NCBI RefSeq assembly: GCF_004352915.1
Contig: NZ_SJSY01000061.1
Location: 1 to 64,000 of the forward strand
Length of the DNA stretch: 64,000 bases
Reading direction: 5' to 3'
DNA from: Flavobacterium zhairuonense
GTDB lineage: Bacteria > Bacteroidota > Bacteroidia > Flavobacteriales > Flavobacteriaceae
Numbering within the stretch: the first letter of the stretch is position 1; each line of letters opens with the position of its first letter. Position numbers and translations under genes: made by a program. The notes under the pieces are model-generated. The model was not told where the DNA came from, did not search any database, and worked only from the letters and a program-made list of their open reading frames with translations. Positions 1 through 64,000 of the stretch are shown here, piece after piece.

Positions 1-3000
1 GGACGCAAATGGCTGTTCAGTGACGATCACAAACGGAGTTAATGTTCCGGCATTGAATCCTCCAACGGATTTAACATTCGCAACAACAGTTGCGGTGATC
101 TGCGGTGGTCAAGGAACAGTTGATATTACGAACCATGTTGGTGGTGTATTGCCTCTAGAATATGAGATTTTATCTCCTATAACAAGAGCGAAACAGCCAG
201 GAACTACATTCGGTAATCTTGATCCGGGAACTTATGTATTCCAGGTTACAGATAATAATGGATGTACATATACAGAATCATATACAGTTGATCCAGTAAT
301 CAATATTACGGTTGCAGGTGAACTTGTTAAAAATGTTTCTTGTAATAGTGGCTCAGATGGTGTTATCAAGTTTACAGTAGGAAATAAAGCTGGCGGTTAT
401 ACGGCTTCTTTAAATTCTCCTTTAGGAACTCTTACTCAAGTGGGTGATGTAGTTACTGTTACTAATTTACCAGCTGGTTCTTATACACTTACAGTTACTG
501 ACGCTATAACAACTTGTACTAATACAGCAACTGTTGTTGTTGATGCGCCTGCAGTTTTAGGATTAAATATAGTTTCTCAGACAGTAGCAAATTGTTACTT
601 AGGCGCAGTGGTTACTGTTCAAGGAACTGGTGGGACTCCAGCTTATAAATATGCATTTGTTAAAGACGGAGTTACTCCGTTAGCTTCAGATTATTCAAGC
701 AATAACTATGCAGTTTTAGCTTATGATGATTTAGGTTCAAATGATTGGGATGTATATGTTCAAGATGCGAATTTGATTTGTTCTTTTAAACGTGATATAA
801 CAATTACAAAAGACGATGCACCAACAATTAATCCTAATGCAACTGTGTATTGTTACACTGGCGGTCCAGTGGCAATTACAATTGATGGACATCAAGATTC
901 AGATATCGTAGCTCCGCCAATGTTCAGTATTGGAAATGGTTATCAAGCTAGTCCTAACTTTACATTAAATGCGCCAGGAACTTACGACTTTTATATAAAA
1001 GATGGTAATGGTTGTGTGGCACATGAACAATATGTATTAAGACAAGAACTATTATTACAGGCAACTTTAGTACAAGATTTAAATTGTACTACTAATGATG
1101 CTACAATCACATTATTAGCAACTCAAGGAACAGGTGTTTATCCGACTTTCAAAGTTTCTAAAGATGGAGGCGCGTATACAACGGTTACTTCACCGTATCA
1201 CCCAACTGTAGAAGGAACGTACACTTTCACAGTAAATGATGGTATATGTGAGGCGGTTTCTGTTCCAGTAGTGGTTACGAAGCTTACAGTGCCAATGTTC
1301 ACGACGACAGCTGTAGATGTTTTATGTAATGGTGATTTAAACGGAAGTATTACGGTTACTGGATTAAATGGTGTTGCTCCTTATAAATATAGTATTGATG
1401 GAGGATTGACTTTTGGTAATTCTAATATTTTTGCAGGATTAGGCAAAGGAACTTATTCAATTGCTGTTATAGATGCAAAAGGTTGTCCATCATTGCCAGT
1501 AAATGTTGATATCGATGAGCCAGGCGTTTTAACTGCAACTAATGTTGTTACTCAGTTTGGTTGTGATGCTTCAAATAATGCTAAAGATGCAATTGTTACA
1601 ATCAATGCAACTAACGGTACTTCACCATATAGCTATAGTTTTGATAATGGTGTAACTTTTGGAACTTCACCATCGCATGTAATAAATGCTGCTAGTACGG
1701 TTAACTATGTGGTAGTAGATATGAATGGCTGTAGAGTTTCTGGTTCAGCTACTGTTCCAGCTTACAACCCGCCAACGAATTTCAATATGACGGCTTCACC
1801 AATTTATTGTAATATTGCAGGTGGAGTTGCGACTTTGACTGTAAATTCAGTAACAGGAGGTGTTGCACCATACAATTATGCTATTATTCAGCCGGCGGCA
1901 TCGGCAACTTCTAATACAAGTGGAAGTTTTGCTAACCTATTGCCAGGAACTTATGTAGTTAGAGTTACAGACAACAATGGTTGTAGCACTTTAAATACAA
2001 TTGAAATTAAGAAAGCTAGCGAAATTAATGTTGAAGCTCAATTATTAAGTGATGTTTTATGTAATGGAGGAACAACAGGTTCAATCGCATTTACAGTAAG
2101 TAATTACATTACAGCTGGAAATTACGATTTTGCATTGTCTCCAAATAACGGAACATTTACTCAAACAGGAGATGTGATTACTTATACAGGATTAACAGCT
2201 GCAAATTATACGTTCACGGTTACAGATAGAACTTCTGGATGTACAGATAATGTGACTAACTTCTTAGTTAATCAGCCAACTACTCCATTAAGTTTTACAA
2301 TGAGCGCGACAAACATTTCTTGTAATAATAAAAATGCAACTATTACAGTAACAGCTGCAGGCGGAACACCTGCTTACAGTTATGCTGCTGTAGTTAGCGG
2401 AAGTGGTACTCCAACAACGTTTACTACTGATAACAAATTAGTAGTTGATACGAATTTTGGAACTGCATGGGATGTTTATGTAAGAGATCTTAACGGATGT
2501 AATACTTTGGCACAAACTATAAACATTTTGACTGATGCGCTTCCAAGTGCAATCACTGCAAATGTTACGAGTCAATGTCCAAGCGCAACAGGAACTTATG
2601 AGATTGTTGTTTCTGCTACAGGAAAAGCGCCTCTAGAATATAGTATTGGTGGTGGATTCCAGTCAAGCCCATCATTCCAAGTAAATTCTTCAGGATCTTA
2701 TGATGTAACGGTTAGAGATGGAAATGGATGTACGGTTACCGTTACTGGTGCAGTAAACATTCAAGGCGCTCTTGATTTACAATTAGATGTTCAGCAATTG
2801 CCAAGCTGTGATTTCCCTAATAGTGGCCGAATCGTAGCTAAAGCTACTGGAGGCTCTGGAAATTATAGATATACTTCAGGTGCTTATATTCCTGTAGTTG
2901 CTGGAACAACTGCATCATTCAACACCATGCCAGCAGGTTCTCATACAATAACTGTTGAGGATTTGACAACTGGATGTAAAGATGTTGTTACTGTTGAATT

Positions 3001-6000
3001 ATCAGCACCAACAATTATTACAGGTCTGAGCTTAGAGAAAACAGATGTGAAATGTGCAGGTGGTTCTGATGGTTTAATCATTGTTAACTTGGCACCAAGT
3101 GCTCCAGGCGTAAATGATAACCCAATCTATAAATACACTTTAACAGGAACTACCACTGGTGGAGTTCCGGTGAGTATAGTTGGCCAAGAATCAAATGTTT
3201 TTGATAATCTTCAAGCAGGAGATTATACAGTGAGAGTAACTTCAGGAAGAGGTTGTAATGCTCAGGTAGATACAAGAATTAGCCAGCCGAGTGCGCTTGT
3301 AGTAAATGCTCCGACGGTTACACCTTTTGGATGTACTGCAGGAACAAACACAACAAATTTTGCAAGAATTACGGTTAATTCAGTTTCTGGTGGAACGGTT
3401 CCTTATATTCTTTATGAATTCAGTAAAAACGGAAAAGTGGTTCAAAGCAGCAGTTCAAATGTTTACGATGAAACAGATCTTGCTGGTGGATCTTACTCTG
3501 TAAGAGTGGTAGACAGCAATGGTTGTGATGCTACAACAACTGCTCCGATAACAATTGGATCTTTCATTACAATGACTGATTTAAATGTTAATGTGGTTGC
3601 TCCAATTACTTGTGTTACAAACGAAACTATTCAGGTTTCTGTAACAACGGCTGGCGGAACTCCTACAGGATTAGTTTATACAATTGCAGGTATAGATGGA
3701 ACAGTTTTCAATCAGACAAATCCAACGGGATTATTCTCTGGATTGCCAATTGGAGGCTATGCAATTACTGTCTTCAACCCAACAACTGGATGTATAATTA
3801 AGGACTACCATTATGTGAATGATGCGAATACTTTTGAAATCAAAGTAACGCCAGTAAATGTTGAGTTATGTTATGGAGCTGCTGACGGAAGCGTTGATTT
3901 AACTTTTGTTGACAATATATTGAATCCTGGAAATGAAGCGGGTGCATTTACATATAGTATTGCAGGTCCGGTTCCAAGTTCTGGAACTTCATCAAATGCT
4001 GGGCCTGTTAGAATTTCAGGTTTAAGAGCGGGTCAATATACAGTAACCGCTAAGTTGGTTAACAGTCCAGAATGTACAGTTACAAATGTATTTACAATTG
4101 TTCAGCCTCAAAGTCAGTTAGTAGTGACTACAACTAAGTCTGAAATTACTTGTATTACTGGTAACAATGATGGCGAGATTTCTGCGTCAGCAACTGGTGG
4201 ATGGGGTCCAAACTATCAATACGAGTTAGTAGGTCCTACAGTTCATATTGCATACTCTGATAAATTTGAGTTTAATGGTTTAGCAGCTGGAAATTATACG
4301 ATTAATGTTAAAGATGAAAAAGGATGTATTGCTACAACTAACGTTCAGTTAGTAGTTCCTGCTCCTATAGTGGTTACAGCGAGTGCAAATGCCTCAATGT
4401 TATCATGTTTCGGAAGTAAAGATGGTGTAATTACAGTTAATCAGCCAACAGGCGGACAAGGAAGCAACTACATGTACACATTGAACATCGTATCTGCAAA
4501 TCCAGTTATTGTTTCGGGACCACAATCAGGTAGAGTATTCTCTAACCTAAGCGCTGGAACTTATACAGTAACAGTTACTGATGGATATTCTTGTGAGGCA
4601 ACTTCTGCAAATATTGTTATAAGTGAGCCTACTGAGGTGAAACCAGTTTTAGTGCTTTCAAGAGCGCAGACATGTCAAACATTATCTCAAATCACATTAA
4701 GTGCAGAAGGAGGAAATGCGCCTTACACTTATAGTACTTCTGCTAATTTTGCAACAGTTATTGGATCATTTACATCATCGGTATCATTTGATGTTCCTGT
4801 AGGTAAATATCAATACTATGTGAAAGATGCTAATGGATGTGTTGGATATATTTCTAATGAAATCAATATTGAACCATTAGTTCCTCTAACTCTTGATTTA
4901 GATGTTACAAACGCAGTAGTTAAATGTCAAGGAGAAACAACAGGAGTAATTGTTGCAAAAGCTATTGGAGGTCTCGGAAACTATAGATATACTTTGTTGA
5001 ATAATGCAGGAACAGCAATTCGTCCAGCTCAGACGGAAGGAAGATTTGAAAATCTTGCAATTGGAACATACAGCGTGAAAGTTGATAGCCAAGATTGTAC
5101 ATTTACATCAAAAGCTATTATTATTACAGAACCAGCAACGCCGGTAACTGCGCAATTTAATGTAACAAATGTTTCTTGTTTCGGTGAAAACAATGGTAAA
5201 TTGGAGGTTCTTGCTTCTGGTGGAACAGGAGTTATTAAATATGCGCTTTCTCCAGACTTGAATCAATTTGATGATGTTCACGTATTCGAGAAATTAGCAC
5301 CTGGTAATTACCAAGTAATTGTTCAGGATGCAAACGGATGTTTCATTTTGCATGATTTCACAATCACGCAACCAGAATTATTAAGAGGAAAAGAAGTTCC
5401 AAACTCTATGATTCCAGAAGTTTGCGTTGGCGATAAAGATGGTGCATTTAGTGTTGAAATTTTAGGTGGTACTGCTCCGTACAAAGTAAGTCTTGACGTT
5501 GAAAAAGGACCATTTACTGACGGTGCTGCAGGTCAAACAATATTTGACTTTACTAACCTGACTGGCGGTAAACACACAGTTTACTTTACGGATGCGGCTG
5601 GATGTATGAACTATGTTGAGATTAACATGCCATTGCCGGTTGTTTTAGATCCAAAAGCAGAGATAAATTATGACTGTGTGGATAATCATGCTGCTAACAG
5701 AGTAACAATAACTGTGGATGCAAGTATCACAAACCCAGCTGATGTAGATTATAAACTTGACGGAACTGGTGCTTACCAAGCAAGTAATATTTTCACTAAT
5801 GTTGCTCCAGGTAATCACTACGTTACAGCTAGACATACTAACGGATGTGAAGTTCCGACAGTGAGTTTCGAAATTAAAGCTGTTCAGCCATTAGCAATCT
5901 CTTTAGCTGCAGGCAAACCTGAAATGAACGTAATTTCAGTAACTGCTACAGGTGGAGCTCCAGCTTATGAATATAGTTTCAATGGAGAACCGTTTAGCTC

Positions 6001-6367
6001 TTCTACTAATTTCAAAATCTACAAATCTGGAGATTATGTGGTAGTCGTGAGAGATCAAAATGGTTGTACGGCGACTATTACGGTACCAGCGATATATGTT
6101 GATGTTTGCTTAGACAATTACTTTACGCCTAACGGAGATGGTGTTTATGATACTTGGGGACCTGGTTGTACAAATATTTACAACAATCTTGAATTCTCAA
6201 TCTTCGACAGATACGGTCGTGTAATTGCTAAATATCACTATGGTCAAAAATGGGACGGAAGATACAATGGAGAAGAATTGCCTTCAGGTGATTACTGGTA
6301 TGTTCTTAAACTAAATGACGAGAAAGATGCAAGAGAGTTTGTTGGACATTTCACATTATACAGATAA
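1..6367 (+). CDS. sprB: SprB-type gliding motility adhesin, C-terminal part (5' end outside window)
   Basis: The reading frame is open from base 2 to the stop at 6365-6367, giving 2121 residues with no real start in the window; upstream codons already read DANGC, a repeat end. The protein is built of many repeats of about 80-95 residues. Each has a C-N-G/S-x-x-G-x-I strand, a GG-x-PY-x-YS turn and a closing Y-x-V-x-V-x-D-x-N-G-C segment; at least 20 such ends can be counted. The last ~90 residues form the CHU_C / type B sorting domain (FTPNGDGVYDTW, then FDRYGRVI, KWDGRYNG, LPSGDYWY), the signal for export by the type IX system. In F. johnsoniae SprB is a ~6500-residue surface adhesin carried along the cell by the gliding motor. 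sprF follows 17-43 bases downstream. The repeats and sorting domain are seen; the name rests on the repeats plus the sprF neighbour. Confidence 0.9.
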   Translation, partial: DANGCSVTITNGVNVPALNPPTDLTFATTVAVICGGQGTVDITNHVGGVLPLEYEILSPITRAKQPGTTFGNLDPGTYVFQVTDNNGCTYTESYTVDPVINITVAGELVKNVSCNSGSDGVIKFTVGNKAGGYTASLNSPLGTLTQVGDVVTVTNLPAGSYTLTVTDAITTCTNTATVVVDAPAVLGLNIVSQTVANCYLGAVVTVQGTGGTPAYKYAFVKDGVTPLASDYSSNNYAVLAYDDLGSNDWDVYVQDANLICSFKRDITITKDDAPTINPNATVYCYTGGPVAITIDGHQDSDIVAPPMFSIGNGYQASPNFTLNAPGTYDFYIKDGNGCVAHEQYVLRQELLLQATLVQDLNCTTNDATITLLATQGTGVYPTFKVSKDGGAYTTVTSPYHPTVEGTYTFTVNDGICEAVSVPVVVTKLTVPMFTTTAVDVLCNGDLNGSITVTGLNGVAPYKYSIDGGLTFGNSNIFAGLGKGTYSIAVIDAKGCPSLPVNVDIDEPGVLTATNVVTQFGCDASNNAKDAIVTINATNGTSPYSYSFDNGVTFGTSPSHVINAASTVNYVVVDMNGCRVSGSATVPAYNPPTNFNMTASPIYCNIAGGVATLTVNSVTGGVAPYNYAIIQPAASATSNTSGSFANLLPGTYVVRVTDNNGCSTLNTIEIKKASEINVEAQLLSDVLCNGGTTGSIAFTVSNYITAGNYDFALSPNNGTFTQTGDVITYTGLTAANYTFTVTDRTSGCTDNVTNFLVNQPTTPLSFTMSATNISCNNKNATITVTAAGGTPAYSYAAVVSGSGTPTTFTTDNKLVVDTNFGTAWDVYVRDLNGCNTLAQTINILTDALPSAITANVTSQCPSATGTYEIVVSATGKAPLEYSIGGGFQSSPSFQVNSSGSYDVTVRDGNGCTVTVTGAVNIQGALDLQLDVQQLPSCDFPNSGRIVAKATGGSGNYRYTSGAYIPVVAGTTASFNTMPAGSHTITVEDLTTGCKDVVTVELSAPTIITGLSLEKTDVKCAGGSDGLIIVNLAPSAPGVNDNPIYKYTLTGTTTGGVPVSIVGQESNVFDNLQAGDYTVRVTSGRGCNAQVDTRISQPSALVVNAPTVTPFGCTAGTNTTNFARITVNSVSGGTVPYILYEFSKNGKVVQSSSSNVYDETDLAGGSYSVRVVDSNGCDATTTAPITIGSFITMTDLNVNVVAPITCVTNETIQVSVTTAGGTPTGLVYTIAGIDGTVFNQTNPTGLFSGLPIGGYAITVFNPTTGCIIKDYHYVNDANTFEIKVTPVNVELCYGAADGSVDLTFVDNILNPGNEAGAFTYSIAGPVPSSGTSSNAGPVRISGLRAGQYTVTAKLVNSPECTVTNVFTIVQPQSQLVVTTTKSEITCITGNNDGEISASATGGWGPNYQYELVGPTVHIAYSDKFEFNGLAAGNYTINVKDEKGCIATTNVQLVVPAPIVVTASANASMLSCFGSKDGVITVNQPTGGQGSNYMYTLNIVSANPVIVSGPQSGRVFSNLSAGTYTVTVTDGYSCEATSANIVISEPTEVKPVLVLSRAQTCQTLSQITLSAEGGNAPYTYSTSANFATVIGSFTSSVSFDVPVGKYQYYVKDANGCVGYISNEINIEPLVPLTLDLDVTNAVVKCQGETTGVIVAKAIGGLGNYRYTLLNNAGTAIRPAQTEGRFENLAIGTYSVKVDSQDCTFTSKAIIITEPATPVTAQFNVTNVSCFGENNGKLEVLASGGTGVIKYALSPDLNQFDDVHVFEKLAPGNYQVIVQDANGCFILHDFTITQPELLRGKEVPNSMIPEVCVGDKDGAFSVEILGGTAPYKVSLDVEKGPFTDGAAGQTIFDFTNLTGGKHTVYFTDAAGCMNYVEINMPLPVVLDPKAEINYDCVDNHAANRVTITVDASITNPADVDYKLDGTGAYQASNIFTNVAPGNHYVTARHTNGCEVPTVSFEIKAVQPLAISLAAGKPEMNVISVTATGGAPAYEYSFNGEPFSSSTNFKIYKSGDYVVVVRDQNGCTATITVPAIYVDVCLDNYFTPNGDGVYDTWGPGCTNIYNNLEFSIFDRYGRVIAKYHYGQKWDGRYNGEELPSGDYWYVLKLNDEKDAREFVGHFTLYR

Positions 6368-6410
6368 CAAAATTTGAGCCCCAATGATGTTATCTAAAAA
6401 AATTATTACA

Positions 6411-7385
6411 ATGAAAAAGTTTATTTTATCCCTAGTACTCATGGCTGTAACAACAAGTTACAGCCAAGAGTTAAACCTACCAGTGTTTACACAGTATTTA
6501 GCTGATAACCCGTTTGTGCTTTCGCCTGCTTATGCTGGTATTGGAGATAACCTTCGAATTAGAGCCAATGGTTTGACGCAATGGGTTGGTATTAAAGATG
6601 CGCCTGAAAACCAATCTTTATATGCCGATTTTAGAATCTTAGATCGTTCTGGGGTTGGAATTTCGCTTTACAATGATAAAAACGGATACACAAGACAAAC
6701 TGGTGCCAAAGTTTCATTTGCGCATCACTTGATTTTGGATTATTATGCTAAAATGTATCTGTCTTTTGGTATTTCGTATAACTTCAACAGTTTCAGAATT
6801 GATATCGATGAGTTTAACAATACTATCGAGCATCCAATTCTTGATCCATCGGTAACAGATAATCGTTATACAGGAAACAATAACTTTGACCTTAGTGCAT
6901 TGTATCGTTATAAGAACTTTTATTTGAGTTTCAATGCCAACAACGTTTTAAAGAAAAATGTAGATAAATACCGTGGAGTAGAGCCTAACTTGCTTTCAAA
7001 CTATCAAGTTTACACAGGATATATATTTAACGACGGAGAAAATAGACGAATCGAATACGAACCATCTGTATTCTTTCAATACTTTGCTAGTGATAAACGT
7101 TCTACTACCGATTTCAACTTCAAGTACAGACGTTACAATCGTTATGAAGATTACTATTGGGTTGGAGTTTCGTATCGTATGTTGAATGACCAGTTTCCAA
7201 AACCATTATCAGTTGGGCCAATGGCAGGTTTCATGAAATCTAGATTTTACTTTGGATATTCGTACCAAGTCATGTTCAACGATCTTGGAAATTACAATAC
7301 GGGTACTCACGTAGTAACTATAGGTTTTGATTTCTTGCAGGCTATCAGTAACTGTCCTTGTACGCAGAGTCCGGTTCACGATTAA
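6411..7385 (+). CDS. sprF: SprF/PorP family outer-membrane protein
   Basis: PorP/SprF family membrane protein of 324 residues, needed in F. johnsoniae to bring its partner SprB through the type IX system and hold it at the surface. I chose ATG 6411 because it begins a normal signal peptide (MKKFILSLVLMAVTTSYSQ) and the ORF's earlier ATGs at 6384 and 6387 would add a basic extension. After cleavage the protein starts ELNLPVFTQYLADNPFVLSPAYAG, a stretch typical of the family, and continues as alternating beta strands rich in Tyr, Phe and Arg. It lies directly behind the adhesin on the same strand, so it is probably cotranscribed. Family is clear; the specific pairing is inferred from adjacency. 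Confidence 0.9.
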   Translation: MKKFILSLVLMAVTTSYSQELNLPVFTQYLADNPFVLSPAYAGIGDNLRIRANGLTQWVGIKDAPENQSLYADFRILDRSGVGISLYNDKNGYTRQTGAKVSFAHHLILDYYAKMYLSFGISYNFNSFRIDIDEFNNTIEHPILDPSVTDNRYTGNNNFDLSALYRYKNFYLSFNANNVLKKNVDKYRGVEPNLLSNYQVYTGYIFNDGENRRIEYEPSVFFQYFASDKRSTTDFNFKYRRYNRYEDYYWVGVSYRMLNDQFPKPLSVGPMAGFMKSRFYFGYSYQVMFNDLGNYNTGTHVVTIGFDFLQAISNCPCTQSPVHD

Positions 7386-7465
7386 GAAGAACAAAACCAT
7401 TTCTTAGGCTAAATAAGCCATTATTACAAAGCGAGTCGCAACATTATGTGTTTTTACCGCAATAA

Positions 7466-7497
7466 TTTGAAATAAACTTACAATAACATTAAATTTG
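7466..7497 (+). promoter_or_regulatory. Bacteroidetes-type promoter of the LytS/LytTR pair
   Basis: TTTG at 7466-7469 is followed after 20 bases by TAAATTTG at 7490-7497. This matches the -33 TTG / -7 TAnnTTTG consensus of Flavobacterium. Transcription would start near 7501, about 43 bases before the kinase start. Confidence 0.7.
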
Positions 7498-7543
7498 AAT
7501 AGTATCACTTTGCATCGTCAAAATGATAAATCAAATTTGATTT

Positions 7544-8635
7544 ATGAAAGCAAAATTTTCACTTTATGCGAAACACATTGTTTTGTGCCTCGCTTTTCTT
7601 TTTTTGCCGTATGCCTTTACATCGACAAATACCATTTTCTCGTTGCCGCATTTATACACAAACGCGCACGATCGTATTTACTTTTTCATCTATTTTACAC
7701 TGCTTTGCTTTTTCTATTTTAACTATTACTACTTAATTCCGAAATTCTATTTTTCCGAAAAGAAGTTCATATATTATTCCATCATTATTGGATTTCTTTT
7801 GTTTTTTCTTTGGATATCAACCACTTTAGATCATCCTGCCCGAAATTTTTTAGATTTTAGAAATCCTCCAGAACATTTTGAACACAATCCCGGAATATTT
7901 CCAGAACAATTTCCTCCGCCTCCTTCTTTTTTAAAAGAAGAACCTTTTGATTTTGTAGGCGGTCCGCCAACGCAATATGGACACACCGCTTTGGTTTATT
8001 TGATCGGAGTAATATCTAGTTTGCTTTTTGCTATAAGTGGAAGACTGCAGAGTGTGGAAAAAGAAAAAGTAAAATCGGAGTTGGCTTTCTTGAAAGCACA
8101 AATCAATCCTCATTTCTTATTCAATACTTTGAACAGCATTTATGCCTTGGCTTTAAAAAAAGATGATAAGACGCCCGATGCCGTTGTGCAGCTTTCAGAA
8201 TTAATGCGTTACATCATGACCAATTCAAATGATGAAGTTATTGACTTGACCAAAGAAATAAACTACATCAATAACTTTATCTCTTTGCAAAAAACACGAT
8301 TAGGAAATACCGTTTTAGTAGATTATAAAGTTGATGGAAATACTTTTGGAAAACAAATCACACCGCTTATTTTAATATCTTTTATCGAAAATGCATTCAA
8401 ATATGGTGTAAATCCAGATCAAACTTCTGAAATTTGTATTCGTATTGATATTATCGAAGAACAGCTGACGTTATTTGTTTCTAATAAAAAGACTTTTTCA
8501 GTTCAATCAGAATCTGGAATTGGACTTCAGAATACTATCGAAAGACTAAAATTGGTTTATCCAAACAAACATCAGCTCAAAATAGAAGATACGCTTGAAA
8601 AGTATGTTGTCAATTTATCTATTAAACTAGGATGA
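7544..8635 (+). CDS. LytS/YehU-type sensor histidine kinase
   Basis: Membrane histidine kinase of 363 residues with the His_kinase (PF06580) architecture. Hydrophobic segments lie near residues 11-24, 45-66, 77-92 and 147-165. A proline- and phenylalanine-rich loop (about 98-142) sits between the third and fourth. A short coiled stretch leads to the phosphoacceptor motif QINPHFLFNTLN (His190). An N-box region (FIENAFKYG, about 285-293) and a GIGLQNT G-box complete a minimal HATPase. There is no PAS or HAMP domain. The stop overlaps the start of the response regulator by 4 bases (ATGA), so the two are translationally coupled. The stimulus is unknown. Confidence 0.9.
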   Translation: MKAKFSLYAKHIVLCLAFLFLPYAFTSTNTIFSLPHLYTNAHDRIYFFIYFTLLCFFYFNYYYLIPKFYFSEKKFIYYSIIIGFLLFFLWISTTLDHPARNFLDFRNPPEHFEHNPGIFPEQFPPPPSFLKEEPFDFVGGPPTQYGHTALVYLIGVISSLLFAISGRLQSVEKEKVKSELAFLKAQINPHFLFNTLNSIYALALKKDDKTPDAVVQLSELMRYIMTNSNDEVIDLTKEINYINNFISLQKTRLGNTVLVDYKVDGNTFGKQITPLILISFIENAFKYGVNPDQTSEICIRIDIIEEQLTLFVSNKKTFSVQSESGIGLQNTIERLKLVYPNKHQLKIEDTLEKYVVNLSIKLG

Positions 8636-9321
8636 TTAAAGCAATTGCATTAGATGATGAGCCATTGGCATTAGAAATTCTTCAGAGTTTATGCGAGACA
8701 ATTGATTACATAGAACTGGAAAAGGTTTTTACGAAATCGGACGAAGCGCTTAAATATCTTAAGAAATACCCAGTCGATTTGTTGTTTTTGGATATCAACA
8801 TGCCGTCGATTTCTGGTTTGGATTTTTACAAAAAGCTCCCAAACAAAACGATGGTTATTTTTACCACTGCTTATTCTGAATTTGCTGTTGAAGGTTTTAC
8901 GCTCAGTGCGACCGATTATCTTTTAAAACCCATTTCGCTTTCTCGTTTTCAGCAAGCCGCCGAAAAAGCTTTTTCACAATGGAAACAGCAGAATCAAAAC
9001 ATTGAACAACAATATCTTTTTATCCGCGCCGATTACAGTTTGATAAAAATCTTGTTTTCGGATATTTTATATATCGAAGGTTTAGACGATTACGTTAAAA
9101 TTCATATTCAAAATCAAAAAACCGTTGTGGCTAGAATGACGCTGAAATCGATGCTTCAAAAATTGCCAGAAACTGAATTTATTAGGGTTCATCGCTCGTT
9201 TATCATTCCGATTTCTAAAGTTGAAAAGATCAGAAACAAAGTAATTTTTATAGATGTCGCCGAAATTCCTATCAGCGCCAGTTATGAAGAAGCTTTTTTT
9301 GCGCTTTTGGACAAGAAATAA
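8632..9321 (+). CDS. LytTR-family response regulator
   Basis: Response regulator of 229 residues partnering the preceding LytS-type kinase. The receiver domain (1-120) has the acidic pair at DDEP (8-11), the phosphorylation site Asp54 in FLDINMPSISG, a Thr in FTTAY and Lys in LLKPIS. The C-terminal half (about 130-229) is a LytTR DNA-binding domain with the typical IEGLDDYVKIH start and a FIRVHRSFIIP segment. Such regulators bind direct repeats with the domain's beta strands rather than a helix-turn-helix. The target genes are not evident; the next gene starts 168 bases downstream. Confidence 0.92.
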   Translation: MIKAIALDDEPLALEILQSLCETIDYIELEKVFTKSDEALKYLKKYPVDLLFLDINMPSISGLDFYKKLPNKTMVIFTTAYSEFAVEGFTLSATDYLLKPISLSRFQQAAEKAFSQWKQQNQNIEQQYLFIRADYSLIKILFSDILYIEGLDDYVKIHIQNQKTVVARMTLKSMLQKLPETEFIRVHRSFIIPISKVEKIRNKVIFIDVAEIPISASYEEAFFALLDKK

Positions 9322-9489
9322 AGAAAGCTTATCCGACTTATTTTTACTACAAAAAATAAAAAATTCGCTGTTCACCTCATAAATTTTATCGTTTACCTCA
9401 AACTTTTTCCAACGCTTTAATTTCGAATAATTTTACTCGAAAATAACTGTTAATCATTCCATTGGTATAACATTTAAAAAATAAAAGCA

Positions 9490-10236
9490 ATGAAAAGAAA
9501 AGAGTTTTTAAGAGGTTTGGGTTTAATGGGAATTTCATCTTTGGCAATTCCTATTATTAACTCATGCAGTAAAGATGATGTTTCGACTGATTCTTCGACC
9601 AATACAGATTCATCTTCTGGTTCAGGTTCATCTTCAAGCGATTGTTCGGTAACTCCATCTGAAACTGCTGGACCATTTCCAACTATTACGCCTTCGTCAT
9701 TAGTAAAATCTAATATTACAATGGATCGAACAGGTGTTGCATTTACAATCAAAATCACGATTAAGAATACAAATGCAAGTTGCGTAGCTTTAAAAAATGC
9801 CATTGTAGATATTTGGCATTGTGACAAAGATGGATATTATTCTGAATATGGCGGTACTTCCATGCAGTCTGTAAATTATACTTCGGTTCACTTTTTAAGA
9901 GGAAGACAAACCACAGACGAAAACGGATTGGTAACATTTACTTCTATTTTTCCAGGTTGGTATTCTGGTCGAGCAACTCATATTCACGTACATATTTACA
10001 ATGCCAGCGGAACATCTTTGTTGGTAACTCAAATTGCTTTTCCAGAAGGTTCAAACAGTGCGGTTGCCTTAGTAAACGCATCAACAGCAAATGGCTATAC
10101 GAAGGGATTGACTGGTTACACCTATAATGCGTCTGATAATGTGTTTTCGGATTCTACTGCAAAAGAAATGTCAACTATAACTGGAAGTGTAAGTGAAGGT
10201 TTTGTTTTAACGCACACGATAAACGTTGCAGGTTAA
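9490..10236 (+). CDS. Intradiol ring-cleavage dioxygenase-like lipoprotein
   Basis: Protein of 248 residues related to the intradiol dioxygenases (PF00775), which open catechol-type rings between the two hydroxyls with non-heme Fe(III). The N-terminus (MKRKEFLRGLGLMGIS) resembles a Tat signal and ends in a lipobox, INSC, with Cys26, so the protein is probably a lipoprotein. A Ser/Thr/Asp linker (about 28-52) precedes TPSETAGPFP, the usual opening of exported family members. The likely iron ligands are present: Tyr116 or Tyr117 (DGYYS), Tyr158 (GWYSG), His164 and His166 (THIHVH), together with Arg161. No aromatic-degradation genes are nearby, so the substrate is unknown and it may act on an extracellular phenolic compound. 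The family call is firm and activity is inferred. Confidence 0.85.
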   Translation: MKRKEFLRGLGLMGISSLAIPIINSCSKDDVSTDSSTNTDSSSGSGSSSSDCSVTPSETAGPFPTITPSSLVKSNITMDRTGVAFTIKITIKNTNASCVALKNAIVDIWHCDKDGYYSEYGGTSMQSVNYTSVHFLRGRQTTDENGLVTFTSIFPGWYSGRATHIHVHIYNASGTSLLVTQIAFPEGSNSAVALVNASTANGYTKGLTGYTYNASDNVFSDSTAKEMSTITGSVSEGFVLTHTINVAG

Positions 10237-10254
10237 TGTTTAAAACGAATAAAA

Positions 10255-10950
10255 ATGATAACGCAAATTCCAGCTCAAATTTATAAGTCAGATGCGCGAG
10301 GTGTTTTCAATTCGGCGAAACACAATCGTTACGCAACTTTTAATTTTGAACGTTACCAAGATTTATCCAAAAACGGATTCGGATCTTTAAAAATCTTAAA
10401 CGAAGTGATATTGGCTCCGCAAGAGCGTATTGCTCGATTTATTACTTCGAATACCAATATGATTATTTTGCCATTATTTGGCGGAATTGAATACAAGGAT
10501 ACCATTGGAAATGAGGAGTTTTTGCGTGTTGATCAAATTAGGGTCATTGCAGCAGATGACGATTTAGAAGTGGAGATTTTCAATCCTTATGAAGAAGAAA
10601 ATGTCAGCTATCTTGAAATTGATTTTCAAATGGGGCCACAATATTTCAAGAACTATTTCCAGCAATATAAATTTGATTTTAAAGCACATAACAAGCTGAA
10701 TAATTTATTCGAAATTGAAAGAGCCATTGGTTTCATTGGAATTTATGACGGAAGAAAAGAAGGTTTTTATGCTTTGAAAAATGCAGAAAATGGTGTTTTT
10801 GTGTTTGTGATTCATGGTGCTTTCGAAGTTGAAAACCGACTTTTAGAAGCTAAAGATGGATTAGGAATTAAAAAAACTTCAACCATCGAATGGGAAGCTT
10901 TGTCTGAAAATGCGATTCTGCTTGTAATTGAGGTGCCTCTGGATCTTTAA
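10255..10950 (+). CDS. Pirin-like cupin protein
   Basis: Cytoplasmic protein of 231 residues with the short pirin / YhaK-type two-cupin layout. The first cupin starts near SDARGVFNSAKHNRYATFNF, followed by the LNEVILAPQERI and LPLFGGIEY strands. The usual pirin metal-binding histidines are not clearly retained, so quercetinase-type activity should not be assumed. It follows the dioxygenase-like gene by 18 bases and precedes the unknown gene at 10961 by 10 bases, suggesting one transcript. The role is unknown. Confidence 0.7.
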   Translation: MITQIPAQIYKSDARGVFNSAKHNRYATFNFERYQDLSKNGFGSLKILNEVILAPQERIARFITSNTNMIILPLFGGIEYKDTIGNEEFLRVDQIRVIAADDDLEVEIFNPYEEENVSYLEIDFQMGPQYFKNYFQQYKFDFKAHNKLNNLFEIERAIGFIGIYDGRKEGFYALKNAENGVFVFVIHGAFEVENRLLEAKDGLGIKKTSTIEWEALSENAILLVIEVPLDL

Positions 10951-10960
10951 AATTGGTAAA

Positions 10961-11464
10961 ATGGAAATTAAAAAGATAAAATTGGCGTACCGAATTGTAA
11001 TTGACAGTTCTTCGAATTTTTTGTGGGACAAATATGTTTTTGAAGATACTTTCAAAGAATATCAAATGCAGAGCCAGCAATTCAATTCAGATGCAAATCC
11101 AAAAAATACCTTTCGAGAATTATTGGCTGAAAATGAAAAAGCAGAGAAATTGCATTTTTTAGTCGGAATTGCTGCGAGCGGTTATGTGGAGCAATTGAAA
11201 GGAAAATTTCATCGCGTTGCTGATACTTTGGGCAATAATTATTTTCCGTTTATTAATTATCAGCTTGATATTATAAATACAGATCGTACAGATGTATCAA
11301 AACACAAAATCGGAATTACATTTTATTCGCCTTTGTTGTCGTATTTCGGAATTGTCGAAGGAAATTATCTTATATCAATGAATAGTGATGATAGAAATGA
11401 ATATGAAACGATTATGTTTCCTGTTCAAAAGAATTTATCGATATGTTATATAAAAAATAATTAG
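10961..11464 (+). CDS. Unknown protein, 167 residues
   Basis: I do not recognise this protein. ATG 10961 is preferred over the upstream GTG-type start at 10928 because it avoids overlap with the pirin-like gene and starts a soluble protein (MEIKKIKLAYRIVIDSSSNFLWD). It has no signal peptide or membrane segment and a mixed alpha/beta composition, with an even spread of charged residues. It is followed by a strong terminator at 11512, so it closes the transcript begun with the dioxygenase-like gene. Confidence 0.7.
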   Translation: MEIKKIKLAYRIVIDSSSNFLWDKYVFEDTFKEYQMQSQQFNSDANPKNTFRELLAENEKAEKLHFLVGIAASGYVEQLKGKFHRVADTLGNNYFPFINYQLDIINTDRTDVSKHKIGITFYSPLLSYFGIVEGNYLISMNSDDRNEYETIMFPVQKNLSICYIKNN

Positions 11465-11511
11465 TGAGCTTTAGTTTCGAAAAAAACAGAAATTATTCGT
11501 TTCATTTTTTG

Positions 11512-11548
11512 CCTTTTCTGTCGGTCTGCAAGACAGGAAAGGTTTTTT
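11512..11548 (+). terminator. Rho-independent terminator
   Basis: An 11-bp stem, CCTTTTCTGTC (11512-11522) with GACAGGAAAGG (11532-11542) including one G-T pair, is followed by a run of T. It ends the transcript of the pirin-like and unknown genes. Confidence 0.85.
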
Positions 11549-11690
11549 TATGATTAAGAAGATATGAAATTTGTATTTAAAATTGTGTTTAATATTTAAT
11601 AAACCAATTTATTTGTGAAATTATAACGTTTTCGTTCTTTTAATTATCTATTTTTTGGTTTATCCGAATTTATTAGTACTGTAAAAGTCC

Positions 11691-11698
11691 TATATTTG
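11691..11698 (+). promoter_or_regulatory. -7 element of the pgk promoter
   Basis: TATATTTG fits TAnnTTTG and lies 36 bases before the pgk start. No TTG is found at the ideal -33 distance. Confidence 0.5.
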
Positions 11699-11734
11699 TT
11701 GTTCTTTCGAAAAAAAACCTAAAAAATAATAAAA

Positions 11735-12922
11735 ATGAAAACTTTAAACGATTTCGATTTTAAAAATAAAAAAGCCATTATTCGTGTTGATTTTAATGTC
11801 CCTTTAGATGAAAATTTCAATGTAACTGATGCAACACGTATTGAAGCGGCTAAACCTACAATTGATGCTATTTTGGCACAAGGTGGAAGTGTGATTTTGA
11901 TGTCGCACTTAGGAAGACCAAAAGGTGCTGAAGAAAAATATTCATTAAAACATATTTTAAAAACAGCTTCGGAAATTTTAGGAGTTCAAGTAAAATTTGC
12001 TGAAAACTGTGTTGGAGAAGTGGCTCAAAATGCAGCGGCAGCTTTAAAACCGGGAGAAGTTTTATTATTGGAAAATTTACGTTTTCACGCTGAAGAAGAA
12101 GCTGGAGATGTTGCTTTTGCTAAAGAATTGGCTTCACTTGGAGATATTTATGTAAACGATGCTTTTGGAACAGCTCACAGAGCACACGCTTCGACTACAA
12201 TTATTGCTCAATTTTTCCCAAATGACAAATGTTTCGGAACATTATTAGCAAAAGAAATAGACAGTTTAAATAAAGTATTGAAAAACAGTGAAAAACCTGT
12301 TACTGCAGTTCTTGGAGGTTCTAAAGTTTCTTCAAAAATTACAGTTATCGAAAATATCTTAGACAAAGTTGATCATATGATTATTGGTGGAGGTATGACT
12401 TTTACTTTCATCAAAGCGCAAGGCGGAAAAATTGGTGAATCGATCTGCGAAGATGATAAATTGCAATTGGCTCTTGATATTTTAAAAGCTGCTAAAGAAA
12501 AAGGTGTTCAAGTTCATATTCCAGTTGATGTAGTTGCAGCAGATGATTTCTCAAACAGCGCAAATACACAAGTTGTTGATGTAACTGCAATCCCAGACGG
12601 ATGGCAAGGTCTTGACGCTGGCCCAAAATCTTTAGAGAATTTCAAAAAAGTAATTTTAGATTCTAAAACAATCTTATGGAATGGTCCATTAGGAGTTTTT
12701 GAAATGGAAACTTTCTCAAAAGGAACTATTGCTTTAGGTGATTTTATTGCTGAGTCTACTAAAAATGGTGCATTTTCATTAGTTGGAGGTGGAGATTCAG
12801 TTGCGGCGGTAAAACAATTTGGTCTAGAAGACAAAATGAGTTACGTTTCAACTGGAGGAGGAGCTATGTTAGAGATGCTTGAGGGCAAAGTTTTACCTGG
12901 AATTGCTGCAATTTTAGACTAA
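11735..12922 (+). CDS. pgk: Phosphoglycerate kinase
   Basis: Glycolytic enzyme of 395 residues that transfers the acyl phosphate of 1,3-bisphosphoglycerate to ADP. The N-terminal substrate domain shows RVDFNVPLD (17-25), SHLGRPKG (57-64) and the LLLENLRFH strand. The hinge and nucleotide domain show [11 protein letters not shown] and, near residues 350-375, [10 protein letters not shown] and STGGGAMLE. Length is normal for bacterial PGK. It has its own promoter and is bounded upstream by a terminator, so it is monocistronic or reads through to the next gene. Confidence 0.97.
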
Positions 12923-12943
12923 AATATCACAATTAACATTTTT

Positions 12944-12978
12944 TTGCGTATTTTTAAACACTAAACTTTTTAGTTTTG
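12944..12978 (+). promoter_or_regulatory. Promoter of the lytic transglycosylase gene
   Basis: TTTTTG ending at 12946 and TAGTTTTG at 12971-12978 form a -33/-7 pair with a slightly long 24-base spacer. The -7 box covers the most upstream possible ATG (12976), which argues for ATG 13033 as the real start. Confidence 0.5.
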
Positions 12979-13032
12979 CAAAAATACATGTCTTATAAAT
13001 ATTTGATTTATAAGATTTTAAAAAAATGTTAT

Positions 13033-14859
13033 ATGATTGTAAGGAAAATATCAATAGTAGCTACAGCTCTCTTTTCAATGACGATGTTTGCGCAACAAAG
13101 TGCATCTTCAGAAGTTGAAATTAAACCTGAGGTAAAATTATCATACTTAGATTCGGTTAAAAGTACATTCAAGCAAAATGACATGGCTGCAAAAGCAGAC
13201 AGTCTTTGGATGAAGGAATTAACAAGTTTAGATATTTATGATGATTTGACGAAAGATATTCAAACGATCAATTCAGATGTTACTGTTGATGAAGAGTTGC
13301 CTACAGATTTGCTGAAACAGCGACTGCAGGCGATGAATGAAAAATCTCCGTTTCATATTGAATACAATCAAGGTTTAGAAAATTTAATAAAGTCATTTCT
13401 CAAGAATCGTAAAAAATCGTTTTCTCGATTAATGGCTTTATCCGAATATTACTTCCCAATTTTTGAGGAATCATTTGCAAAGAACAATGTTCCTTTAGAA
13501 ATCAAATATTTAGCCGTTGTAGAATCTGCTTTAAATCCTAAAGCAGTTTCTAAAATGGGCGCTACAGGACTTTGGCAGTTCATGTACGGAACTGGAAAAC
13601 AGTATGCTTTAAAAATCGATTCTTATATTGATGAGCGTAGCGACCCAATGAAAGCAACAGCTGCAGCAAGTGAATATATGACCAAAATGTTTGAAGTCTT
13701 TGGTGACTGGGAGCTTGTTTTGGCCTCGTACAATTCAGGACCTGGAAATGTTACAAAAGCGATTCGTCGTTCTGGTGGACAATCAAAATACTGGGACATT
13801 CGTAGTAATCTTCCAAAAGAGACTCAAGGTTATGTGCCTGCTTTTTATGCTACAATGTATCTTTTTGAATACCATAAAGAACACGGAATCAACCCAGAAA
13901 GAGCTGTTGTCAAAAACTTTGAAACAGATACCTTAAACATTAAAAAAGAAATGACATTCAAACAAATTGCTGATTTGCTTGATATGCCTCAATCTCAAAT
14001 TCAGCTTTTGAATCCTTCTTATAAACTGAATGTGGTTCCTTATTATCAAGGAGAACAGCATTGTCTGCGTTTGCCGAAAGATAAAATCGCCACTTTTGTT
14101 TCAAATGAAAAACAGATTTATGCCTATGTTGATCATATGTCAACAATTCGCACATTACCAGCAAAGTTGGCTGTAAAAGTTGCGCCTAAAGTAAAAGCGC
14201 AACCAGAAAAGATCAATTCGGATTTCCAAATGTATGAAGTTCAGAAAGGTGATAATTTAGGTGCGATTGCAGAAAAATACGATGTAAATATTACCGATTT
14301 AAAGAAATGGAATAACTTAAAATCAAATAATGTTGCATTAGGCAGAACTTTAAAAATCAAGTCGGATGTTGATCCTTCTAAAATTTCAAAAGATGCAAAA
14401 GCGCTTCCAGCTGTAGAGAAAAAATCAGAAGAAGCTATCGCAGCTGCTGATGATAAAGAAAAAACAGCACTTCCTCAAGAATATGTTGTGGCAGCTGGAG
14501 ATAATTTAGGGAGCGTTGCGAAAAAATTCGGTATGACTATTGCGGAGTTAAAAGAACTTAATGGTCTTACTTCAAACAATATTGGTATAGGAAAAACATT
14601 AGTGATTTCTAAAGAAGTTCCAGTAATTGAAGAAACTGCAAACGTAAATACAGCAATTGCTTCGAATGCATCAGTTGATTCGTTCAAGAAAAGCGCTGTG
14701 TCTAAAAAAGTTAGCGAAGATTATTACGTGAAAAAAGGAGATTCTCTTTATAGCATTTCTAAAAAATATCCTGGAGTTACGATTTCAGATATTAAAAAAT
14801 GGAATGGTATTAAAGATGGAGATATTAAACCGGGAATGAAACTCAAAATAAACGGATAA
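13033..14859 (+). CDS. Membrane-bound lytic murein transglycosylase with three LysM domains (MltD-like)
   Basis: Secreted peptidoglycan lyase of 608 residues that cleaves the glycan strand to 1,6-anhydro-muropeptides. From ATG 13033 it starts with a signal peptide (MIVRKISIVATALFSMTMFAQ). An alpha-helical region leads to an SLT domain (about 140-265) with catalytic Glu164 in AVVESALNP, then GATGLWQFM and YNSGPGNV. Three LysM repeats that bind N-acetylglucosamine polymers lie at about 401-443, 484-525 and 564-606, each beginning Y-x-V-x-x-GD-x-L. The linkers are Lys/Glu/Ala-rich. The layout matches MltD. A lipoprotein gene of the DUF4837 family follows 45 bases downstream. Confidence 0.92.
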   Translation: MIVRKISIVATALFSMTMFAQQSASSEVEIKPEVKLSYLDSVKSTFKQNDMAAKADSLWMKELTSLDIYDDLTKDIQTINSDVTVDEELPTDLLKQRLQAMNEKSPFHIEYNQGLENLIKSFLKNRKKSFSRLMALSEYYFPIFEESFAKNNVPLEIKYLAVVESALNPKAVSKMGATGLWQFMYGTGKQYALKIDSYIDERSDPMKATAAASEYMTKMFEVFGDWELVLASYNSGPGNVTKAIRRSGGQSKYWDIRSNLPKETQGYVPAFYATMYLFEYHKEHGINPERAVVKNFETDTLNIKKEMTFKQIADLLDMPQSQIQLLNPSYKLNVVPYYQGEQHCLRLPKDKIATFVSNEKQIYAYVDHMSTIRTLPAKLAVKVAPKVKAQPEKINSDFQMYEVQKGDNLGAIAEKYDVNITDLKKWNNLKSNNVALGRTLKIKSDVDPSKISKDAKALPAVEKKSEEAIAAADDKEKTALPQEYVVAAGDNLGSVAKKFGMTIAELKELNGLTSNNIGIGKTLVISKEVPVIEETANVNTAIASNASVDSFKKSAVSKKVSEDYYVKKGDSLYSISKKYPGVTISDIKKWNGIKDGDIKPGMKLKING

Positions 14860-14872
14860 TAAAAAAATCATC

Positions 14873-14880
14873 TAAATTTG
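14873..14880 (+). promoter_or_regulatory. -7 element before the DUF4837 gene
   Basis: TAAATTTG lies 24 bases before ATG 14905. No clear -33 TTG accompanies it. Confidence 0.4.
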
Positions 14881-14904
14881 GGTTTTATTTCATAAATTAA
14901 AAAA

Positions 14905-15870
14905 ATGAATAAAACCCTTTTTTTATTTCTAATAGTTCCGTTTTTATTGGTTTCATGCCTAAAAACAGATAAACAGACTCAACCTGTTTCAGGTAAAGCC
15001 AACACGATTTCTGTTATCATCGACGATCAGTTGTGGTACGGTGAAGTTGGTGATACCATCAGAAATAAATTTGCTTCGCCAGTTTGGGGATTGACCCAAG
15101 AAGAACCGCTTTTTACAATCAATCAATACCCTGCTCGCTTGCTTGAAGGCTTTGTTACGGACAGCAGAAGCATAATTGTTGTAAAAAAAGCGGCAACTGA
15201 TAAGTTCGAAATTATCAGAAGTAAAAAACTTCCTCACAATACTTTTCGTATTTATGGAAAATCTGTTGATGATATCATTTGCAGTATTGAACTCAATTCG
15301 GCTCAAATGATTAAAATCATTCATGAAGCAGAAATTCAAAAAATTCAAGAGGATAACAGAAAATCCTTAATGAATCAGACAATTATCAAAAACAAGTTTC
15401 ACGCAACGCTTGAAATTCCTATTGGTTATGAATATATGCTTCATAAAAAGAATTTTATTTGGCTTAAAAAAAATATTATCAGCGGCAATACTAGTTTGCT
15501 GATTTACCAGATCCCGCTTCATTCTTTCAAAAAATCAAATGTTGTCGCCGATATTATCAAAATGAGAGATTCTGTTGGCACATACATCAAGGGCAGAGAA
15601 CCCAAAACCCGAATGATAACAGGAGAAGCATATGCGCCTTATTTTACCACAATGGAATTAGATGGCAAAAAGGCGTATGAAACAAAAGGAACTTGGGAAA
15701 TGAGAAATGATTTTATGGCCGGACCTTTCATTAATTATGCGATCATAGATGAAAAGTATAGCCGTATTTTAGTGATTGAAGGCTTTTGCTATTCGCCTTC
15801 AAATCAAGAGCGTGATTTAATGCTCGATCTTGAAGCAATTATTAAATCAGTGAAGATTGATAAAAAATAG
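14905..15870 (+). CDS. DUF4837 family lipoprotein
   Basis: Lipoprotein of 321 residues with signal peptide and lipobox LVSC (Cys18). The rest matches my recollection of the DUF4837 family, which is common in Bacteroidetes: an N-terminal ISVIIDDQLWYGEVGD strand-helix unit and a C-terminal ETKGTWEMRNDFMAGPF segment. The C-terminal part is mostly beta with a conserved-looking Trp/Phe core. The function of the family is unknown. It follows the LysM transglycosylase on the same strand, so a cell-envelope role is possible but not shown. Confidence 0.8.
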   Translation: MNKTLFLFLIVPFLLVSCLKTDKQTQPVSGKANTISVIIDDQLWYGEVGDTIRNKFASPVWGLTQEEPLFTINQYPARLLEGFVTDSRSIIVVKKAATDKFEIIRSKKLPHNTFRIYGKSVDDIICSIELNSAQMIKIIHEAEIQKIQEDNRKSLMNQTIIKNKFHATLEIPIGYEYMLHKKNFIWLKKNIISGNTSLLIYQIPLHSFKKSNVVADIIKMRDSVGTYIKGREPKTRMITGEAYAPYFTTMELDGKKAYETKGTWEMRNDFMAGPFINYAIIDEKYSRILVIEGFCYSPSNQERDLMLDLEAIIKSVKIDKK

Positions 15871-15886
15871 GTTTTTGCCATTTTTT

Positions 15887-15990
15887 AACCGCAAGGTTCG
15901 CAAAGAATTACACCAAGCACACCAATTTTTATAAAAGCGCAGATTAAAAGGCATTTGCGATCCTTACGTAATTCTTTGCGAACTTTGCGG
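15887..15990. repeat. Long intergenic inverted repeat (CGCAAAG family)
   Basis: The left arm 15887-15911 and right arm 15968-15990 pair over 23 bases with one mismatch around the core TTCGCAAAGAATTAC, with a ~56-base loop. Related arms occur at 47343-47437 and 52912-53048. Confidence 0.85.
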
Positions 15991-16040
15991 CTAAGGCTCA
16001 AACCTGAAACTAAAAACAAGAAACTTCAAAACATTTTTCT

Positions 16041-16048
16041 TAAATTTG
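16041..16048 (+). promoter_or_regulatory. -7 element of the DUF1579 gene
   Basis: TAAATTTG is followed at once by the short palindrome GTTTGTAACAAAC (16048-16060), which would cover the start of transcription and could be a small operator. Confidence 0.45.
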
Positions 16049-16076
16049 TTTGTAACAAACGTAAAAACAAATACTT

Positions 16077-16724
16077 ATGAAAAATGTAACCGGAATATTA
16101 GTAGTATTGTTGTTGAGTTTTATTTCTTGTAAAAAAGAAGTCAAAACCGAAACTGTTGAAGCAAAAGATGTAGATAGTATTAAAACCGAAGAACCAGTTG
16201 CCGAAACTGAAGCGCCTGTAGATTCTGCAACTGCAACAAAGGCTTGGCAGGCATATGCAACTCCGGGCGAGCCACATAAAATTATGGCTGATGAAGTTGG
16301 AACATGGACTTGCGAGATGACCTTTTGGTATGAACCAAATGGTAAACCAGAAAAAGCAACTTCAATAGCAACCGTAAAAATGCTTTTCGGTGGGCGTTAT
16401 CAAGAAACAGATTATAAAGGGACTATTATGGGAGCTCCTTTTGAAGGAAAGGGTACGCTAGCATATAATAATGCCACTAAAGAATTTACGAATACTTTTA
16501 TTGACAATATGGGAACCGGAATGATGGTGGCCTTTGGTAAATATGACGAAAGTACAAAAACAATCGAATTAAAGGGTGAAACTGTAGATCCAGTTAAAGG
16601 GAAAAAAACGCCTTATCGTGAAGTTTATACTATTGTTGATCCGACAACTAGAAAATTCGAAATGTACGATATGAAAAATGGTACAGAATATAAAAGCATG
16701 GAAATTATTTCGAAAAAGAAATAG
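16077..16724 (+). CDS. DUF1579 family lipoprotein
   Basis: Lipoprotein of 215 residues: signal peptide with lipobox FISC (Cys18), an acidic Glu/Lys/Val/Thr linker (about 20-55), then a DUF1579 domain. That domain has GTWTCEMTFWYEPNGKPEKA, a FGGRYQE turn, and regular strands ending in the YDMKNG stretch. The fold is a lipocalin-like barrel; members are often called heme- or stress-linked but no activity is established. It is flanked by an inverted repeat upstream and a terminator downstream, so it is transcribed alone. Confidence 0.8.
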   Translation: MKNVTGILVVLLLSFISCKKEVKTETVEAKDVDSIKTEEPVAETEAPVDSATATKAWQAYATPGEPHKIMADEVGTWTCEMTFWYEPNGKPEKATSIATVKMLFGGRYQETDYKGTIMGAPFEGKGTLAYNNATKEFTNTFIDNMGTGMMVAFGKYDESTKTIELKGETVDPVKGKKTPYREVYTIVDPTTRKFEMYDMKNGTEYKSMEIISKKK

Positions 16725-16818
16725 TTTTTAAAGAGTTACAAAGATACAGAGTAAGAAAGCAACAAAGTTTTTCCTGACACTCTGAAAAGTTGAAACTGGA
16801 GTTTCTATAAACTAAATC

Positions 16819-16849
16819 GCCCGATTCCAATTTGTAATCGGGCTTTTTA
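16819..16849 (+). terminator. Rho-independent terminator
   Basis: The stem GCCCGATT (16819-16826) with AATCGGGC (16836-16843) and a 9-base loop is followed by TTTTTAT. It closes the DUF1579 gene. Confidence 0.85.
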
Positions 16850-16883
16850 TTGAAATCAATATTATTAGCAAAAAATATAAAGT

Positions 16884-16891
16884 TAACTTTG
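16884..16891 (+). promoter_or_regulatory. -7 element of the ElaA-type gene
   Basis: TAACTTTG lies 26 bases before ATG 16918. It supports that start over the ORF's first ATG at 16897, which would leave almost no leader. Confidence 0.45.
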
Positions 16892-16917
16892 CGACTTTGT
16901 GGCAAAACTTTAGCAGA

Positions 16918-17364
16918 ATGGAACTAAAATGGAAAATAAAGCCTTTTGAGGCGTTAACGGTTAATGAGCTATATGATTTGCTCAAATTAAGAAGCGAGAT
17001 CTTTGTAGTGGAGCAAAATTGCGTTTATTTGGATCTTGACGGAAAAGATAAAAAAGCGTTGCACCTTATGGGCGAACTTGACGGCAGAATTGTCGCTTAT
17101 TCTCGTTTATTCGATGCCGGAATCAGTTTTGATAATGCTTCTATCGGAAGAGTAATTGTCGATGCTAATTACAGAGATAAAAAGTTCGGACACGATTTAA
17201 TGCGAAAAGCCATTGCTGAAATAAAGTCTAATTTCGATAAAGATAAAATTACAATTGGTGCTCAATTGTATTTAAAGAAATTCTACGAAAGCCACGGTTT
17301 TGTGCAAACAAGCGAAATGTATCTTGAGGATGATATCGAACATATAGAGATGATTCGCGGGTAA
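16918..17364 (+). CDS. ElaA-type GNAT N-acetyltransferase
   Basis: Small acetyl-CoA-dependent acyltransferase of 148 residues. From ATG 16918 it opens MELKWKIKPFEALTVNELY and shows the ElaA signature LRSEIFVVEQNCVYLDLDGKD. It then has the GNAT core: SIGRVIVDANYRDKKFGHDLM for acetyl-CoA binding (normally R/Q-x-x-G-x-G/A, here RDKKFGH) and the C-terminal FYESHGF motif. The substrate of ElaA proteins is not settled. No operon partner is evident; it converges with the OmpA-domain gene. Confidence 0.88.
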   Translation: MELKWKIKPFEALTVNELYDLLKLRSEIFVVEQNCVYLDLDGKDKKALHLMGELDGRIVAYSRLFDAGISFDNASIGRVIVDANYRDKKFGHDLMRKAIAEIKSNFDKDKITIGAQLYLKKFYESHGFVQTSEMYLEDDIEHIEMIRG

Positions 17365-17375
17365 AAAACAAAAAC

Positions 17376-17388
17376 GCAACAATGTTGC
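17376..17388. repeat. GCAAC-N3-GTTGC palindrome between convergent genes
   Basis: GCAACAATGTTGC lies 11 bases after the ElaA-type stop. The same 13-mer is the core of the palindrome in front of merC (51555-51567). There is no T-run, so it is not an obvious terminator. Confidence 0.5.
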
Positions 17389-17510
17389 ATGGTTGAAATT
17401 TGGTTTTTCTTATTTTTTATAATTATCTAAAAAACAATTTAATAATAGTTTTTTTTAAAGTATAACTTTAATATTAAAAATATATTTTTAGTTTAGTTGA
17501 ATAGAATTTT

Positions 17511-18314
17511 TTAAATCTTAGTAATCAAAAACTCGACTCTGCGGTCATATTTATCTCCTTTTCCTAAAGGATATTTATTGCCACAACCTTGATAAGTCAT
17601 TCTGTTTTTAGAAACTTTTTTAGAGCTTAGATAATTAAAAACGGTTTTGGCACGATTCCATGAAAGTCTTCTTTCTTTGGTAGCCTTGTCAATTCCGTCG
17701 CTGTAGATTTCGGGAGTACAGCAAACGTGGCCTCTTATTTCAAATTGGATATTTCTTTGTTTTTGAAGTTTTTCAGCGATTTTGTCAAGTTCTTTTTGAG
17801 AAGATGAGGTTAATTTTGAACTTCCAATTTCAAACAAAATACTTTCTAAATATATTTTGTCGCCTACTTTTAGATTGTCTTTGAAAGAAGTGTAAACTCC
17901 TTTTCCAAAACTATTCCGTTTTACTACGATCAAGTCAACCCGCCGATTCCGGGAACGCGTTTCGTGCAGGTTTTCAACAGTGTCAGGCCGGACTATAATT
18001 CGGCCTTTTCCTTCTAGAATAACAATTTTGCTTTGATTAAATCCTGTAGCGATCAATAAATTCTGAATCGTATTGGCACGATTGCTCGATAATCTATAAT
18101 TATATTCGTCGTTACCGCGATCATCGCAGTATCCATAAATTTGAATTGATTCGACTTTTGCCGTATCAATACTTTTGATGAAATTAGTTACAACTTCGGT
18201 TTGTAGAGGAGTTAGATCATATTTGTCAAACTCAAAATAAATGGTTTCGATAGGTTTTTGCTGTGCCGATAAATTGTAAATAATAAACAGAAATAGGGCT
18301 AAACAAAGTTTCAT
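17511..18314 (-). CDS. Secreted protein with two OmpA-like domains
   Basis: Exported protein of 267 residues with a signal peptide (MKLCLALFLFIIYNLSAQ). Two OmpA C-terminal domains follow in tandem. The first (about 22-131) starts TIYFEFDKYDLTPLQ and has YGYCDDRGNDEYNYRLSSNRA and SRNRRVDL. The second (about 150-267) starts SILFEIGSSKLTSSS and has RLSWNRAKTVFNYL and YDRRVEFL. These domains bind the diaminopimelate of peptidoglycan. There is no beta-barrel and no lipobox, so it would be a periplasmic peptidoglycan binder. It lies 7 bases after the S41 protease gene and is probably cotranscribed with it. Confidence 0.85.
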   Translation of the reverse strand: MKLCLALFLFIIYNLSAQQKPIETIYFEFDKYDLTPLQTEVVTNFIKSIDTAKVESIQIYGYCDDRGNDEYNYRLSSNRANTIQNLLIATGFNQSKIVILEGKGRIIVRPDTVENLHETRSRNRRVDLIVVKRNSFGKGVYTSFKDNLKVGDKIYLESILFEIGSSKLTSSSQKELDKIAEKLQKQRNIQFEIRGHVCCTPEIYSDGIDKATKERRLSWNRAKTVFNYLSSKKVSKNRMTYQGCGNKYPLGKGDKYDRRVEFLITKI

Positions 18315-18321
18315 TTCATTT

Positions 18322-19959
18322 TTACATTTTTAAAATCGTTTTGTACTCAGTTTGATTATTTAAAACGCTCACTGCTTTTTTAATTTCTGAATTGTTTTTA
18401 AGATAAAATTGATATAAACCTTCTTGATATTGGTACCTTTTAATAAGCTCTTCTTGAATCAAACCTCTAATTTCTTTTTGATTTTTGTCCAGCAAAGTCG
18501 TTTCGCTTTTTTCTAAAGCGGCTAGTAATTGTTGATATTCTGGTGCAATTGTCTCTTCTATTTTTTCATTTTTGGCTGCAGTCAAAGTGTTTTTAAGAGC
18601 AACTTCGGTTTCAGTATCAAAACTAATTTTATTGGTTTTCAAATATTGTTTGAATGCGGTGTAATCAGCATCAGTCAAAACAGGAATTTTATCTCCAAGA
18701 TTTGGGTTTTTGTAATAATATGTTGTTGCATAATCAAAAATACCATCGTTTTTTAATAAAGCAGTTGTAATCGGGCTCATTTTGGTTTCATCCAATTCAA
18801 TATCTGGTAAAACGCCACCGCCATCATAAACAGTTCTTCCTTTTCTAGTTTTAAAAGCGTTGAAGTTTTTAGCTTCTGTTTTTTGGGCAACACCGTTTTT
18901 GTCTTTATGTGCATAATCTAGAGCCTGAATGCAACGTCCAGATGGAGTGTAATAACGAGAAATGGTAACTTTCAATTGCGTTCCGTAAGTCAAATCGACA
19001 GAACGTTGTACCAATCCTTTTCCGAAACTTCTGCTTCCTAAAATAACCGCGCGATCTAAATCCTGCAAAGCACCAGAAACAATTTCTGAAGCAGAGGCAC
19101 TTCGGCCGTTAACTAAAATTGCCAAAGGAATTTCGGTGTCAACGGGTTCTTTTGTCGTTTTATATGTATTATTGTGTTTTTCGATCCTCGATTTTGTCGT
19201 CACAATGACTTCATTTTTCGGAACAAATAAATTACAGATGTCTATCGCTTCATTTAAAAGTCCGCCTGGATTTCCTCTTAAGTCCAATACAATTTGGGTC
19301 GCCCCGTCGGCTTTTAATTTTTCAAGAGCGTCTTTAACTTCGGCGGCTGCTTTTCTGCTAAAGTGCGAAAGAACGATATAACCTGTTTTATCGTCAATTT
19401 TTCCATAAAATGGAACCGATTTGATATCAACTTCGTCCAAAACTAATTCTGTAGTATTGGTTTTTCCTTGGCGAATGTATTTAATCTGAATTTTGGTGTT
19501 TTTTGTTCCCTTCATCAATTGTGAAGCATCATCTTTATAATCAGCAATCAAAACATCGCCAATCTGAATAATTTCGTCACCTGCTTTTAGTCCGGCTTTG
19601 TCGGCTGGATAACCTTTGTAAGGTTCACGAACAATTAAGCGATCTTTTTTTCTTGCAATCAAAGCACCAATTCCAGTGTATTCACCTGTATTGTTGATTT
19701 TGAAGTTGACAACATCTTGCTCATTGAAGTAAACGGTGTATGGATCCAAACTTCCAAGCATACTTTTAATGGCTTTATCCATCAAATCGCCGGGATTGGT
19801 TTCGTCCACATAATTTGTATTTACTGCTTTGAATAAAGTCGTAAAGATTTCGATTTGTTTAGCAATTTCAAAAAAGTCTTCTTTGAAACTGGTTCCAACA
19901 AATAAAAGCCCTGCCGCAACGGTCGGTATAATGAATCTCTTTTTGAAATATGGATACAT
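18322..19959 (-). CDS. S41 family C-terminal processing protease
   Basis: Periplasmic serine protease of 545 residues (CtpA/Prc group), which cuts proteins near their C-termini. It has one N-terminal hydrophobic segment (about 8-26), a PDZ domain around GYPADKAGLKAGDEI, and the S41 core. The nucleophile lies in VNGRSASASE and the general-base Lys in SFGKGLVQ, with LDLRGNPGG between. A long C-terminal helical part (about 420-545) is typical of the Bacteroidetes version. The tandem OmpA protein follows at 7 bases. Upstream lies rnpA, 102 bases away. Confidence 0.93.
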   Translation of the reverse strand: MYPYFKKRFIIPTVAAGLLFVGTSFKEDFFEIAKQIEIFTTLFKAVNTNYVDETNPGDLMDKAIKSMLGSLDPYTVYFNEQDVVNFKINNTGEYTGIGALIARKKDRLIVREPYKGYPADKAGLKAGDEIIQIGDVLIADYKDDASQLMKGTKNTKIQIKYIRQGKTNTTELVLDEVDIKSVPFYGKIDDKTGYIVLSHFSRKAAAEVKDALEKLKADGATQIVLDLRGNPGGLLNEAIDICNLFVPKNEVIVTTKSRIEKHNNTYKTTKEPVDTEIPLAILVNGRSASASEIVSGALQDLDRAVILGSRSFGKGLVQRSVDLTYGTQLKVTISRYYTPSGRCIQALDYAHKDKNGVAQKTEAKNFNAFKTRKGRTVYDGGGVLPDIELDETKMSPITTALLKNDGIFDYATTYYYKNPNLGDKIPVLTDADYTAFKQYLKTNKISFDTETEVALKNTLTAAKNEKIEETIAPEYQQLLAALEKSETTLLDKNQKEIRGLIQEELIKRYQYQEGLYQFYLKNNSEIKKAVSVLNNQTEYKTILKM

Positions 19960-20061
19960 AATCGTGAATTATCTTAATTATAAAGTACTAAAATAAGAAT
20001 AAATCATCAATTACGATTATTCGGACAGACTAATCTCAATTGGGTATTTCAAACTAATTGA

Positions 20062-20478
20062 TTATAAAGGGTTCTGTGATTCTGGTTTGTTTTCAGAATC
20101 TTCAGTTTTATTAACTTGAAGTAAAAATTTCTCAAACAATTGAATCGTTTTGGTATTGATTTCCTGATACGATAGTTTGTCTTTTGTCTGATAAAAAAAC
20201 ATGATAGAATAAGGCTCGTTTAAATTATCCAAAAGCAAATGTTTGTTTAATCGATAAGTTTCTCTAAGAACTCTTTTGAAATAATTTCGGTCAACGGCTT
20301 TTTTGAAATATTTCTTGGAAACTGAAACGCCAAGTTTTATTTTTTCTTCTGAATTTTCTTCCGCTTGACGGTAAACCAAACGAAGCGGATATTTTGACAC
20401 CGATTTTCCTTCAGAAAACAGTAATCCAATCGTCGTTTTGCTTTTTAAGCGTTCATTTTTAGGGTATGTGAAGTTCAT
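20062..20478 (-). CDS. rnpA: Ribonuclease P protein component
   Basis: Small basic protein of 138 residues that helps the RNase P RNA trim the 5' leader of precursor tRNAs. It shows the N-terminal KNERLKSKTTIGLLFSEGKS, the LGVSVSKKYFKKAVDRN strand and the signature RNYFKRVLRETYR. The C-terminal ~20 residues (KTEDSENKPESQNPL) are an acidic tail beyond the usual fold. A -7 box (TACCTTTG on this strand, 20510-20517) lies upstream. rpmH, the common neighbour of rnpA, is not adjacent. Confidence 0.95.
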   Translation of the reverse strand: MNFTYPKNERLKSKTTIGLLFSEGKSVSKYPLRLVYRQAEENSEEKIKLGVSVSKKYFKKAVDRNYFKRVLRETYRLNKHLLLDNLNEPYSIMFFYQTKDKLSYQEINTKTIQLFEKFLLQVNKTEDSENKPESQNPL

Positions 20479-20509
20479 TTAGCTCAGAAAAAATTTGCAA
20501 ATTCTGAGG

Positions 20510-20517
20510 CAAAGGTA
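20510..20517 (-). promoter_or_regulatory. -7 element of rnpA with a hairpin in the leader
   Basis: On the minus strand TACCTTTG fits TAnnTTTG. The leader between it and the start contains a 7-bp inverted repeat, CTCAGAA (20483-20489) with TTCTGAG (20502-20508). Confidence 0.45.
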
Positions 20518-20577
20518 CAATTAAACAAGAAAAACAGTTATTGTTTTCAATTTTTATAAGGCTAAAAATATATTTAC

Positions 20578-20585
20578 TACTTTTG
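20578..20585 (+). promoter_or_regulatory. -7 element of plsC
   Basis: TACTTTTG lies 18 bases before ATG 20604. The alternative TTG start at 20541 lies upstream of this box and so is unlikely. Confidence 0.5.
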
Positions 20586-20603
20586 GCAATTAATTTTTCA
20601 GGC

Positions 20604-21344
20604 ATGCAAAAGATAATTTCGTACCCAATATCTGTTATTTACTACTTATGTTTTGGATTGTGTTTGGTGGTTTTTCATCCAATACAATGGATTTGCTTAA
20701 ATGTTTTTGGATATCAAGCCCACAAAAAAAGTGTGGATTATTTGAACTTTTTCCTTTTAAGATGCACAAATCTTGTTGGAACAACGTATAAAGTTACAGG
20801 AGTAGAGGATATTCCGACTGGAGTTCCAATTATTTTTGTTGCCAATCATCAAAGCATGTACGATATCGTTACAATGATTTGGTACTTTAGACGTTTTCAT
20901 TGTAAATTTGTAAGTAAGAAAGAGTTAGGAAGCGGAATCCCAAGTGTTTCTTTCAATTTGAAATACGGAGGATCAGTGCTTATTGACCGAAAAGACCCTA
21001 AACAAGCAATTCCCGTAATTAAAGGCTTGTCTGAATATATCGAAAAAAATACCAGATCTGCTGTGATTTTTCCAGAAGGAACACGCAGTAAAACAGGAAA
21101 ACCTAAAGAATTTGCGCAAAGCGGTTTAAAAATTTTATGCAAATATGCGCCATCTGCGTATGTTGTACCGGTTAGCATCAACAATTCTTGGAAAATGGTT
21201 CGTTATGGAATGTTTCCTGTTGGTTTAGGAAATCATTTGACTTTTACCGCACACAAAGCAATGGCTGTAAAAGATTATGATTTTGCAGAATTGATGGCTT
21301 TAACAGAAAAAGCTGTAGTAGAAGGAGTAAACGAGTATAAATAG
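20604..21344 (+). CDS. plsC: 1-acyl-sn-glycerol-3-phosphate acyltransferase
   Basis: Inner-membrane enzyme of 246 residues that adds the second acyl chain to lysophosphatidic acid. An N-terminal hydrophobic segment (about 6-28) precedes the acyltransferase domain, with the catalytic NHQSMYD (H-x4-D), the Arg/Lys-rich KFVSKKELG stretch, and the substrate-binding FPEGTRSKTGKP. The start at ATG 20604 is set by the promoter box just upstream. The acyl-ACP desaturase gene follows 54 bases later on the same strand, which links phospholipid assembly with fatty acid desaturation. Confidence 0.92.
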   Translation: MQKIISYPISVIYYLCFGLCLVVFHPIQWICLNVFGYQAHKKSVDYLNFFLLRCTNLVGTTYKVTGVEDIPTGVPIIFVANHQSMYDIVTMIWYFRRFHCKFVSKKELGSGIPSVSFNLKYGGSVLIDRKDPKQAIPVIKGLSEYIEKNTRSAVIFPEGTRSKTGKPKEFAQSGLKILCKYAPSAYVVPVSINNSWKMVRYGMFPVGLGNHLTFTAHKAMAVKDYDFAELMALTEKAVVEGVNEYK

Positions 21345-21398
21345 ATTTTTGTTTTCAGCGAAAATGCTGAAACTTAAATCCCAAATCAAAAATAAGTA

Positions 21399-22391
21399 AT
21401 GTCTATAAAAAACATTAGATTAGAAGTAATGCAGTTTTTGGAAAAAAACGTGGATAGCTTCGTTGAACAGTATTTAATTCCAGTGGAAAAAATTTGGCAG
21501 CCGTCAGACTTTTTGCCTAATTCTGAAGGAGAAAATTTCTTTGAGGAGGTAAAAGAGTTGCGTGAAATTGCAAAAGAACTTCCATACGATTTTTGGGTTA
21601 CGCTTGTTGGTGACACGATCACTGAAGAAGCTTTGCCTACATATGAATCTTGGTTAATGGATGTAGAAGGTGTAGATCAGGTAGAAAACGGTGGAAACGG
21701 TTGGTCGAAATGGATCAGACAGTGGACTGGAGAAGAAAACCGCCACGGAGATCTTCTAAATAAATACTTGTATTTGTCTGGCCGTGTGAACATGCGTGAA
21801 ATCGAAATGACAACACAGCATTTGATCAACGACGGTTTTGATATTGGAACTGGAACTGATCCATACAAAAACTTTGTATATACTAGTTTCCAGGAATTAG
21901 CAACTTATGTTTCGCACAATAGAGTTTCGCAAATTGCAAAGAAATTTGGAGATAACAAGTTGTCTAAAATGTGTAAAATGATTGCAGGAGACGAAATGCG
22001 TCACCACCATGCATACAGCGAATTCGTAACGAGAATTTTTCAAGTGGATCCAAGCGAAATGATGTTGGCTTTTCAATACATGATGAAGCAGAAAATTGTT
22101 ATGCCAGCTCACTTTTTAAGAGAATCAGGTCAAAAAATCAGTTCTGCTTTTGAGCAATTTTCAGATTCAGCACAACGTATCGGAGTTTATACGGCTAATG
22201 ATTATGTTGATATCATGCAGAAATTGATGAACAAATGGGAAATTGATAAAATTTCGAATTTAACTGACGAAGCTGAAAAAGCTCGTGATTATTTAATGAA
22301 ATTGCCAGCGCGTATGGCTAGAATTTCTGAAAGATTAGTGATTCCTGCAGAGTCTCATATTTTTAAATGGGTTGAGCCTGCAAGATTATAA
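21399..22391 (+). CDS. Acyl-ACP desaturase (soluble, di-iron)
   Basis: Soluble fatty-acyl-ACP desaturase of 330 residues (stearoyl-ACP desaturase family, PF03405). These enzymes place a cis double bond with O2 and ferredoxin. The di-iron ligands are visible as EENRHG and DEMRHH, the two E-x-x-H motifs, with an upstream Glu near TEEALPTYE. There are no membrane segments. A terminator follows (22463-22509). Its position behind plsC suggests control of membrane lipid unsaturation; the chain length and double-bond position cannot be read from the sequence. Confidence 0.93.
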   Translation: MSIKNIRLEVMQFLEKNVDSFVEQYLIPVEKIWQPSDFLPNSEGENFFEEVKELREIAKELPYDFWVTLVGDTITEEALPTYESWLMDVEGVDQVENGGNGWSKWIRQWTGEENRHGDLLNKYLYLSGRVNMREIEMTTQHLINDGFDIGTGTDPYKNFVYTSFQELATYVSHNRVSQIAKKFGDNKLSKMCKMIAGDEMRHHHAYSEFVTRIFQVDPSEMMLAFQYMMKQKIVMPAHFLRESGQKISSAFEQFSDSAQRIGVYTANDYVDIMQKLMNKWEIDKISNLTDEAEKARDYLMKLPARMARISERLVIPAESHIFKWVEPARL

Positions 22392-22424
22392 TTTTTGAAA
22401 ATTATAGCTTGAAATTTTGAATAC

Positions 22425-22437
22425 GCAACAAAGTTGC
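22425..22437. repeat. GCAAC-N3-GTTGC palindrome after the desaturase gene
   Basis: GCAACAAAGTTGC is the second stray copy of the 5-3-5 palindrome found in the merC operator. It sits 34 bases after the desaturase stop, with no promoter element next to it. Confidence 0.45.
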
Positions 22438-22462
22438 AATTTTAAGTAAAGAAATATTTTTA

Positions 22463-22509
22463 TGTTGATTGTCATGGCTTTAACAGCTTTTTGGCAATCA
22501 ACATTTTTT
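22463..22509 (+). terminator. Rho-independent terminator
   Basis: TGTTGATTG (22463-22471) pairs perfectly with CAATCAACA (22495-22503) over a 23-base loop, followed by TTTTTTAT. It ends the plsC-desaturase transcript. Confidence 0.75.
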
Positions 22510-22531
22510 ATAAAAGCAACTGTTTATCTGC

Positions 22532-22539
22532 TAAATTTG
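22532..22539 (+). promoter_or_regulatory. -7 element of the HD hydrolase gene
   Basis: TAAATTTG lies 60 bases before the HD gene start. No clear -33 TTG. Confidence 0.4.
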
Positions 22540-22598
22540 TTTAATCTCCAAAGTCTGTGTGTTAATTAAATTACTCACAAAATGTATAAAATTCTACT

Positions 22599-23252
22599 AT
22601 GAATACTTCTGAATTAATCAACAAAACGATCACTTTTGTAAAAGAAAAACTTAATGATGCCGAAGGCGGTCATGATTGGTTTCATATTGAACGTGTTTAT
22701 AAAAATGCGCTTTTGATTGCAAAAGATACCAATTGCAATCTTGAAATTGTGCAATTAGGAGCCTTGCTTCATGATATTGCCGACAGCAAGTTTCATAATG
22801 GAGATGAAAGTATCGGGCCAAAAACAGCACGAACGTTTTTAGAGGCCGAAAACGTTTCAGAAGACACTATCCAGCATGTAGTCGATATCATTGAAAATAT
22901 CTCTTATAAAGGCGGAAATTTCGAAAAGAAATTCTCATCTGTCGAATTGGATATTGTACAAGACGCGGATCGTCTGGATGCGATTGGTGCAATTGGCGTT
23001 GCAAGAGCATTTAATTATGGCGGATTTAAAAACAGAGCCTTGTATGATCCAGAAATTGCTCCTGTTACAAACATGACGAAAGAAGAATACAAAAAGAACA
23101 ACGCACCAACGATAAATCATTTCTACGAAAAGCTTTTGCTTTTAAAAGACAAAATGAATACTGAAAGAGGAAAACAAATTGCTTCTGAAAGGCATCATTT
23201 TATGGAACAGTTTCTTGCTCAGTTTTATGCAGAATGGGAAGGAGTGAAGTAA
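22599..23252 (+). CDS. HD-domain hydrolase
   Basis: Cytoplasmic phosphohydrolase of 217 residues in the HD superfamily, YedJ-like subgroup. The metal ligands appear as GGHDWFHIERV (first His), LLHDIADSKFH (the HD pair, about residues 56-57), and QDADRLDAIGAIGVARAF (last Asp). The family probably hydrolyses nucleotides or other phosphoesters with divalent metal; the substrate is unknown. It stands alone between its own promoter and a convergent hydrolase gene. Confidence 0.9.
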   Translation: MNTSELINKTITFVKEKLNDAEGGHDWFHIERVYKNALLIAKDTNCNLEIVQLGALLHDIADSKFHNGDESIGPKTARTFLEAENVSEDTIQHVVDIIENISYKGGNFEKKFSSVELDIVQDADRLDAIGAIGVARAFNYGGFKNRALYDPEIAPVTNMTKEEYKKNNAPTINHFYEKLLLLKDKMNTERGKQIASERHHFMEQFLAQFYAEWEGVK

Positions 23253-23338
23253 GGTTTGCAGTCGCAGTCTCAGTTTTCAGTTTCAGCAAAATCTAAGATT
23301 CAGTCTTGATTCTTGATTCTTTAGTCTTTTTTCAATTC

Positions 23339-24265
23339 TCATTTAACTTTGTGAACAAATTTTTCAATCGTGTTTTTAAACTCTTTATTCTGTTCATAAT
23401 ACAAAATATGTCCGCCATTAATAATCTTAATTTCCTGGTTTGGAAATTTAAAGAGGCGATAATGATTCGGGCCAATGTTATTGTCTTTAGTTCCAGAGAT
23501 TATAAGCGTTGGCACTTTTATTGAAGCTGTTTCTTTTGTGAAATCACTAAAATATAATGGTCCGCTTAGCGCATATTGCGCAAAAGATGAATTTCTTTTT
23601 TCGCTATTATCGATGCTGTCTAATTTTTCGACAATAGTTCTGTCGTCAGAGAGCATTTTATAATCTAAATCAGTTTTTTTGATTTTTGTTTTGGCTTCAA
23701 AGAAGGTTTTTAATATCGAATCCTTATTTTTTACTGAAAAATCTTCTCCAAGAATTTTGCTCATAAAAGCAATTTGATTTAGAAGTGAATCATTAATGTC
23801 AAGTGTGGCATTCAATAGAATTAGACCTTTTACATGCTGAGGATATTTCTCGGCATATTTTGTAGCCAGAATTCCTCCGAATGAATGACCAATTATAAAT
23901 ATTTTTGAGGTTTTAAGATGCGCGCGAATCTCTTCAATATCATTAATCATTCTGTCCATGCTGTAATTGTTGTCAGATGGAGATCCTGATCGACCGCATC
24001 CTCTTTGGTCGTAATAACACATTTTTAGTTTGTCTTCTAGGACATTTCCGCCAAATTCTTCAAATGATTTGCTCCAAGCGCCAGGTCCGCCATGTACAAA
24101 AATGCAAATTTCGCCTTTACCTGAAACTTTCAAAAACAGCGGAACTCCATCTGAAGTTATGAAAGTATTATTGGATTCTTGCTTTACATCAGTTTTCGTT
24201 TGACTGATTGCTTTATGTAGAAAAAGCAGCATAATTAAAAACAGAAAAGGGATTTTTGATTTCAT
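23339..24265 (-). CDS. Exported alpha/beta hydrolase (proline iminopeptidase-like)
   Basis: Secreted alpha/beta hydrolase of 308 residues with signal peptide (MKSKIPFLFLIMLLFLHKAISQ). The oxyanion motif is HGGPGAWSKS, followed by YYDQRGCGRSG, as in prolyl aminopeptidases. The nucleophile elbow is GHSFGG, the acid lies near SGTKDNNIGP and the last His in NGGHILYYEQN. The substrate cannot be fixed; peptide or ester hydrolysis is likely. It lies downstream of the feo terminator, so it is transcribed separately. Confidence 0.88.
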   Translation of the reverse strand: MKSKIPFLFLIMLLFLHKAISQTKTDVKQESNNTFITSDGVPLFLKVSGKGEICIFVHGGPGAWSKSFEEFGGNVLEDKLKMCYYDQRGCGRSGSPSDNNYSMDRMINDIEEIRAHLKTSKIFIIGHSFGGILATKYAEKYPQHVKGLILLNATLDINDSLLNQIAFMSKILGEDFSVKNKDSILKTFFEAKTKIKKTDLDYKMLSDDRTIVEKLDSIDNSEKRNSSFAQYALSGPLYFSDFTKETASIKVPTLIISGTKDNNIGPNHYRLFKFPNQEIKIINGGHILYYEQNKEFKNTIEKFVHKVK

Positions 24266-24360
24266 TTGACATGTTTTAAAAACATAAATGTAATTAAAAC
24301 TGGCAAAGAAAAAACTAATGATTATTTTTCATTACAAAGTAAATTTTCAAAAAAGAACAT

Positions 24361-24396
24361 AAAAAAACAGCTTCAAGATCCCCTTGAAGCTGTTTT
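24361..24396 (-). terminator. Terminator of the feo operon
   Basis: A 14-bp perfect stem (24364-24377 with 24383-24396, core ACAGCTTCAAG) has a 5-base loop and a T-run on the minus strand. It starts one base beyond the stop of the small gene at 24397, which supports that gene as the last of the operon. Confidence 0.85.
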
Positions 24397-24507
24397 TTAT
24401 TTTATAAGACTCATTATGGCAAACGCGCATAAAAAACCTAGTGAAAACCATAATAATCTGGCAACTCTATTGTCTCTTATAATTTCTTCTCTTTCATATT
24501 TTGTCAT
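24397..24507 (-). CDS. Small predicted membrane protein at the end of the feo operon (36 residues)
   Basis: Reading the minus strand from ATG at 24507 gives MTKYEREEIIRDN, then VARLLWFSLGFLCAFAIMSLIK and a stop. The charged N-terminus and one hydrophobic helix (about residues 15-34) suggest a single-pass inner-membrane protein. It lies after feoB and the Cys-rich small gene on the same strand. A perfect terminator follows its stop directly. The frame stays open 16 codons further upstream, but without an ATG. I know of no function. A competing plus-strand ORF (24266-24580) crosses the terminator hairpin and is less likely. Confidence 0.55.
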   Translation of the reverse strand: MTKYEREEIIRDNRVARLLWFSLGFLCAFAIMSLIK

Positions 24508-24598
24508 TTTCGCTGGATTTAATTCGATAAAATTATCTGAAAACAGCGATTGTTATAGTCTTTGGAAGTTTTTAAAATAACAAAAAAAGACTTTTTAT

Positions 24599-24721
24599 TT
24601 AACTGCAGCCACAGTTTCCATCACCACAATCCTTTTTCTTTTTAGATTTCCAAAAGAATTTTTTGATCAAAAATGCAACGGCAAATCCTAGTATAGCAAA
24701 AGCGATAATTTCCTGAACCAT
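24599..24721 (-). CDS. FeoB-associated Cys-rich membrane protein
   Basis: Protein of 40 residues read on the minus strand: MVQEIIAFAILGFAVAFLIKK as a membrane helix, then FFWKSKKKKDCGDGNCGCS. The Cys-rich tail (C-x4-C-x-C) and the position 6 bases after feoB match the FeoB-associated Cys-rich (FeoC-substitute, PF12669-like) proteins found in many anaerobic and Bacteroidetes feo operons. It may help FeoB handle ferrous iron or sense iron or redox; this is inferred from family context. Confidence 0.85.
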   Translation of the reverse strand: MVQEIIAFAILGFAVAFLIKKFFWKSKKKKDCGDGNCGCS

Positions 24722-24727
24722 GATTTT

Positions 24728-26827
24728 TTATTTTAAGAATTGATAAGCAATTAATGCTGATAGATAAGCAAGCGAGCTCATGAATACAAGTTGCATTGCC
24801 GGCCATTTCCAAGAATTGGTTTCTTTTTTTGTAATTGCTAATGTGCTGGCACACTGCATTGCAAAAGCGTAAAAAAGCAATAATGAAACGCCAGTCGCAA
24901 AGTTAAATACTTTTTGTCCCGTCTCAGGCCGAATTTCTGCCTGCATTTTGCTTTTTATTGTCGATTCATTATCCGTATCGCCAACACTATAAATAGTTGC
25001 AAGTGTTCCAACAAAAACTTCACGTGCTGCAAACGAACTGATTAAGGCAATTCCGATTTTCCAGTCGTAACCTAATGGCTCGATTACTGGTTCAATAGCT
25101 CTTCCCATTAATCCGATATAGGAGTTTTCTAATTTTTGAGAGGCTACTTCATTTTCAAATTGAATTTCTGTTAATGTTTTGTCGGCAAATCTTTCTTTAA
25201 CGATAGTTTCGGCTTCGTTGAAATCTTTTCCTGGACCGTATGAAGCTAGAAACCACAAGATGACAGATATTGCCAAGATGATTTTACCAGCTCCAACAAT
25301 AAAAGCTTTGGTCTTTTCTACAACATTGATCCCAACATTTTTGAAAAGTGGCATCTTGTAACTTGGCATTTCGACTACGAAATAAGTTTTGGAATCAAAT
25401 TTCAAAACTTTATTTAAAATATAAGCTGATAAAATAGCGGTTCCAAATCCTAAAATATAAAGGCACATCAATGTTAATCCTTGAAGATTCAGAATTCCAA
25501 AAACTCGTGTACTCGGAATAACCAATGAAATGATAATGGCATAAACTGGTAATCTCGCCGAACAAGTCGTCAGTGGTGTTACCAAGATCGTAATAAGGCG
25601 TTCTTTCCAGTTTTCAATATTTCGAGTCGCCATAATTGCCGGAATAGCACAAGCAGTTCCCGAAATTAAAGGCACAACGCTTTTTCCCGAAAGACCAAAT
25701 TTACGCATGATTTTATCCATCAGAAAAACAACTCGGCTCATATAACCGCTTTCTTCCAAGATGGAAATAAAGAGAAATAGAAAGGCAATTTGCGGAATGA
25801 AAATGATAACGCCACCAATTCCCGGAATAATTCCCTGCGAAAGCAAATCTGTCAAAATGCCGCTTGGCAATTCTTGTGCAGTCCAAGCGCTTAGCGATGC
25901 AAATGTGCTATCGATAAAATCCATTGGAATGGTTGACCAGCTGAAAATGGATTGGAAAATCAAAAATAATATTGCAAAGAAAATAACGTAACCCCAAACT
26001 TTATGCGTCAATATACGATCTAGTTTTGCACGAATGTCTTTCGCCATTGTGGTGTCAACGTTTAAACCTTCTTTTAAAACATCATTTATAAACTGATAAC
26101 GTTTAATGGTTTCTTTTTGCTGCAAGCGTTTTAATTCGGAATGCGATTTTGTAAAAGTGCTTCTTATTTCATTTCGATCCAAATTTGAAAAATTTACGTC
26201 TTGCGTAATCACAAGCCATAATTTATACAAAAGTTGATTCGGAAAAGCATGCTGTAGTTTTTTGAAATATTCTTCGTCAATTACTGAAGCGTTTAGACAA
26301 GGTTCGTGCGGAATTGTTTTATAAGAAACAATCAATTCTTTTAATTCTTCAATTCCTAATCCTTTTCTTGAACTGACTAACGCAATTTTAGTTTTTAGCT
26401 TTTCTTCCAAAAGTGGAATATCAAGCGAGATGCCTTTACGCTCCATACGATCAGACATGTTAATGACTAAAATCGTCGGAATTTGGAGATCTTTTATTTG
26501 CGTGTAAATCAGTAAATTTCTTTTCAGATTTTCAACATCAGTTACTACAACTGCGACATCTGGATATAATTTGTCGTTTTTGTTGAGCAAAAGTTCGATT
26601 ACAACACTTTCATCCATTGAGCTTGCGTTCAAACTGTACGTTCCTGGCAAGTCCAGAATATTAGCTTTGATATTATGGGGAAGTTTGCAAAACCCTATTT
26701 TTTTCTCCACTGTAATTCCGGGATAATTTCCAACCTGTTGATTTAAGCCTGTAAGCTGATTAAAAACGGAAGTCTTTCCTGTATTTGGATTCCCAATAAG
26801 GGCAACATTGATATTCTGAACACTCAT
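24728..26827 (-). CDS. feoB: Ferrous iron transporter FeoB
   Basis: Inner-membrane Fe(II) transporter of 699 residues. The N-terminal G domain has GNPNTGKTS (11-19), LDLPGTYSLN and the NMSD guanine-specificity motif, followed by a helical GDI-like domain (about 175-260). The membrane part has the two Gate motifs (GYMSRVVFLMD and MPSYKMPLF with nearby conserved Cys in SGTACAIPAI and TCSARLPVYA). Its start shares one base with the feoA stop (TAATG), so translation is coupled. Small FeoB-associated genes follow. Confidence 0.97.
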   Translation of the reverse strand: MSVQNINVALIGNPNTGKTSVFNQLTGLNQQVGNYPGITVEKKIGFCKLPHNIKANILDLPGTYSLNASSMDESVVIELLLNKNDKLYPDVAVVVTDVENLKRNLLIYTQIKDLQIPTILVINMSDRMERKGISLDIPLLEEKLKTKIALVSSRKGLGIEELKELIVSYKTIPHEPCLNASVIDEEYFKKLQHAFPNQLLYKLWLVITQDVNFSNLDRNEIRSTFTKSHSELKRLQQKETIKRYQFINDVLKEGLNVDTTMAKDIRAKLDRILTHKVWGYVIFFAILFLIFQSIFSWSTIPMDFIDSTFASLSAWTAQELPSGILTDLLSQGIIPGIGGVIIFIPQIAFLFLFISILEESGYMSRVVFLMDKIMRKFGLSGKSVVPLISGTACAIPAIMATRNIENWKERLITILVTPLTTCSARLPVYAIIISLVIPSTRVFGILNLQGLTLMCLYILGFGTAILSAYILNKVLKFDSKTYFVVEMPSYKMPLFKNVGINVVEKTKAFIVGAGKIILAISVILWFLASYGPGKDFNEAETIVKERFADKTLTEIQFENEVASQKLENSYIGLMGRAIEPVIEPLGYDWKIGIALISSFAAREVFVGTLATIYSVGDTDNESTIKSKMQAEIRPETGQKVFNFATGVSLLLFYAFAMQCASTLAITKKETNSWKWPAMQLVFMSSLAYLSALIAYQFLK

Positions 26828-27066
26828 TACAAATTGTTTTTGATAAGTTCAACTTCAATTTCACGAGCAGTTTCAATGCGAATCGCGACATGCGAACCGT
26901 TTATGTCTAAATAAAGAGGATCCCCAAAAGGTGCAATTTGAATTAATTCGACCAAGCTGCCCGGCAAACAACCCATTTCTAATAATTTTAGAGGAACAAG
27001 ATCGATATCAAAATCTTTGATAATGGCTTTTTCGCCTTTTTTCAGAGTGTGAATTGTATTTTGCAA
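26827..27066 (-). CDS. feoA: FeoA iron transport accessory protein
   Basis: SH3-like FeoA protein of 79 residues (LKKGEKAIIKDF, LLEMGCLPGSLVELIQIAPFGDPLY, then RIETAREIEVEL). FeoA proteins are thought to bind the FeoB cytoplasmic domain and support transport. It is the first gene of the feo operon, with a good promoter 26 bases upstream. Confidence 0.95.
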   Translation of the reverse strand: MQNTIHTLKKGEKAIIKDFDIDLVPLKLLEMGCLPGSLVELIQIAPFGDPLYLDINGSHVAIRIETAREIEVELIKNNL

Positions 27067-27091
27067 GCTTATTTAGATTGAATTTAGATTG

Positions 27092-27120
27092 CAAAAGTAG
27101 GTAATTATTCTTTATTTCAA
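27092..27120 (-). promoter_or_regulatory. Promoter of the feo operon
   Basis: On the minus strand TTG (27118-27120), an 18-base spacer and TACTTTTG (27092-27099) match the Flavobacterium consensus. Directly downstream lies a direct repeat of TTTAGATTG (27072-27080 and 27083-27091 as read on the plus strand), placed where an iron repressor could block initiation. Confidence 0.7.
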
Positions 27121-27169
27121 GGCATTTAACACTCTTGAATATGCTAAATCTTTCTAAAAATAAGGGATT

Positions 27170-27835
27170 TTACTCTTTTGACAAGAAATCGATGTCTTCT
27201 AAAAGACGTTTGATTTCTTCTTTGTTTGTTCCGTCATAAAAACCACGAACACGTCGTTTTTGATCTACCAAAACAAAATTCTCCGTATGAACCATATCAT
27301 AAAGTTGATCTGGACGGCCTAATTTCACAGCTAGATAAGATTTTCTTGCCATCGTATAAATTTCTTTTTTGTCGCCAGTAACTAAATTCCATTTGCTGTC
27401 CACAACATGATGCTTAATTGCATATGCTTTTAGAACCGGAATACTGTCAACTTCAGGAAAAACGGTGTGCGAAAGCAACATTACTTTTGGATTATTCAAA
27501 ACCGCTTTTTGAACATCTTCAAGATTCGTTGTCATTTTTGGACAAATGGACCCGCAAGTTGTGAAGAAGAAATCGGCAACATAGATTTTTCCTTCATAAT
27601 TTTTTTGTGTGATTGTGTCTCCATTTTGGTTTACAAACGAAAAATCGGCAATTGTGTGATATTTGCTTTTGTATTGAATCGTACTATCAACTAATTCTGG
27701 ATTGACATCAGAAGGATTGTAAATCGGAAGTGTTTTTTGTGGTTTTAAAGCCGAATAAAATAGAGATATAGTAACAACCGAAAATATAATTAAAACGATA
27801 AAGAATTTGCGGTATTTATAAAGAAGCGATTTCAT
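27170..27835 (-). CDS. SCO1/SenC family copper chaperone
   Basis: Membrane-anchored periplasmic thioredoxin-fold protein of 221 residues from ATG 27835 (the ORF's earlier ATG at 27853 adds six residues). A transmembrane anchor lies at about 11-28. The copper-binding Cys94 and Cys98 are in FFTTCGSICPK and His183 in DMVHTENF, the full SCO set. SCO proteins load or reduce the Cu-A centre of cytochrome oxidase. It is not next to oxidase genes here and stands apart from the feo operon. Confidence 0.92.
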   Translation of the reverse strand: MKSLLYKYRKFFIVLIIFSVVTISLFYSALKPQKTLPIYNPSDVNPELVDSTIQYKSKYHTIADFSFVNQNGDTITQKNYEGKIYVADFFFTTCGSICPKMTTNLEDVQKAVLNNPKVMLLSHTVFPEVDSIPVLKAYAIKHHVVDSKWNLVTGDKKEIYTMARKSYLAVKLGRPDQLYDMVHTENFVLVDQKRRVRGFYDGTNKEEIKRLLEDIDFLSKE

Positions 27836-28078
27836 AAAAATAATTTGGCGCAAAAATACAAAAACAGCTTTTTAATGTCTTAATTATAACGGCTTTTTAA
27901 CAGAGTGCAAACGTAAATTGCAATCTGTTTTTTCATTTAGTATTTTTTTTAAAACATTTTTGTAACAAAATGATATTTGTGTAGACAAATGTTTAACTGA
28001 AGGCATTTAAAAGGATATCTTCGAAAATAATCTGTTTATTATTGATGAATTTTAACATAATATTCAAAATAATAACAA

Positions 28079-28086
28079 TATGTTTG
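28079..28086 (+). promoter_or_regulatory. -7 element of the M13 peptidase gene
   Basis: TATGTTTG lies 27 bases before the ATG. The 258-base gap before the gene is very AT-rich and holds no other recognisable feature. Confidence 0.45.
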
Positions 28087-28112
28087 TATATATACTAAAA
28101 CAATAAATTATA

Positions 28113-30173
28113 ATGATTAAAAAGCTTACTAAACCTATGTTTTGTGTAGTTTCTGCAATGTTTTCATTAACTGCAGTTCAAGCTCAAGATGCAAAACCAA
28201 AAGAACCAGGTATCAATATTGCCAATATGGATACAAAAGTGAGTCCGAGTCAGGACTTTTTTCGTTATGTAAACGGAGCCTGGCTAGACAAAACTGAAAT
28301 TCCTAGTGATAGAACTTCATGGGGAAGTTTTAACGAATTGCGTCAAAAAACTGACGAAAATGCACTTGCTATTTTGAAAGAAGCTTCGAAAAACCCGAAG
28401 TACAAATCAAATACTGACCAAGGAAAAGCGATCGCTTTGTTCAACACTATCATGGATACTGTTGGAAGAAACAAAAGAGGCGTTACGCAGCTTCAACCTT
28501 ATTTGAAGAAAATCGATGCAATTAAAAATGTTGCCGATCTTCAAAATTATATCACTGAAATGCAACTTTCTGGCGGATCAGGTTTCTTTGGAGTTTATGT
28601 TGGTGCTGATGCTAAAAACAGTAACAGAAACACTGTGAGCTTAAGCCCAGGTACTTTAGGATTATCTGATAAAGATTACTACAATGCAGATGATAAAGAT
28701 TCTAAAGAAAAACGTGAAAAATACGAAGTGCACGTAGCTCGTATGATGCAATTTATCGGAGAGTCTCCTGCTAAAGCAAAAGAAAGCGCAAAACAAATTT
28801 TGGCTCTAGAAGTTGAAATGTCTGCGCCAAGATTGGACCGTGTTGAAAGAAGAGACAGAAGAAAACAATACAACCCAACTGCTGTTGCTGATTTGAAAAA
28901 GAATACGCCTTCTATTCAATGGGAGAAATATTTTGCAGGAATTGGAATGGCAAAATTAGATACCGTAAATGTGGCGCAACCTCGCTACATGATCGCTCTA
29001 GAAAAAACTTTTACTGAAAAGAAAGTAGAGGCTTGGAAAGAGTACTTAAAATGGTCATTATTAAACAGAGCAGCTTCAACTTTGACTACAGAGATTGAAA
29101 ACGCAAATTTTGATTTCTACGGAAAAACATTGACAGGAGCTTTAAAACAACGTCCGCGTGAAGAAGTTGCTTTGCAAGTAATCAACGGAGTAACGGGAGA
29201 AGCTTTAGGAAAATTGTATGTAGAAAAATTATTTCCTGCTGAAGCGAAAGAAAAAGCAAAAGACATGATTGCCAATGTTATGCTTGCTTATGAAAACAGA
29301 ATCAACGCTTTGCCTTGGATGTCTGCTGAAACTAAAGTTAAGGCGATTGAAAAATTGAAAAAATTAACGGTTAAAATTGGATATCCGGACAAATGGAAAG
29401 ATTATTCAAAATTAGAGCTTAAAGACGTTAAGGAAGGCGGAACATATTTTGATAATATGAAAAGTATTTCAAAATGGGCTTATGCTGAAAATCTTGCTGA
29501 TCTTTCAAAACCTGTAGATAAATCAAGATGGGGAATGTCTCCGCAAACGGTTAATGCTTATTTCAATCCATCTTACAACGAGATTGTTTTCCCAGCTGCA
29601 ATTTTACAGCCACCGTTTTACAATTACCAAGCTGATGCTGCTGTAAATTACGGTGGAATTGGAGCTGTAATTGGTCACGAAATCTCTCACGGTTTTGATG
29701 ATTCTGGTGCTCGTTATAATGCTGATGGAAATCTTGTTGACTGGTGGACTCCTGAAGATTTAAAACAATTTACTGCCCTTGGAGGAGAACTTGCTGCACA
29801 ATACAGCGCTTTAGAACCACTTCCTGGAATTCACGTTGATGGTAAATTTACTTTAGGTGAAAACATTGGTGACTTAGGAGGTACAAACGCTGCTTATGAT
29901 GGTTTGCAATTGTATTTGAAAAAACATGGAAATCCTGGATTAATTGACGGTTTCACACCAGAACAGCGTTTCTTTATTTCTTGGGCTACAGTTTGGAGAA
30001 CAAAATCTAGAGACGAGGCTATTAAAAGCCAAGTTAAAACGGATCCACACTCTCCAGGAATGTACAGAGCGGTTGTGCCAATCCAAAACTTAGATTCTTT
30101 CTACCAAGCTTTTGGAATTAAAAAAGGTGATGCAATGTATGTTGAACCAGACAAAAGAGTTAAAATCTGGTAA
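28113..30173 (+). CDS. M13 family zinc metallopeptidase (PepO/neprilysin-like)
   Basis: Secreted endopeptidase of 686 residues with a signal peptide (MIKKLTKPMFCVVSAMFSLTAVQAQ). The N-terminal M13 domain starts NMDTKVSPSQDFFRYVNGAW. The catalytic domain has substrate-binding NAYFNPSYNEIVFPA, the zinc motif HEISH (about 521-525) followed by GFDD, and the third ligand Glu in GENIGDLGG. The C-terminus ends VEPDKRVKIW, as is usual for the family. It degrades peptides in the periplasm or outside. Strong terminator directly after. Confidence 0.95.
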   Translation: MIKKLTKPMFCVVSAMFSLTAVQAQDAKPKEPGINIANMDTKVSPSQDFFRYVNGAWLDKTEIPSDRTSWGSFNELRQKTDENALAILKEASKNPKYKSNTDQGKAIALFNTIMDTVGRNKRGVTQLQPYLKKIDAIKNVADLQNYITEMQLSGGSGFFGVYVGADAKNSNRNTVSLSPGTLGLSDKDYYNADDKDSKEKREKYEVHVARMMQFIGESPAKAKESAKQILALEVEMSAPRLDRVERRDRRKQYNPTAVADLKKNTPSIQWEKYFAGIGMAKLDTVNVAQPRYMIALEKTFTEKKVEAWKEYLKWSLLNRAASTLTTEIENANFDFYGKTLTGALKQRPREEVALQVINGVTGEALGKLYVEKLFPAEAKEKAKDMIANVMLAYENRINALPWMSAETKVKAIEKLKKLTVKIGYPDKWKDYSKLELKDVKEGGTYFDNMKSISKWAYAENLADLSKPVDKSRWGMSPQTVNAYFNPSYNEIVFPAAILQPPFYNYQADAAVNYGGIGAVIGHEISHGFDDSGARYNADGNLVDWWTPEDLKQFTALGGELAAQYSALEPLPGIHVDGKFTLGENIGDLGGTNAAYDGLQLYLKKHGNPGLIDGFTPEQRFFISWATVWRTKSRDEAIKSQVKTDPHSPGMYRAVVPIQNLDSFYQAFGIKKGDAMYVEPDKRVKIW

Positions 30174-30192
30174 TCTTTAATTTACTCAATAT

Positions 30193-30225
30193 AAAAACGG
30201 CGCTGATTTCAGCGCCGTTTTTTTG
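30193..30225. terminator. Bidirectional terminator between convergent genes
   Basis: A 12-bp stem (30194-30205 with 30210-30221, core CGGCGCTG/CAGCGCCG) is flanked by A and T runs on both sides. It serves the M13 gene and the convergent GyrI-like gene. Confidence 0.9.
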
Positions 30226-30230
30226 TTTTA

Positions 30231-30680
30231 TTATTTTATAGCAATATAAATATCAACCTCGGCATTTTCAGGATTTTGAGCTTTTTCTCCATAGACTTCA
30301 AAATCACTTGTAAAAGTTCTTTCGAGATTGGATTCCCAAATTCTCAACCATTCATTATAAACGATTCCTTCAGACAGATTTCCTTTTGGAGCAAAGTTTG
30401 CATAATTGGAGTTCTCAATTGTTATTCCGATCATCTTTTCAGGAATAAAATCAAAATTATCAACTATACAACCTAAAATTGTGGTGTACGGTTTCGTGTG
30501 GTCTTTTTCATAATCTGTATAGATACAGATGATATCCTTGGAAATCTTATTTGGAATTTTTTCGGCAACAGATTCAGATAAAAAAGTATTCCAAAGCGCC
30601 GGAATATCTTTTGAGGATTGCCCATTTTCATTTGTTGTTCGTATCGAAATGCCAATTACGTTGAATTTTTGATTATACAT
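30231..30680 (-). CDS. GyrI-like / effector-binding domain protein
   Basis: Single-domain protein of 149 residues of the GyrI-like (AraC effector-binding) fold. It begins with the beta strand FNVIGISIRT, has the IPALWNTFLSE helix, the YTTILGCIVDNF strand and the closing YNEWLRIWESNLERTFTSDFEVY, close to the integron-associated effector-binding proteins. It has no DNA-binding part. Such domains bind amphipathic small molecules. No partner gene is evident. Confidence 0.8.
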   Translation of the reverse strand: MYNQKFNVIGISIRTTNENGQSSKDIPALWNTFLSESVAEKIPNKISKDIICIYTDYEKDHTKPYTTILGCIVDNFDFIPEKMIGITIENSNYANFAPKGNLSEGIVYNEWLRIWESNLERTFTSDFEVYGEKAQNPENAEVDIYIAIK

Positions 30681-30769
30681 GGTGTCTCATTTTTTTGTTA
30701 TTGAACCAAAATTAATACAGCAAAATGACAACAGTATGTCAGCAGTGAGCAGTGATTTTTAATTTTAAA

Positions 30770-30806
30770 AGAAAAATAAAAAACGACGCTTATTTGGCGT
30801 CGTTTT
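30770..30806 (-). terminator. Terminator after hemB and cytochrome c
   Basis: AAAACGACGC (30780-30789) pairs with GCGTCGTTTT (30797-30806), with a T-run on the minus strand. It ends the hemB-cytochrome transcript. Confidence 0.85.
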
Positions 30807-30827
30807 CTTTATATCGATAAATGTCTC

Positions 30828-31238
30828 TTATTTCAAATTGCTGTAAATATAAGCTTCAATTGCTTTTAATTCCTCATCAGACATTTCTTTGGTTATTGCA
30901 AAGTTAGTCTGCATTACAGCAAACTGACTTGGGTCAACAATTGGTTCTGCATTTCCTTTTAAGAAAGTCGTAATATCACCTTTTTTGTCTTTGTAGGTTT
31001 TAGCGATTTCCTGAATACTTGGCCCAATCACTTTTTCCCCCACTTGATGGCAAGAAGTGCAATTTCCTCTTCCTTCAAAAATTTCTTTTCCTAATGCTTC
31101 TGGAGTTGTAGCTTTCGCCGATTCTCCTTCGACAGAAGTTTCTGTTGTTCCTTCAGAGGATTTACCAAAAGGTTCTTGACTTTCTTTTTTACATGCGGCA
31201 AACGCTAAAACGGCAGATAAGAATAATACTTTTTTCAT
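30828..31238 (-). CDS. Lipoprotein c-type cytochrome
   Basis: Small monoheme cytochrome c of 136 residues. A signal peptide with a lipobox (Cys16 in FAACKKE) and a Ser/Glu-rich linker precede the heme-binding CTSCH (Cys60, Cys63, His64). Met109 in FAVMQTNF is the likely distal ligand. It would be tethered to the periplasmic side and pass electrons between respiratory complexes. It starts 2 bases after the hemB stop, so heme synthesis and this hemoprotein are cotranscribed. Confidence 0.9.
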   Translation of the reverse strand: MKKVLFLSAVLAFAACKKESQEPFGKSSEGTTETSVEGESAKATTPEALGKEIFEGRGNCTSCHQVGEKVIGPSIQEIAKTYKDKKGDITTFLKGNAEPIVDPSQFAVMQTNFAITKEMSDEELKAIEAYIYSNLK

Positions 31239-31240
31239 TA

Positions 31241-32233
31241 CTATTTATTTAAAATTACAGCTGCTTCTTTTGCAAAATAAGTTGAGATAATACTGGCTCC
31301 TGCACGCTTAATGCAATAAAGTTGCTCTATCATGATTTTGTCATGATCAAGCCACCCTTTTTCTGCTGCGGCCTTTACCATTGCGTACTCACCAGATACT
31401 TGATAAACCGCAACCGGTACATGAACGGCATTTTTTACCTCACGAACAATGTCTAAATATGCCATTCCTGGTTTTACCATTACGATGTCTGCGCCTTCTT
31501 CAACGTCTAATAAAGCTTCGCGAATTCCTTCAATTCTGTTGGCATAATCCATTTGATATGTTTTCTTGTCTTTTGGAATATTTTGAGAATCTACCGGAGC
31601 AGAATCTAAAGCATCTCGGAACGGGCCATAAAATGCCGAAGCATATTTGGCACTGTAACTCATTATCCCCACGTTATGGTGACCATTTTCTTCTAATGCT
31701 TTTCTGATGGCCAAAACTCTTCCGTCCATCATATCACTTGGCGCTACAAAATCGGCTCCGGCTTCAGCGTGGCTTAAACTCATTCTCGTTAAAGCATCAA
31801 CAGTTGCGTCATTGATTAATTGGCCGTTTTCTATAATTCCGTCATGACCATAAATTGAATATGGATCTAAGGCAACATCGGGCATTACAATCATTTCTGG
31901 AACAGCATCTTTAATGGCGCGGATTGTTTGTTGCATCAAACCGTCTTTATTCCAAGCTTCGGTTCCTTTATTGTCTTTTAAATTATCGCTTACTTTTACG
32001 TAAATATTAACCGCTTTGATTCCTAAATCCCAAGCTTCTTTTACTTCTTTGATGGTGTTGTCTAACGAATGGCGGTAAATTCCCGGCATTGACGGAATTG
32101 CCGATTTTATGTCTTTTCCTTCGGCAACAAACATTGGAAGCATAAAATCCTGCGGACTTAAGCTGGTTTCACGAACTAAAGAACGAATTGATTCATTGGT
32201 TCTTAAACGACGATTTCTTTGTAATGGAAACAT
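31241..32233 (-). CDS. hemB: Delta-aminolevulinic acid dehydratase (porphobilinogen synthase)
   Basis: Joins two 5-aminolevulinate to porphobilinogen, the second step of heme synthesis in this region (330 residues). The two Schiff-base lysines are Lys196 (SYSAKYASAF) and Lys254 (MVKPGMAYLD). The site that binds catalytic zinc in animals and E. coli, with its three cysteines, reads DVALDPYSIYGHDG (119-132), so this is the Cys-less class that uses Mg or K. The GHDG end and the DGR-VLAIRKAL allosteric region are normal. Operon with the cytochrome gene. Confidence 0.97.
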   Translation of the reverse strand: MFPLQRNRRLRTNESIRSLVRETSLSPQDFMLPMFVAEGKDIKSAIPSMPGIYRHSLDNTIKEVKEAWDLGIKAVNIYVKVSDNLKDNKGTEAWNKDGLMQQTIRAIKDAVPEMIVMPDVALDPYSIYGHDGIIENGQLINDATVDALTRMSLSHAEAGADFVAPSDMMDGRVLAIRKALEENGHHNVGIMSYSAKYASAFYGPFRDALDSAPVDSQNIPKDKKTYQMDYANRIEGIREALLDVEEGADIVMVKPGMAYLDIVREVKNAVHVPVAVYQVSGEYAMVKAAAEKGWLDHDKIMIEQLYCIKRAGASIISTYFAKEAAVILNK

Positions 32234-32349
32234 TTTTTAAATTTTAGATTTTAGAATGCAGATTTTAGATTTTTCTACAATCTTGATTTTTATTGATTTA
32301 TGTATATCTTTTTAACTTTACGACTTTTGGCTTTCGACTGTTAACTTAT

Positions 32350-33246
32350 TTATGTAATTGAAGCTTCGTAAATTCCTGTAATTGAATTTTTTAGTTTTGA
32401 ATTAAATTCTTCATCAGACAGGCTATCGGTAAGCCCATCAGATAAGGCGCGCGAGAAACTTGCGATCAATCCATGATTTTGCGAAAGCTTATCATTGGCT
32501 TCATTCTGATCATATCCACCGGATAATGCTACAACTCGCACAACATGTGAATCAGACATTAATTCTTTATAAAAATCATGTGCTGTCGGAATCGAAAGCT
32601 TCAGCATCACTTTTACATCTTTATCCAATAAACTCAATTGTTTCAGGATTTCCTTTTTCAGAATTTCTTCTGATTTTGCTTTATCAGAACTGTAAATATC
32701 AACTTCCGGTTCTATAATCGGAACAAGGCCTTTTTTGAAGATTTGTAAACCGACTTCAAATTGTTGTTTAACGACTTCGCTAATTCCGTCTCTATTGGCT
32801 TCTTTTATTACAGAACGCATCTTGGTGCCAAAAATATTTTTTTCGACTGCACGCGTCAGTAATTCATCTAAATTGGCAATAGGTTTCATTAACTGCACTC
32901 CGTCCGAAAGTTCAGCAAGTCCTTTGTCAACTTTTAAAAACGGTACAATTTTTTTTTCTTTCCACAAATAATCTGCTGTCCATTGTCCGTCAATTTTACG
33001 ATCCATCGTGTTTTCAAACAAAATAGCGCCTAGAATATATTTGCTGTCAAAGGCTGGACTTTTAATAATTCTTGTTCTCATTTCGTGTACCAACGTGTAC
33101 ATTTCTTCGTCATTTTTGTAACGGTCTTCTTTTATACCATATTGCGCCAATGCTTTTGGAGTACTTCCGCCACTTTGATCCAACGCTGCGATAAATCCTT
33201 TTCCGGAATGCATTTGGTTTAATTGTTCGATGTTCACATTTTCCAT
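32350..33246 (-). CDS. Class I fructose-bisphosphate aldolase (bacterial type)
   Basis: Schiff-base aldolase of 298 residues that splits fructose-1,6-bisphosphate. It starts near [22 protein letters not shown], which is the family's opening. It then has ILFENTMDR, the [10 protein letters not shown] strand, IIEPEVDI and [10 protein letters not shown] with the likely Schiff-base lysine (Lys214 or Lys216 region). It is the FBA-I type of Staphylococcus and flavobacteria rather than the zinc class II enzyme. It interrupts the hem gene series without functional link. Confidence 0.92.
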
Positions 33247-33349
33247 AATAATGAGTTTTAGTTTATTATAAATCCGTGTTATTTGAGCATTTTCCTGATT
33301 TTAAAATATGTACTTTAGTGTATTTCGTTTTCGACTAAAAAAGCTTTTT

Positions 33350-33409
33350 AACCACAAATTGCGCAAATTTTCACAAATTATTTTGCGGGAATTTGTGTAA
33401 TTTGTGGTT
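33350..33409. repeat. Intergenic inverted repeat upstream of the aldolase gene
   Basis: Arms 33350-33369 and 33390-33409 pair around AACCACAAATT and AATTTGTGGTT with a 20-base loop. It lies in the 251-base gap before the aldolase gene, in which I see no clear promoter. Confidence 0.8.
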
Positions 33410-33497
33410 GAATTATAATTCTTAACTACAGACTTTCAGTCTGCTTCTTAAAACCTATGGATTAAAAATTCATAGTGATTTAGTTTTTTTATATTAA

Positions 33498-34442
33498 TTA
33501 AAGACCAATCTTTTTGTCTATTTTTTCATAAGCCTCTTGTACTTTCTTCGGAGTGTTAAATCGGTATCCGATTGAAAATTTTAGAGTTGAAATATTGTCA
33601 TTCAGTTCTGTATGATCTTTTTCCTTTCTTAGATAATTCAATGAATTGAGGCTGGCAAAGGCAAAAAAGCGATCGGTATTATAGGCTAGTTTTAGATTTA
33701 CATCTAATTCATACAGAACGCTTGTGTTTTTATCCAAATCATTGATTCCAATTCCAAAACCAACTCCGGCACCAATTAAAATTCTGTCACTGATTACAAA
33801 ATTATAAAAATAAGATGGAGCAAGTGATAATGTGTACATATCTCCATCTGAGGAATCTGGCGAAGTGTTGAGGTTTAAATGCGTGTAATAGTAGGAAAGT
33901 ATCGGAATAAAACTTCCGGAACTTTTGGTTTGCCATTCGTTTTGGTTAATAAGCGTCTTAAAAGAAAACTTATCGTTGAAAATATAAGCTGTAGTTCCGC
34001 CAATTTTTGTCGTTCGCATATCTGGCAAAGGTGCTTTTATACTTTCATCGTCGATATAAAATCCTTTTTGATTGATGAAAGTTAAGGATTGCATCCATTT
34101 TTTGTGATAAAAACGAGTATTGAAATTGAAGTTTTTAGATCCGGAACTTTCTACATTACCAGGCAGAAATTCAGGTGAAAAACCTATTGTAATATCAATG
34201 AACTTATAATTTAAACTGAAGCCAATTTGATCTTTCCGATTTGGAATAAGATCAACGTAAATTTTTTCGCCATCAGTTAATGGAGCTTGGATTTGAAAAC
34301 TATTTGATGTGTCTAAATAATAAACACTTGCTATAATTTTATCGCCATATGATTTAAAATACGGATTTTGCAAAGAATCATTTTGGGCATAACACCCAAA
34401 AAAGCTGGCAAAAAACGATATGTAAATCAGTTTTAGATCCAT
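33498..34442 (-). CDS. DUF4421 family outer-membrane protein
   Basis: Exported protein of 314 residues with a signal peptide ending near FFGCYAQ. The rest is alternating amphipathic beta strands (LGFSLNYKFIDITIGFSPEF-type), ending FSIGYRFNTPKK plus a short Lys-rich tail, so it is predicted to be a beta-barrel. The KIIASVYYLDTSNSFQI start fits the DUF4421 family as I recall it. The function is unknown. It sits between the aldolase gene and the RAYT transposase. Confidence 0.7.
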   Translation of the reverse strand: MDLKLIYISFFASFFGCYAQNDSLQNPYFKSYGDKIIASVYYLDTSNSFQIQAPLTDGEKIYVDLIPNRKDQIGFSLNYKFIDITIGFSPEFLPGNVESSGSKNFNFNTRFYHKKWMQSLTFINQKGFYIDDESIKAPLPDMRTTKIGGTTAYIFNDKFSFKTLINQNEWQTKSSGSFIPILSYYYTHLNLNTSPDSSDGDMYTLSLAPSYFYNFVISDRILIGAGVGFGIGINDLDKNTSVLYELDVNLKLAYNTDRFFAFASLNSLNYLRKEKDHTELNDNISTLKFSIGYRFNTPKKVQEAYEKIDKKIGL

Positions 34443-34459
34443 TTATTTTATTGTAAAAT

Positions 34460-34472
34460 GCCCCAGCGGAGC
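34460..34472. repeat. REP element e, downstream of the RAYT gene
   Basis: GCCCCAGCGGAGC followed by GATATTTT. It has the same core as the elements at 35038-35198 but with one mismatch in the stem. Confidence 0.7.
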
Positions 34473-34488
34473 GATATTTTCTAGATTA

Positions 34489-34947
34489 TTAAATTTCATC
34501 AAAAACATATTCATTTTTAAAATCAACATTGAATAATTTTAAAAATTCAATATACTCTTCTTTAAATGTTTTTGTTTTGTGATGTTCCTCTTGATTTTCA
34601 ATATATTTTATAACATTTGTTAATTGAGAATGACTATATGAAAATGCTCCAAATCCTCCTTGCCATTCAAATTTACCATTAATCCATCTTTTATCATTTA
34701 TGAATTTTGAAGAATTTGCTTTTATATCTCTTACTAAATCAGATAAAGATTTATCTGGTTTCATTCCCATTAAAATATGAACGTGGTCTGACATTCCATT
34801 AATTGCAATTAATTTTTGCTCTTTGTTGGTTATAATGCCAGTTATATATTTGTAAACCTCATCTTTCCAGCTTTTGGAAATTAAATTTTGTCTGCCTTTG
34901 ATAGCAAAAACAATATGAACGTACAATTGCGAATAGGTATTTGCCAT
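34489..34947 (-). CDS. REP-associated tyrosine transposase (RAYT, IS200/IS605-like)
   Basis: Y1 transposase of 152 residues. The HUH motif is DHVHILMG (His55, His57), and the catalytic Tyr115 lies in the helix VIKYIENQEEHH with Gln119 as the usual metal ligand. The pattern WQGGFGAFSYS (95-105) is typical for the family. It has no tnpB partner and no IS ends. Instead it is flanked by short GC-rich palindromes: element e at 34460 and elements a-d at 35038-35198. This layout is that of a domesticated RAYT with its REP sequences. Activity cannot be judged, but the ORF is intact. Confidence 0.88.
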   Translation of the reverse strand: MANTYSQLYVHIVFAIKGRQNLISKSWKDEVYKYITGIITNKEQKLIAINGMSDHVHILMGMKPDKSLSDLVRDIKANSSKFINDKRWINGKFEWQGGFGAFSYSHSQLTNVIKYIENQEEHHKTKTFKEEYIEFLKLFNVDFKNEYVFDEI

Positions 34948-35037
34948 GCTTTTAATTAAAATTATTGAGAAGTAAATCTAATCAATAAATTAATTTTGTA
35001 GGATAAATACCTTTTTTTGTTTATGGATAAATATTTC

Positions 35038-35198
35038 GCCCCGCTGGGGCTATATATCGTCCTATTTTATATTTTGCTATAAATATTTCGTCCCTCTGGG
35101 ACTGCTTTAGATTATTTTATATTTCTTGAAAAAGCTCCAGCGGAGCAGAATATTTATAGAAATAATTTTGTGACATTGTTCGAAAGCTCCAGCGGAGC
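35038..35198. repeat. Cluster of four REP palindromes upstream of RAYT
   Basis: Four 13-bp palindromic cores with 5-bp stems: GCCCCGCTGGGGC (35038-35050), GTCCCTCTGGGAC (35090-35102) and twice GCTCCAGCGGAGC (35134-35146, 35186-35198). The first two are inverted relative to the last two. Beside each core lies a conserved GA-x-ATATTT-type flank (ATATTTC before the inverted ones). Such head-to-tail pairs form the BIME-like units RAYTs act on. Spacing is 39-40 bases between the cores, apart from 31 bases between the second and third. Confidence 0.8.
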
Positions 35199-35234
35199 GA
35201 TATAGATATTTAGATATAAATTTCTAATAGAACA

Positions 35235-36137
35235 TTAAACCCAATCAACCGGATTTTCCAACACATTTACCAATTTCTCTTCTTCACTTCCCGCTTCTGC
35301 ATGATGATCATAAACCCATTGCACGTGCGGAGGTAAACTCATCAATATACTTTCAATTCTTCCGTTCGTTTTTAATCCGAATAAAGTTCCTTTATCATGA
35401 ACCAAATTAAATTCAACATAACGACCGCGACGGATTTCCTGCCAGTTTCTGTTTTCTGGCTTGTATTCCAAATTTTTCCTTCTTTCCACAATTGGCACAT
35501 AAGCTTCAAGGAAACTATTTCCCACTTCTGTTACAAAATCGTACCAGTTTTCCATAGACATTTGTTCATTTGCTTTGCAATAATCAAAGAACAAACCGCC
35601 AAGTCCGCGGGCTTCATTTCTATGTGCGTTCCAGAAATACGAATCGCATTGTTTTTTATATTTCGGATAAAACTCCGGATTATGTTTGTCGCAAGCCGTT
35701 TTACAAGTTTGATGAAAGTGTTTTGCATCTTCTTCAAACAAATAATAAGGCGTTAAATCTTGTCCGCCACCAAACCACTGTTCGATAACTTTACCCGATT
35801 CATCATACATTTCAAAATAACGCCAATTGGCATGAACCGTTGGAGTCATTGGGTTTTTTGGATGAAGAACTAAGCTTAATCCGCAAGCGAAAAAATCAGC
35901 TTCGCCAACACCAAACATTTTTTGCATTGTTTCAGGAAGTTTTCCGTGAACGGCTGAAATGTTTACACCGCCTTTTTCAAAAACAGCTCCGTTTTCAATA
36001 ACGCGCGTTCTTCCGCCTCCGCCTTCTGGGCGTTTCCAAAGATCTTCACGGAATTTTGTCGTTCCGTCAACAGCTTCTAATCCTGCACAGATTTGGTCTT
36101 GTAAGTTTTGTATGTATGCGTAAAATTTATCTTTCAT
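35235..36137 (-). CDS. hemF: Oxygen-dependent coproporphyrinogen III oxidase
   Basis: Aerobic enzyme of 300 residues that decarboxylates coproporphyrinogen III to protoporphyrinogen IX. Family blocks are all present: GGGGRTRVIENG, GLSLVLHPKNP, HANWRYFEM, WFGGGQDLTPYY, FFDYC and RRGRYVEFNLVHDKGT, ending PPHVQWVYD. It overlaps the upstream GNAT gene by 4 bases (ATGA), so they are cotranscribed. An O2-independent hemN is not seen in the window. Confidence 0.97.
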   Translation of the reverse strand: MKDKFYAYIQNLQDQICAGLEAVDGTTKFREDLWKRPEGGGGRTRVIENGAVFEKGGVNISAVHGKLPETMQKMFGVGEADFFACGLSLVLHPKNPMTPTVHANWRYFEMYDESGKVIEQWFGGGQDLTPYYLFEEDAKHFHQTCKTACDKHNPEFYPKYKKQCDSYFWNAHRNEARGLGGLFFDYCKANEQMSMENWYDFVTEVGNSFLEAYVPIVERRKNLEYKPENRNWQEIRRGRYVEFNLVHDKGTLFGLKTNGRIESILMSLPPHVQWVYDHHAEAGSEEEKLVNVLENPVDWV

Positions 36138-36679
36138 TGTAAATTATATTCTGATTTAAGAAGCCCGAAATAAACAGTGTTTTGCAATTCGCCATCACCG
36201 TTTCTAAATTCGTCTCTTAAAATTCCTTCTTGTTTAAAATTATGTTTTAATGCAATTTGCTGACTTGCAATATTTATTTCTGATGTACAGATAAAAACCT
36301 TATTCATCAGTAATTCATTGAAACAAAAATCGAGTGCATTCGAAACCATTTTTGATGTAATGCCTTTTCCTTGAAAATCTTCGTCAATAAAATAACCCAA
36401 TTCGCATTTTGAAATGCGGTAATCAATAGTTTTTACACATAAATAACCAATTAGATTATTTGTTTTTATATCTCGGGCGAAGAAATAATATCCTTCACCG
36501 TTTCTTTCTTTGTCTTTATTAACGGAGATAAAATTTTCTGCTTTTTCTGGTGAGTCAGAATTAGCTAGTGTTACAGGGAAAGTTTTTCCAATGTGATTTT
36601 TATTCTTATCAATCAGTTTATAAAACTCTTTAGGAAGAATATTTTCAATTCGGTCTGTTTTCCAATCTGTAAAACTCAT
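36134..36679 (-). CDS. GNAT acetyltransferase (RimJ/RimL-like)
   Basis: Acetyl-CoA-dependent N-acyltransferase of 181 residues. The core shows NLIGYLCVKTID, the YFIDEDFQGKGITSKMVSNAL acetyl-CoA loop (Q-G-K-G) and the C-terminal NIASQQIALKHNFKQEGILRDEF, which is the RimJ/RimL pattern. The substrate is unknown. It overlaps hemF by 4 bases downstream and lies 2 bases after an unknown gene, so it sits inside the hem transcript, perhaps without a functional tie. Confidence 0.88.
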   Translation of the reverse strand: MSFTDWKTDRIENILPKEFYKLIDKNKNHIGKTFPVTLANSDSPEKAENFISVNKDKERNGEGYYFFARDIKTNNLIGYLCVKTIDYRISKCELGYFIDEDFQGKGITSKMVSNALDFCFNELLMNKVFICTSEINIASQQIALKHNFKQEGILRDEFRNGDGELQNTVYFGLLKSEYNLQ

Positions 36680-36681
36680 TT

Positions 36682-37059
36682 TTATTTGTTTTTTAGAGAA
36701 GCAATTTTAGTATTGATTCCGAAAGAAAAAACTTTGTTTTCTGCCTGAATATATTGATAAACGGCCAAAGCCTTATTATCTAAATTATAGTTTTCAGTTT
36801 TAGAAAATTCGACTAAAATATCGGCAAATTGTTCTAATTGCTCCCAATCAAAGGAAAGACGAATCAAGAAAGTAATTAAATCTTCATTCGAAAAATCAAG
36901 TAAATTTTCAAGGTTTAATCCGAATTCTTTGAGTTGATTTTCAATTTCCGTTTTTTGTAAAGCATTCAAAGGATAAGGGACAAAAATGAGAGTTCGTAAC
37001 GTTTTAAGAACGTTATCAATTCTGATTTTTTCTTCGTCTCTTAAACCTTTGTTGAGCAT
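36682..37059 (-). CDS. Unknown protein, 125 residues
   Basis: I do not recognise this protein. It is soluble, without signal peptide, and mostly helical by its Leu/Glu/Asn content (LRTLIFVPYPLNALQKTEIENQ, then FSNEDLITFLIRLSFDWEQL). It lies between hemE and the GNAT gene, 2 bases before the latter, and has a typical start at 37059. An inverted repeat lies between it and hemE. Confidence 0.65.
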   Translation of the reverse strand: MLNKGLRDEEKIRIDNVLKTLRTLIFVPYPLNALQKTEIENQLKEFGLNLENLLDFSNEDLITFLIRLSFDWEQLEQFADILVEFSKTENYNLDNKALAVYQYIQAENKVFSFGINTKIASLKNK

Positions 37060-37065
37060 TTTTTA

Positions 37066-37135
37066 AGTTGTTGGTTGTCGGTTTATGGTTGATAGTATTT
37101 TTATCCAACAACTATCAACCATAAACAATCAACTA
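37066..37135. repeat. Intergenic inverted repeat between hemE and the unknown gene
   Basis: Arms around GTTTATGGTTGATAGT (37081-37096) and ACTATCAACCATAAAC (37111-37126) pair almost fully over about 25 bases, with a 14-base loop. Confidence 0.85.
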
Positions 37136-38161
37136 TTATTGCCCGTATTCTTTCACAGCGTCAATAAACGCTTTTGCGTGATCTACAGGGATATTTGGTA
37201 AAATTCCGTGACCTAAATTTACGATATATTTATCTTTTCCAAATTCGTCGATCATTTCGTGAACCATTTTCTTGATAGTCGGAATTGGAGAAAGCAATCT
37301 TGACGGATCAAAGTTTCCTTGCAAAGTAATGTTTCCACCAGACAAATAACGGGCATTTCTAGCAGAACAAGTCCAGTCAACTCCTAATGCAGAAGCTTTA
37401 CTTTTACCCATATCGCCAAGAGCAAACCAACAACCTTTTCCGAAAACAATAACTGGAGTAATTTCAGCTAAAGCGTCAACAATCTGGTTGATGTATTTCC
37501 ATGAAAATTCCTGATAATCAACAGGAGAAAGCATTCCTCCCCAAGAATCAAAAATCTGAACGGCGTTTACTCCCGATTTTACTTTTTCTTTTAAGTATAA
37601 AATAGTTGTATCTGTGATTTTTTGTAATAAAGTATGTGCAGCAACTGGGTTTGAAAAGCAGAATCCTTTTGCAGTATCAAAACTTTTAGAACCTTTTCCC
37701 TCCACAGCATAGCAAAAAATTGTCCAAGGCGAACCAGCGAAACCAATTAACGGAACTTCATCATTCAACATTTCTTTAGTCAATTTCACAGCGTCAAAAA
37801 CGTAACCTAAAGTTTCGTTTACATCTGGAACAAAAACTTGATTCACTTGTTCCATTGTACGAATTGGATCTGGAATAATCGGACCTAAATTGTCTTTTAA
37901 TTCTACGTGAATTCCCATAGCTCTTGGAACTACTAAGATATCTGAGAATAAAATCGCAGCATCTGGAGCAATTCTACGAATTGGCTGAACTGTAATTTCA
38001 GCTGCTAATTCTGGAGTTTCGCAACGCGTAAAAAAATCATATTTGTCACGAAGTTCTCTAAATTCAGGTAAATATCTTCCTGCCTGACGCATCATCCATA
38101 CCGGCGGACGTTGTACTGTTTCTCCTTTTAATGCTCTTAAAAATAGGTCGTTTTTTAACAT
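37136..38161 (-). CDS. hemE: Uroporphyrinogen decarboxylase
   Basis: Converts uroporphyrinogen III to coproporphyrinogen III by four decarboxylations (341 residues, normal length). It carries the signature [20 protein letters not shown] near residue 20, then [41 protein letters not shown] and the closing [11 protein letters not shown]. The catalytic Asp is in FSDIL. It is preceded by a 38-nt leader nearly identical to that of hemH and lies downstream of hemD by 89 bases. Confidence 0.97.
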
Positions 38162-38163
38162 TT

Positions 38164-38201
38164 TTTTTTGCTTTAGGCTTTAAGCTTTAGGCTTTAAGCT
38201 T
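38164..38201 (-). repeat. Leader sequence before hemE, shared with hemH
   Basis: Two tandem copies of the 14-nt unit GCTTAAAGCCTAAA and a GC plus A-tract end 2 bases before the hemE ATG on the minus strand. Only one of 38 positions differs from the sequence at 43323-43360 before hemH. Nearby (38228-38236) lies an inverted copy of GCCTAAAGC that could form a hairpin. Confidence 0.85.
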
Positions 38202-38250
38202 GTTTAACTATGATTTTTTTGCTTACGGCATATGGCCTAAAGCGTATTGC

Positions 38251-38916
38251 TTACTTATATTCGTGAATTACATCTTCAATCACATCTTCAATTGTTGGCT
38301 GATCTGCGACGATGATGTTTTTGGTGATTTTTGATAAAGCTTCTGCGGTTGTGTCACCAATGCAGAAACAGATTTGTTTATTGATGGTATTATGTTTTAA
38401 ATAACTTTTAACTCCAGACGGACTAAAGAATAAAATTGCTTCAGGATTTGCTTTTATTTTCTGAGGTTGAAGCGTAGTTTCATAAACCTGAATTTCATTG
38501 AATTTAATTCCGTTTTCTTTTAAAGCTTCTGGCAAAGTATCTCTTCTAAGGTTTCCGCTGAAAAAAGTATAACTTTCATTCCCATAAATCAAAGTGATAA
38601 TTTCAGCTAAATCTGAAGCATAACCGGTGTAAGCAATTACATTAAAACCATTTTCTTCTAAAAGAGTTTTGGTTTTAAGTCCAACACAGTACACGTTTTT
38701 CTTTTTTAATTCTTCTGATTTGGGATCTGATAAAACACTATGAACAGCATTCTGACTTGTAAAAATCAGACTTTCGTTGAGGTCTTTTAATTCGAAAGAT
38801 TTGTTTTCGGTTTTAATGAAATCGGCTTCGATCAAGTCAACGCCATATTTCATTAGCTCTTGTTTATGAAGAGGAGATAATATTTTTGTAGAGAGTATTT
38901 GAACAGGGTTTGCCAT
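38251..38916 (-). CDS. hemD: Uroporphyrinogen-III synthase
   Basis: Closes and inverts ring D of hydroxymethylbilane (221 residues). As is usual for HemD the sequence is weakly conserved, but the two-lobed pattern is seen: ILSTKILS at the start, SLIFTSQNAVHSV, VYCVGLKTKTLLEENG, FFSGNLRRDTLPEAL, then ILFFSPSGVKSYL and FCIGDTTAEAL. Its start shares one base with the hemC stop, which strongly supports the call. Confidence 0.9.
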   Translation of the reverse strand: MANPVQILSTKILSPLHKQELMKYGVDLIEADFIKTENKSFELKDLNESLIFTSQNAVHSVLSDPKSEELKKKNVYCVGLKTKTLLEENGFNVIAYTGYASDLAEIITLIYGNESYTFFSGNLRRDTLPEALKENGIKFNEIQVYETTLQPQKIKANPEAILFFSPSGVKSYLKHNTINKQICFCIGDTTAEALSKITKNIIVADQPTIEDVIEDVIHEYK

Positions 38917-39839
38917 TATTTTTTCAGAGATTCTTTAATCTTTTGCATTAATTCCGTTCCGCCATTGTTCAAGATTTCTTGAGCACAGTTAAAACCTAGT
39001 TTTTTCCACTCCGAAATATCAACCGTTTTGTCGATTTCCAATTTTTGTTTTCCATCAATAGAAAGTAAAACACCTTGAAAATGCAAAGTATCTTCGTCTT
39101 CGTTATAAGTAACCAAAGATCCAATTGGAGCAGTACATCCGCCTTCAAGCGTTCTCAAGAACTGACGTTCGATGTAGGTACAAATTTCAGTTTCGATATC
39201 ATTTAACTGCGAAAGTGCGTCTAATGTATAATTGTCATTTTCCATTGCCACAACAAGCATTGCTCCTTGTGCCGGCGCCGGAATCATCCAATCTAAATTG
39301 ATGAAGTTTTCAGGTTTTAAGTTAATGCGCTCTAAACCTGCGGCTGCAAAAACAGCTCCGTCCCAATCATTATCTTGAAGTTTTTGCATACGAGTGTTTA
39401 CGTTTCCGCGTAAATCAACAACCGTATGATTTGGGTATTTATTGAACCATTGTGCCTGACGACGCAAACTTCCTGTTGCAATGGTACTTGGATTTGTAAA
39501 ATCAGGATTTCCTTTATGAACTAAAATATCCAAAACATTGGCTCTTGGTAGAACAGCAGCTTGAACAATTCCTTTTGGTAAAGCCGTTGGAACATCTTTC
39601 ATAGAATGCACAGCAATGTCACAATCTCCATTGATCATAGCAATGTCTAACGTTTTGGTGAAAATTCCAGTAATTCCTAACTCATAAAGAGGTTTGTCCA
39701 GAATAATATCACCCTGAGATTTAACAGCCACAATTGAGGTTTTATAACCTAAATCGTTTAGTTTTTTCTCAACAGTGTGTGCTTGCCAAAGTGCTAATTC
39801 GCTATCGCGCGTTCCAATTCTGATTGTTTTTTCAGCCAT
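38916..39839 (-). CDS. hemC: Porphobilinogen deaminase (hydroxymethylbilane synthase)
   Basis: Polymerises four porphobilinogen to hydroxymethylbilane (307 residues). Family motifs: IGTRDSELALWQA, HSMKDVP (79-84 region), ATGSLRRQAQ, VDLRGNVNTRM and APAQGAM. Cys235 in LEGGCTAPIG carries the dipyrromethane cofactor. It overlaps hemD by one base. A repeat and then the GxxExxY gene lie between it and hemA. Confidence 0.97.
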   Translation of the reverse strand: MAEKTIRIGTRDSELALWQAHTVEKKLNDLGYKTSIVAVKSQGDIILDKPLYELGITGIFTKTLDIAMINGDCDIAVHSMKDVPTALPKGIVQAAVLPRANVLDILVHKGNPDFTNPSTIATGSLRRQAQWFNKYPNHTVVDLRGNVNTRMQKLQDNDWDGAVFAAAGLERINLKPENFINLDWMIPAPAQGAMLVVAMENDNYTLDALSQLNDIETEICTYIERQFLRTLEGGCTAPIGSLVTYNEDEDTLHFQGVLLSIDGKQKLEIDKTVDISEWKKLGFNCAQEILNNGGTELMQKIKESLKK

Positions 39840-39849
39840 GATTTGTTTT

Positions 39850-39930
39850 TTACCATTAAGGACATTAAGAGAATTAAGTTAATCTTTGTCAAGAAAATTA
39901 AGCTTAACTTTCTTAATATCTTAATGGTTT
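39850..39930. repeat. Inverted repeat flanking the GxxExxY gene, hemC side
   Basis: A left arm starting TTACCATTAAGGACATTAAG and a right arm ending CTTAATATCTTAATGG pair over about 30 bases. The same family flanks the other side of the GxxExxY gene at 40354-40459. The left arm ends just before the hemC start. Confidence 0.85.
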
Positions 39931-39934
39931 AAAT

Positions 39935-40339
39935 TTAATCTATTAATCTTGCAAAATGATCATTCACAAGAGGTTTCATTGATTTTGTAATGTTTGTTGT
40001 GTTGAAATTTATCAATAAACCTTGAGGTCTTTTTAATAATTTCATATATGTTAATAATTGTGCTTCATGAATTGGCAATAGGTTTTCTATCGCTTTTAAT
40101 TCTACAACAACACAATCATTTACAAGTAAATCGATTCTTAAATCAGATTCAAATTCGAGATCGTAATAATCAATTTTTACAACTAATTGTTGTTTTACAT
40201 CATATCCGTTTAGTTCTAATTCATATTTGAGGCACTTCTCATATATGCTTTCCAAAAGTCCAGGTCCTAAAGCTTTGTGCACTTTTATAGCAAAACCAGT
40301 AATTTCATAAGCCAATTGTGTAACCTCTTTTTTTGTCAT
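39935..40339 (-). CDS. GxxExxY protein, PD-(D/E)XK-like
   Basis: Protein of 134 residues with the motif G-P-G-L-L-E-S-I-Y that names the GxxExxY family, common in Bacteroidetes and planctomycetes. The core keeps a nuclease-like signature: Asp in LRIDLLVND, then VVELKA (E-x-K) and HEAQLLTYMKL. The fold is that of PD-(D/E)XK enzymes, though activity has not been shown for the family as far as I know. I chose ATG 40339, since the alternative at 40360 falls within the flanking repeat. The gene splits hemA from hemC and is bracketed by two copies of one repeat, as if inserted. Confidence 0.88.
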   Translation of the reverse strand: MTKKEVTQLAYEITGFAIKVHKALGPGLLESIYEKCLKYELELNGYDVKQQLVVKIDYYDLEFESDLRIDLLVNDCVVVELKAIENLLPIHEAQLLTYMKLLKRPQGLLINFNTTNITKSMKPLVNDHFARLID

Positions 40340-40353
40340 AGAACTTATATTTT

Positions 40354-40459
40354 TTACCATTAAGGCATTAAGTTAATTAAGCTTTGTGTTCAAAAATAGC
40401 TTGGCTTAATTTTCTTGACAAAGCTTGGTCTTAATTTCCTTAATATCTTAATGGTTTAA
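40354..40459. repeat. Inverted repeat flanking the GxxExxY gene, hemA side
   Basis: A left arm starting TTACCATTAAGGCATTAAG and a right arm ending CTTAATATCTTAATGGTTT pair over about 28 bases. A second inner pair, around AAGCTTTGT and ACAAAGCTT, lies in the loop. The outer arms match those at 39850-39930. Confidence 0.85.
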
Positions 40460-40467
40460 ATTAAAAA

Positions 40468-41718
40468 CTAAGATGCTTTTATTTTGAAGACTTTTTCGAT
40501 CCATTCGATGCTTTCATCGACCATGGTATCGTCGTCTTTTAAATGATTTGCAAAATGAGTAGTGATTTTTTGAATGATTCTGTTGCTGATGATTTCAGCT
40601 TGCTCTTCATTAAAATCGGCGATTTTTTTACTTTGAAAATCTAGTTCAGAAGCTTTAATAGCGTTTAATTTCTCTTTTAAAGCATTAATTGTCGGAGCAA
40701 ATTTTCGACCTTTCATCCAAGTAACAAATTCTTCTTTGATTTCTTCGATGATCGCTTCTGCAGCCGGAATGTGTAATTTTCTGTTTTCTAGAGTTTCATC
40801 TGTCAATTGAGACAAATAATCCATGTGAATTAAAGTTACACCTTCTAATTCCTCTACGTTTTCATGAACGTTTTTCGGAATCGATAAATCCAAAATCAAC
40901 AAAGGTTTTTTAAGATTTAAAATCGCTTTGTCAACTGTTGGGTTTTGTGCTCCTGTTGCAACAACTACAACATCGGCTTTTTGAAGTTCTAAATGTAATT
41001 CAGAGTAATCTTTAACAATCAAATTTAACTTTCCTGCTAATTTCTCTGCTTTATCTTTAGTACGGTTTATTAAAGTGATATGCTCGTTTTTAGTATGCTT
41101 TACTAAATTCTCGCATGTATTTCTTCCGATTTTTCCAGTTCCAAAAAGCAAGATGTTTTTGTTGCTGATATCTTCAACATTCTTTAAAATATATTGTACC
41201 GATGCAAAAGAAACCGAAGTAGCACCAGAGCTAATCTCCGTTTCGTTTTTAATTCTTTTACTTGCTTGGATAACCGCATTCACCAATCTTTCCATGAAAG
41301 CATTCGCTAAACCTAAAGATTTTGAATGGATAAAAGAAGTTTTGATTTGAGATATAATTTCGAAATCGCCTAAGATCTGACTGTCTAAACCAGTTCCTAC
41401 GCGAAATAAATGATTGATTGCTTCTTGATTTTTGTAAACAAAACCAACTTTTTGAAACGCGTCAACAGAACCATTACTGTTGTCACAAATCAATTTGATT
41501 AATTGAAATGGGTGTTCTGCAAAACCATAAATCTCGGTTCTGTTGCAGGTTGAAGTAACAAGTAAACTTTCTATTCCTTCGTTTTTAGCTTGTTCCAGCA
41601 ATCGCGTCTTTGCAACTGCATCCAAACTAAATTGACCTCTGACCTCAGCATCAGCTTTTTTATAACTCAGACCAACTGAGTAAAAATAAAGGTGTTTCGG
41701 TACATTATTGTTTTCCAT
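40468..41718 (-). CDS. hemA: Glutamyl-tRNA reductase
   Basis: Reduces glutamyl-tRNA to glutamate-1-semialdehyde with NADPH, the committed step of the C5 heme route (416 residues). The catalytic Cys58 lies in VTSTCNRTEIYG, the substrate domain ends LGDFEIISQIK, the NADPH domain has LFGTGKIGRNTC, and the C-terminal dimerisation helix follows. It is the first gene of the minus-strand hem series, with a -7 box at 41744-41751. The AraC gene is divergent to it. Confidence 0.97.
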   Translation of the reverse strand: MENNNVPKHLYFYSVGLSYKKADAEVRGQFSLDAVAKTRLLEQAKNEGIESLLVTSTCNRTEIYGFAEHPFQLIKLICDNSNGSVDAFQKVGFVYKNQEAINHLFRVGTGLDSQILGDFEIISQIKTSFIHSKSLGLANAFMERLVNAVIQASKRIKNETEISSGATSVSFASVQYILKNVEDISNKNILLFGTGKIGRNTCENLVKHTKNEHITLINRTKDKAEKLAGKLNLIVKDYSELHLELQKADVVVVATGAQNPTVDKAILNLKKPLLILDLSIPKNVHENVEELEGVTLIHMDYLSQLTDETLENRKLHIPAAEAIIEEIKEEFVTWMKGRKFAPTINALKEKLNAIKASELDFQSKKIADFNEEQAEIISNRIIQKITTHFANHLKDDDTMVDESIEWIEKVFKIKAS

Positions 41719-41743
41719 AAATTCACTTTCATATAAAGTGCTA

Positions 41744-41751
41744 CAAAATTA
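41744..41751 (-). promoter_or_regulatory. -7 element of hemA
   Basis: On the minus strand TAATTTTG fits TAnnTTTG, 26 bases before the hemA start. No clear -33 TTG. Confidence 0.4.
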
Positions 41752-41845
41752 TTACTATAGCATTGATAAAAGTAACGCTAAAAGTACTTTTTATATCGCT
41801 GTATGTTTTTTTGAACCTAAATAGGTGTTTTTGAGTAAAAAGGAC

Positions 41846-41853
41846 TACTTTTG
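41846..41853 (+). promoter_or_regulatory. -7 element of the AraC regulator
   Basis: TACTTTTG lies 94 bases before the AraC start, in the 228-base divergent region with hemA. Confidence 0.4.
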
Positions 41854-41946
41854 TAGCAAAATCAACTCGTTTGAAGTGATTAGTTTAGAGTCGTTCTAAA
41901 TAACATTTTGAGTTTGTTTTGATTTTCGTTTCAAAAAAATATCGCT

Positions 41947-42822
41947 ATGAGTTCTCAAGAAGTTATAAAAATTGAAGACGACTTTACGCTGATCCGTTTT
42001 CAAAATGATGGTTCTGAACCTTTTTATGCACAGCACGAAATAATAGGTACTGGCCTGATACAGTTTCACTTCGGGATAAAAGGAAACGCAAAATTTTTAT
42101 TCAATCAGGGCAATTACGCCTTAGAATTGAAAGAAGAGAAATCGTTGCTTTTGTACAATCCACAGAAAGAATTGCCGCTAAATTTAGAGCTGGCTCCAAA
42201 CTCGTGGGCGATTTCAGTAATTGTCTCCATTAAGAAATTTCACGCCTTATTTTCTGCCGAAGCTGATTATATTACTTTTTTAAGTCCTGACAATAAGGAT
42301 AAAAAGTATTATAACGAAGGAAATATCAGTCCGTCAATGGCAATTGTTTTGAGTCAGTTGTTTCATTACAATCTTCATCCGTCCATAAAAAATCTTTATT
42401 ATAAAGGAAAAGGATACGAATTGTTGAGTTTGTATTTCAACAGAACCGAAGATCCAAATGCAGAACAATGTCCATTTTTGATTGACGAAGATAATGTTCT
42501 AAAAATCAGAAAAGCAAAAGAAATTGTAATCGCCAATATGGCCGAACCGCCTGGATTACAAGAACTCGCAGATGAAATTGGACTGAATTTGAAAAAACTC
42601 AAAATGGGTTTCAAACAGATTTATGGTGATACGGTTTATGGTTTCTTGTTCGATTACAAAATGGATTTCGCCAGAAAACTTTTAGACAGCGGTTCTTATA
42701 ATGTAAACGAAGTTGGTTTGAAAATCGGTTATAGCACAGGAAGTCATTTTATCGCCGCATTCAAGAAGAAATTCGGAACAACTCCAAAGAAATATTTGAT
42801 GTCGATTAATGCGAATGTTTAA
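41947..42822 (+). CDS. AraC family transcriptional regulator
   Basis: DNA-binding regulator of 291 residues. The N-terminal part (about 1-160) is a cupin-like sensing domain without a clear metal site. The C-terminal part (about 195-290) has the two AraC helix-turn-helix units, LQELADEIGLNLKKLKMGFKQ and VGLKIGYSTGSHFIAAFKKKFG. Its position between hemA and hemH, divergent to the former, suggests control of heme synthesis; this is inference from location only. Confidence 0.9.
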   Translation: MSSQEVIKIEDDFTLIRFQNDGSEPFYAQHEIIGTGLIQFHFGIKGNAKFLFNQGNYALELKEEKSLLLYNPQKELPLNLELAPNSWAISVIVSIKKFHALFSAEADYITFLSPDNKDKKYYNEGNISPSMAIVLSQLFHYNLHPSIKNLYYKGKGYELLSLYFNRTEDPNAEQCPFLIDEDNVLKIRKAKEIVIANMAEPPGLQELADEIGLNLKKLKMGFKQIYGDTVYGFLFDYKMDFARKLLDSGSYNVNEVGLKIGYSTGSHFIAAFKKKFGTTPKKYLMSINANV

Positions 42823-42826
42823 TGGA

Positions 42827-43207
42827 ATGAAAAAATTTGTTTTTATAATATGTACTCTCTTCCTAAGTTGCAAATCAGCAGACAATCCGTTGTTGGTTGA
42901 ATATAAAAATAAAGCCTTACACGATATTAAAGTAGATAGTGTAAAAACATTTACTTATGGTTTGGTGTTTATTTCTCCAGTTGACGCTGAAAGGAAAAAT
43001 CAAGATAAAATAACTTATAAAAGAGATAGTATATATAAAAAATATGGTTTATACATTCGAAATCTAGGATGTGTTATTGGGGATAAAAAAATGGATAAAG
43101 CGACGAAAGTCTATCATCAAATGACAGATGATTACCTCGAAAATAGAAATGGTAAGCAATGGCGAGAAAGAATGGACGAAGAATTAAATAATATTTATAA
43201 GAAATAA
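42827..43207 (+). CDS. Small lipoprotein of unknown function
   Basis: Protein of 126 residues from ATG 42827, which begins a signal peptide with lipobox (MKKFVFIICTLFLSCKSADN, Cys15). The earlier ATG at 42809 overlaps the AraC gene. The rest is soluble and rich in Lys, Asp and Tyr. I do not recognise a domain. It follows the AraC stop by 4 bases. Confidence 0.65.
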   Translation: MKKFVFIICTLFLSCKSADNPLLVEYKNKALHDIKVDSVKTFTYGLVFISPVDAERKNQDKITYKRDSIYKKYGLYIRNLGCVIGDKKMDKATKVYHQMTDDYLENRNGKQWRERMDEELNNIYKK

Positions 43208-43291
43208 GAGAATCTTTTATTAAATCAGTTTTATAAATAAGAACATAATCAAAAAGTAATAAATATCATATTTCGAAAAAGTTTCAAATCA

Positions 43292-43299
43292 TACTTTTG
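43292..43299 (+). promoter_or_regulatory. -7 element of hemH
   Basis: TACTTTTG lies 68 bases before hemH. The transcript would carry the repeated leader at 43323-43360. Confidence 0.45.
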
Positions 43300-43322
43300 C
43301 CGAAATTTTTAAAAACAATAAA

Positions 43323-43360
43323 AAGCTTAAAGCCTAATGCTTAAAGCCTAAAGCAAAAAA
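43323..43360 (+). repeat. Leader sequence before hemH, shared with hemE
   Basis: Two 14-nt units (GCTTAAAGCCTAAT, GCTTAAAGCCTAAA), GC and an A-tract end 6 bases before the hemH ATG. The sequence is in the same sense relative to its gene as the copy before hemE at 38164-38201 and differs at one of 38 bases. Confidence 0.85.
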
Positions 43361-43366
43361 CACATA

Positions 43367-44386
43367 ATGAAAGGCGCACTTTTAATAAACTTAGGATCAC
43401 CAGACAGTCCAACACCAAAAGATGTAAAACCCTATTTAGACGAATTTTTAATGGATAAATACGTGATTGACGTTCCGTATTTATTGAGAGCATTCTTAGT
43501 TCGTGGAATTATTTTAAGAAAAAGACCGGAAGAATCGGCGCACGCTTATTCTAAAATCTGGTGGAAAGAAGGTTCGCCGCTAATTGTTCTTTCTGAAAGA
43601 ATGCACAAAAAAGTACAACCATTATCAAATATTCCAGTTTCGCTTGCCATGCGTTACGGATCTATGACAATCGAAAAAGGTTTACAGGAATTAAGCGATC
43701 AAGGTGTTACTGAGGTATTGCTTTTTCCGCTTTATCCTCAATATGCAATGGCTTCTACTTTGACTATTTTGGTTTTGGCAGAAGAAATCCGCAAGAAGAA
43801 ATTCCCTCACATGAAATTTTCAGATGTTCCAGCGTTTTATAATAAACCGGATTACATCAAAAACGTTGCTGATTCAATCAAAAAACATTTACGTGATTTC
43901 GATTATGACCAATTGGTGTTTTCGTACCACGGAATCCCAGAGCGCCATGTTCGTAAAACAGATAAAACAAAATCACATAAAAAATTCGTAACCAACGAAA
44001 TGTGTTGCGAAGTTGGAACTCCAGAAGCTGAATTCTGCTATAGAACACATTGCTACGAAACAACGCGTTTGGTTGTAGAGCAATTGGGAATTCCAAAAGA
44101 CAAATATTGCGTTACTTTCCAATCCAGATTGGCGGGCGATAAATGGCTTGAGCCTTATACAGATGTTGAAATCGACAACATGCCTAAAAGAGGAATCAAG
44201 AAAATTGCGGTTGTAACTCCAGCTTTCGTTACCGATTGTTTAGAGACTTTAGAGGAAATCGCTATGCGTGCCAAAGAAGATTTTGAAGCAAATGGAGGAG
44301 AAGAGTTCTTGGCAATTCCATGTTTGAATGATGATGATGAATGGTGCGAGACTGTTGCAAATTGGATTAATGATTGGGCTAAATAG
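43367..44386 (+). CDS. hemH: Ferrochelatase
   Basis: Inserts Fe(II) into protoporphyrin IX (339 residues). It shows LLINLGSPDSPTPKDV, MRYGSMTIEKGL, LFPLYPQYAMAST, the active-site His188 in FSYHGIPERH, and FVTDCLETLEEI. Four cysteines, Cys213, Cys214, Cys224 and Cys229, lie close together in the middle, as in ferrochelatases that carry an internal iron-sulfur cluster. HemJ follows 54 bases downstream, so the last two enzymes of the pathway are together. Confidence 0.97.
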   Translation: MKGALLINLGSPDSPTPKDVKPYLDEFLMDKYVIDVPYLLRAFLVRGIILRKRPEESAHAYSKIWWKEGSPLIVLSERMHKKVQPLSNIPVSLAMRYGSMTIEKGLQELSDQGVTEVLLFPLYPQYAMASTLTILVLAEEIRKKKFPHMKFSDVPAFYNKPDYIKNVADSIKKHLRDFDYDQLVFSYHGIPERHVRKTDKTKSHKKFVTNEMCCEVGTPEAEFCYRTHCYETTRLVVEQLGIPKDKYCVTFQSRLAGDKWLEPYTDVEIDNMPKRGIKKIAVVTPAFVTDCLETLEEIAMRAKEDFEANGGEEFLAIPCLNDDDEWCETVANWINDWAK

Positions 44387-44440
44387 AGAATAGAATAAAG
44401 AACAAAGATTTTAGAAGCAAGAGTAAAGACTATAGACTTT

Positions 44441-44989
44441 ATGGAATATTATAATTATTTAAAATCCCTGCACCTTATTTTTGTAATCACTTGGTTTGCG
44501 GGTTTGTTTTATATTGTGCGTTTGTTTGTGTATCAAATTGAAGCCAGTGAAAAACCTTCGCCAGAAAAAGAGATTTTGCAAGCGCAATACAAAATAATGG
44601 CCTACCGTTTGTGGTACATTATTACGTGGCCATCGGCAGTTTTGGCGAGTATTTTTGCTTTTTGGATGCTGTTTTTTACTGATGCGGGACACATTTGGCT
44701 CACACAGTCCTGGATGCACGTAAAATTATGCTTCGTTTTCCTTTTATATTTATATCACGGAAAATGTCATCAGATTTTTAAGCAATTGCAAAATGATGAG
44801 GTAAAATATTCGAATAATTTTATGCGTTTATGGAACGAAGGCGCAACGATTATTTTGTTTGCCGTTGTATTTTTAGTAGTTTTAAAAAGTGCCATCAACT
44901 GGATTTTCGGCGTAATCGGAATTATTTTATTCTCGGTTTTAATTATGCTTGGATTCAGGTTTTATAAACGAATACGAGAAAAGAAATAA
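44441..44989 (+). CDS. hemJ: HemJ-type protoporphyrinogen IX oxidase
   Basis: Membrane protein of 182 residues of the HemJ (UPF0093, PF03653) family, which oxidises protoporphyrinogen IX to protoporphyrin IX. The first helix has LKSLHLIFVITWFAGLFY with the conserved His11 and is followed by IVRLFVY, the family opening. Four hydrophobic helices follow (about 9-29, 53-80, 85-100, 130-170). The WFAGLFY motif and the place next to hemH make HemJ much more likely than a generic CopD protein. It fills the step otherwise missing between hemF and hemH. Confidence 0.9.
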   Translation: MEYYNYLKSLHLIFVITWFAGLFYIVRLFVYQIEASEKPSPEKEILQAQYKIMAYRLWYIITWPSAVLASIFAFWMLFFTDAGHIWLTQSWMHVKLCFVFLLYLYHGKCHQIFKQLQNDEVKYSNNFMRLWNEGATIILFAVVFLVVLKSAINWIFGVIGIILFSVLIMLGFRFYKRIREKK

Positions 44990-44993
44990 TAGT

Positions 44994-45068
44994 AAATTGT
45001 GAATTGTTAATGGTAAATTATAACGCAAACCGAATAATTCATAATTTACAATTCACAATTTATAATTA
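44994..45068. repeat. Intergenic inverted repeat before the sensor kinase
   Basis: AAATTGTGAATTGTTAATGG (44994-45013) and its partner ending AATTCACAATTTATAATT (to 45068) pair over about 28 bases. The right arm ends 7 bases before the next start codon. Confidence 0.8.
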
Positions 45069-45074
45069 AGAAAA

Positions 45075-46544
45075 ATGCTTAACTTCAAAATGTCAATGCT
45101 TTCGCTTCGTACCAGGATTTTCCTGTCGATGATTGTATTGATTGTTGTGGCATCTTTTTTATTGGCTTCGATTTCGATTATTCAGTTTAAAACCGAGGCT
45201 AAAGAATACCATCAGGAACGTTTAGAACGAAAAGAAAATGCCGTAAAAGAACATATCCAATATGTGCTTTCTACGACTACTTATCCGTTGAAAACCCAAA
45301 ATCTGGATTTAATTTTTAAAGATAAAATCCATGAACTGGCGCAAATTCACAAAATCGAAATTAATATTTACAGTCTTGACGGAAAACTTCTAAAATCTTC
45401 AAAAGAGTCTTTCGCCGTTGATAAAGCGCCGCCGCCAATTCCGGAATATATTTTGAAATTGGTTCGTTCTTCGATTGAAAAACGATTTGTAGACATTAAA
45501 ACAATCGACGGAGTTAAAAACAGATCTTCATACAGTTTAATAAAAGACGAAAAATTCAAACCACTCGGAATTTTAAATCTTCCCTATTTAGAAGATGACG
45601 GTTATTATGACAATGAGTTGAATACTTTCTTGATTCGTTTGAGCCAAGTATATTCTTTCATGTTGATCGTGGCTTTCGGATTGGCATATTTCCTTTCAAC
45701 GTATATCACTAAGTCATTAAAAACCATTTCAGATCGTTTGGAAGAAACTAACCTGGATCAGAAAAACGAAAAAATCGTTCTTGAAGCAAACAGCAAAGAA
45801 GTCAATTTCTTGATAAAAGCGTATAACGGAATGGTGGATAAATTAGAAACCAGTGCCATCAAATTAGCGCAAAGCGAACGTGAAGAAGCTTGGCGCGAAA
45901 TGGCCAAACAAGTAGCGCACGAAATTAAAAATCCGCTTACGCCAATGCGTCTGACGGTTCAGAGTTTCCAGCGAAAATTTGATCCAAATGATCCGGATGT
46001 AAAACAGAAAATGAATGATTACTCCGAAACCTTAATTCAGCAGATTGATACCATGACAGCTGTTGCTTCGGCATTTTCGAACTTTGCATCGATGCCGGCG
46101 CAGCAAAACGAAACTTTGAATGTCGTTGAGGTAGTTGAATTGGCTTTAGATATTTTCAATGAAGAGTATATTTCTTTTGAAAAAGAAGAAGAAGAAATCA
46201 TTTCCAAAATGGATCGTACACAGTTGATACGTGTTATTACCAATTTGGTTAAAAACGCCACTCAAGCAATTTCAGAAAGTCAGTTTCAGAAATCTATCGT
46301 TGTGTCAGTAAAAAGACGAAACGATCATGTTGAAATTGATGTTAAGGATAACGGAATTGGAATTCAGAAACAAGATATCGGCCGAATCTTCGAGCCTAAA
46401 TTTACTACCAAGACCAGTGGTATGGGACTTGGACTGGGAATTATCAAAAACATCATCGAAAATTACAAAGGAACAATTACCTTTGAATCAACATACGGAA
46501 AAGGAACCACATTTACAGTTTCGTTGCCAATCACAAATTCTTAA
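45075..46544 (+). CDS. NtrY-like sensor histidine kinase
   Basis: Membrane sensor kinase of 489 residues. One transmembrane helix (about 12-30) and a second (about 193-212) enclose a periplasmic domain of ~160 residues. A HAMP-like segment (about 213-265) leads to the H-box VAHEIKNPLTPM with His282. The catalytic domain has NLVKNATQAI (N box), DNGIGI, and GLGLGIIKNIIE. The conserved TPMRLTVQSFQRKF after the H-box resembles NtrY. No response regulator gene is adjacent, so it is an orphan here. ATG 45090 is a possible alternative start. Confidence 0.9.
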   Translation: MLNFKMSMLSLRTRIFLSMIVLIVVASFLLASISIIQFKTEAKEYHQERLERKENAVKEHIQYVLSTTTYPLKTQNLDLIFKDKIHELAQIHKIEINIYSLDGKLLKSSKESFAVDKAPPPIPEYILKLVRSSIEKRFVDIKTIDGVKNRSSYSLIKDEKFKPLGILNLPYLEDDGYYDNELNTFLIRLSQVYSFMLIVAFGLAYFLSTYITKSLKTISDRLEETNLDQKNEKIVLEANSKEVNFLIKAYNGMVDKLETSAIKLAQSEREEAWREMAKQVAHEIKNPLTPMRLTVQSFQRKFDPNDPDVKQKMNDYSETLIQQIDTMTAVASAFSNFASMPAQQNETLNVVEVVELALDIFNEEYISFEKEEEEIISKMDRTQLIRVITNLVKNATQAISESQFQKSIVVSVKRRNDHVEIDVKDNGIGIQKQDIGRIFEPKFTTKTSGMGLGLGIIKNIIENYKGTITFESTYGKGTTFTVSLPITNS

Positions 46545-46554
46545 AATTAACATC

Positions 46555-47337
46555 ATGGATTACGAAAATATTTTAATTGCAATAGAGGAGAGAATTGCAA
46601 CAATTACGATTAATAGACCGGCAAAATTGAATGCTTTAAACAAGGAAACAATTAGCGACTTGAGTAAGGCAATTAAATTATTAAGCAAAAATGATGATGT
46701 CCGTGTTATAATTTTGACTGGAAGTGGCGAAAAAGCATTTGTTGCCGGAGCTGATATTTCAGAATTTGCCAATTATACTGTTGTTGAAGGGGCACAGTTA
46801 GCTGCTGAAGGACAAGAATCACTTTTTGATTTTATTGAAGGACTTAAAAAACCAGTTATTGCTGCCGTTAACGGATTTGCGTTAGGTGGCGGATTAGAAT
46901 TGGCAATGGCATGTCATTTCAGAATTGCTTCTGATAATGCTAAAATGGGACTTCCAGAAGTCACTTTAGGATTGATTCCAGGTTATGGAGGAACACAGCG
47001 CTTGCCTCAGCTGGTAGGAAAAGGCCGTGCAATGGAATTGATTATGACTGCAGCGATGATTACTGCCGAACAAGCAAAAGAGTATGGTTTGGTAAATCAT
47101 GTTGTGCCTCAAGAAGAGCTTTTATCATTTACAAATGTAATCGCTCAAAAAATTATTAAGAATGCGCCATTTGCAATCGGGAAAGCGATAAAAGCAATAA
47201 ATGCGAACTTCAAAGACGGCAAAAATGGTTTCGATACCGAAATAAAATCATTTGGAGAATGTTTCGGAACTCAAGATTTTAAAGAAGGAACAACTGCCTT
47301 TTTAGAAAAACGTAAAGCTGAATTTACAGGAAAATAA
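46555..47337 (+). CDS. Enoyl-CoA hydratase
   Basis: Crotonase-fold enzyme of 260 residues that hydrates trans-2-enoyl-CoA. ATG 46555 (MDYENILIAIEERIATITIN) is preferred, since the earlier ORF start would overlap the kinase by 218 bases. The oxyanion hole is AGADI (64-68) and GGGLE. Both catalytic glutamates are present: Glu115 in GGGLELAMAC and Glu135 in LPEVTLGLIPGYGG. So it should be an active hydratase and not merely an isomerase-like homologue. It starts 10 bases after the kinase. Confidence 0.93.
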   Translation: MDYENILIAIEERIATITINRPAKLNALNKETISDLSKAIKLLSKNDDVRVIILTGSGEKAFVAGADISEFANYTVVEGAQLAAEGQESLFDFIEGLKKPVIAAVNGFALGGGLELAMACHFRIASDNAKMGLPEVTLGLIPGYGGTQRLPQLVGKGRAMELIMTAAMITAEQAKEYGLVNHVVPQEELLSFTNVIAQKIIKNAPFAIGKAIKAINANFKDGKNGFDTEIKSFGECFGTQDFKEGTTAFLEKRKAEFTGK

Positions 47338-47342
47338 TTTTC

Positions 47343-47437
47343 TTAACCGCAAAGGTCGCTAAGATTTACGCTAGGCTCGCAAAGTTTTATATTTCCTAGC
47401 GTTCTTTGCGAAAAAACTTTGCGACCTTTACGGTTAA
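47343..47437. repeat. Long inverted repeat (CGCAAAG family)
   Basis: TTAACCGCAAAGGTCGC (47343-47359) pairs with GCGACCTTTACGGTTAA (47421-47437), one mismatch. An inner pair around CGCTAGG and CCTAGCG makes a nested hairpin. Confidence 0.85.
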
Positions 47438-47463
47438 ATAACAATATAGAGATTAGCAAGGAA

Positions 47464-47500
47464 AAACTTAGAACCTCAGCATCTCGGAACCTTAGCACCT
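47464..47500. repeat. Partial copy of the CTTAGAACCTCAGCATCT repeat
   Basis: AACTTAGAACCTCAGCATCT followed by CGGAACCTTAGCACC matches the arms at 49105-49190 and 63460-63622. It ends in an A-tract right before the start at 47509. Confidence 0.7.
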
Positions 47501-47508
47501 TTAAAAAA

Positions 47509-47907
47509 ATGTACGAACCAATATTTGCCCTTTTTTGTGAACGAGTTAAAGAAAGCATCCAAAGCGGAACTTTCGCTAAACTTACTTTGGCCAAAACGAT
47601 GGGCGATACAGAACTTAAAAACGTGTATTTCCGATTGGTTCTCAATGAAGATAATACATTCTCAATTTCGTTGACTTTTCGATACAAAACAGAAGAAATC
47701 GAAAGCATTCATACTTTAGATGAAGCTTTGTTGATTTTGGGTTCACACATTAAAAAACCATTCTTAACAGCACTTTTGTTTACAACAAATGACGATGTTA
47801 CTTTCAAAGTAAATAAAAAGAACGTGGGAAGTATTATAGAGCAACCACCGACTTTTAAAAATGCTTCGCCAGTTATGTTGGAAATGATTGAGAAAGGGAT
47901 TGTTTAG
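47509..47907 (+). CDS. Unknown protein, 132 residues
   Basis: I do not recognise this protein. ATG 47509 follows an A-tract, and the upstream ORF extension is repeat DNA. It is soluble; MYEPIFALFCERVKESIQSGTF is helical, followed by beta strands (VYFRLVLNEDNTFSISLTF). It precedes a DinB-like gene by 24 bases on the same strand. Confidence 0.7.
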   Translation: MYEPIFALFCERVKESIQSGTFAKLTLAKTMGDTELKNVYFRLVLNEDNTFSISLTFRYKTEEIESIHTLDEALLILGSHIKKPFLTALLFTTNDDVTFKVNKKNVGSIIEQPPTFKNASPVMLEMIEKGIV

Positions 47908-47931
47908 ATCTATAATTTTTAAATTTAAATA

Positions 47932-48420
47932 ATGGAAGAATTAAGGGGAATATTATGGAGACAATTTGGAGCTGTAATAGACATGCTCGAGAGTTCAATC
48001 TTAATGTGCCCTGAGAGTTTTTGGGATAAAAAAGATTTTTGGTATTCTGTTTATCACACCATTTTTTGGATTGATTATTATTCATCTGTAAAACCAGACG
48101 AATTTTTTCCGCCACAACCATTTTCTTTATCTGAGTTTGATCCAGAAGGAATTTTACCTGAAAGGCTTTATTCAAAACAAGAATTGCTTGAATATCTTGA
48201 GCATTCTCGTAAAAAGGTTTTCTTTTTAATCGAAGGATTAAATGAAGAAACTTCAAATGAAAGGTTCATCACAAAGAATAAGAATTATAACAGAATTGAA
48301 ATGATTTTATATAACATGAGGCATGTTCAGCATCATGTTGGTCAGTTAAATTTATTGTTGAGACAAAATGTTGATATAGCAGGAAAATGGGTTTCTCAAA
48401 CAGATAAAAAATATTGGTAA
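47932..48420 (+). CDS. DinB family protein
   Basis: Four-helix-bundle protein of 162 residues of the DinB/YfiT type. The metal-binding histidines are seen as YSVYHTIFWID (first His, about residue 43) and RHVQHHVGQLN (pair near 124-131). Related proteins include thiol-dependent transferases (bacillithiol S-transferases); the actual substrate here is unknown. It converges with mntR, 19 bases apart. Confidence 0.85.
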   Translation: MEELRGILWRQFGAVIDMLESSILMCPESFWDKKDFWYSVYHTIFWIDYYSSVKPDEFFPPQPFSLSEFDPEGILPERLYSKQELLEYLEHSRKKVFFLIEGLNEETSNERFITKNKNYNRIEMILYNMRHVQHHVGQLNLLLRQNVDIAGKWVSQTDKKYW

Positions 48421-48439
48421 AAAATTGTCATTTTATGCT

Positions 48440-49093
48440 TTAAACCAGTTTCACAAACAAATTAGAAGCAATTTTATTCGAAATAGACAATTCGGCACCG
48501 TTGACTTTAATTTTTACCGATAAATCGAAAGATTCTTTAGAAAGGAATTCAATTTTAGAACCCAAAGCAATTCCTTGTTTGTCGAGATATTTCAAAAACT
48601 CTGACGAAGTATCTTTTACACCAACACAAACACCAGTTTGATTTTCTTCTAATTCAGATAAAAGCTGTTTTTCAATCTTAATAATTCGGCCGTTAGCATC
48701 TGGAATTGGATCGCCATGCGGATCTTCCGTAGGATTTCCAAGAAAATCATCCAAACGGTTAATCAATTGCTCCGATTTGATGTGCTCTAATTGTTCTGCA
48801 ATATCGTGAACTTCATCCCAGCTGAAGTTTAGTTTCTCCACTAAAAACACTTCCCAAAGGCGATGTTTTCTCACAATCATTTTCGCGGCCAACTTTCCAT
48901 TTTCAGTCAAAGAAACGCCTTGATATTTTTTATAATTTACTAAATCTTTTTCTGCCAGTTTTTTAAGCATATCTGTGACCGAGGAAGCTTTCGTTTCCAT
49001 GATTTCAGCAATAGCATTGGTGCTCACTTCAGTTTCCAAAGCAGCAGTTAGGTGATAGATCGATTTTAGGTAATTTTCTTCTGAAAAGGTCAT
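48440..49093 (-). CDS. mntR: DtxR/MntR family metal-dependent repressor
   Basis: Metal-responsive transcriptional regulator of 217 residues. The N-terminal winged helix (MTFSEENYLKSIYHL, then ASSVTDMLKKLAEKDLVNY) is followed by the dimerisation and metal domain (KHRLWEVFLVEKLNFSWDEVHDIAEQLEHI, with His and Glu ligands) and a C-terminal FeoA/SH3-like domain (about 145-217). Location right after the Nramp gene points to manganese control. A candidate operator lies at 51120-51137 in front of that gene. Confidence 0.88.
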   Translation of the reverse strand: MTFSEENYLKSIYHLTAALETEVSTNAIAEIMETKASSVTDMLKKLAEKDLVNYKKYQGVSLTENGKLAAKMIVRKHRLWEVFLVEKLNFSWDEVHDIAEQLEHIKSEQLINRLDDFLGNPTEDPHGDPIPDANGRIIKIEKQLLSELEENQTGVCVGVKDTSSEFLKYLDKQGIALGSKIEFLSKESFDLSVKIKVNGAELSISNKIASNLFVKLV

Positions 49094-49104
49094 TTTTTTA
49101 AGCT

Positions 49105-49190
49105 TCTAAGTTTCTAAGATGCTGAGGTTCTAAGTTTTCTTTTCTGGCTTTTAATAAAAACCTTAGAATCTTAGTAGCTTAGCATCTTAG
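49105..49190. repeat. Inverted repeat between mntH and mntR
   Basis: TCTAAGTTTCTAAGATGCTG with following bases (49105-49134) pairs with CTTAGAATCTTAGTAGCTTA and following bases (49162-49190). On the minus strand it ends in CTTAAAAAA directly before the mntR ATG. Confidence 0.85.
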
Positions 49191-49195
49191 TACCT

Positions 49196-51064
49196 TTATT
49201 TAACAATCAACAAAGGTATTGAAATTTTATGTCTCAATTTGTCTACCGTTGTTCCGAAAAGGATATCTTTTAGTCCGGTGTGGCCGTGGGTTCCCATTAC
49301 CAGAATGTCAAAATTGCCTTCGTTAATGATTTTTGGAATTACTTTGTTTGGTTTTCCGAAACCGAGTTCTGTTTTAATTTTGAAGCCTTTTTCGGACAGC
49401 ATTTCTTTATATTTCAGTAATAATTTCTCGTCAATCGTAGTTTCATGATCGTGAACGTGAACTCCGTACATTAATGCCCCGACGGTTTCTACAATGTGAA
49501 TGAGTGTATATTCAGTGTCAATACCGCCCAATTCAAAGGCTTTGTTTAATGCTGCTTCATCGGCTTTTGAGAAATCGACAGAAACCGCTATGTTTTTGAT
49601 ACTCTGGCTTTCTCTTGGTGTGAATTTAAGTTTTAGATGATGTGGTGAATGATTTATGGCTTTAGATTTGGCTTTTGCAATAAAAGGCTTGAAAACGATA
49701 TACAGCAATAATCCAGCAAATGCAAAAGCAAGAGGAACCACAGTAAGCCAAAGCACAGTTGGGTTGTTTGAGCTTTCAAGCCACGAAGTGATTTCGTCGT
49801 AAACTAATTTTGCATTTAATGAAACAATGATTGAAGCAATAATCCATGAAACAATTTGAGTGGTTTTAGAAATATGAAAACCATTCATTTTCGATTTATC
49901 GCTCACAAAATGAATTAGCGGAATAATAGCAAATCCCAATTGAAGACTCAGAATAACTTGGCTTAAAATCAATAATTTGCCCGTTACACTTTCGCCATAA
50001 ATATAAATTACAATTAATGCCGGAACAATTGCAATTAAACGAGTTATGATTCGGCGAACCCATGGTTGAATGCGTAAATGCAAATAACCTTCCATAACAA
50101 TTTGTCCTGCAAGAGTTCCTGTTACGGTCGAGCTTTGTCCTGCAGCGATTAACGCAACGGCAAATAAAATGGGCGCCCACTTTGTGCCTAACAAAGGCTC
50201 GAGAAATTGATGCGCGTCTTGTATTTCTGCAACTTCAAACATTCCGTTTTTATGGAAAGTTGCTGCCGCAAGGATTAAAATGGCTGCATTTACAAAGAAA
50301 GCCAGATTAAGTGCGATTGTAGAATCGATCAAATTGTATTTTAAAGCCTGTTTGATTCCGGCTGGTGTTCTGTCGAATTTTCTGGTTTGCACCAAAGAGG
50401 AATGCAGATAAAGATTATGAGGCATTACCGTCGCACCTATAATTCCGATGGCAATGTATAAGGCAGCAGAGTTTGGAATAGAAGGAACAAGTCCGCCGAT
50501 GATTTTATGAATTTCAGGTTCAGCAAAAATCATCTCAAAAATAAAAGAAAACCCAATTATCGCAACTAAAGCGATAATAAACGCTTCCATTTTGCGAATT
50601 CCTTTATTGATCAAAAACAAAAGAAGAAAAGTGTCGAGAACGGTAATTAAAACACCTTCAAGCAATGGAATTCCGAATAAAAGATTGATTCCAATAGCCA
50701 TTCCAAGTACTTCTGCCAAATCACAGGCAGCAATGGCAATTTCTGCTAAAAAGTATAAAATATAGTTGATGTATTTTGAATAGGTTTCGCGAGAAGCTTG
50801 TGCGAGGTCGCGTTGTGTGACAATTCCGAGGCGGGCGCTTAAACTCTGTAAAAGCAAAGCCATCAAATTACTCATCAACAAAACCCAAACTAAAGTATAG
50901 CCAAACTGACTTCCGCCAGCGATATCTGTTGCCCAGTTTCCCGGATCCATATATCCAACGCTTACTAAATAGGCCGGACCTAAAAATGCTAATATTTTCC
51001 TGAACCCTGTTTTTTTATGCTCTGTAGCAACCGATTGGTTTACTTCTTCTAAAGATTTGGTCAT
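49196..51064 (-). CDS. mntH: Nramp metal transporter fused to a UspA domain
   Basis: Inner-membrane H+-coupled Mn(II)/Fe(II) transporter of 622 residues. The Nramp part (about 20-460) has the metal-site motif DPGNWATD (40-47) and the second, MPHNLYLHSS, with eleven or so membrane helices. A soluble C-terminal extension (about 480-622) is a universal stress protein domain: IKNIAVSVDFSKADEAALNKA at its start and MGTHGHTGLKDILFGTTVDKL as the nucleotide-binding loop (G-x2-G-x9-G-S/T). The fusion suggests nucleotide-dependent control of transport. The promoter and an operator candidate lie upstream. Confidence 0.93.
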   Translation of the reverse strand: MTKSLEEVNQSVATEHKKTGFRKILAFLGPAYLVSVGYMDPGNWATDIAGGSQFGYTLVWVLLMSNLMALLLQSLSARLGIVTQRDLAQASRETYSKYINYILYFLAEIAIAACDLAEVLGMAIGINLLFGIPLLEGVLITVLDTFLLLFLINKGIRKMEAFIIALVAIIGFSFIFEMIFAEPEIHKIIGGLVPSIPNSAALYIAIGIIGATVMPHNLYLHSSLVQTRKFDRTPAGIKQALKYNLIDSTIALNLAFFVNAAILILAAATFHKNGMFEVAEIQDAHQFLEPLLGTKWAPILFAVALIAAGQSSTVTGTLAGQIVMEGYLHLRIQPWVRRIITRLIAIVPALIVIYIYGESVTGKLLILSQVILSLQLGFAIIPLIHFVSDKSKMNGFHISKTTQIVSWIIASIIVSLNAKLVYDEITSWLESSNNPTVLWLTVVPLAFAFAGLLLYIVFKPFIAKAKSKAINHSPHHLKLKFTPRESQSIKNIAVSVDFSKADEAALNKAFELGGIDTEYTLIHIVETVGALMYGVHVHDHETTIDEKLLLKYKEMLSEKGFKIKTELGFGKPNKVIPKIINEGNFDILVMGTHGHTGLKDILFGTTVDKLRHKISIPLLIVK

Positions 51065-51074
51065 TTTAAAAATG

Positions 51075-51086
51075 TTGTTTAAACAA
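51075..51086. promoter_or_regulatory. Perfect palindrome in the mntH leader
   Basis: TTGTTTAAACAA, a 12-bp perfect palindrome, overlaps the end of the -7 box of mntH. Confidence 0.4.
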
Positions 51087-51116
51087 ATATATATAAAAAT
51101 TATATTCGCTGAACAA
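51084..51116 (-). promoter_or_regulatory. Promoter of mntH
   Basis: On the minus strand TTG (51114-51116), 22 bases and TATATTTG (51084-51091) fit the Flavobacterium consensus. Confidence 0.65.
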
Positions 51117-51119
51117 TAT

Positions 51120-51137
51120 TTTTAGGCAAGTCTAAAA
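51120..51137. promoter_or_regulatory. Candidate MntR operator
   Basis: TTTTAGGCAAGTCTAAAA is an inverted repeat of TTTTAG/CTAAAA with a 6-base centre, placed just upstream of the mntH -33 element. The half sites resemble DtxR-family boxes. The link to MntR is inferred. Confidence 0.5.
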
Positions 51138-51138
51138 C

Positions 51139-51531
51139 TTAAATGTTAGAATTTAAACAATTTGGGCACAATCCAGATAATGTAAAATTGATTTCTTTTA
51201 CTTTGTAATTATGAGGCATGATGTAACTCGGTTTTACGTTTTCGAGACACGTAATTTCATGACAGTTTTCACAGCTAAAATGAGCATGATTGTGTATGTG
51301 AACTCGTTGGTTAGAATGATTGCATTTTGCATATTTTACTGTTCCGTCAAGGTTCGAAATTTTGTGTACAATATCGTCGTTTACTAAACGGTCAAGGATT
51401 CTATAAATAGTGACGCGATCGCAAATGTTGTTCAATTGTTTTTGAATTTCGGTGTGCGATAGTGCGGTTCTGGATTTTTCAAAAACCTCTAAAACGGCCG
51501 TCTTTGCTGTGGTGTTACGTGTAGTTTTCAT
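51139..51531 (-). CDS. Fur-family metalloregulator
   Basis: Fur-superfamily repressor of 130 residues. A winged helix (RTALSHTEIQKQL, VTIYRILDRLV) is followed by the dimerisation domain with HIHNHAHFSCENC (metal-sensing His and Cys87, Cys90) and LCPNCL (Cys122, Cys125). The four cysteines form the structural zinc site. The lack of a close match to Fe-type Fur and the short length suggest a Zur-like sensor, without proof. It is divergent from merC, with a palindromic operator between them. Confidence 0.88.
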   Translation of the reverse strand: MKTTRNTTAKTAVLEVFEKSRTALSHTEIQKQLNNICDRVTIYRILDRLVNDDIVHKISNLDGTVKYAKCNHSNQRVHIHNHAHFSCENCHEITCLENVKPSYIMPHNYKVKEINFTLSGLCPNCLNSNI

Positions 51532-51548
51532 TTTTTAAAATATAAAAT

Positions 51549-51573
51549 TTAATCGCAACAATGTTGCGATTAA
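51549..51573. promoter_or_regulatory. Palindromic operator candidate between the Fur-type gene and merC
   Basis: A 25-bp near-perfect palindrome: TTAATCGCAAC (51549-51559), AAT, GTTGCGATTAA (51563-51573). Its right arm contains the -33 TTG of the merC promoter, so a bound repressor would block merC. A weaker copy, TGCAA-N5-TTGCA (51591-51605), overlaps the transcription start. Confidence 0.75.
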
Positions 51574-51592
51574 TAAAATTGTAATATATTTG
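51564..51592 (+). promoter_or_regulatory. Promoter of merC
   Basis: TTG (51564-51566), an 18-base spacer and TATATTTG (51585-51592) match the consensus well. Transcription should start near 51596. Confidence 0.7.
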
Positions 51593-51624
51593 CAACTAAA
51601 TTGCATTAAGCAAATCTACAAAAT

Positions 51625-51978
51625 ATGAAGAAAACAACAACATTTTTTTACGATATTTTAGGAATTTCAAGCGCGACATTTTGCCTCGTTCATTGTTTGA
51701 TTTTTCCTGTTCTGACAATCCTTCCTTTAGGGCTAATTCATAACCCAATAATCGATTTGATTTTTGCTTCTTTCGGTTTATTTGCAATAATCAAAATTAT
51801 GAAAAAATCGTCGCTTTTAGTGTCGACAATTTTGGTTGTTTCAATGAGTTTAATTTGGATCAGTATTTTGAGTGAAATAGTTTTTGAAATACATCTCGAT
51901 CTAATTTACTTTGGAGGAATCGGAATGATCATTGGGCATTTGCTGAATTACTATTTGCATAAAAAACAAAATCATTAA
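51625..51978 (+). CDS. MerC domain membrane protein
   Basis: Integral membrane protein of 117 residues with four hydrophobic helices and the MerC family pattern: ATFCLVHCLIFPVL with Cys20, His23 and Cys24 in the first helix. MerC proteins carry metal ions (classically Hg) across the membrane. No mer operon genes (merA, merP) are near. In flavobacteria this family usually sits next to a Fur-type regulator, as here, so a role in another thiophilic metal such as zinc or copper is more likely. Confidence 0.88.
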   Translation: MKKTTTFFYDILGISSATFCLVHCLIFPVLTILPLGLIHNPIIDLIFASFGLFAIIKIMKKSSLLVSTILVVSMSLIWISILSEIVFEIHLDLIYFGGIGMIIGHLLNYYLHKKQNH

Positions 51979-51989
51979 AAATTGTCATT

Positions 51990-52895
51990 ATGAAGCAGAA
52001 GAATTTTGATGTCATTATCATTGGTGGAAGCTACAGCGGACTTTCAGCCGCTATGAGTTTAGGACGTTCGCTTCGTCAGGTTTTGGTTATTGACAGCGGT
52101 TTGCCTTGCAACAGACAAACACCATATTCACATAATTTTATAACACAAGACGGTGAAAAGCCTGCTGTTATTTCGGCGAAAGCCAAATTACAAATTGATC
52201 TTTATAAAACCGTTCATTTTTATAAGGGACTTGCGGTAAAAGCAATCAAGAAAGAAAATGAATTTGAGGTTTCAACCGAATCCGGCGAAGTTTTCAATTC
52301 CAGAAAAATCTTGTTCGCAAGTGGCGTAAAAGATTTGTTTCCAGAAATAAAAGGTTTTGCAGATTGTTGGGGAATTTCGGTTTTGCATTGTCCGTATTGT
52401 CATGGTTATGAAGTGAAAAATGAAAAAACAGCGATTATTGCCAATGGCGAAATGGCTTTTGAATACGCAAAACTAATCTCAAACTGGACAAAAGATTTGC
52501 AATTATGTACAAATGGAAAATCAACTTTGACTTTGGAACAAACTCAGATTCTGAAGAAAAAAGATATTCAAATTTTTGAAGATGAAATAGACTCGTTTGA
52601 ACACAATGACGGATATGTTTCAAATATTATTTTCAGAAATAAAGAAAAAATAGAAGTGAAGGCGATTTATAGCAAGCCACCATTTGAACAACATTGCGCG
52701 TTGCCAGCGTATTTAGGCTGTGACATAAACGAACAAGGTTTGTTAAAAGTTGATGCAATGCAAAAAACAAATATCCCAGGAATTTATGCGAGTGGGGATT
52801 GCACAACGCAAATGCGATCTGTTGCTATTGCGGTTTCTACAGGTTCTTTCGCCGGAGCTGTAATTAATAAAGAACTTATTGATGAAGATTTTTAG
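51990..52895 (+). CDS. Thioredoxin reductase-like flavoprotein
   Basis: NAD(P)H/FAD oxidoreductase of 301 residues. The FAD-binding motif is GGSYSGLSAAMSLG (12-25), the redox-active pair Cys134-Cys137 lies in HCPYCHGYE, and GIYASGDCTTQ closes the FAD domain. The HCPYCHGYE form is typical of small TrxR-like proteins found beside metal or alkylation genes. The NADPH-binding motif (ANGEMAFEYAKLI) is degenerate compared with GGGDSA-type TrxB. It starts 12 bases after merC and is cotranscribed with it. Confidence 0.88.
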   Translation: MKQKNFDVIIIGGSYSGLSAAMSLGRSLRQVLVIDSGLPCNRQTPYSHNFITQDGEKPAVISAKAKLQIDLYKTVHFYKGLAVKAIKKENEFEVSTESGEVFNSRKILFASGVKDLFPEIKGFADCWGISVLHCPYCHGYEVKNEKTAIIANGEMAFEYAKLISNWTKDLQLCTNGKSTLTLEQTQILKKKDIQIFEDEIDSFEHNDGYVSNIIFRNKEKIEVKAIYSKPPFEQHCALPAYLGCDINEQGLLKVDAMQKTNIPGIYASGDCTTQMRSVAIAVSTGSFAGAVINKELIDEDF

Positions 52896-52911
52896 CAATG
52901 CGCTGAAAATC

Positions 52912-53048
52912 TCTCGCAAAGTCGCTAAGTCGCAAAGAGAAATTAAACCATGTAAGTCATATAAGATAATTTAAGCGTGGCTTGAAATGAACTTATATGA
53001 CTTATATGGTTTAGAAAAAAAACTTCGCGTCTCTGCGTCTTTGCGAGA
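52912..53048. repeat. Nested double inverted repeat
   Basis: The outer arms 52912-52937 and 53023-53048 (TCTCGCAAAG.. with ..CTTTGCGAGA) belong to the CGCAAAG family. Inside them a second pair, 52945-52964 and 52993-53012, matches over 20 bases with one mismatch (AAACCATGTAAGTCATATAA). The result is one long cruciform-like hairpin made of two unrelated families. Confidence 0.85.
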
Positions 53049-53164
53049 TAAAAAACAGAAACTTATTTAATTTTTCTTCAAAGGCAGAACAAAAATCTAA
53101 CACATTGAATCCAATCCGTTTAAAATTATTGTAATCAGAAACAATATTTGTCAAATTTAATTTT

Positions 53165-53172
53165 TAGTTTTG
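53165..53172 (+). promoter_or_regulatory. -7 element of the TonB receptor gene
   Basis: TAGTTTTG lies 22 bases before ATG 53194. A TTG 14 bases upstream is too close to be a standard -33. Confidence 0.45.
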
Positions 53173-53193
53173 TCTAAATTTAATTTTATAATA

Positions 53194-55446
53194 ATGAAAT
53201 ATTTATTTTTGACAATATTAATAATTTCTGCTACGCGCCTTTATTCGCAAAATATCTCGGGAAAAATTGACGGATTAATTCTTGATGGACAAGAAATTAA
53301 TATCAGTCTATTAAACACAAACTTTAAAACGCAAACCGATTCAGTTGGATTTTATAAATTAGAAAATGTTCCAAAAGGCATTTATAAAATAGTTGTCAAA
53401 TCAGTTGGATTTAAAACGATAAATCAGAAAATTTCGGTTTTAGAAAATCAAAACTTAATTCTTGATTTTGAATTAACGGAAGATCAAAATGAACTTAATG
53501 AAGTTGTAGTTTCAGGAACTTTAAAACCTGTAAAAAGATTAGAAAGTGCTGTTCCGGTTGAGGTTTATTCGCCTGTTTTCTTCAAAAAAAATCCAACGCC
53601 AAGCATTTATGATGCTTTGCAAAACATAAACGGTGTTCGTCCGCAGTTGAATTGTGGTGTTTGTAATACGGGCGATATACATATAAACGGATTGGAAGGC
53701 CCATATACATTGGTGATGATCGACGGAATGCCAATTGTGAGTAGTCTTTCGACGGTTTATGGTTTATCTGGAATTCCGAATTCTTTGGTGGAAAGAATTG
53801 AAATCGTAAAAGGTCCTGCTTCGTCTCTTTACGGAAGTGAAGCTGTTGGAGGTTTGATCAACATTATTACTAAGAACACAACAAATGCGCCGACTTTTTC
53901 TGCAGATTATTTTACGACAACATATTTTGAAAACAATCTTGATTTGGGAGTAAAATTCAATATTGGAAGAAAAGCGACTTCTCTTCTCGGAATTAATTAT
54001 TTCAATTACAATCAAGTTATTGATAAAGACAAAGACAATTTTACGGATGTGACGCTTTCTGATCGAATTTCAGTTTTTAATAAATGGAGTTTTCTGCGAA
54101 ATAATAATCGGCTTTTTACGGTTGCGGTACGCGGAATGTATGAAGACCGCTGGGGCGGAGATGTGCGTTGGGAGAAGAAATTCCGCGGAGGCGATGAAAT
54201 TTACGGCGAAAGTATTTATACCAAAAGAGCCGAATTAATAGGAAGTTATCAATTGCCATTTGAAGAAAAACTAATGCTTTCGTTCTCTGGAAATGTGCAT
54301 TATCAAGACAGCCGTTATGGAACGACTTCGTACATCGCGAATCAGAAAATTGGTTTTCTGCAATTGACTTGGGATAAAAAAATAGGACGAAATGATTTAT
54401 TGGCCGGAATCGCAAGTCGATATTCGTATTATGACGATAATACAACGGCAACCAAAGAAGCTGAAAGCACTTGGCTTCCGGGGATTTTTGTTCAGGACGA
54501 AATAACATTTTCTCCAAAAAGCCAAGTTTTGCTAGGAATGCGTTATGACTATAATTCGATTCACGGTTCTATTTTTACGCCAAGATTTGCGTATCGATTC
54601 AAAGCCAATGAAAACACGATTTTCAGATTAAATGCCGGAACTGGGTTTCGAGTTGTGAATTTATTTACCGAAGATCACGCCGCGTTGACTGGTTCAAGAG
54701 ATGTTGTAATTGCAAACGATTTGAAACCTGAGAAATCGGTAAATGTGAATTTAAATTACATTCAGAAAATCAACTTTGGCAACGGAACGTTTATGGGCAT
54801 CGAAACAACGGCTTTTTATACTCGTTTTAGCAATAAAATCATTTCTGATTATGAAAGTGACCCAAACAAAATTATTTACGATAATATCGACGGATATGCG
54901 TTGAGTCAGGGAATCAGTACGAATGTTGATCTTAATTTTCCATCGGGCTTAAAATTTATTGTTGGGGCAACGGTTTTGGACAATAAAAATGTGCAAAACG
55001 GAATTTCTGAAAGACCTTTTTTAACGGAGAATTTTACTGCGACCTGGAGCGTTTCATATAAAATTCAGCCATGGAATTTAGTGCTTGATTATACCGGAAA
55101 TGTTTACAGTCCGATGAAATTGCCTTTGTTGAGCGAAACAGATCCGCGAAGTCCAAATTCGCCTTGGTATAGCATTCAGAATATTCAGTTTACCTTTACC
55201 GGCTGGAAGAATTTTGAGCTTTATGGTGGTATCAAAAATTTGCTGAATTTTACGCCAATGCAAAATAATCCGTTTTTGATTTCGAGAACAAATGATCCTT
55301 TTGATAAAAATGTGCAATATGATTCGGCCGGAAAAGTTTTGGTAACGCCTGATAATCCTTATGGTTTGACTTTTGATACGACTTATGTTTATGGACAAAA
55401 TCAAACAATTCGAGGATTTTTAGGATTGCGATATACTTTGCGATAA
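53194..55446 (+). CDS. TonB-dependent outer-membrane receptor
   Basis: Ligand-gated outer-membrane transporter of 750 residues from ATG 53194 (signal peptide MKYLFLTILIISATRLYSQ). A carboxypeptidase-regulatory-like domain (about 20-95) precedes the TonB box region ELNEVVVSGT. The plug has the motif NCGVCNTGDIHINGLEGPYT with Cys154 and Cys157, then IDGMPIVSSLSTVYG and VKGPASSLYGSEAVGG. The barrel follows, ending IRGFLGLRYTLR with the final aromatic strand. The CxxC in the plug is unusual and may bind metal or be reduced by the thioredoxin encoded next. The ligand is unknown. Confidence 0.93.
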   Translation: MKYLFLTILIISATRLYSQNISGKIDGLILDGQEINISLLNTNFKTQTDSVGFYKLENVPKGIYKIVVKSVGFKTINQKISVLENQNLILDFELTEDQNELNEVVVSGTLKPVKRLESAVPVEVYSPVFFKKNPTPSIYDALQNINGVRPQLNCGVCNTGDIHINGLEGPYTLVMIDGMPIVSSLSTVYGLSGIPNSLVERIEIVKGPASSLYGSEAVGGLINIITKNTTNAPTFSADYFTTTYFENNLDLGVKFNIGRKATSLLGINYFNYNQVIDKDKDNFTDVTLSDRISVFNKWSFLRNNNRLFTVAVRGMYEDRWGGDVRWEKKFRGGDEIYGESIYTKRAELIGSYQLPFEEKLMLSFSGNVHYQDSRYGTTSYIANQKIGFLQLTWDKKIGRNDLLAGIASRYSYYDDNTTATKEAESTWLPGIFVQDEITFSPKSQVLLGMRYDYNSIHGSIFTPRFAYRFKANENTIFRLNAGTGFRVVNLFTEDHAALTGSRDVVIANDLKPEKSVNVNLNYIQKINFGNGTFMGIETTAFYTRFSNKIISDYESDPNKIIYDNIDGYALSQGISTNVDLNFPSGLKFIVGATVLDNKNVQNGISERPFLTENFTATWSVSYKIQPWNLVLDYTGNVYSPMKLPLLSETDPRSPNSPWYSIQNIQFTFTGWKNFELYGGIKNLLNFTPMQNNPFLISRTNDPFDKNVQYDSAGKVLVTPDNPYGLTFDTTYVYGQNQTIRGFLGLRYTLR

Positions 55447-55468
55447 ATGAAATAATGCATTCATAATT

Positions 55469-55569
55469 AAACTGGACTGAAGTCCAACTCTACAACATAA
55501 ATCGAGCCTCTGGCTCTTTAAGTTCCAACGGAACGAACTATTTTGTAGAGCTGGACTTCAGTCCAGTTT
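55469..55569. repeat. Inverted repeat enclosing two REP cores
   Basis: The 27-base arms 55469-55495 and 55543-55569 pair with one mismatch (core AAACTGGACTGAAGTCCA). Inside are two 13-bp palindromes, GAGCCTCTGGCTC (55504-55516) and GTTCCAACGGAAC (55522-55534). They have the same architecture and flanks (ATC before, GAACTATT after) as the REP cores near the RAYT gene. Confidence 0.85.
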
Positions 55570-55607
55570 ACTTCAAACAAAGAAAAATTGACAAAAAACA
55601 AATCAAA

Positions 55608-56072
55608 ATGAAAAAGCTATTTCTATTAATCTTCATCTTTGGGATTTCGGCGACAGGTTTCTGTCAGCTGAAAAGCAATTCTTTTGAGGAAATTGATAGC
55701 TTGCAGCAGATTCAAAAACGAAAAATAATTGTTTTTATTCATACCGATTGGTGTCAGTTTTGCCAAAGAATGAAAGCGACAACATTCAAAAACAAAGAAA
55801 TCATCGAAAAACTTAATTCAGAATTTTATTTCATTGATTTTAATGCCGAGGAAAAACGAGATATTACTTTTCATAATCAAACTTTCAAATACAAGCCTTC
55901 CGGAAATAATATTGGTGTTCACGAATTGGCTTTACAGCTTGGCACAATTAATAATCAAATTGTTTATCCGGTTTTATGCGTTTTGAATGAAAAAAATGAA
56001 ATTATACTGCAATACAACAACTATCTGAGTCCGAAGGATTTTAAAATTCTTTTGGAAGAACTTCTTAAATAA
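55608..56072 (+). CDS. Periplasmic thioredoxin-family protein
   Basis: Exported thioredoxin-fold protein of 154 residues with a signal peptide (MKKLFLLIFIFGISATGFCQ). The active site is DWCQFCQRMK (Cys49, Cys52), a variant of CxxC common in thioredoxin_7/DUF255-like proteins. A cis-Pro follows in VYPVLCVL. It lies 161 bases after the TonB receptor gene and may be part of the same locus, perhaps keeping the receptor plug or the substrate thiols reduced. Confidence 0.88.
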   Translation: MKKLFLLIFIFGISATGFCQLKSNSFEEIDSLQQIQKRKIIVFIHTDWCQFCQRMKATTFKNKEIIEKLNSEFYFIDFNAEEKRDITFHNQTFKYKPSGNNIGVHELALQLGTINNQIVYPVLCVLNEKNEIILQYNNYLSPKDFKILLEELLK

Positions 56073-56402
56073 AACTTTCGGTAGAAATGCTTGTTCTCTT
56101 TTAAGCATTCGTAAATAAAGTTTTTAACATAATCTATTGACAGACAATTCTTTTTAAAATTTATTTGTAAATTAGTGGAAAGCTGTATAAAATCAAACAG
56201 TATTGATAATCAGCTGAATAAGTTCTAATTGTTATTGATTTTATATTTTTTCATGTTTTTCGGATAATAAAAAAATTACAAAATGAGTTTTTATTTATAA
56301 TGGGTTTTGATTTTTACAATCGACATTAACATAATTGCCTAATTAAAGCTTAAGCTGTTTTAAATTTTCAAGCAGTTTTTTAGCAATATACACGGGAAAA
56401 AT
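56073..56402. other. 330-base intergenic region without a recognisable gene
   Basis: Very AT-rich. It holds a small imperfect hairpin AATGCTT/AAGCATT (about 56087-56109) that could end the thioredoxin transcript. ORFs here are below 20 codons on either strand as far as I can read. I see no good promoter match. Confidence 0.5.
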
Positions 56403-57599
56403 ATGGGGATATTTAAAAATATTAAGCGCTTCTGCAAAAGAAAAGAAGTCATTAAAAGCCAAGACGATCAATCTATACCAAATTACGATACTTACAATTC
56501 ATCAAATAAAACGATTGTTTTTTTTAGTATTTATATGTTGACACCCGAACATGATTCAGGCTCCAACCGACTAAAAGAAATCATTTTGTTTTTTAAGAAG
56601 AAAGGATACAACTGCGTAATTTGTTCAAAAAACACTTTTAGAATGAACAATTATGTGAGTTATTTTAGTGATTTGGGCGTTATTGTATATGTTGAAAATA
56701 ATCAGTTTAATACTTATTTTGATTTTATAAAAACGATTCCAAAAGTTGATTTTGTTTGGTTTTTTGGTGCAAGAAGCTTGGGTTGTAATTTGAGCAAAGT
56801 TTCTCAGATACTTCCAAACGCCATCTCAATTTTTGACATGATTGATATTCACTTTTTACGCTATAAAAGAGGAATAAATATTGATCCCAAACGAATTTCT
56901 CTCCGAAAAAACTATATGAAATTTTTATACATCGAGACAAAACTAGCTCGAAATGTAGATTTTATAGTCACGATTTCTGATATTGAAAAAGAGATTATGT
57001 CAAAATATGTAGAACCTCATAAATTGATTACAATTTCTAATATTCATTATAAAAAAATCAATAAAGAAGAAGCGCTTCCTTTTGAAAAGCGTAAAGACAT
57101 TCTTTTTATTGGCTCTCAGCATGAACCAAATATTGATGCTGTCAATTATTTGTATCATGAAATAATGCCAATTGTGTGGCGATATGACAATTCGATAAAA
57201 GTAAACATCATTGGGAATGTCAATGAAAAGATTAAAAATATCGATGATTCAAGATTTATTTTTCATGGCTACATTTCAGATGTAAAACCGCTTTTTACCA
57301 AAAACAAATTAATGGTCGCGCCACTGCGTTACGGAGCTGGAATAAAAGGCAAAATAGGCCAGGCTTTTGAATATTATTTGCCAGTTGTAACATCGTCGAT
57401 TGGTGCTGAAGGAATGAATTTGGTTAATGAAAAAAATGCTTTGATTTATGATGCCGAAAAGGAGTTTGCGTCTGCAATAATTGATTTATATTTTGATAAA
57501 GCAACTTGGTTGGAATTACAGCAAAATTCTGAAGAAAGCCTTGAGCCATATTCAATTAAAGCATTAGAATCGGTATTCATTACATTTGATTCTTTGTAA
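56403..57599 (+). CDS. Glycosyltransferase (GT4-like)
   Basis: Protein of 398 residues. The N-terminal domain (about 35-200) starts with FFSIYMLTPEHDSGSNRLKEI, as in GT-B enzymes. The C-terminal domain (about 230-390) has ILFIGSQHEPNIDAVNYL and the donor-binding LMVAPLRYGAGIKGKIGQAFEYYLPVV with the downstream Glu in IGAEGMN. This matches family GT4-like enzymes that use activated sugars. It overlaps the convergent gene by 20 bases at the 3' end. Confidence 0.85.
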   Translation: MGIFKNIKRFCKRKEVIKSQDDQSIPNYDTYNSSNKTIVFFSIYMLTPEHDSGSNRLKEIILFFKKKGYNCVICSKNTFRMNNYVSYFSDLGVIVYVENNQFNTYFDFIKTIPKVDFVWFFGARSLGCNLSKVSQILPNAISIFDMIDIHFLRYKRGINIDPKRISLRKNYMKFLYIETKLARNVDFIVTISDIEKEIMSKYVEPHKLITISNIHYKKINKEEALPFEKRKDILFIGSQHEPNIDAVNYLYHEIMPIVWRYDNSIKVNIIGNVNEKIKNIDDSRFIFHGYISDVKPLFTKNKLMVAPLRYGAGIKGKIGQAFEYYLPVVTSSIGAEGMNLVNEKNALIYDAEKEFASAIIDLYFDKATWLELQQNSEESLEPYSIKALESVFITFDSL

Positions 57600-58731
57600 T
57601 GTCGAATGCTTTGTCTAGAGCATAATAGTTTGCCTCTAGGCTATGATGATTGTTAAAAAATGCTGTCGCTTCTGCACTAATAGTGTTGTAGAAGTTCTCA
57701 TCATTTAATAGTTTATCAATATAAGCTGCAAATTCTTTTGGATCGTTTGAAACTAAGCAACCATTATTGGATTTATTCAGCAAACCGTCTAATCCTCTTT
57801 CGTTGCAAACCACCGGAATTCCAAAAGATAATGCTTCGATCACTTTTATTTTGATTCCGGTTCCGCTTAACATTGGGCAAATCGCTATTTTGCTTTGCGC
57901 GTAAACCGTATTTAAATCTTCGACAAAACTGATTTTTTCAACATTGCTAAATTCACCAATTTGTTTGTTGATTTTTCCAATCACAGCAATTTTTACAGAT
58001 TTTGACAACAAAGGATAAACGTTGTTGAAAAACCAATTGGCGCCATTGATATTGTGGTCGTTATCGCTTGCAACATAAATTAAATCGTATTTAAGATCTA
58101 TTTTAGAATTCATTTTTGATGGCAAAGCGTGAGTTGCCAACGCAATTTCTTTATCGATAAATTGAGAGAAAAGATATTTTTCTTCCTGCGAAATAACCAA
58201 AATTTTATCGAAACGGTTTAAGATTTCTATTTCCTTTTGAAAAAATCTGCCTAACTGAAATTTCTTTTGCTTCTGAAATTGCGAAGTCAAGAAATCGTGC
58301 GTGTCAATCATCAATTTGGCATTTTTAATGTTTGGACTGTTTTTGACCAATTTTGACCAGTAGATATATGAAATCAAGACAATATCGTAGTCATTTGCTT
58401 TTAAAACCGCATTAAAAGCTTCATAATGCCCTATACGAGTTCTGTCAAATAAGCTAATATTTCTGGTGATTTTGTTAGGAAGCGATTTATAGAAGAAATA
58501 CTTTAATTTGTTTTTCTTCCGAATAAAAATGGGAAGTAAATGCCCATTTGAAATTAGTTTTTCTTCCTTCAATTTATTTATTTCTTTTTCTGTGAATATT
58601 TCTGTGGCAACACCTACGAAGTCTACTTCTATATTTTTATTTTTAAAATATTCTAGCAATGCTAAGGCTCTAGCATTATTTCCTTGTGTTTTAAGTAACG
58701 GATTTTCGGGATAGAAATATAAAACTTTCAT
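57580..58731 (-). CDS. Glycosyltransferase family 4-like protein
   Basis: GT-B glycosyltransferase of 383 residues. It begins KVLYFYPENPLLKTQGNNARAL (acceptor domain) and has YVASDNDHNINGANWFFNNV, then KIAICPMLSGTGIKIKVIEALSFGIPVV (donor domain). The motif is close to that of the previous enzyme. The last ten codons overlap the end of the convergent plus-strand gene. It follows the gene at 58780 on the same strand by 48 bases. Confidence 0.85.
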   Translation of the reverse strand: MKVLYFYPENPLLKTQGNNARALALLEYFKNKNIEVDFVGVATEIFTEKEINKLKEEKLISNGHLLPIFIRKKNKLKYFFYKSLPNKITRNISLFDRTRIGHYEAFNAVLKANDYDIVLISYIYWSKLVKNSPNIKNAKLMIDTHDFLTSQFQKQKKFQLGRFFQKEIEILNRFDKILVISQEEKYLFSQFIDKEIALATHALPSKMNSKIDLKYDLIYVASDNDHNINGANWFFNNVYPLLSKSVKIAVIGKINKQIGEFSNVEKISFVEDLNTVYAQSKIAICPMLSGTGIKIKVIEALSFGIPVVCNERGLDGLLNKSNNGCLVSNDPKEFAAYIDKLLNDENFYNTISAEATAFFNNHHSLEANYYALDKAFDITKNQM

Positions 58732-58779
58732 AGATAAAATGACTTTTTGTGAAATAATATAAACTAGGAATAAGGTATT

Positions 58780-59850
58780 TTAGGGAAACTGTTTGTCCAT
58801 TTGTTCAAAATACGATTCAATGCTGAATTTTTTCATTGCAGCTTCATGAATTTCTTCGGGTTTGAATTTTCGTGCATCTTCCATACAATGATCGAAAAAA
58901 TTAAAAATGGTTTCATCAATTTTTTTCGGAAGCAAATAACAGCCAGGTTGATTGCCTGCGACTAATTTTGGCAGAACACCAACGGCATTTCCGGCAATTG
59001 GTCTGCCACAGGCAAGCGCTTCGATCGTTACCATTCCAAAACTTTCTGAGTAAGAAGGATAAAAAACAATAGCTGCTTTCGAATAAGCTAATTCATTAAT
59101 GTTGTCAATTGTTAGTCCAACTAAAAGCGTTGTTTTTTGGAAATCTTTAAAAAGTTCGGTGTTAAACGAATTATTTGACGCAATAAGCAGTTTCCAATCT
59201 TGCTGTATTTCGACAAGTTTTGCTAATTCTTGTAATTCTGCGATGCCCTTGCCGTACTCTAATCTTCCAATGTAAACAATTGTCTTAAAATCTGAATCTT
59301 GTTTTTTTATTGGATAGAAATTAGCCTTATCAATGCAATTCGGAACAATGTTTATTTTGTCGCCATTTATTCCGTAATATTTTATAAGATCTTGTTTTAC
59401 ATTCGATTCTACTGCAATTATTTTCTTGGCATTTTTGCAGGCAAGCATTTGAAGTTTTGCAATTCGGCTGAACTTATTGGCTTCTTTTTTGCCATAATCG
59501 AGTTCCATTTTATGAAAACAGCCGTGGCAAATAACTAAATCTGTTGGATAATATGCTGTGGGTTCGCCATTGCTAATTACAATCGTATTTTGGTGATTAT
59601 GCAACCAAAGAAAAGCAGTGGCAAATCTTGCGATATATTTTGCTCTTCGTTTTTCGAAATGTCTTTTGTTGAATAATTTCCAATATAACTTTCCGACAAA
59701 AGTGTTTTTTAAGCGATCTTCATCAATTATTTCAGTCAAAATTTTTCGGCTTTTTAGATATTCATCCAAATAATGAACCATGCGTTCTGCACCGCCGGCA
59801 TTAGATTTTCCGTTTAGAAATACCAAATAAACTTTGCTTGCTTTTATCAT
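58780..59850 (-). CDS. Glycosyltransferase family 4 protein
   Basis: GT4 enzyme of 356 residues. It starts YLVFLNGKSNAGGAERMVHYL, as for sugar transferases, and has VPNCIDKANFYP in the hinge. The donor domain shows TIVYIGRLEYGKGI and the E-x7-E motif in PSYSESFGMVTIEALACGRPI. These suggest a retaining transferase using a UDP- or GDP-sugar. It is cotranscribed with the neighbours on both sides. Confidence 0.9.
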   Translation of the reverse strand: MIKASKVYLVFLNGKSNAGGAERMVHYLDEYLKSRKILTEIIDEDRLKNTFVGKLYWKLFNKRHFEKRRAKYIARFATAFLWLHNHQNTIVISNGEPTAYYPTDLVICHGCFHKMELDYGKKEANKFSRIAKLQMLACKNAKKIIAVESNVKQDLIKYYGINGDKINIVPNCIDKANFYPIKKQDSDFKTIVYIGRLEYGKGIAELQELAKLVEIQQDWKLLIASNNSFNTELFKDFQKTTLLVGLTIDNINELAYSKAAIVFYPSYSESFGMVTIEALACGRPIAGNAVGVLPKLVAGNQPGCYLLPKKIDETIFNFFDHCMEDARKFKPEEIHEAAMKKFSIESYFEQMDKQFP

Positions 59851-59879
59851 CTGAAGTTTTTCTGTAAATGCGTTTTCTT

Positions 59880-60704
59880 TTATTTAAAAAATTGATACCA
59901 CTTTTTTTTCTCTCTTTTCCAATTGCTTTGATGAATAACGCCCAGATAAATTTTGCTTAATTGCTGCAGACTTAGCTGGTTTTTCTCGATTTTATATTGT
60001 TCCTTGTAATGATAAACTTTGAAAAGACTCCCAATAGGAAGTATGTCGATTAATCTGGTTTTTAGAAGATATTCTCCATAAATCGTATAATCGCATGGCG
60101 AATAGCTTTTTTTGTCTATTTCTGTAAAAAATTCATCAAAGTTTTGATTTCTTTCTTTTAGGAAAACGTCATTAAAATGTTGCCAAACTTTGCAATTCCA
60201 GATATAGGGATTAGGGCCATAATCCCATTCTTTTCCTTTATTGCCAAAAAACGGGCGAGTATCTCGCAATGCTCTTTTGAAAAACAGATTTTCAGAATCC
60301 ATTTTGACTCTTTCAGTGATCTCCAATAAATCTTTAGATTCCTGCATAACCGTATATGGTGTATTTTCATCATACATAAAATCAGAAACATAAAAATCTC
60401 TTATAAACTCCGAATCAGAATCAATGGAAAGGTAATTTTCGCAGATATTGAGTCTGTAAAAATTGCATTTTATGATTTGCTGATAGCGCCAACCATTGGT
60501 AATTGTAGTTGTTATAATTTCGGAATCGCGATAAACTTTATATTTTTTAAAACAATCTGCTCTTAAAAGATCATAATGATCGTCATTTACCGAAATAACG
60601 ACCGGAATGTTGTCTTTGTTAAATTTATCAATCGAATCTAAAAGCTTATAAACTGTTTTAAAATCAGGCTCATATGTCTTGATGTAAAGGATTAATTTAT
60701 GCAT
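59880..60704 (-). CDS. Probable glycosyltransferase (DUF6492-like)
   Basis: Protein of 274 residues. It starts KLILYIKTYEPDFKTVYKLLDSI with PVVISVNDDHYDLL, resembling GT-A enzymes. The metal site DSDSEF lies in NYLSIDSDSEF (about 93-100). No membrane segment. It resembles the DUF6492 group. The first gene of the minus-strand group of three. Exact activity is unknown. Confidence 0.75.
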   Translation of the reverse strand: MHKLILYIKTYEPDFKTVYKLLDSIDKFNKDNIPVVISVNDDHYDLLRADCFKKYKVYRDSEIITTTITNGWRYQQIIKCNFYRLNICENYLSIDSDSEFIRDFYVSDFMYDENTPYTVMQESKDLLEITERVKMDSENLFFKRALRDTRPFFGNKGKEWDYGPNPYIWNCKVWQHFNDVFLKERNQNFDEFFTEIDKKSYSPCDYTIYGEYLLKTRLIDILPIGSLFKVYHYKEQYKIEKNQLSLQQLSKIYLGVIHQSNWKREKKKWYQFFK

Positions 60705-60834
60705 GGCAACGAAGTTTTGTTTTTAAAATACTAAAGATAGAATTAAATCAGATTTTAAACAAACGGGATATGAAATAAGAAATACTTTGCGGTTTTAAGA
60801 TTTTTTTTTGAAAAAAGGAACGAATAAAATTCCT

Positions 60835-60842
60835 TATTTTTG
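60835..60842 (+). promoter_or_regulatory. -7 element of the lycopene cyclase gene
   Basis: TATTTTTG lies only 3 bases before ATG 60846. TTG at 60808-60810 could be the -33 with a 24-base spacer. The start of transcription would fall on or very close to the start codon. Confidence 0.55.
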
Positions 60843-60845
60843 AGA

Positions 60846-62027
60846 ATGAATTCTTCACAAATCAAACATTTCGATTACATTTTTACTGGCGCCGGATTGG
60901 CCTCTTTGATGACTGCTTATAAAATGGTTTTATCTGGCAAATTCTCAGATAAATCAATTTTACTACTCGATAAAGATTCAAAGAAAACAAATGATAGAAC
61001 TTGGTGTTTTTGGGAGAAAGAAGAATCGATTTGGAATTCGATTATCTCTAAAAAATGGGATTCGGCTCTGTTTGCTAGTGAAAATTTCAAACGTGATTTA
61101 GATCTTAAACCGTATTCATATAATAAAATCAGTGGGTTAGATTTTTATGATTTCGTTTTTGAGACGATTTCAAATCAGCCGAATATTACTTTTTTGAATG
61201 AAAAAGTAACTGATATCAATGAACTCGAAACGCATGTTTTTGTTGGAACAGAAGAAAACAGATACACTTCTAGTTATCTTTTCAATAGTATTTATACTAA
61301 GGCTTTCGCCGAAAGTCAAACGAAATATCCGGTTTTGCAACAGCACTTTTTGGGTTGGTTTGTAAAGACAGAAAAAGAAGTTTTCAATTCTGAAAAAGCA
61401 ACTTTCATGGATTTTTCGGTTGAACAGAAAGGAAATACGAGATTTATGTATGTTTTGCCAATTTCTAAAACCGAAGCTTTAGTAGAATATACGCTCTTTT
61501 CTGAAAAACTTCTCTCAAAAGAAGAATACGAAGATGAAATTCAAATCTATTTGAAAAAACTCGGCGTAAGCCAATATCAAATTCTTGAAAAAGAGCAGGG
61601 AAGTATTCCAATGACTTGTTATCCTTTTTGGAAAAAAAATACCAAAAGAGTTTTAAATATTGGAACTGCCGGCGGTTGGACAAAAGCAAGCACGGGTTAT
61701 ACTTTTAAAATCTCGGATAAAAAATCTTCGCAATTGGTTGAATTTATTATTGATAAAAGAGCTTTGACTCCGCTGAGCATGACAGCGTTTTATAAGAAGA
61801 ATAGATTTTGGTTTTATGATTTACTGCTTTTAGATATTCTTCATCAAAATAATGAATTGGGATGCTCTATTTTTTCGTCCTTATTCAAAAAAGGAAATCC
61901 AGCTTTGATTTTTAAATTTTTGGATGAAGAAACTTCTTTAATTGAAGATTTTAAAGTAATCTTGAAATGTCCTAAAATTCCATTTATAAAATCGTTATTT
62001 AGGGTGATTTTCTTTCGAAATAAATAA
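60846..62027 (+). CDS. crtY: Lycopene beta-cyclase (CrtY type)
   Basis: Flavoprotein of 393 residues that cyclises lycopene ends to beta-carotene. ATG 60846 is chosen, as the dinucleotide-binding motif TGAGLASLMTAY already starts at residue 14. Further motifs: LLLDKDSKKTNDRTWCFWE with the DRTWCFW signature, FMDFSVEQKG, and PMTCYPFWKKNTKRVLNIGTAGGWTKASTGYTF. It would give the zeaxanthin-type yellow pigment of flavobacteria together with genes elsewhere. TPR gene follows after 17 bases. Confidence 0.95.
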   Translation: MNSSQIKHFDYIFTGAGLASLMTAYKMVLSGKFSDKSILLLDKDSKKTNDRTWCFWEKEESIWNSIISKKWDSALFASENFKRDLDLKPYSYNKISGLDFYDFVFETISNQPNITFLNEKVTDINELETHVFVGTEENRYTSSYLFNSIYTKAFAESQTKYPVLQQHFLGWFVKTEKEVFNSEKATFMDFSVEQKGNTRFMYVLPISKTEALVEYTLFSEKLLSKEEYEDEIQIYLKKLGVSQYQILEKEQGSIPMTCYPFWKKNTKRVLNIGTAGGWTKASTGYTFKISDKKSSQLVEFIIDKRALTPLSMTAFYKKNRFWFYDLLLLDILHQNNELGCSIFSSLFKKGNPALIFKFLDEETSLIEDFKVILKCPKIPFIKSLFRVIFFRNK

Positions 62028-62044
62028 ACATAAAAACCACAATT

Positions 62045-62842
62045 TTGAAAAACACTATTCTTGGATTTAGTTTCCTTTTTACTTTTTTGTCATTTGGGCA
62101 AGTTTCTACTAATAAGGCACAAGACGCGATTATCGCCACATATTTGACGAATTGTGCTGAACAACATAATTATATTATTGAAATGACCGAATGGCAAGAT
62201 TGTTTAGACCAAGGTTTGAAAAAAGACAGTACGGTTGCTTATTTGTGGCAACAGAAAGCGATGCCGTATTTTAAATGTAAAAAGTACGAAATTGGAATGC
62301 CTTATTTAGATAAAGCGGTGCTATATGACAAAAAAGAATGGTTGCCGTATCGTGGTTTTATGAAATGTATATTTTCTAAAAACTATAAGGAATCCATCGT
62401 CGACTTGGAAGAATCTATCAAGCTTTATGGTAATAATTATAGAATGGATCATACCTATAGTTTTTATATCGCACTTTGTTATTTACAACTTAATGAATAT
62501 GAAAAAGCGGAAAAGCTTTTGGATGATTATGTCGCTGATATTTATAAAAACAGACAACAATTAGAACATCCAACGGCTTATTTTTATCAGGGAATTGCTA
62601 AATACGAGCTTAAAAAATGGGATGAAGCAATTGCTATTTTTGATAAAGCTCTAAAAATATATCCTGAATTTTCAGATGCAAAGTTTTATAAGGCAGTGTG
62701 TTGGCTAAAACAAGGAAAGACTAAAGAGGAAGTAATGGCTTTAATAAAAATTGCAAGAGAAGATGCTGCAAAAGGTTTTTCTATTAATGAGGACAATGCT
62801 TTTTATGAGACATATCCTTATCAAATGAAGTTTGGTAAATAA
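62045..62842 (+). CDS. Exported TPR-repeat protein
   Basis: Protein of 265 residues whose start is TTG 62045: it begins a signal peptide (KNTILGFSFLFTFLSFGQ), and the next ATG would remove it. The rest is TPR-like helical hairpins: KCKKYEIGMPYLDKAVLYD, YEKAEKLLDDYV, KYELKKWDEAIAIFDKAL with the closing AKFYKAVCWLKQGK. TPR arrays bind proteins. Cotranscribed with crtY, though no functional link is known. Confidence 0.8.
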   Translation: MKNTILGFSFLFTFLSFGQVSTNKAQDAIIATYLTNCAEQHNYIIEMTEWQDCLDQGLKKDSTVAYLWQQKAMPYFKCKKYEIGMPYLDKAVLYDKKEWLPYRGFMKCIFSKNYKESIVDLEESIKLYGNNYRMDHTYSFYIALCYLQLNEYEKAEKLLDDYVADIYKNRQQLEHPTAYFYQGIAKYELKKWDEAIAIFDKALKIYPEFSDAKFYKAVCWLKQGKTKEEVMALIKIAREDAAKGFSINEDNAFYETYPYQMKFGK

Positions 62843-63002
62843 TGTTGAGAAATAGATTTTTTGTTGGATTTCAATCCATAAAAAACAGCTTTTTTAAGAT
62901 TTGGTTTGACTTTCGACTTTATGACTTTCCAACTTTAGACTAAATCGATCGAACTATAACAAAACTTTATACTTGAAATTAAGGAGTTGCGAGTAAACTT
63001 TG

Positions 63003-63010
63003 TAACTTTG
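63003..63010 (+). promoter_or_regulatory. -7 element of the bacilliredoxin gene
   Basis: TAACTTTG lies 33 bases before ATG 63043. Confidence 0.5.
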
Positions 63011-63042
63011 CAACTCAAAAGTTAATTTTAAAAAACAAGAAT

Positions 63043-63453
63043 ATGTATCCACTAGACATGGTAAGACCAATGGAAGCTGAATTGACTTCTGCAGGTTTTC
63101 AAGATTTACATAGTGCTGAAGCTGTTGAGAATGCTATCAAAGCTGAAGGTACCACTTTAGTAGTTGTTAACTCTGTTTGCGGTTGTGCTGCAAGAAATGC
63201 ACGTCCGGGAGCAAAAATGAGTTTAGATAATGCTAAAAAACCAGATCACCTTATTACAGTTTTCGCTGGTGTTGACAAAGAAGCGGTTGATGCAGCAAGA
63301 CAACACATGTTTCCTTTTCCTCCATCATCGCCATCTATGGCTTTGTTCAAAAACGGAGAATTGGTTCACATGTTAGAGCGTCACCACATTGAAGGACGTC
63401 CAGCTGAAATGATCGCTGAGAATTTGCAAGATGCGTTTAACGAGTTTTGTTAA
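63043..63453 (+). CDS. BrxA/BrxB-type bacilliredoxin
   Basis: Thioredoxin-fold protein of 136 residues of the YphP/YqiW family. It starts [21 protein letters not shown] and carries the CGC active site (Cys46, Cys48) in [14 protein letters not shown]. It then has the [14 protein letters not shown] and HHIEGR segments. In Firmicutes such proteins remove bacillithiol from mixed disulfides; Bacteroidetes also have bacillithiol-like genes, so a similar role is possible. It has its own promoter and terminator. Confidence 0.95.
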
Positions 63454-63459
63454 TTTTTA

Positions 63460-63622
63460 AAGATGCTAAGACTCTAAGTTACTGAGATTCTAAGATTTTT
63501 TTTAAGAAGCAAAGATTTACAGTACAAAGATTAAAAACAAAAAGCACTATGAAAATAGTGCTTTTTGTTTTTTATAAGTTTAAACTTAGAAACTTAGAAT
63601 CTCAGCAACTTAGCATCTTAGA
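63460..63622. repeat. Inverted repeat (CTTAGAATCTCAGCA family) around the terminator
   Basis: AAGATGCTAAG.. (63460-63494) pairs with CTTAGAATCTCAGCAACTTA and following bases (63593-63622). The right arm overlaps the stop codon of the TolC-family gene by a few bases. Confidence 0.8.
63536..63573. terminator. Bidirectional terminator
   Basis: A 15-bp perfect stem (63536-63550 with 63555-63569, core AAAGCACTAT) has a GAAA tetraloop and T-runs on both sides. It separates the bacilliredoxin gene from the convergent TolC-family gene. Confidence 0.9.
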
Positions 63623-64000
63623 GATTCCATCCCCCTCCAAGTGCTTTGTACAATTCAACCATTGAGCTTAACTGTCTTTCTGATAATTGTGCCAAGCTTA
63701 ATTGGGCATTGAACAAGTTCGTTTCCACATCTAAAACCTCTAAGTACGAAACATAGCCACTGTCATATCTTTCGCGAGAGAGATTAAAGTTTATCAAAGC
63801 TGCTTTAACTTGTCTGTCGCGAGCTTTCCATTCTTCTTTATAGGTTCTAATGTTTTGAATGGATTGTTCTACTTCAGAAACGGCGCCGATGTACGTTTTT
63901 TGATAAATGAATTTGAATTGTTCTGCTTGTTGTCTGTTGATTTCAACTCTTCTTTTGTTTTTTCCAAAGGCAAAAATTGGTCCAGCAATTCCTGCTGATG
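63618..64000 (-). CDS. TolC-family outer-membrane efflux protein, C-terminal end (5' end outside window)
   Basis: The minus strand is open from the window edge to a stop at 63618-63620, giving about 127 residues. It starts SAGIAGPIFAFGKNKRRVEINRQ and continues through the long helices YIGAVSEVEQSIQNIRTY and RERYDSGYVSYLEVLDVETNLFNAQ, ending YKALGGGWNL. These are the last helical hairpin and the Y-x-x-L-G-G-G-W-N end of NodT/OprM-type outer-membrane factors in RND efflux systems. Pump genes would lie upstream, outside the window. Confidence 0.92.
   Translation of the reverse strand, partial: SAGIAGPIFAFGKNKRRVEINRQQAEQFKFIYQKTYIGAVSEVEQSIQNIRTYKEEWKARDRQVKAALINFNLSRERYDSGYVSYLEVLDVETNLFNAQLSLAQLSERQLSSMVELYKALGGGWNL

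Follow-up and report, generated by a model that had tools for sequence, protein, structure and literature searches.

In S. maltophilia, a receptor with a CxxC motif in its plug and a thioredoxin-fold gene, preceded by an MntR box and situated beside mntR and mntH, are derepressed in an mntR mutant, and it has been proposed by the authors that the thioredoxin-fold protein, pTFP, may reduce the plug motif (PMC13217887). Synteny of this CQNC module has been reported for Lysobacterales, Sphingomonadales and Opitutales, and the string 'Bacteroid' has no match in the main text of that report (PMC13217887). The Porphyromonas gingivalis regulator PgMntR has, in the excerpted text of its description, been found to bind both Fe(II) and Mn(II), and a search of the text for 'TonB' gives 0 matches (PMC4805248). 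No report of a manganese TonB receptor in the Bacteroidota was among the literature matches listed, which leaves its absence from print unproven. Here, a stretch of 64,000 nucleotides from Flavobacterium zhairuonense (contig NZ_SJSY01000061.1; the window) is analysed, in which a plug-cysteine receptor seems to be part of a set of genes under manganese control that is widespread in the bacterial class.

An original prediction had united five consecutive genes of the window into one Fur-controlled system that would take up a thiophilic metal, or a complex of metal and thiol, and release it by redox chemistry. The five open reading frames and their motifs are present at the positions given there and are all backed by Pfam, namely a Fur-family regulator, probably Zur-like (51139-51531, minus strand), a MerC-family membrane protein (51625-51978, plus strand), a TrxR-like flavoprotein (51990-52895, plus strand), the TonB-dependent receptor with CarboxypepD_reg-like N-terminal domain, plug and barrel (ATG at 53194, end at 55446, plus strand) and, directly downstream of it, a thioredoxin-fold protein with a hydrophobic N terminus that is probably periplasmic as judged from its sequence (55608-56072, plus strand). 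Direct reading confirmed cysteine pairs in all five proteins, among them CENC and CPNC in the Fur protein, CPYC in the flavoprotein, NCGVC in the plug and CQFC in the thioredoxin. The palindrome of 25 nt between fur and merC (51549-51573, 12+1+12 nt) also exists, with a core kept in the clade, and a second, imperfect palindrome of the TTGCAAC type, equally kept in the clade, lies 5' of merC (51590-51605). The hairpins between flavoprotein and receptor (52912-53048) and between receptor and thioredoxin (55465-55573) are real as well; their arms are copies of dispersed repeats with 36 and 23 genome matches listed, respectively, own copies included, and 0 for the reversed pattern in either case. 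Decisive for the reading, and absent from the original prediction, are the adjoining genes mntR, encoding a DtxR-family regulator with a C-terminal FeoA domain (48440-49093, minus strand), and mntH, encoding an NRAMP-type transporter of Mn(II) that ends in a Usp domain (49196-51064, minus strand), both assigned by profile matches, together with two exact MntR-type boxes predicted by pattern match, TTTAGGCAAGTCTAAA 5' of mntH (51121-51136) and TTTAGTTTTGTCTAAA 5' of the receptor (53163-53178). The five genes look like two units rather than one, and receptor and thioredoxin look as if they belong with mntH and mntR just upstream.

The distribution of these features was followed in two collections of receptor loci. 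The fairer class-wide set comprises 73 loci, with flanks taken for 72 of the 103 receptor genomes and gene neighbours assigned by profile matches, while the named set consists of the best 80 of at least 587 confirmed loci and is biased toward close relatives; the contig ends near the receptor in some of the latter, leaving less than 300 nt upstream in L202, L222 and L239. The receptor family occurs in 103 of 295 class genomes sampled, about a third. Among plasmids, all 1368 matching records had less than 60% identity to the receptor, and no family member was seen among the 40 of these listed (21-30% identity). The plug CxxC, conservation of which had been asked for in the original prediction, is invariant in all 73 class loci and so not due to chance, and is present in 79/80 named loci, the remaining receptor being truncated before the plug. 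The window receptor carries CGVC (Cys154-Gly-Val-Cys157, plus strand, 53653-53664, read directly), and its relatives carry CNVC, CNIC, CSVC or CAVC. In a sister family of 26-29% identity the pair is missing from the plug in six members out of six, and the seven receptor paralogues of the same genome that were aligned all lack it. In the structure model (pLDDT 83.8, Cir/BtuB fold) it sits in a loop between the plug strands of residues 148-152 and 160-164.

A divergent mntR lies immediately upstream of the receptor in 36/73 class loci and within 6 kb in 70/80 named loci, the conserved neighbours being MntR and the NRAMP and ZIP transporters. The palindrome TTAG-N6-CTAA is found in 66/73 class receptor promoters, as compared with a mean of 0.66 and a maximum of 4/73 in shuffled promoters (200 rounds), 23/1010 other genes as control set and 0/6 sister-family promoters; it is equally found in 75 of the 77 named loci that have at least 300 nt upstream and in 27/31 NRAMP upstream regions, counts that are not all independent because the region is often the same intergenic region as that of the receptor. 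Against control by MntR stand 29/73 class receptors with neither mntR nor mntH within 6 kb, 26 of which do carry the box, and at least four receptor genomes (G106, G120, G131, G152) without a DtxR-family match, G131 also being without a strict box (locus L070). Within the receptor box of the window lies TAGTTTTG, which fits the pattern TAnnTTTG of the sigma-A -7 element, and 60/77 named boxes carry TAGNTTTG, which resembles the -7 box of F. psychrophilum; inspection by eye gave no -33 element at a usual spacing. The weight of the box as evidence comes from its position and conservation and not from its genome-wide number, as the bare pattern TTTAGN6CTAAA, not enriched with 43 sites versus 79 for the reversed pattern, was rejected as a genome-wide marker. 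Of the 41 other sites of this pattern, 18 were inspected with their surroundings: 16 fall within open reading frames that reach 100 aa or more and may in part be spurious, and 2 are intergenic; one of the 16 lies 18 nt before a 114-aa gene.

The window MntR is the single DtxR-family match (PF02742) in the genome and possesses the DtxR domains and the E-x-x-E-H metal site, while NCBIfam MntR models match it below their cut-offs. Among 40 MntR proteins of the loci, E100 is found in all and E103 and H104 in 38. With position labels following the excerpted text of PMC4805248 and matched by motif spacing, Glu occupies the selectivity position (Cys102/Glu99) in 40/40, and position 7 (Met10/Asp8) is Asn in 37/40, a residue that differs both from the Asp in B. 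subtilis MntR and from the Met in DtxR.

The Fur-MerC-flavoprotein genes look like a separate cassette, probably related to zinc, that has entered between mntH and the receptor in a single clade of Flavobacterium. Fur-MerC stands beside the receptor in 16/80 named loci, all from close Flavobacterium relatives and 15 with the flavoprotein, in which the order of the five genes is kept, in some with an extra gene between; in the class set, MerC occurs in 4/73 loci, once at a distance of 3.4 kb, and the flavoprotein in 3/73. This retained order and the cysteine pairs throughout would speak for a joint five-gene system, which is nevertheless very improbable: MerC is missing from 64/80 named and 69/73 class loci, a few of whose contigs end near the receptor, the receptor has an MntR-type box of its own, and in Flavobacterium loci outside the clade (for example L192, L200, L203, L204, L213, L214 and L228) the cassette is absent and mntH and receptor diverge directly from each other. 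Receptors with the plug cysteines thus regularly occur without MerC or thioredoxin, the very pattern the original prediction had named as contrary to itself; what stands of it is a probably metal-regulated TonB receptor with conserved plug CxxC and a thioredoxin-fold neighbour, and what finds no support is the five-gene unit, Fur control of the receptor and the thiophilic cargo. A zinc-related nature of the cassette is suggested by a CobW-type GTPase after MerC and before the flavoprotein in 6/16 cassette loci, Pfam-checked on one; the Fur-family protein matches the NCBIfam PerR model best and Zur third, all far below cut-off, and MerC matches the Pfam MerC domain (42.6 bits, cut-off 27.6). 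This GTPase, and the retention of the cassette in those 16 named relatives that are closest and have sequence upstream, could also indicate a zinc receptor pulled into a Zur regulon by the insertion, a reading to which we give hardly any credence, with the MntR-type box kept in all 16 and the receptor promoter devoid of the exact GCAACNNNGTTGC sites that the genome contains. As a regulon marker in this genome GCAACNNNGTTGC was rejected (5 sites versus 4 for the reversed control): the C59 site falls inside a coding gene read as glycyl-tRNA synthetase, and genes near two further window sites (17376, 22425) are without evident metal link. GCAAC-type palindromes occur in 15/30 MerC loci, a count without control over three patterns anywhere in the locus. 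Matches to 'MerC' in a paper on COG0523 were discarded as the name Merchant.

On the other hand, the cargo of an MntR-controlled receptor might be iron, as Fe(II) or a ferric complex, with the DtxR-family protein sensing iron or both metals. The Asn at position 7, the FeoA domain, the dual binding by PgMntR in the excerpt of PMC4805248 and siderophore receptors among the closest solved receptors are compatible with it, but the conserved neighbours are NRAMP MntH and ZIP, the spacing-matched selectivity position holds Glu, not Cys, and a second, higher-scoring Fur-family protein of the genome could serve iron, so that iron is a doubtful candidate. Likely, though not certain, is instead that receptor and thioredoxin provide the mntH-mntR locus with a unit for uptake over the outer membrane that MntR controls, an importer of manganese or of manganese and iron. 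Observed are the linkage, the box with its conservation, the invariant cysteines and the predicted fold; from these we infer repression, the metal, transport and the redox chemistry in the following sequence of events. With sufficient Mn(II), MntR would occupy the TTTAGN6CTAAA sites ahead of mntH and of the receptor, and receptor transcription would stop because the second of these sites overlaps the predicted -7 element. With manganese short, receptor, thioredoxin and MntH would be produced; the receptor, energised by TonB, would take Mn(II) or a complex of Mn (or Mn/Fe) over the outer membrane, and the inner-membrane step would fall to MntH here and to ZIP or NRAMP in relatives. The thiols of C154 and C157, plausibly held in the reduced state by the thioredoxin, may bind substrate or form a redox switch. 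Against the importer of manganese speaks that Mn(II) is a hard ion, for which thiolates are odd ligands. Against the joint unit, the thioredoxin is linked to the receptor in 42/80 named and 20/73 class loci (distances near +2450 and +2700, respectively, are frames overlapping the receptor end, that is, directly downstream), so that roughly half of the named loci and the majority of class loci lack the linkage, and a dispersed repeat parts the two in the window; its CxxC is kept in 42/42 named and 19/19 class proteins. Tentatively, a TonB family across Bacteroidia is proposed in which invariant plug thiols and a dedicated periplasmic thioredoxin form a redox gate for manganese entry under MntR; a receptor working only with reduced thiols would let outer-membrane manganese import respond to oxidative conditions. 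Of comparable, limited probability is a plug CxxC serving as structural disulfide or folding checkpoint, with the thioredoxin needed for assembly and not for the transport cycle. In favour of this, loci without a linked thioredoxin keep the motif just as invariably, while the position of the pair in a loop between plug strands and a sister family doing without it argue otherwise; apart from the redox step, it fits the uptake unit set out above.

In fold, the receptor model is nearly equally close to Cir (Z 36.9, rmsd 2.9 over 540 residues) and BtuB (Z 35.7, rmsd 2.9 over 537 residues), both of about 20% identity to it, and Cir has no cysteine at the place of the CxxC in the alignment shown. 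The metal-importing TonB receptors OprC (copper, Z 30.2) and ZnuD (zinc, Z 30.3), compared by fold only, rank lower. In OprC, plug Cys and Met are used. The family described here is open to testing through a regulator, a predicted binding site and two mutable residues, and if the thiol pair gates transport, TonB receptors would be controlled by a principle that is new for them. PgMntR is another Bacteroidota DtxR-family manganese regulator with FeoA, differing, in the excerpted text, by twin FeoA domains and an Asp19/Cys108 site (PMC4805248). MnoT of Burkholderia thailandensis, as cited in the S. maltophilia report, also takes up manganese over the outer membrane TonB-dependently, acting with the T6SS-secreted TseM (PMC13217887). 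The closest published system is orf2357-orf2358 of S. maltophilia, a CQNC-type TBDR with pTFP described in 2026, which shares with the window a plug-CxxC receptor followed by a thioredoxin-fold CxxC gene, adjoining mntR and mntH and an MntR-type box in the promoter, a likeness of gene order and motifs (PMC13217887). It differs by its CQNC (PMC13217887), found neither in the window receptor nor among the relatives' variants, where CGVC or CNVC takes its place, and the receptor family described here by the ZIP transporter beside mntR in many relatives. If the redox-gate reading holds true, the Bacteroidia family together with the proteobacterial CQNC module would constitute a general class of redox-gated outer-membrane manganese importers in several phyla.

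All five genes that the original prediction had grouped at 51139-56072, namely a Fur-type regulator, MerC, a flavoprotein, a TonB-dependent receptor (53194-55446, + strand) and a thioredoxin, were found at the window locus with their motifs. Directly left of them lie mntH (49196-51064, - strand), whose product has a C-terminal universal stress protein domain, and mntR (48440-49093, - strand), neither of which had been included. The genome comprises 5.25 Mb in 76 contigs, and the closest named relatives at the locus belong to Flavobacterium, with receptor identities of 89-91%.

Relatives of the receptor, sought at E <= 1e-60 in 295 class genomes, among them that of the window, occurred in 114, or in 103 after subtraction of 11 sister-only genomes, which show a single hit type at 27-31% identity and were counted by hand from the listing. 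Flanks were taken for 78 listed hits, of which 6 are sisters and 72, spread over 71 other genomes, are members of the family. Adding the window brings the class set to 73 members from 72 genomes. A plug CxxC (Cys154-Gly-Val-Cys157 in the window) is present in all 73, including members at only 36% identity, and was found neither in the 6 sister members nor in the 7 aligned own-genome paralogues. It is equally present in 79 loci of the named set, the best 80 of at least 587 confirmed relatives in genome_contigs; the exception, L202, breaks off ahead of the plug. This locus, on a contig labelled as a Klebsiella pneumoniae MAG, codes for a receptor at 80% identity, and the bin is probably mislabelled. 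The predicted structure (mean pLDDT 83.8, pTM 0.79) has a plug-barrel fold nearest to Cir and BtuB, with the cysteines in a loop joining two plug strands. The sister receptors (L111-L116, 26-29% identity) show neither the plug CxxC nor the MntR-type box described below; in 4 of 6 a protein of about 115 aa immediately precedes the receptor, heavy-metal-associated-domain-like by eye, and the one tested gave no Pfam hit.

Conservation of the plug cysteines is not matched by that of the five-gene order: by profile search MerC and a Fur-type gene each occur in 4 of the 73 class loci and the flavoprotein in 3, and in the fourth MerC locus, L121, Fur-MerC stands 3.4 kb off with unrelated genes intervening. 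MntR accompanies 43 class receptors, 36 of them directly divergently, followed by thioredoxin (20), ZIP (16; assignment checked by Pfam on one member) and NRAMP (10). The 80 named loci hold MntR in 70, thioredoxin in 42, NRAMP in 31, ZIP in 30, a Fur-type gene in 18, MerC in 16 and the flavoprotein in 15. As a DtxR-family gene is present in 243 of the 295 class genomes, its bare presence is no strong evidence; no match was found in at least four receptor genomes (G106, G120, G131, G152).

The window MntR is the sole DtxR-family match in its genome. Among 40 MntR proteins of the loci, E100 is invariant and E103 and H104 are kept in 38, corresponding by spacing to B. subtilis MntR E99, E102 and H103; DtxR has C102 at the E99 position (labels from PMC4805248). 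An Asn occupies position 7 in 37 of 40 and matches neither the Mn-type nor the Fe-type residue, so that manganese selectivity would be likely and not more. Inspection by eye revealed TTTAG-N6-CTAAA ahead of both mntH and the receptor, and the window has an exact site at each (51121-51136 and 53163-53178). In the class set, 66 of 73 receptor genes have TTAG-N6-CTAA between -250 and +30 relative to their start; the figures are 0 of 6 for sister receptors and 23 of 1010 for the remaining genes in the fetched loci. Dinucleotide-shuffled receptor promoters gave a mean of 0.66 and a maximum of 4 of 73 over 200 rounds. As a bare pattern it showed no genome-wide enrichment (43 sites vs 79 for the reversed pattern). 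The box is kept in 26 of 29 class receptors having no MntR or NRAMP within 6 kb and so travels with the receptor, not solely with an adjacent gene. The three receptors without it include L070, which is from G131, a genome without a DtxR-family match. Named loci having at least 300 nt upstream carry it in 75 of 77 cases, as do 27 of 31 named NRAMP upstream regions, often in one intergenic region common with the receptor. Based on this conservation, the DNA evidence is strong and the receptor is very probably under MntR control. Inside the box, TAGNTTTG (53165-53172 in the window) occurs in 60 of 77 named boxes, a set mostly of Flavobacteriaceae, vs 10 of 66 class boxes, and agrees with the -7 box TAnnTTTG mapped in F. 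psychrophilum (PMC9723704); because of this -7-like element, a repressor on the box would be expected to mask the predicted receptor promoter. Elsewhere in the genome (C59:215954; L259 at about 2055) an MntR-type box lies 18 nt ahead of a gene whose 114-aa product matches the Pfam HopJ family at 2.3e-49, a possible additional MntR target.

Joint transcription past the 52912 hairpin had been called uncertain. The hairpin arms at 52912-53048 and 55465-55573 are parts of dispersed repeats, for which 36 and 23 genome matches, respectively, are listed and none for either reversed pattern, so that the receptor is most likely transcribed from its own promoter. The former inverted repeat is built with TCGCAAAGTCGC units and the latter repeat, which holds CTGGACTNNAGTCCA, lies in several copies spaced by about 135 nt between receptor and thioredoxin in L184 (8263-8765).

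The Fur-MerC-flavoprotein cassette occurs in L176-L191, the 16 highest-identity named loci with upstream sequence (receptor identity at least 77%), with L180 lacking the flavoprotein; the remaining 64 yielded no MerC, and one of them, L202, starts within the receptor. Flavobacterium loci beyond this clade, such as L192, L200, L203, L204, L213, L214 and L228, have mntH and receptor-thioredoxin side by side in divergent orientation, which makes insertion of the cassette between them the simplest history these arrangements suggest. In the Fur-MerC gap, a palindrome adjoining fur (51549-51573) is kept in 14 of 14 fully visible cases from the 16 loci and the window, and an imperfect one adjoining merC (51590-51605) in all 17. 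A CobW-type GTPase stands between MerC and the flavoprotein in 6 of 16 (Pfam on one), one split over two frames; such GTPases form a class of which some are tied to zinc homeostasis (PMC2770081). MerC loci elsewhere have a Fur-type gene nearby in 13 of 30 and GCAAC-type palindromes in 15 of 30, the latter a count without control. We infer that the cassette is Zur-type.

The main cargo of the receptor is rather probably manganese, with iron as the rival. That the plug thiol pair is a substrate ligand or a redox switch serviced by thioredoxin is a tentative proposal, in which the redox switch is favoured over the substrate ligand since a thiolate would be a chemically unusual ligand for Mn(II). 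Literature searches returned, among the matches listed, no report of a Bacteroidota counterpart. A comparable system, a CQNC-type receptor with a thioredoxin-fold gene beside mntR and mntH, is described in S. maltophilia, with its function yet to be determined (PMC13217887); by that description, the window locus is alike in anatomy but differs in motif and phylum.
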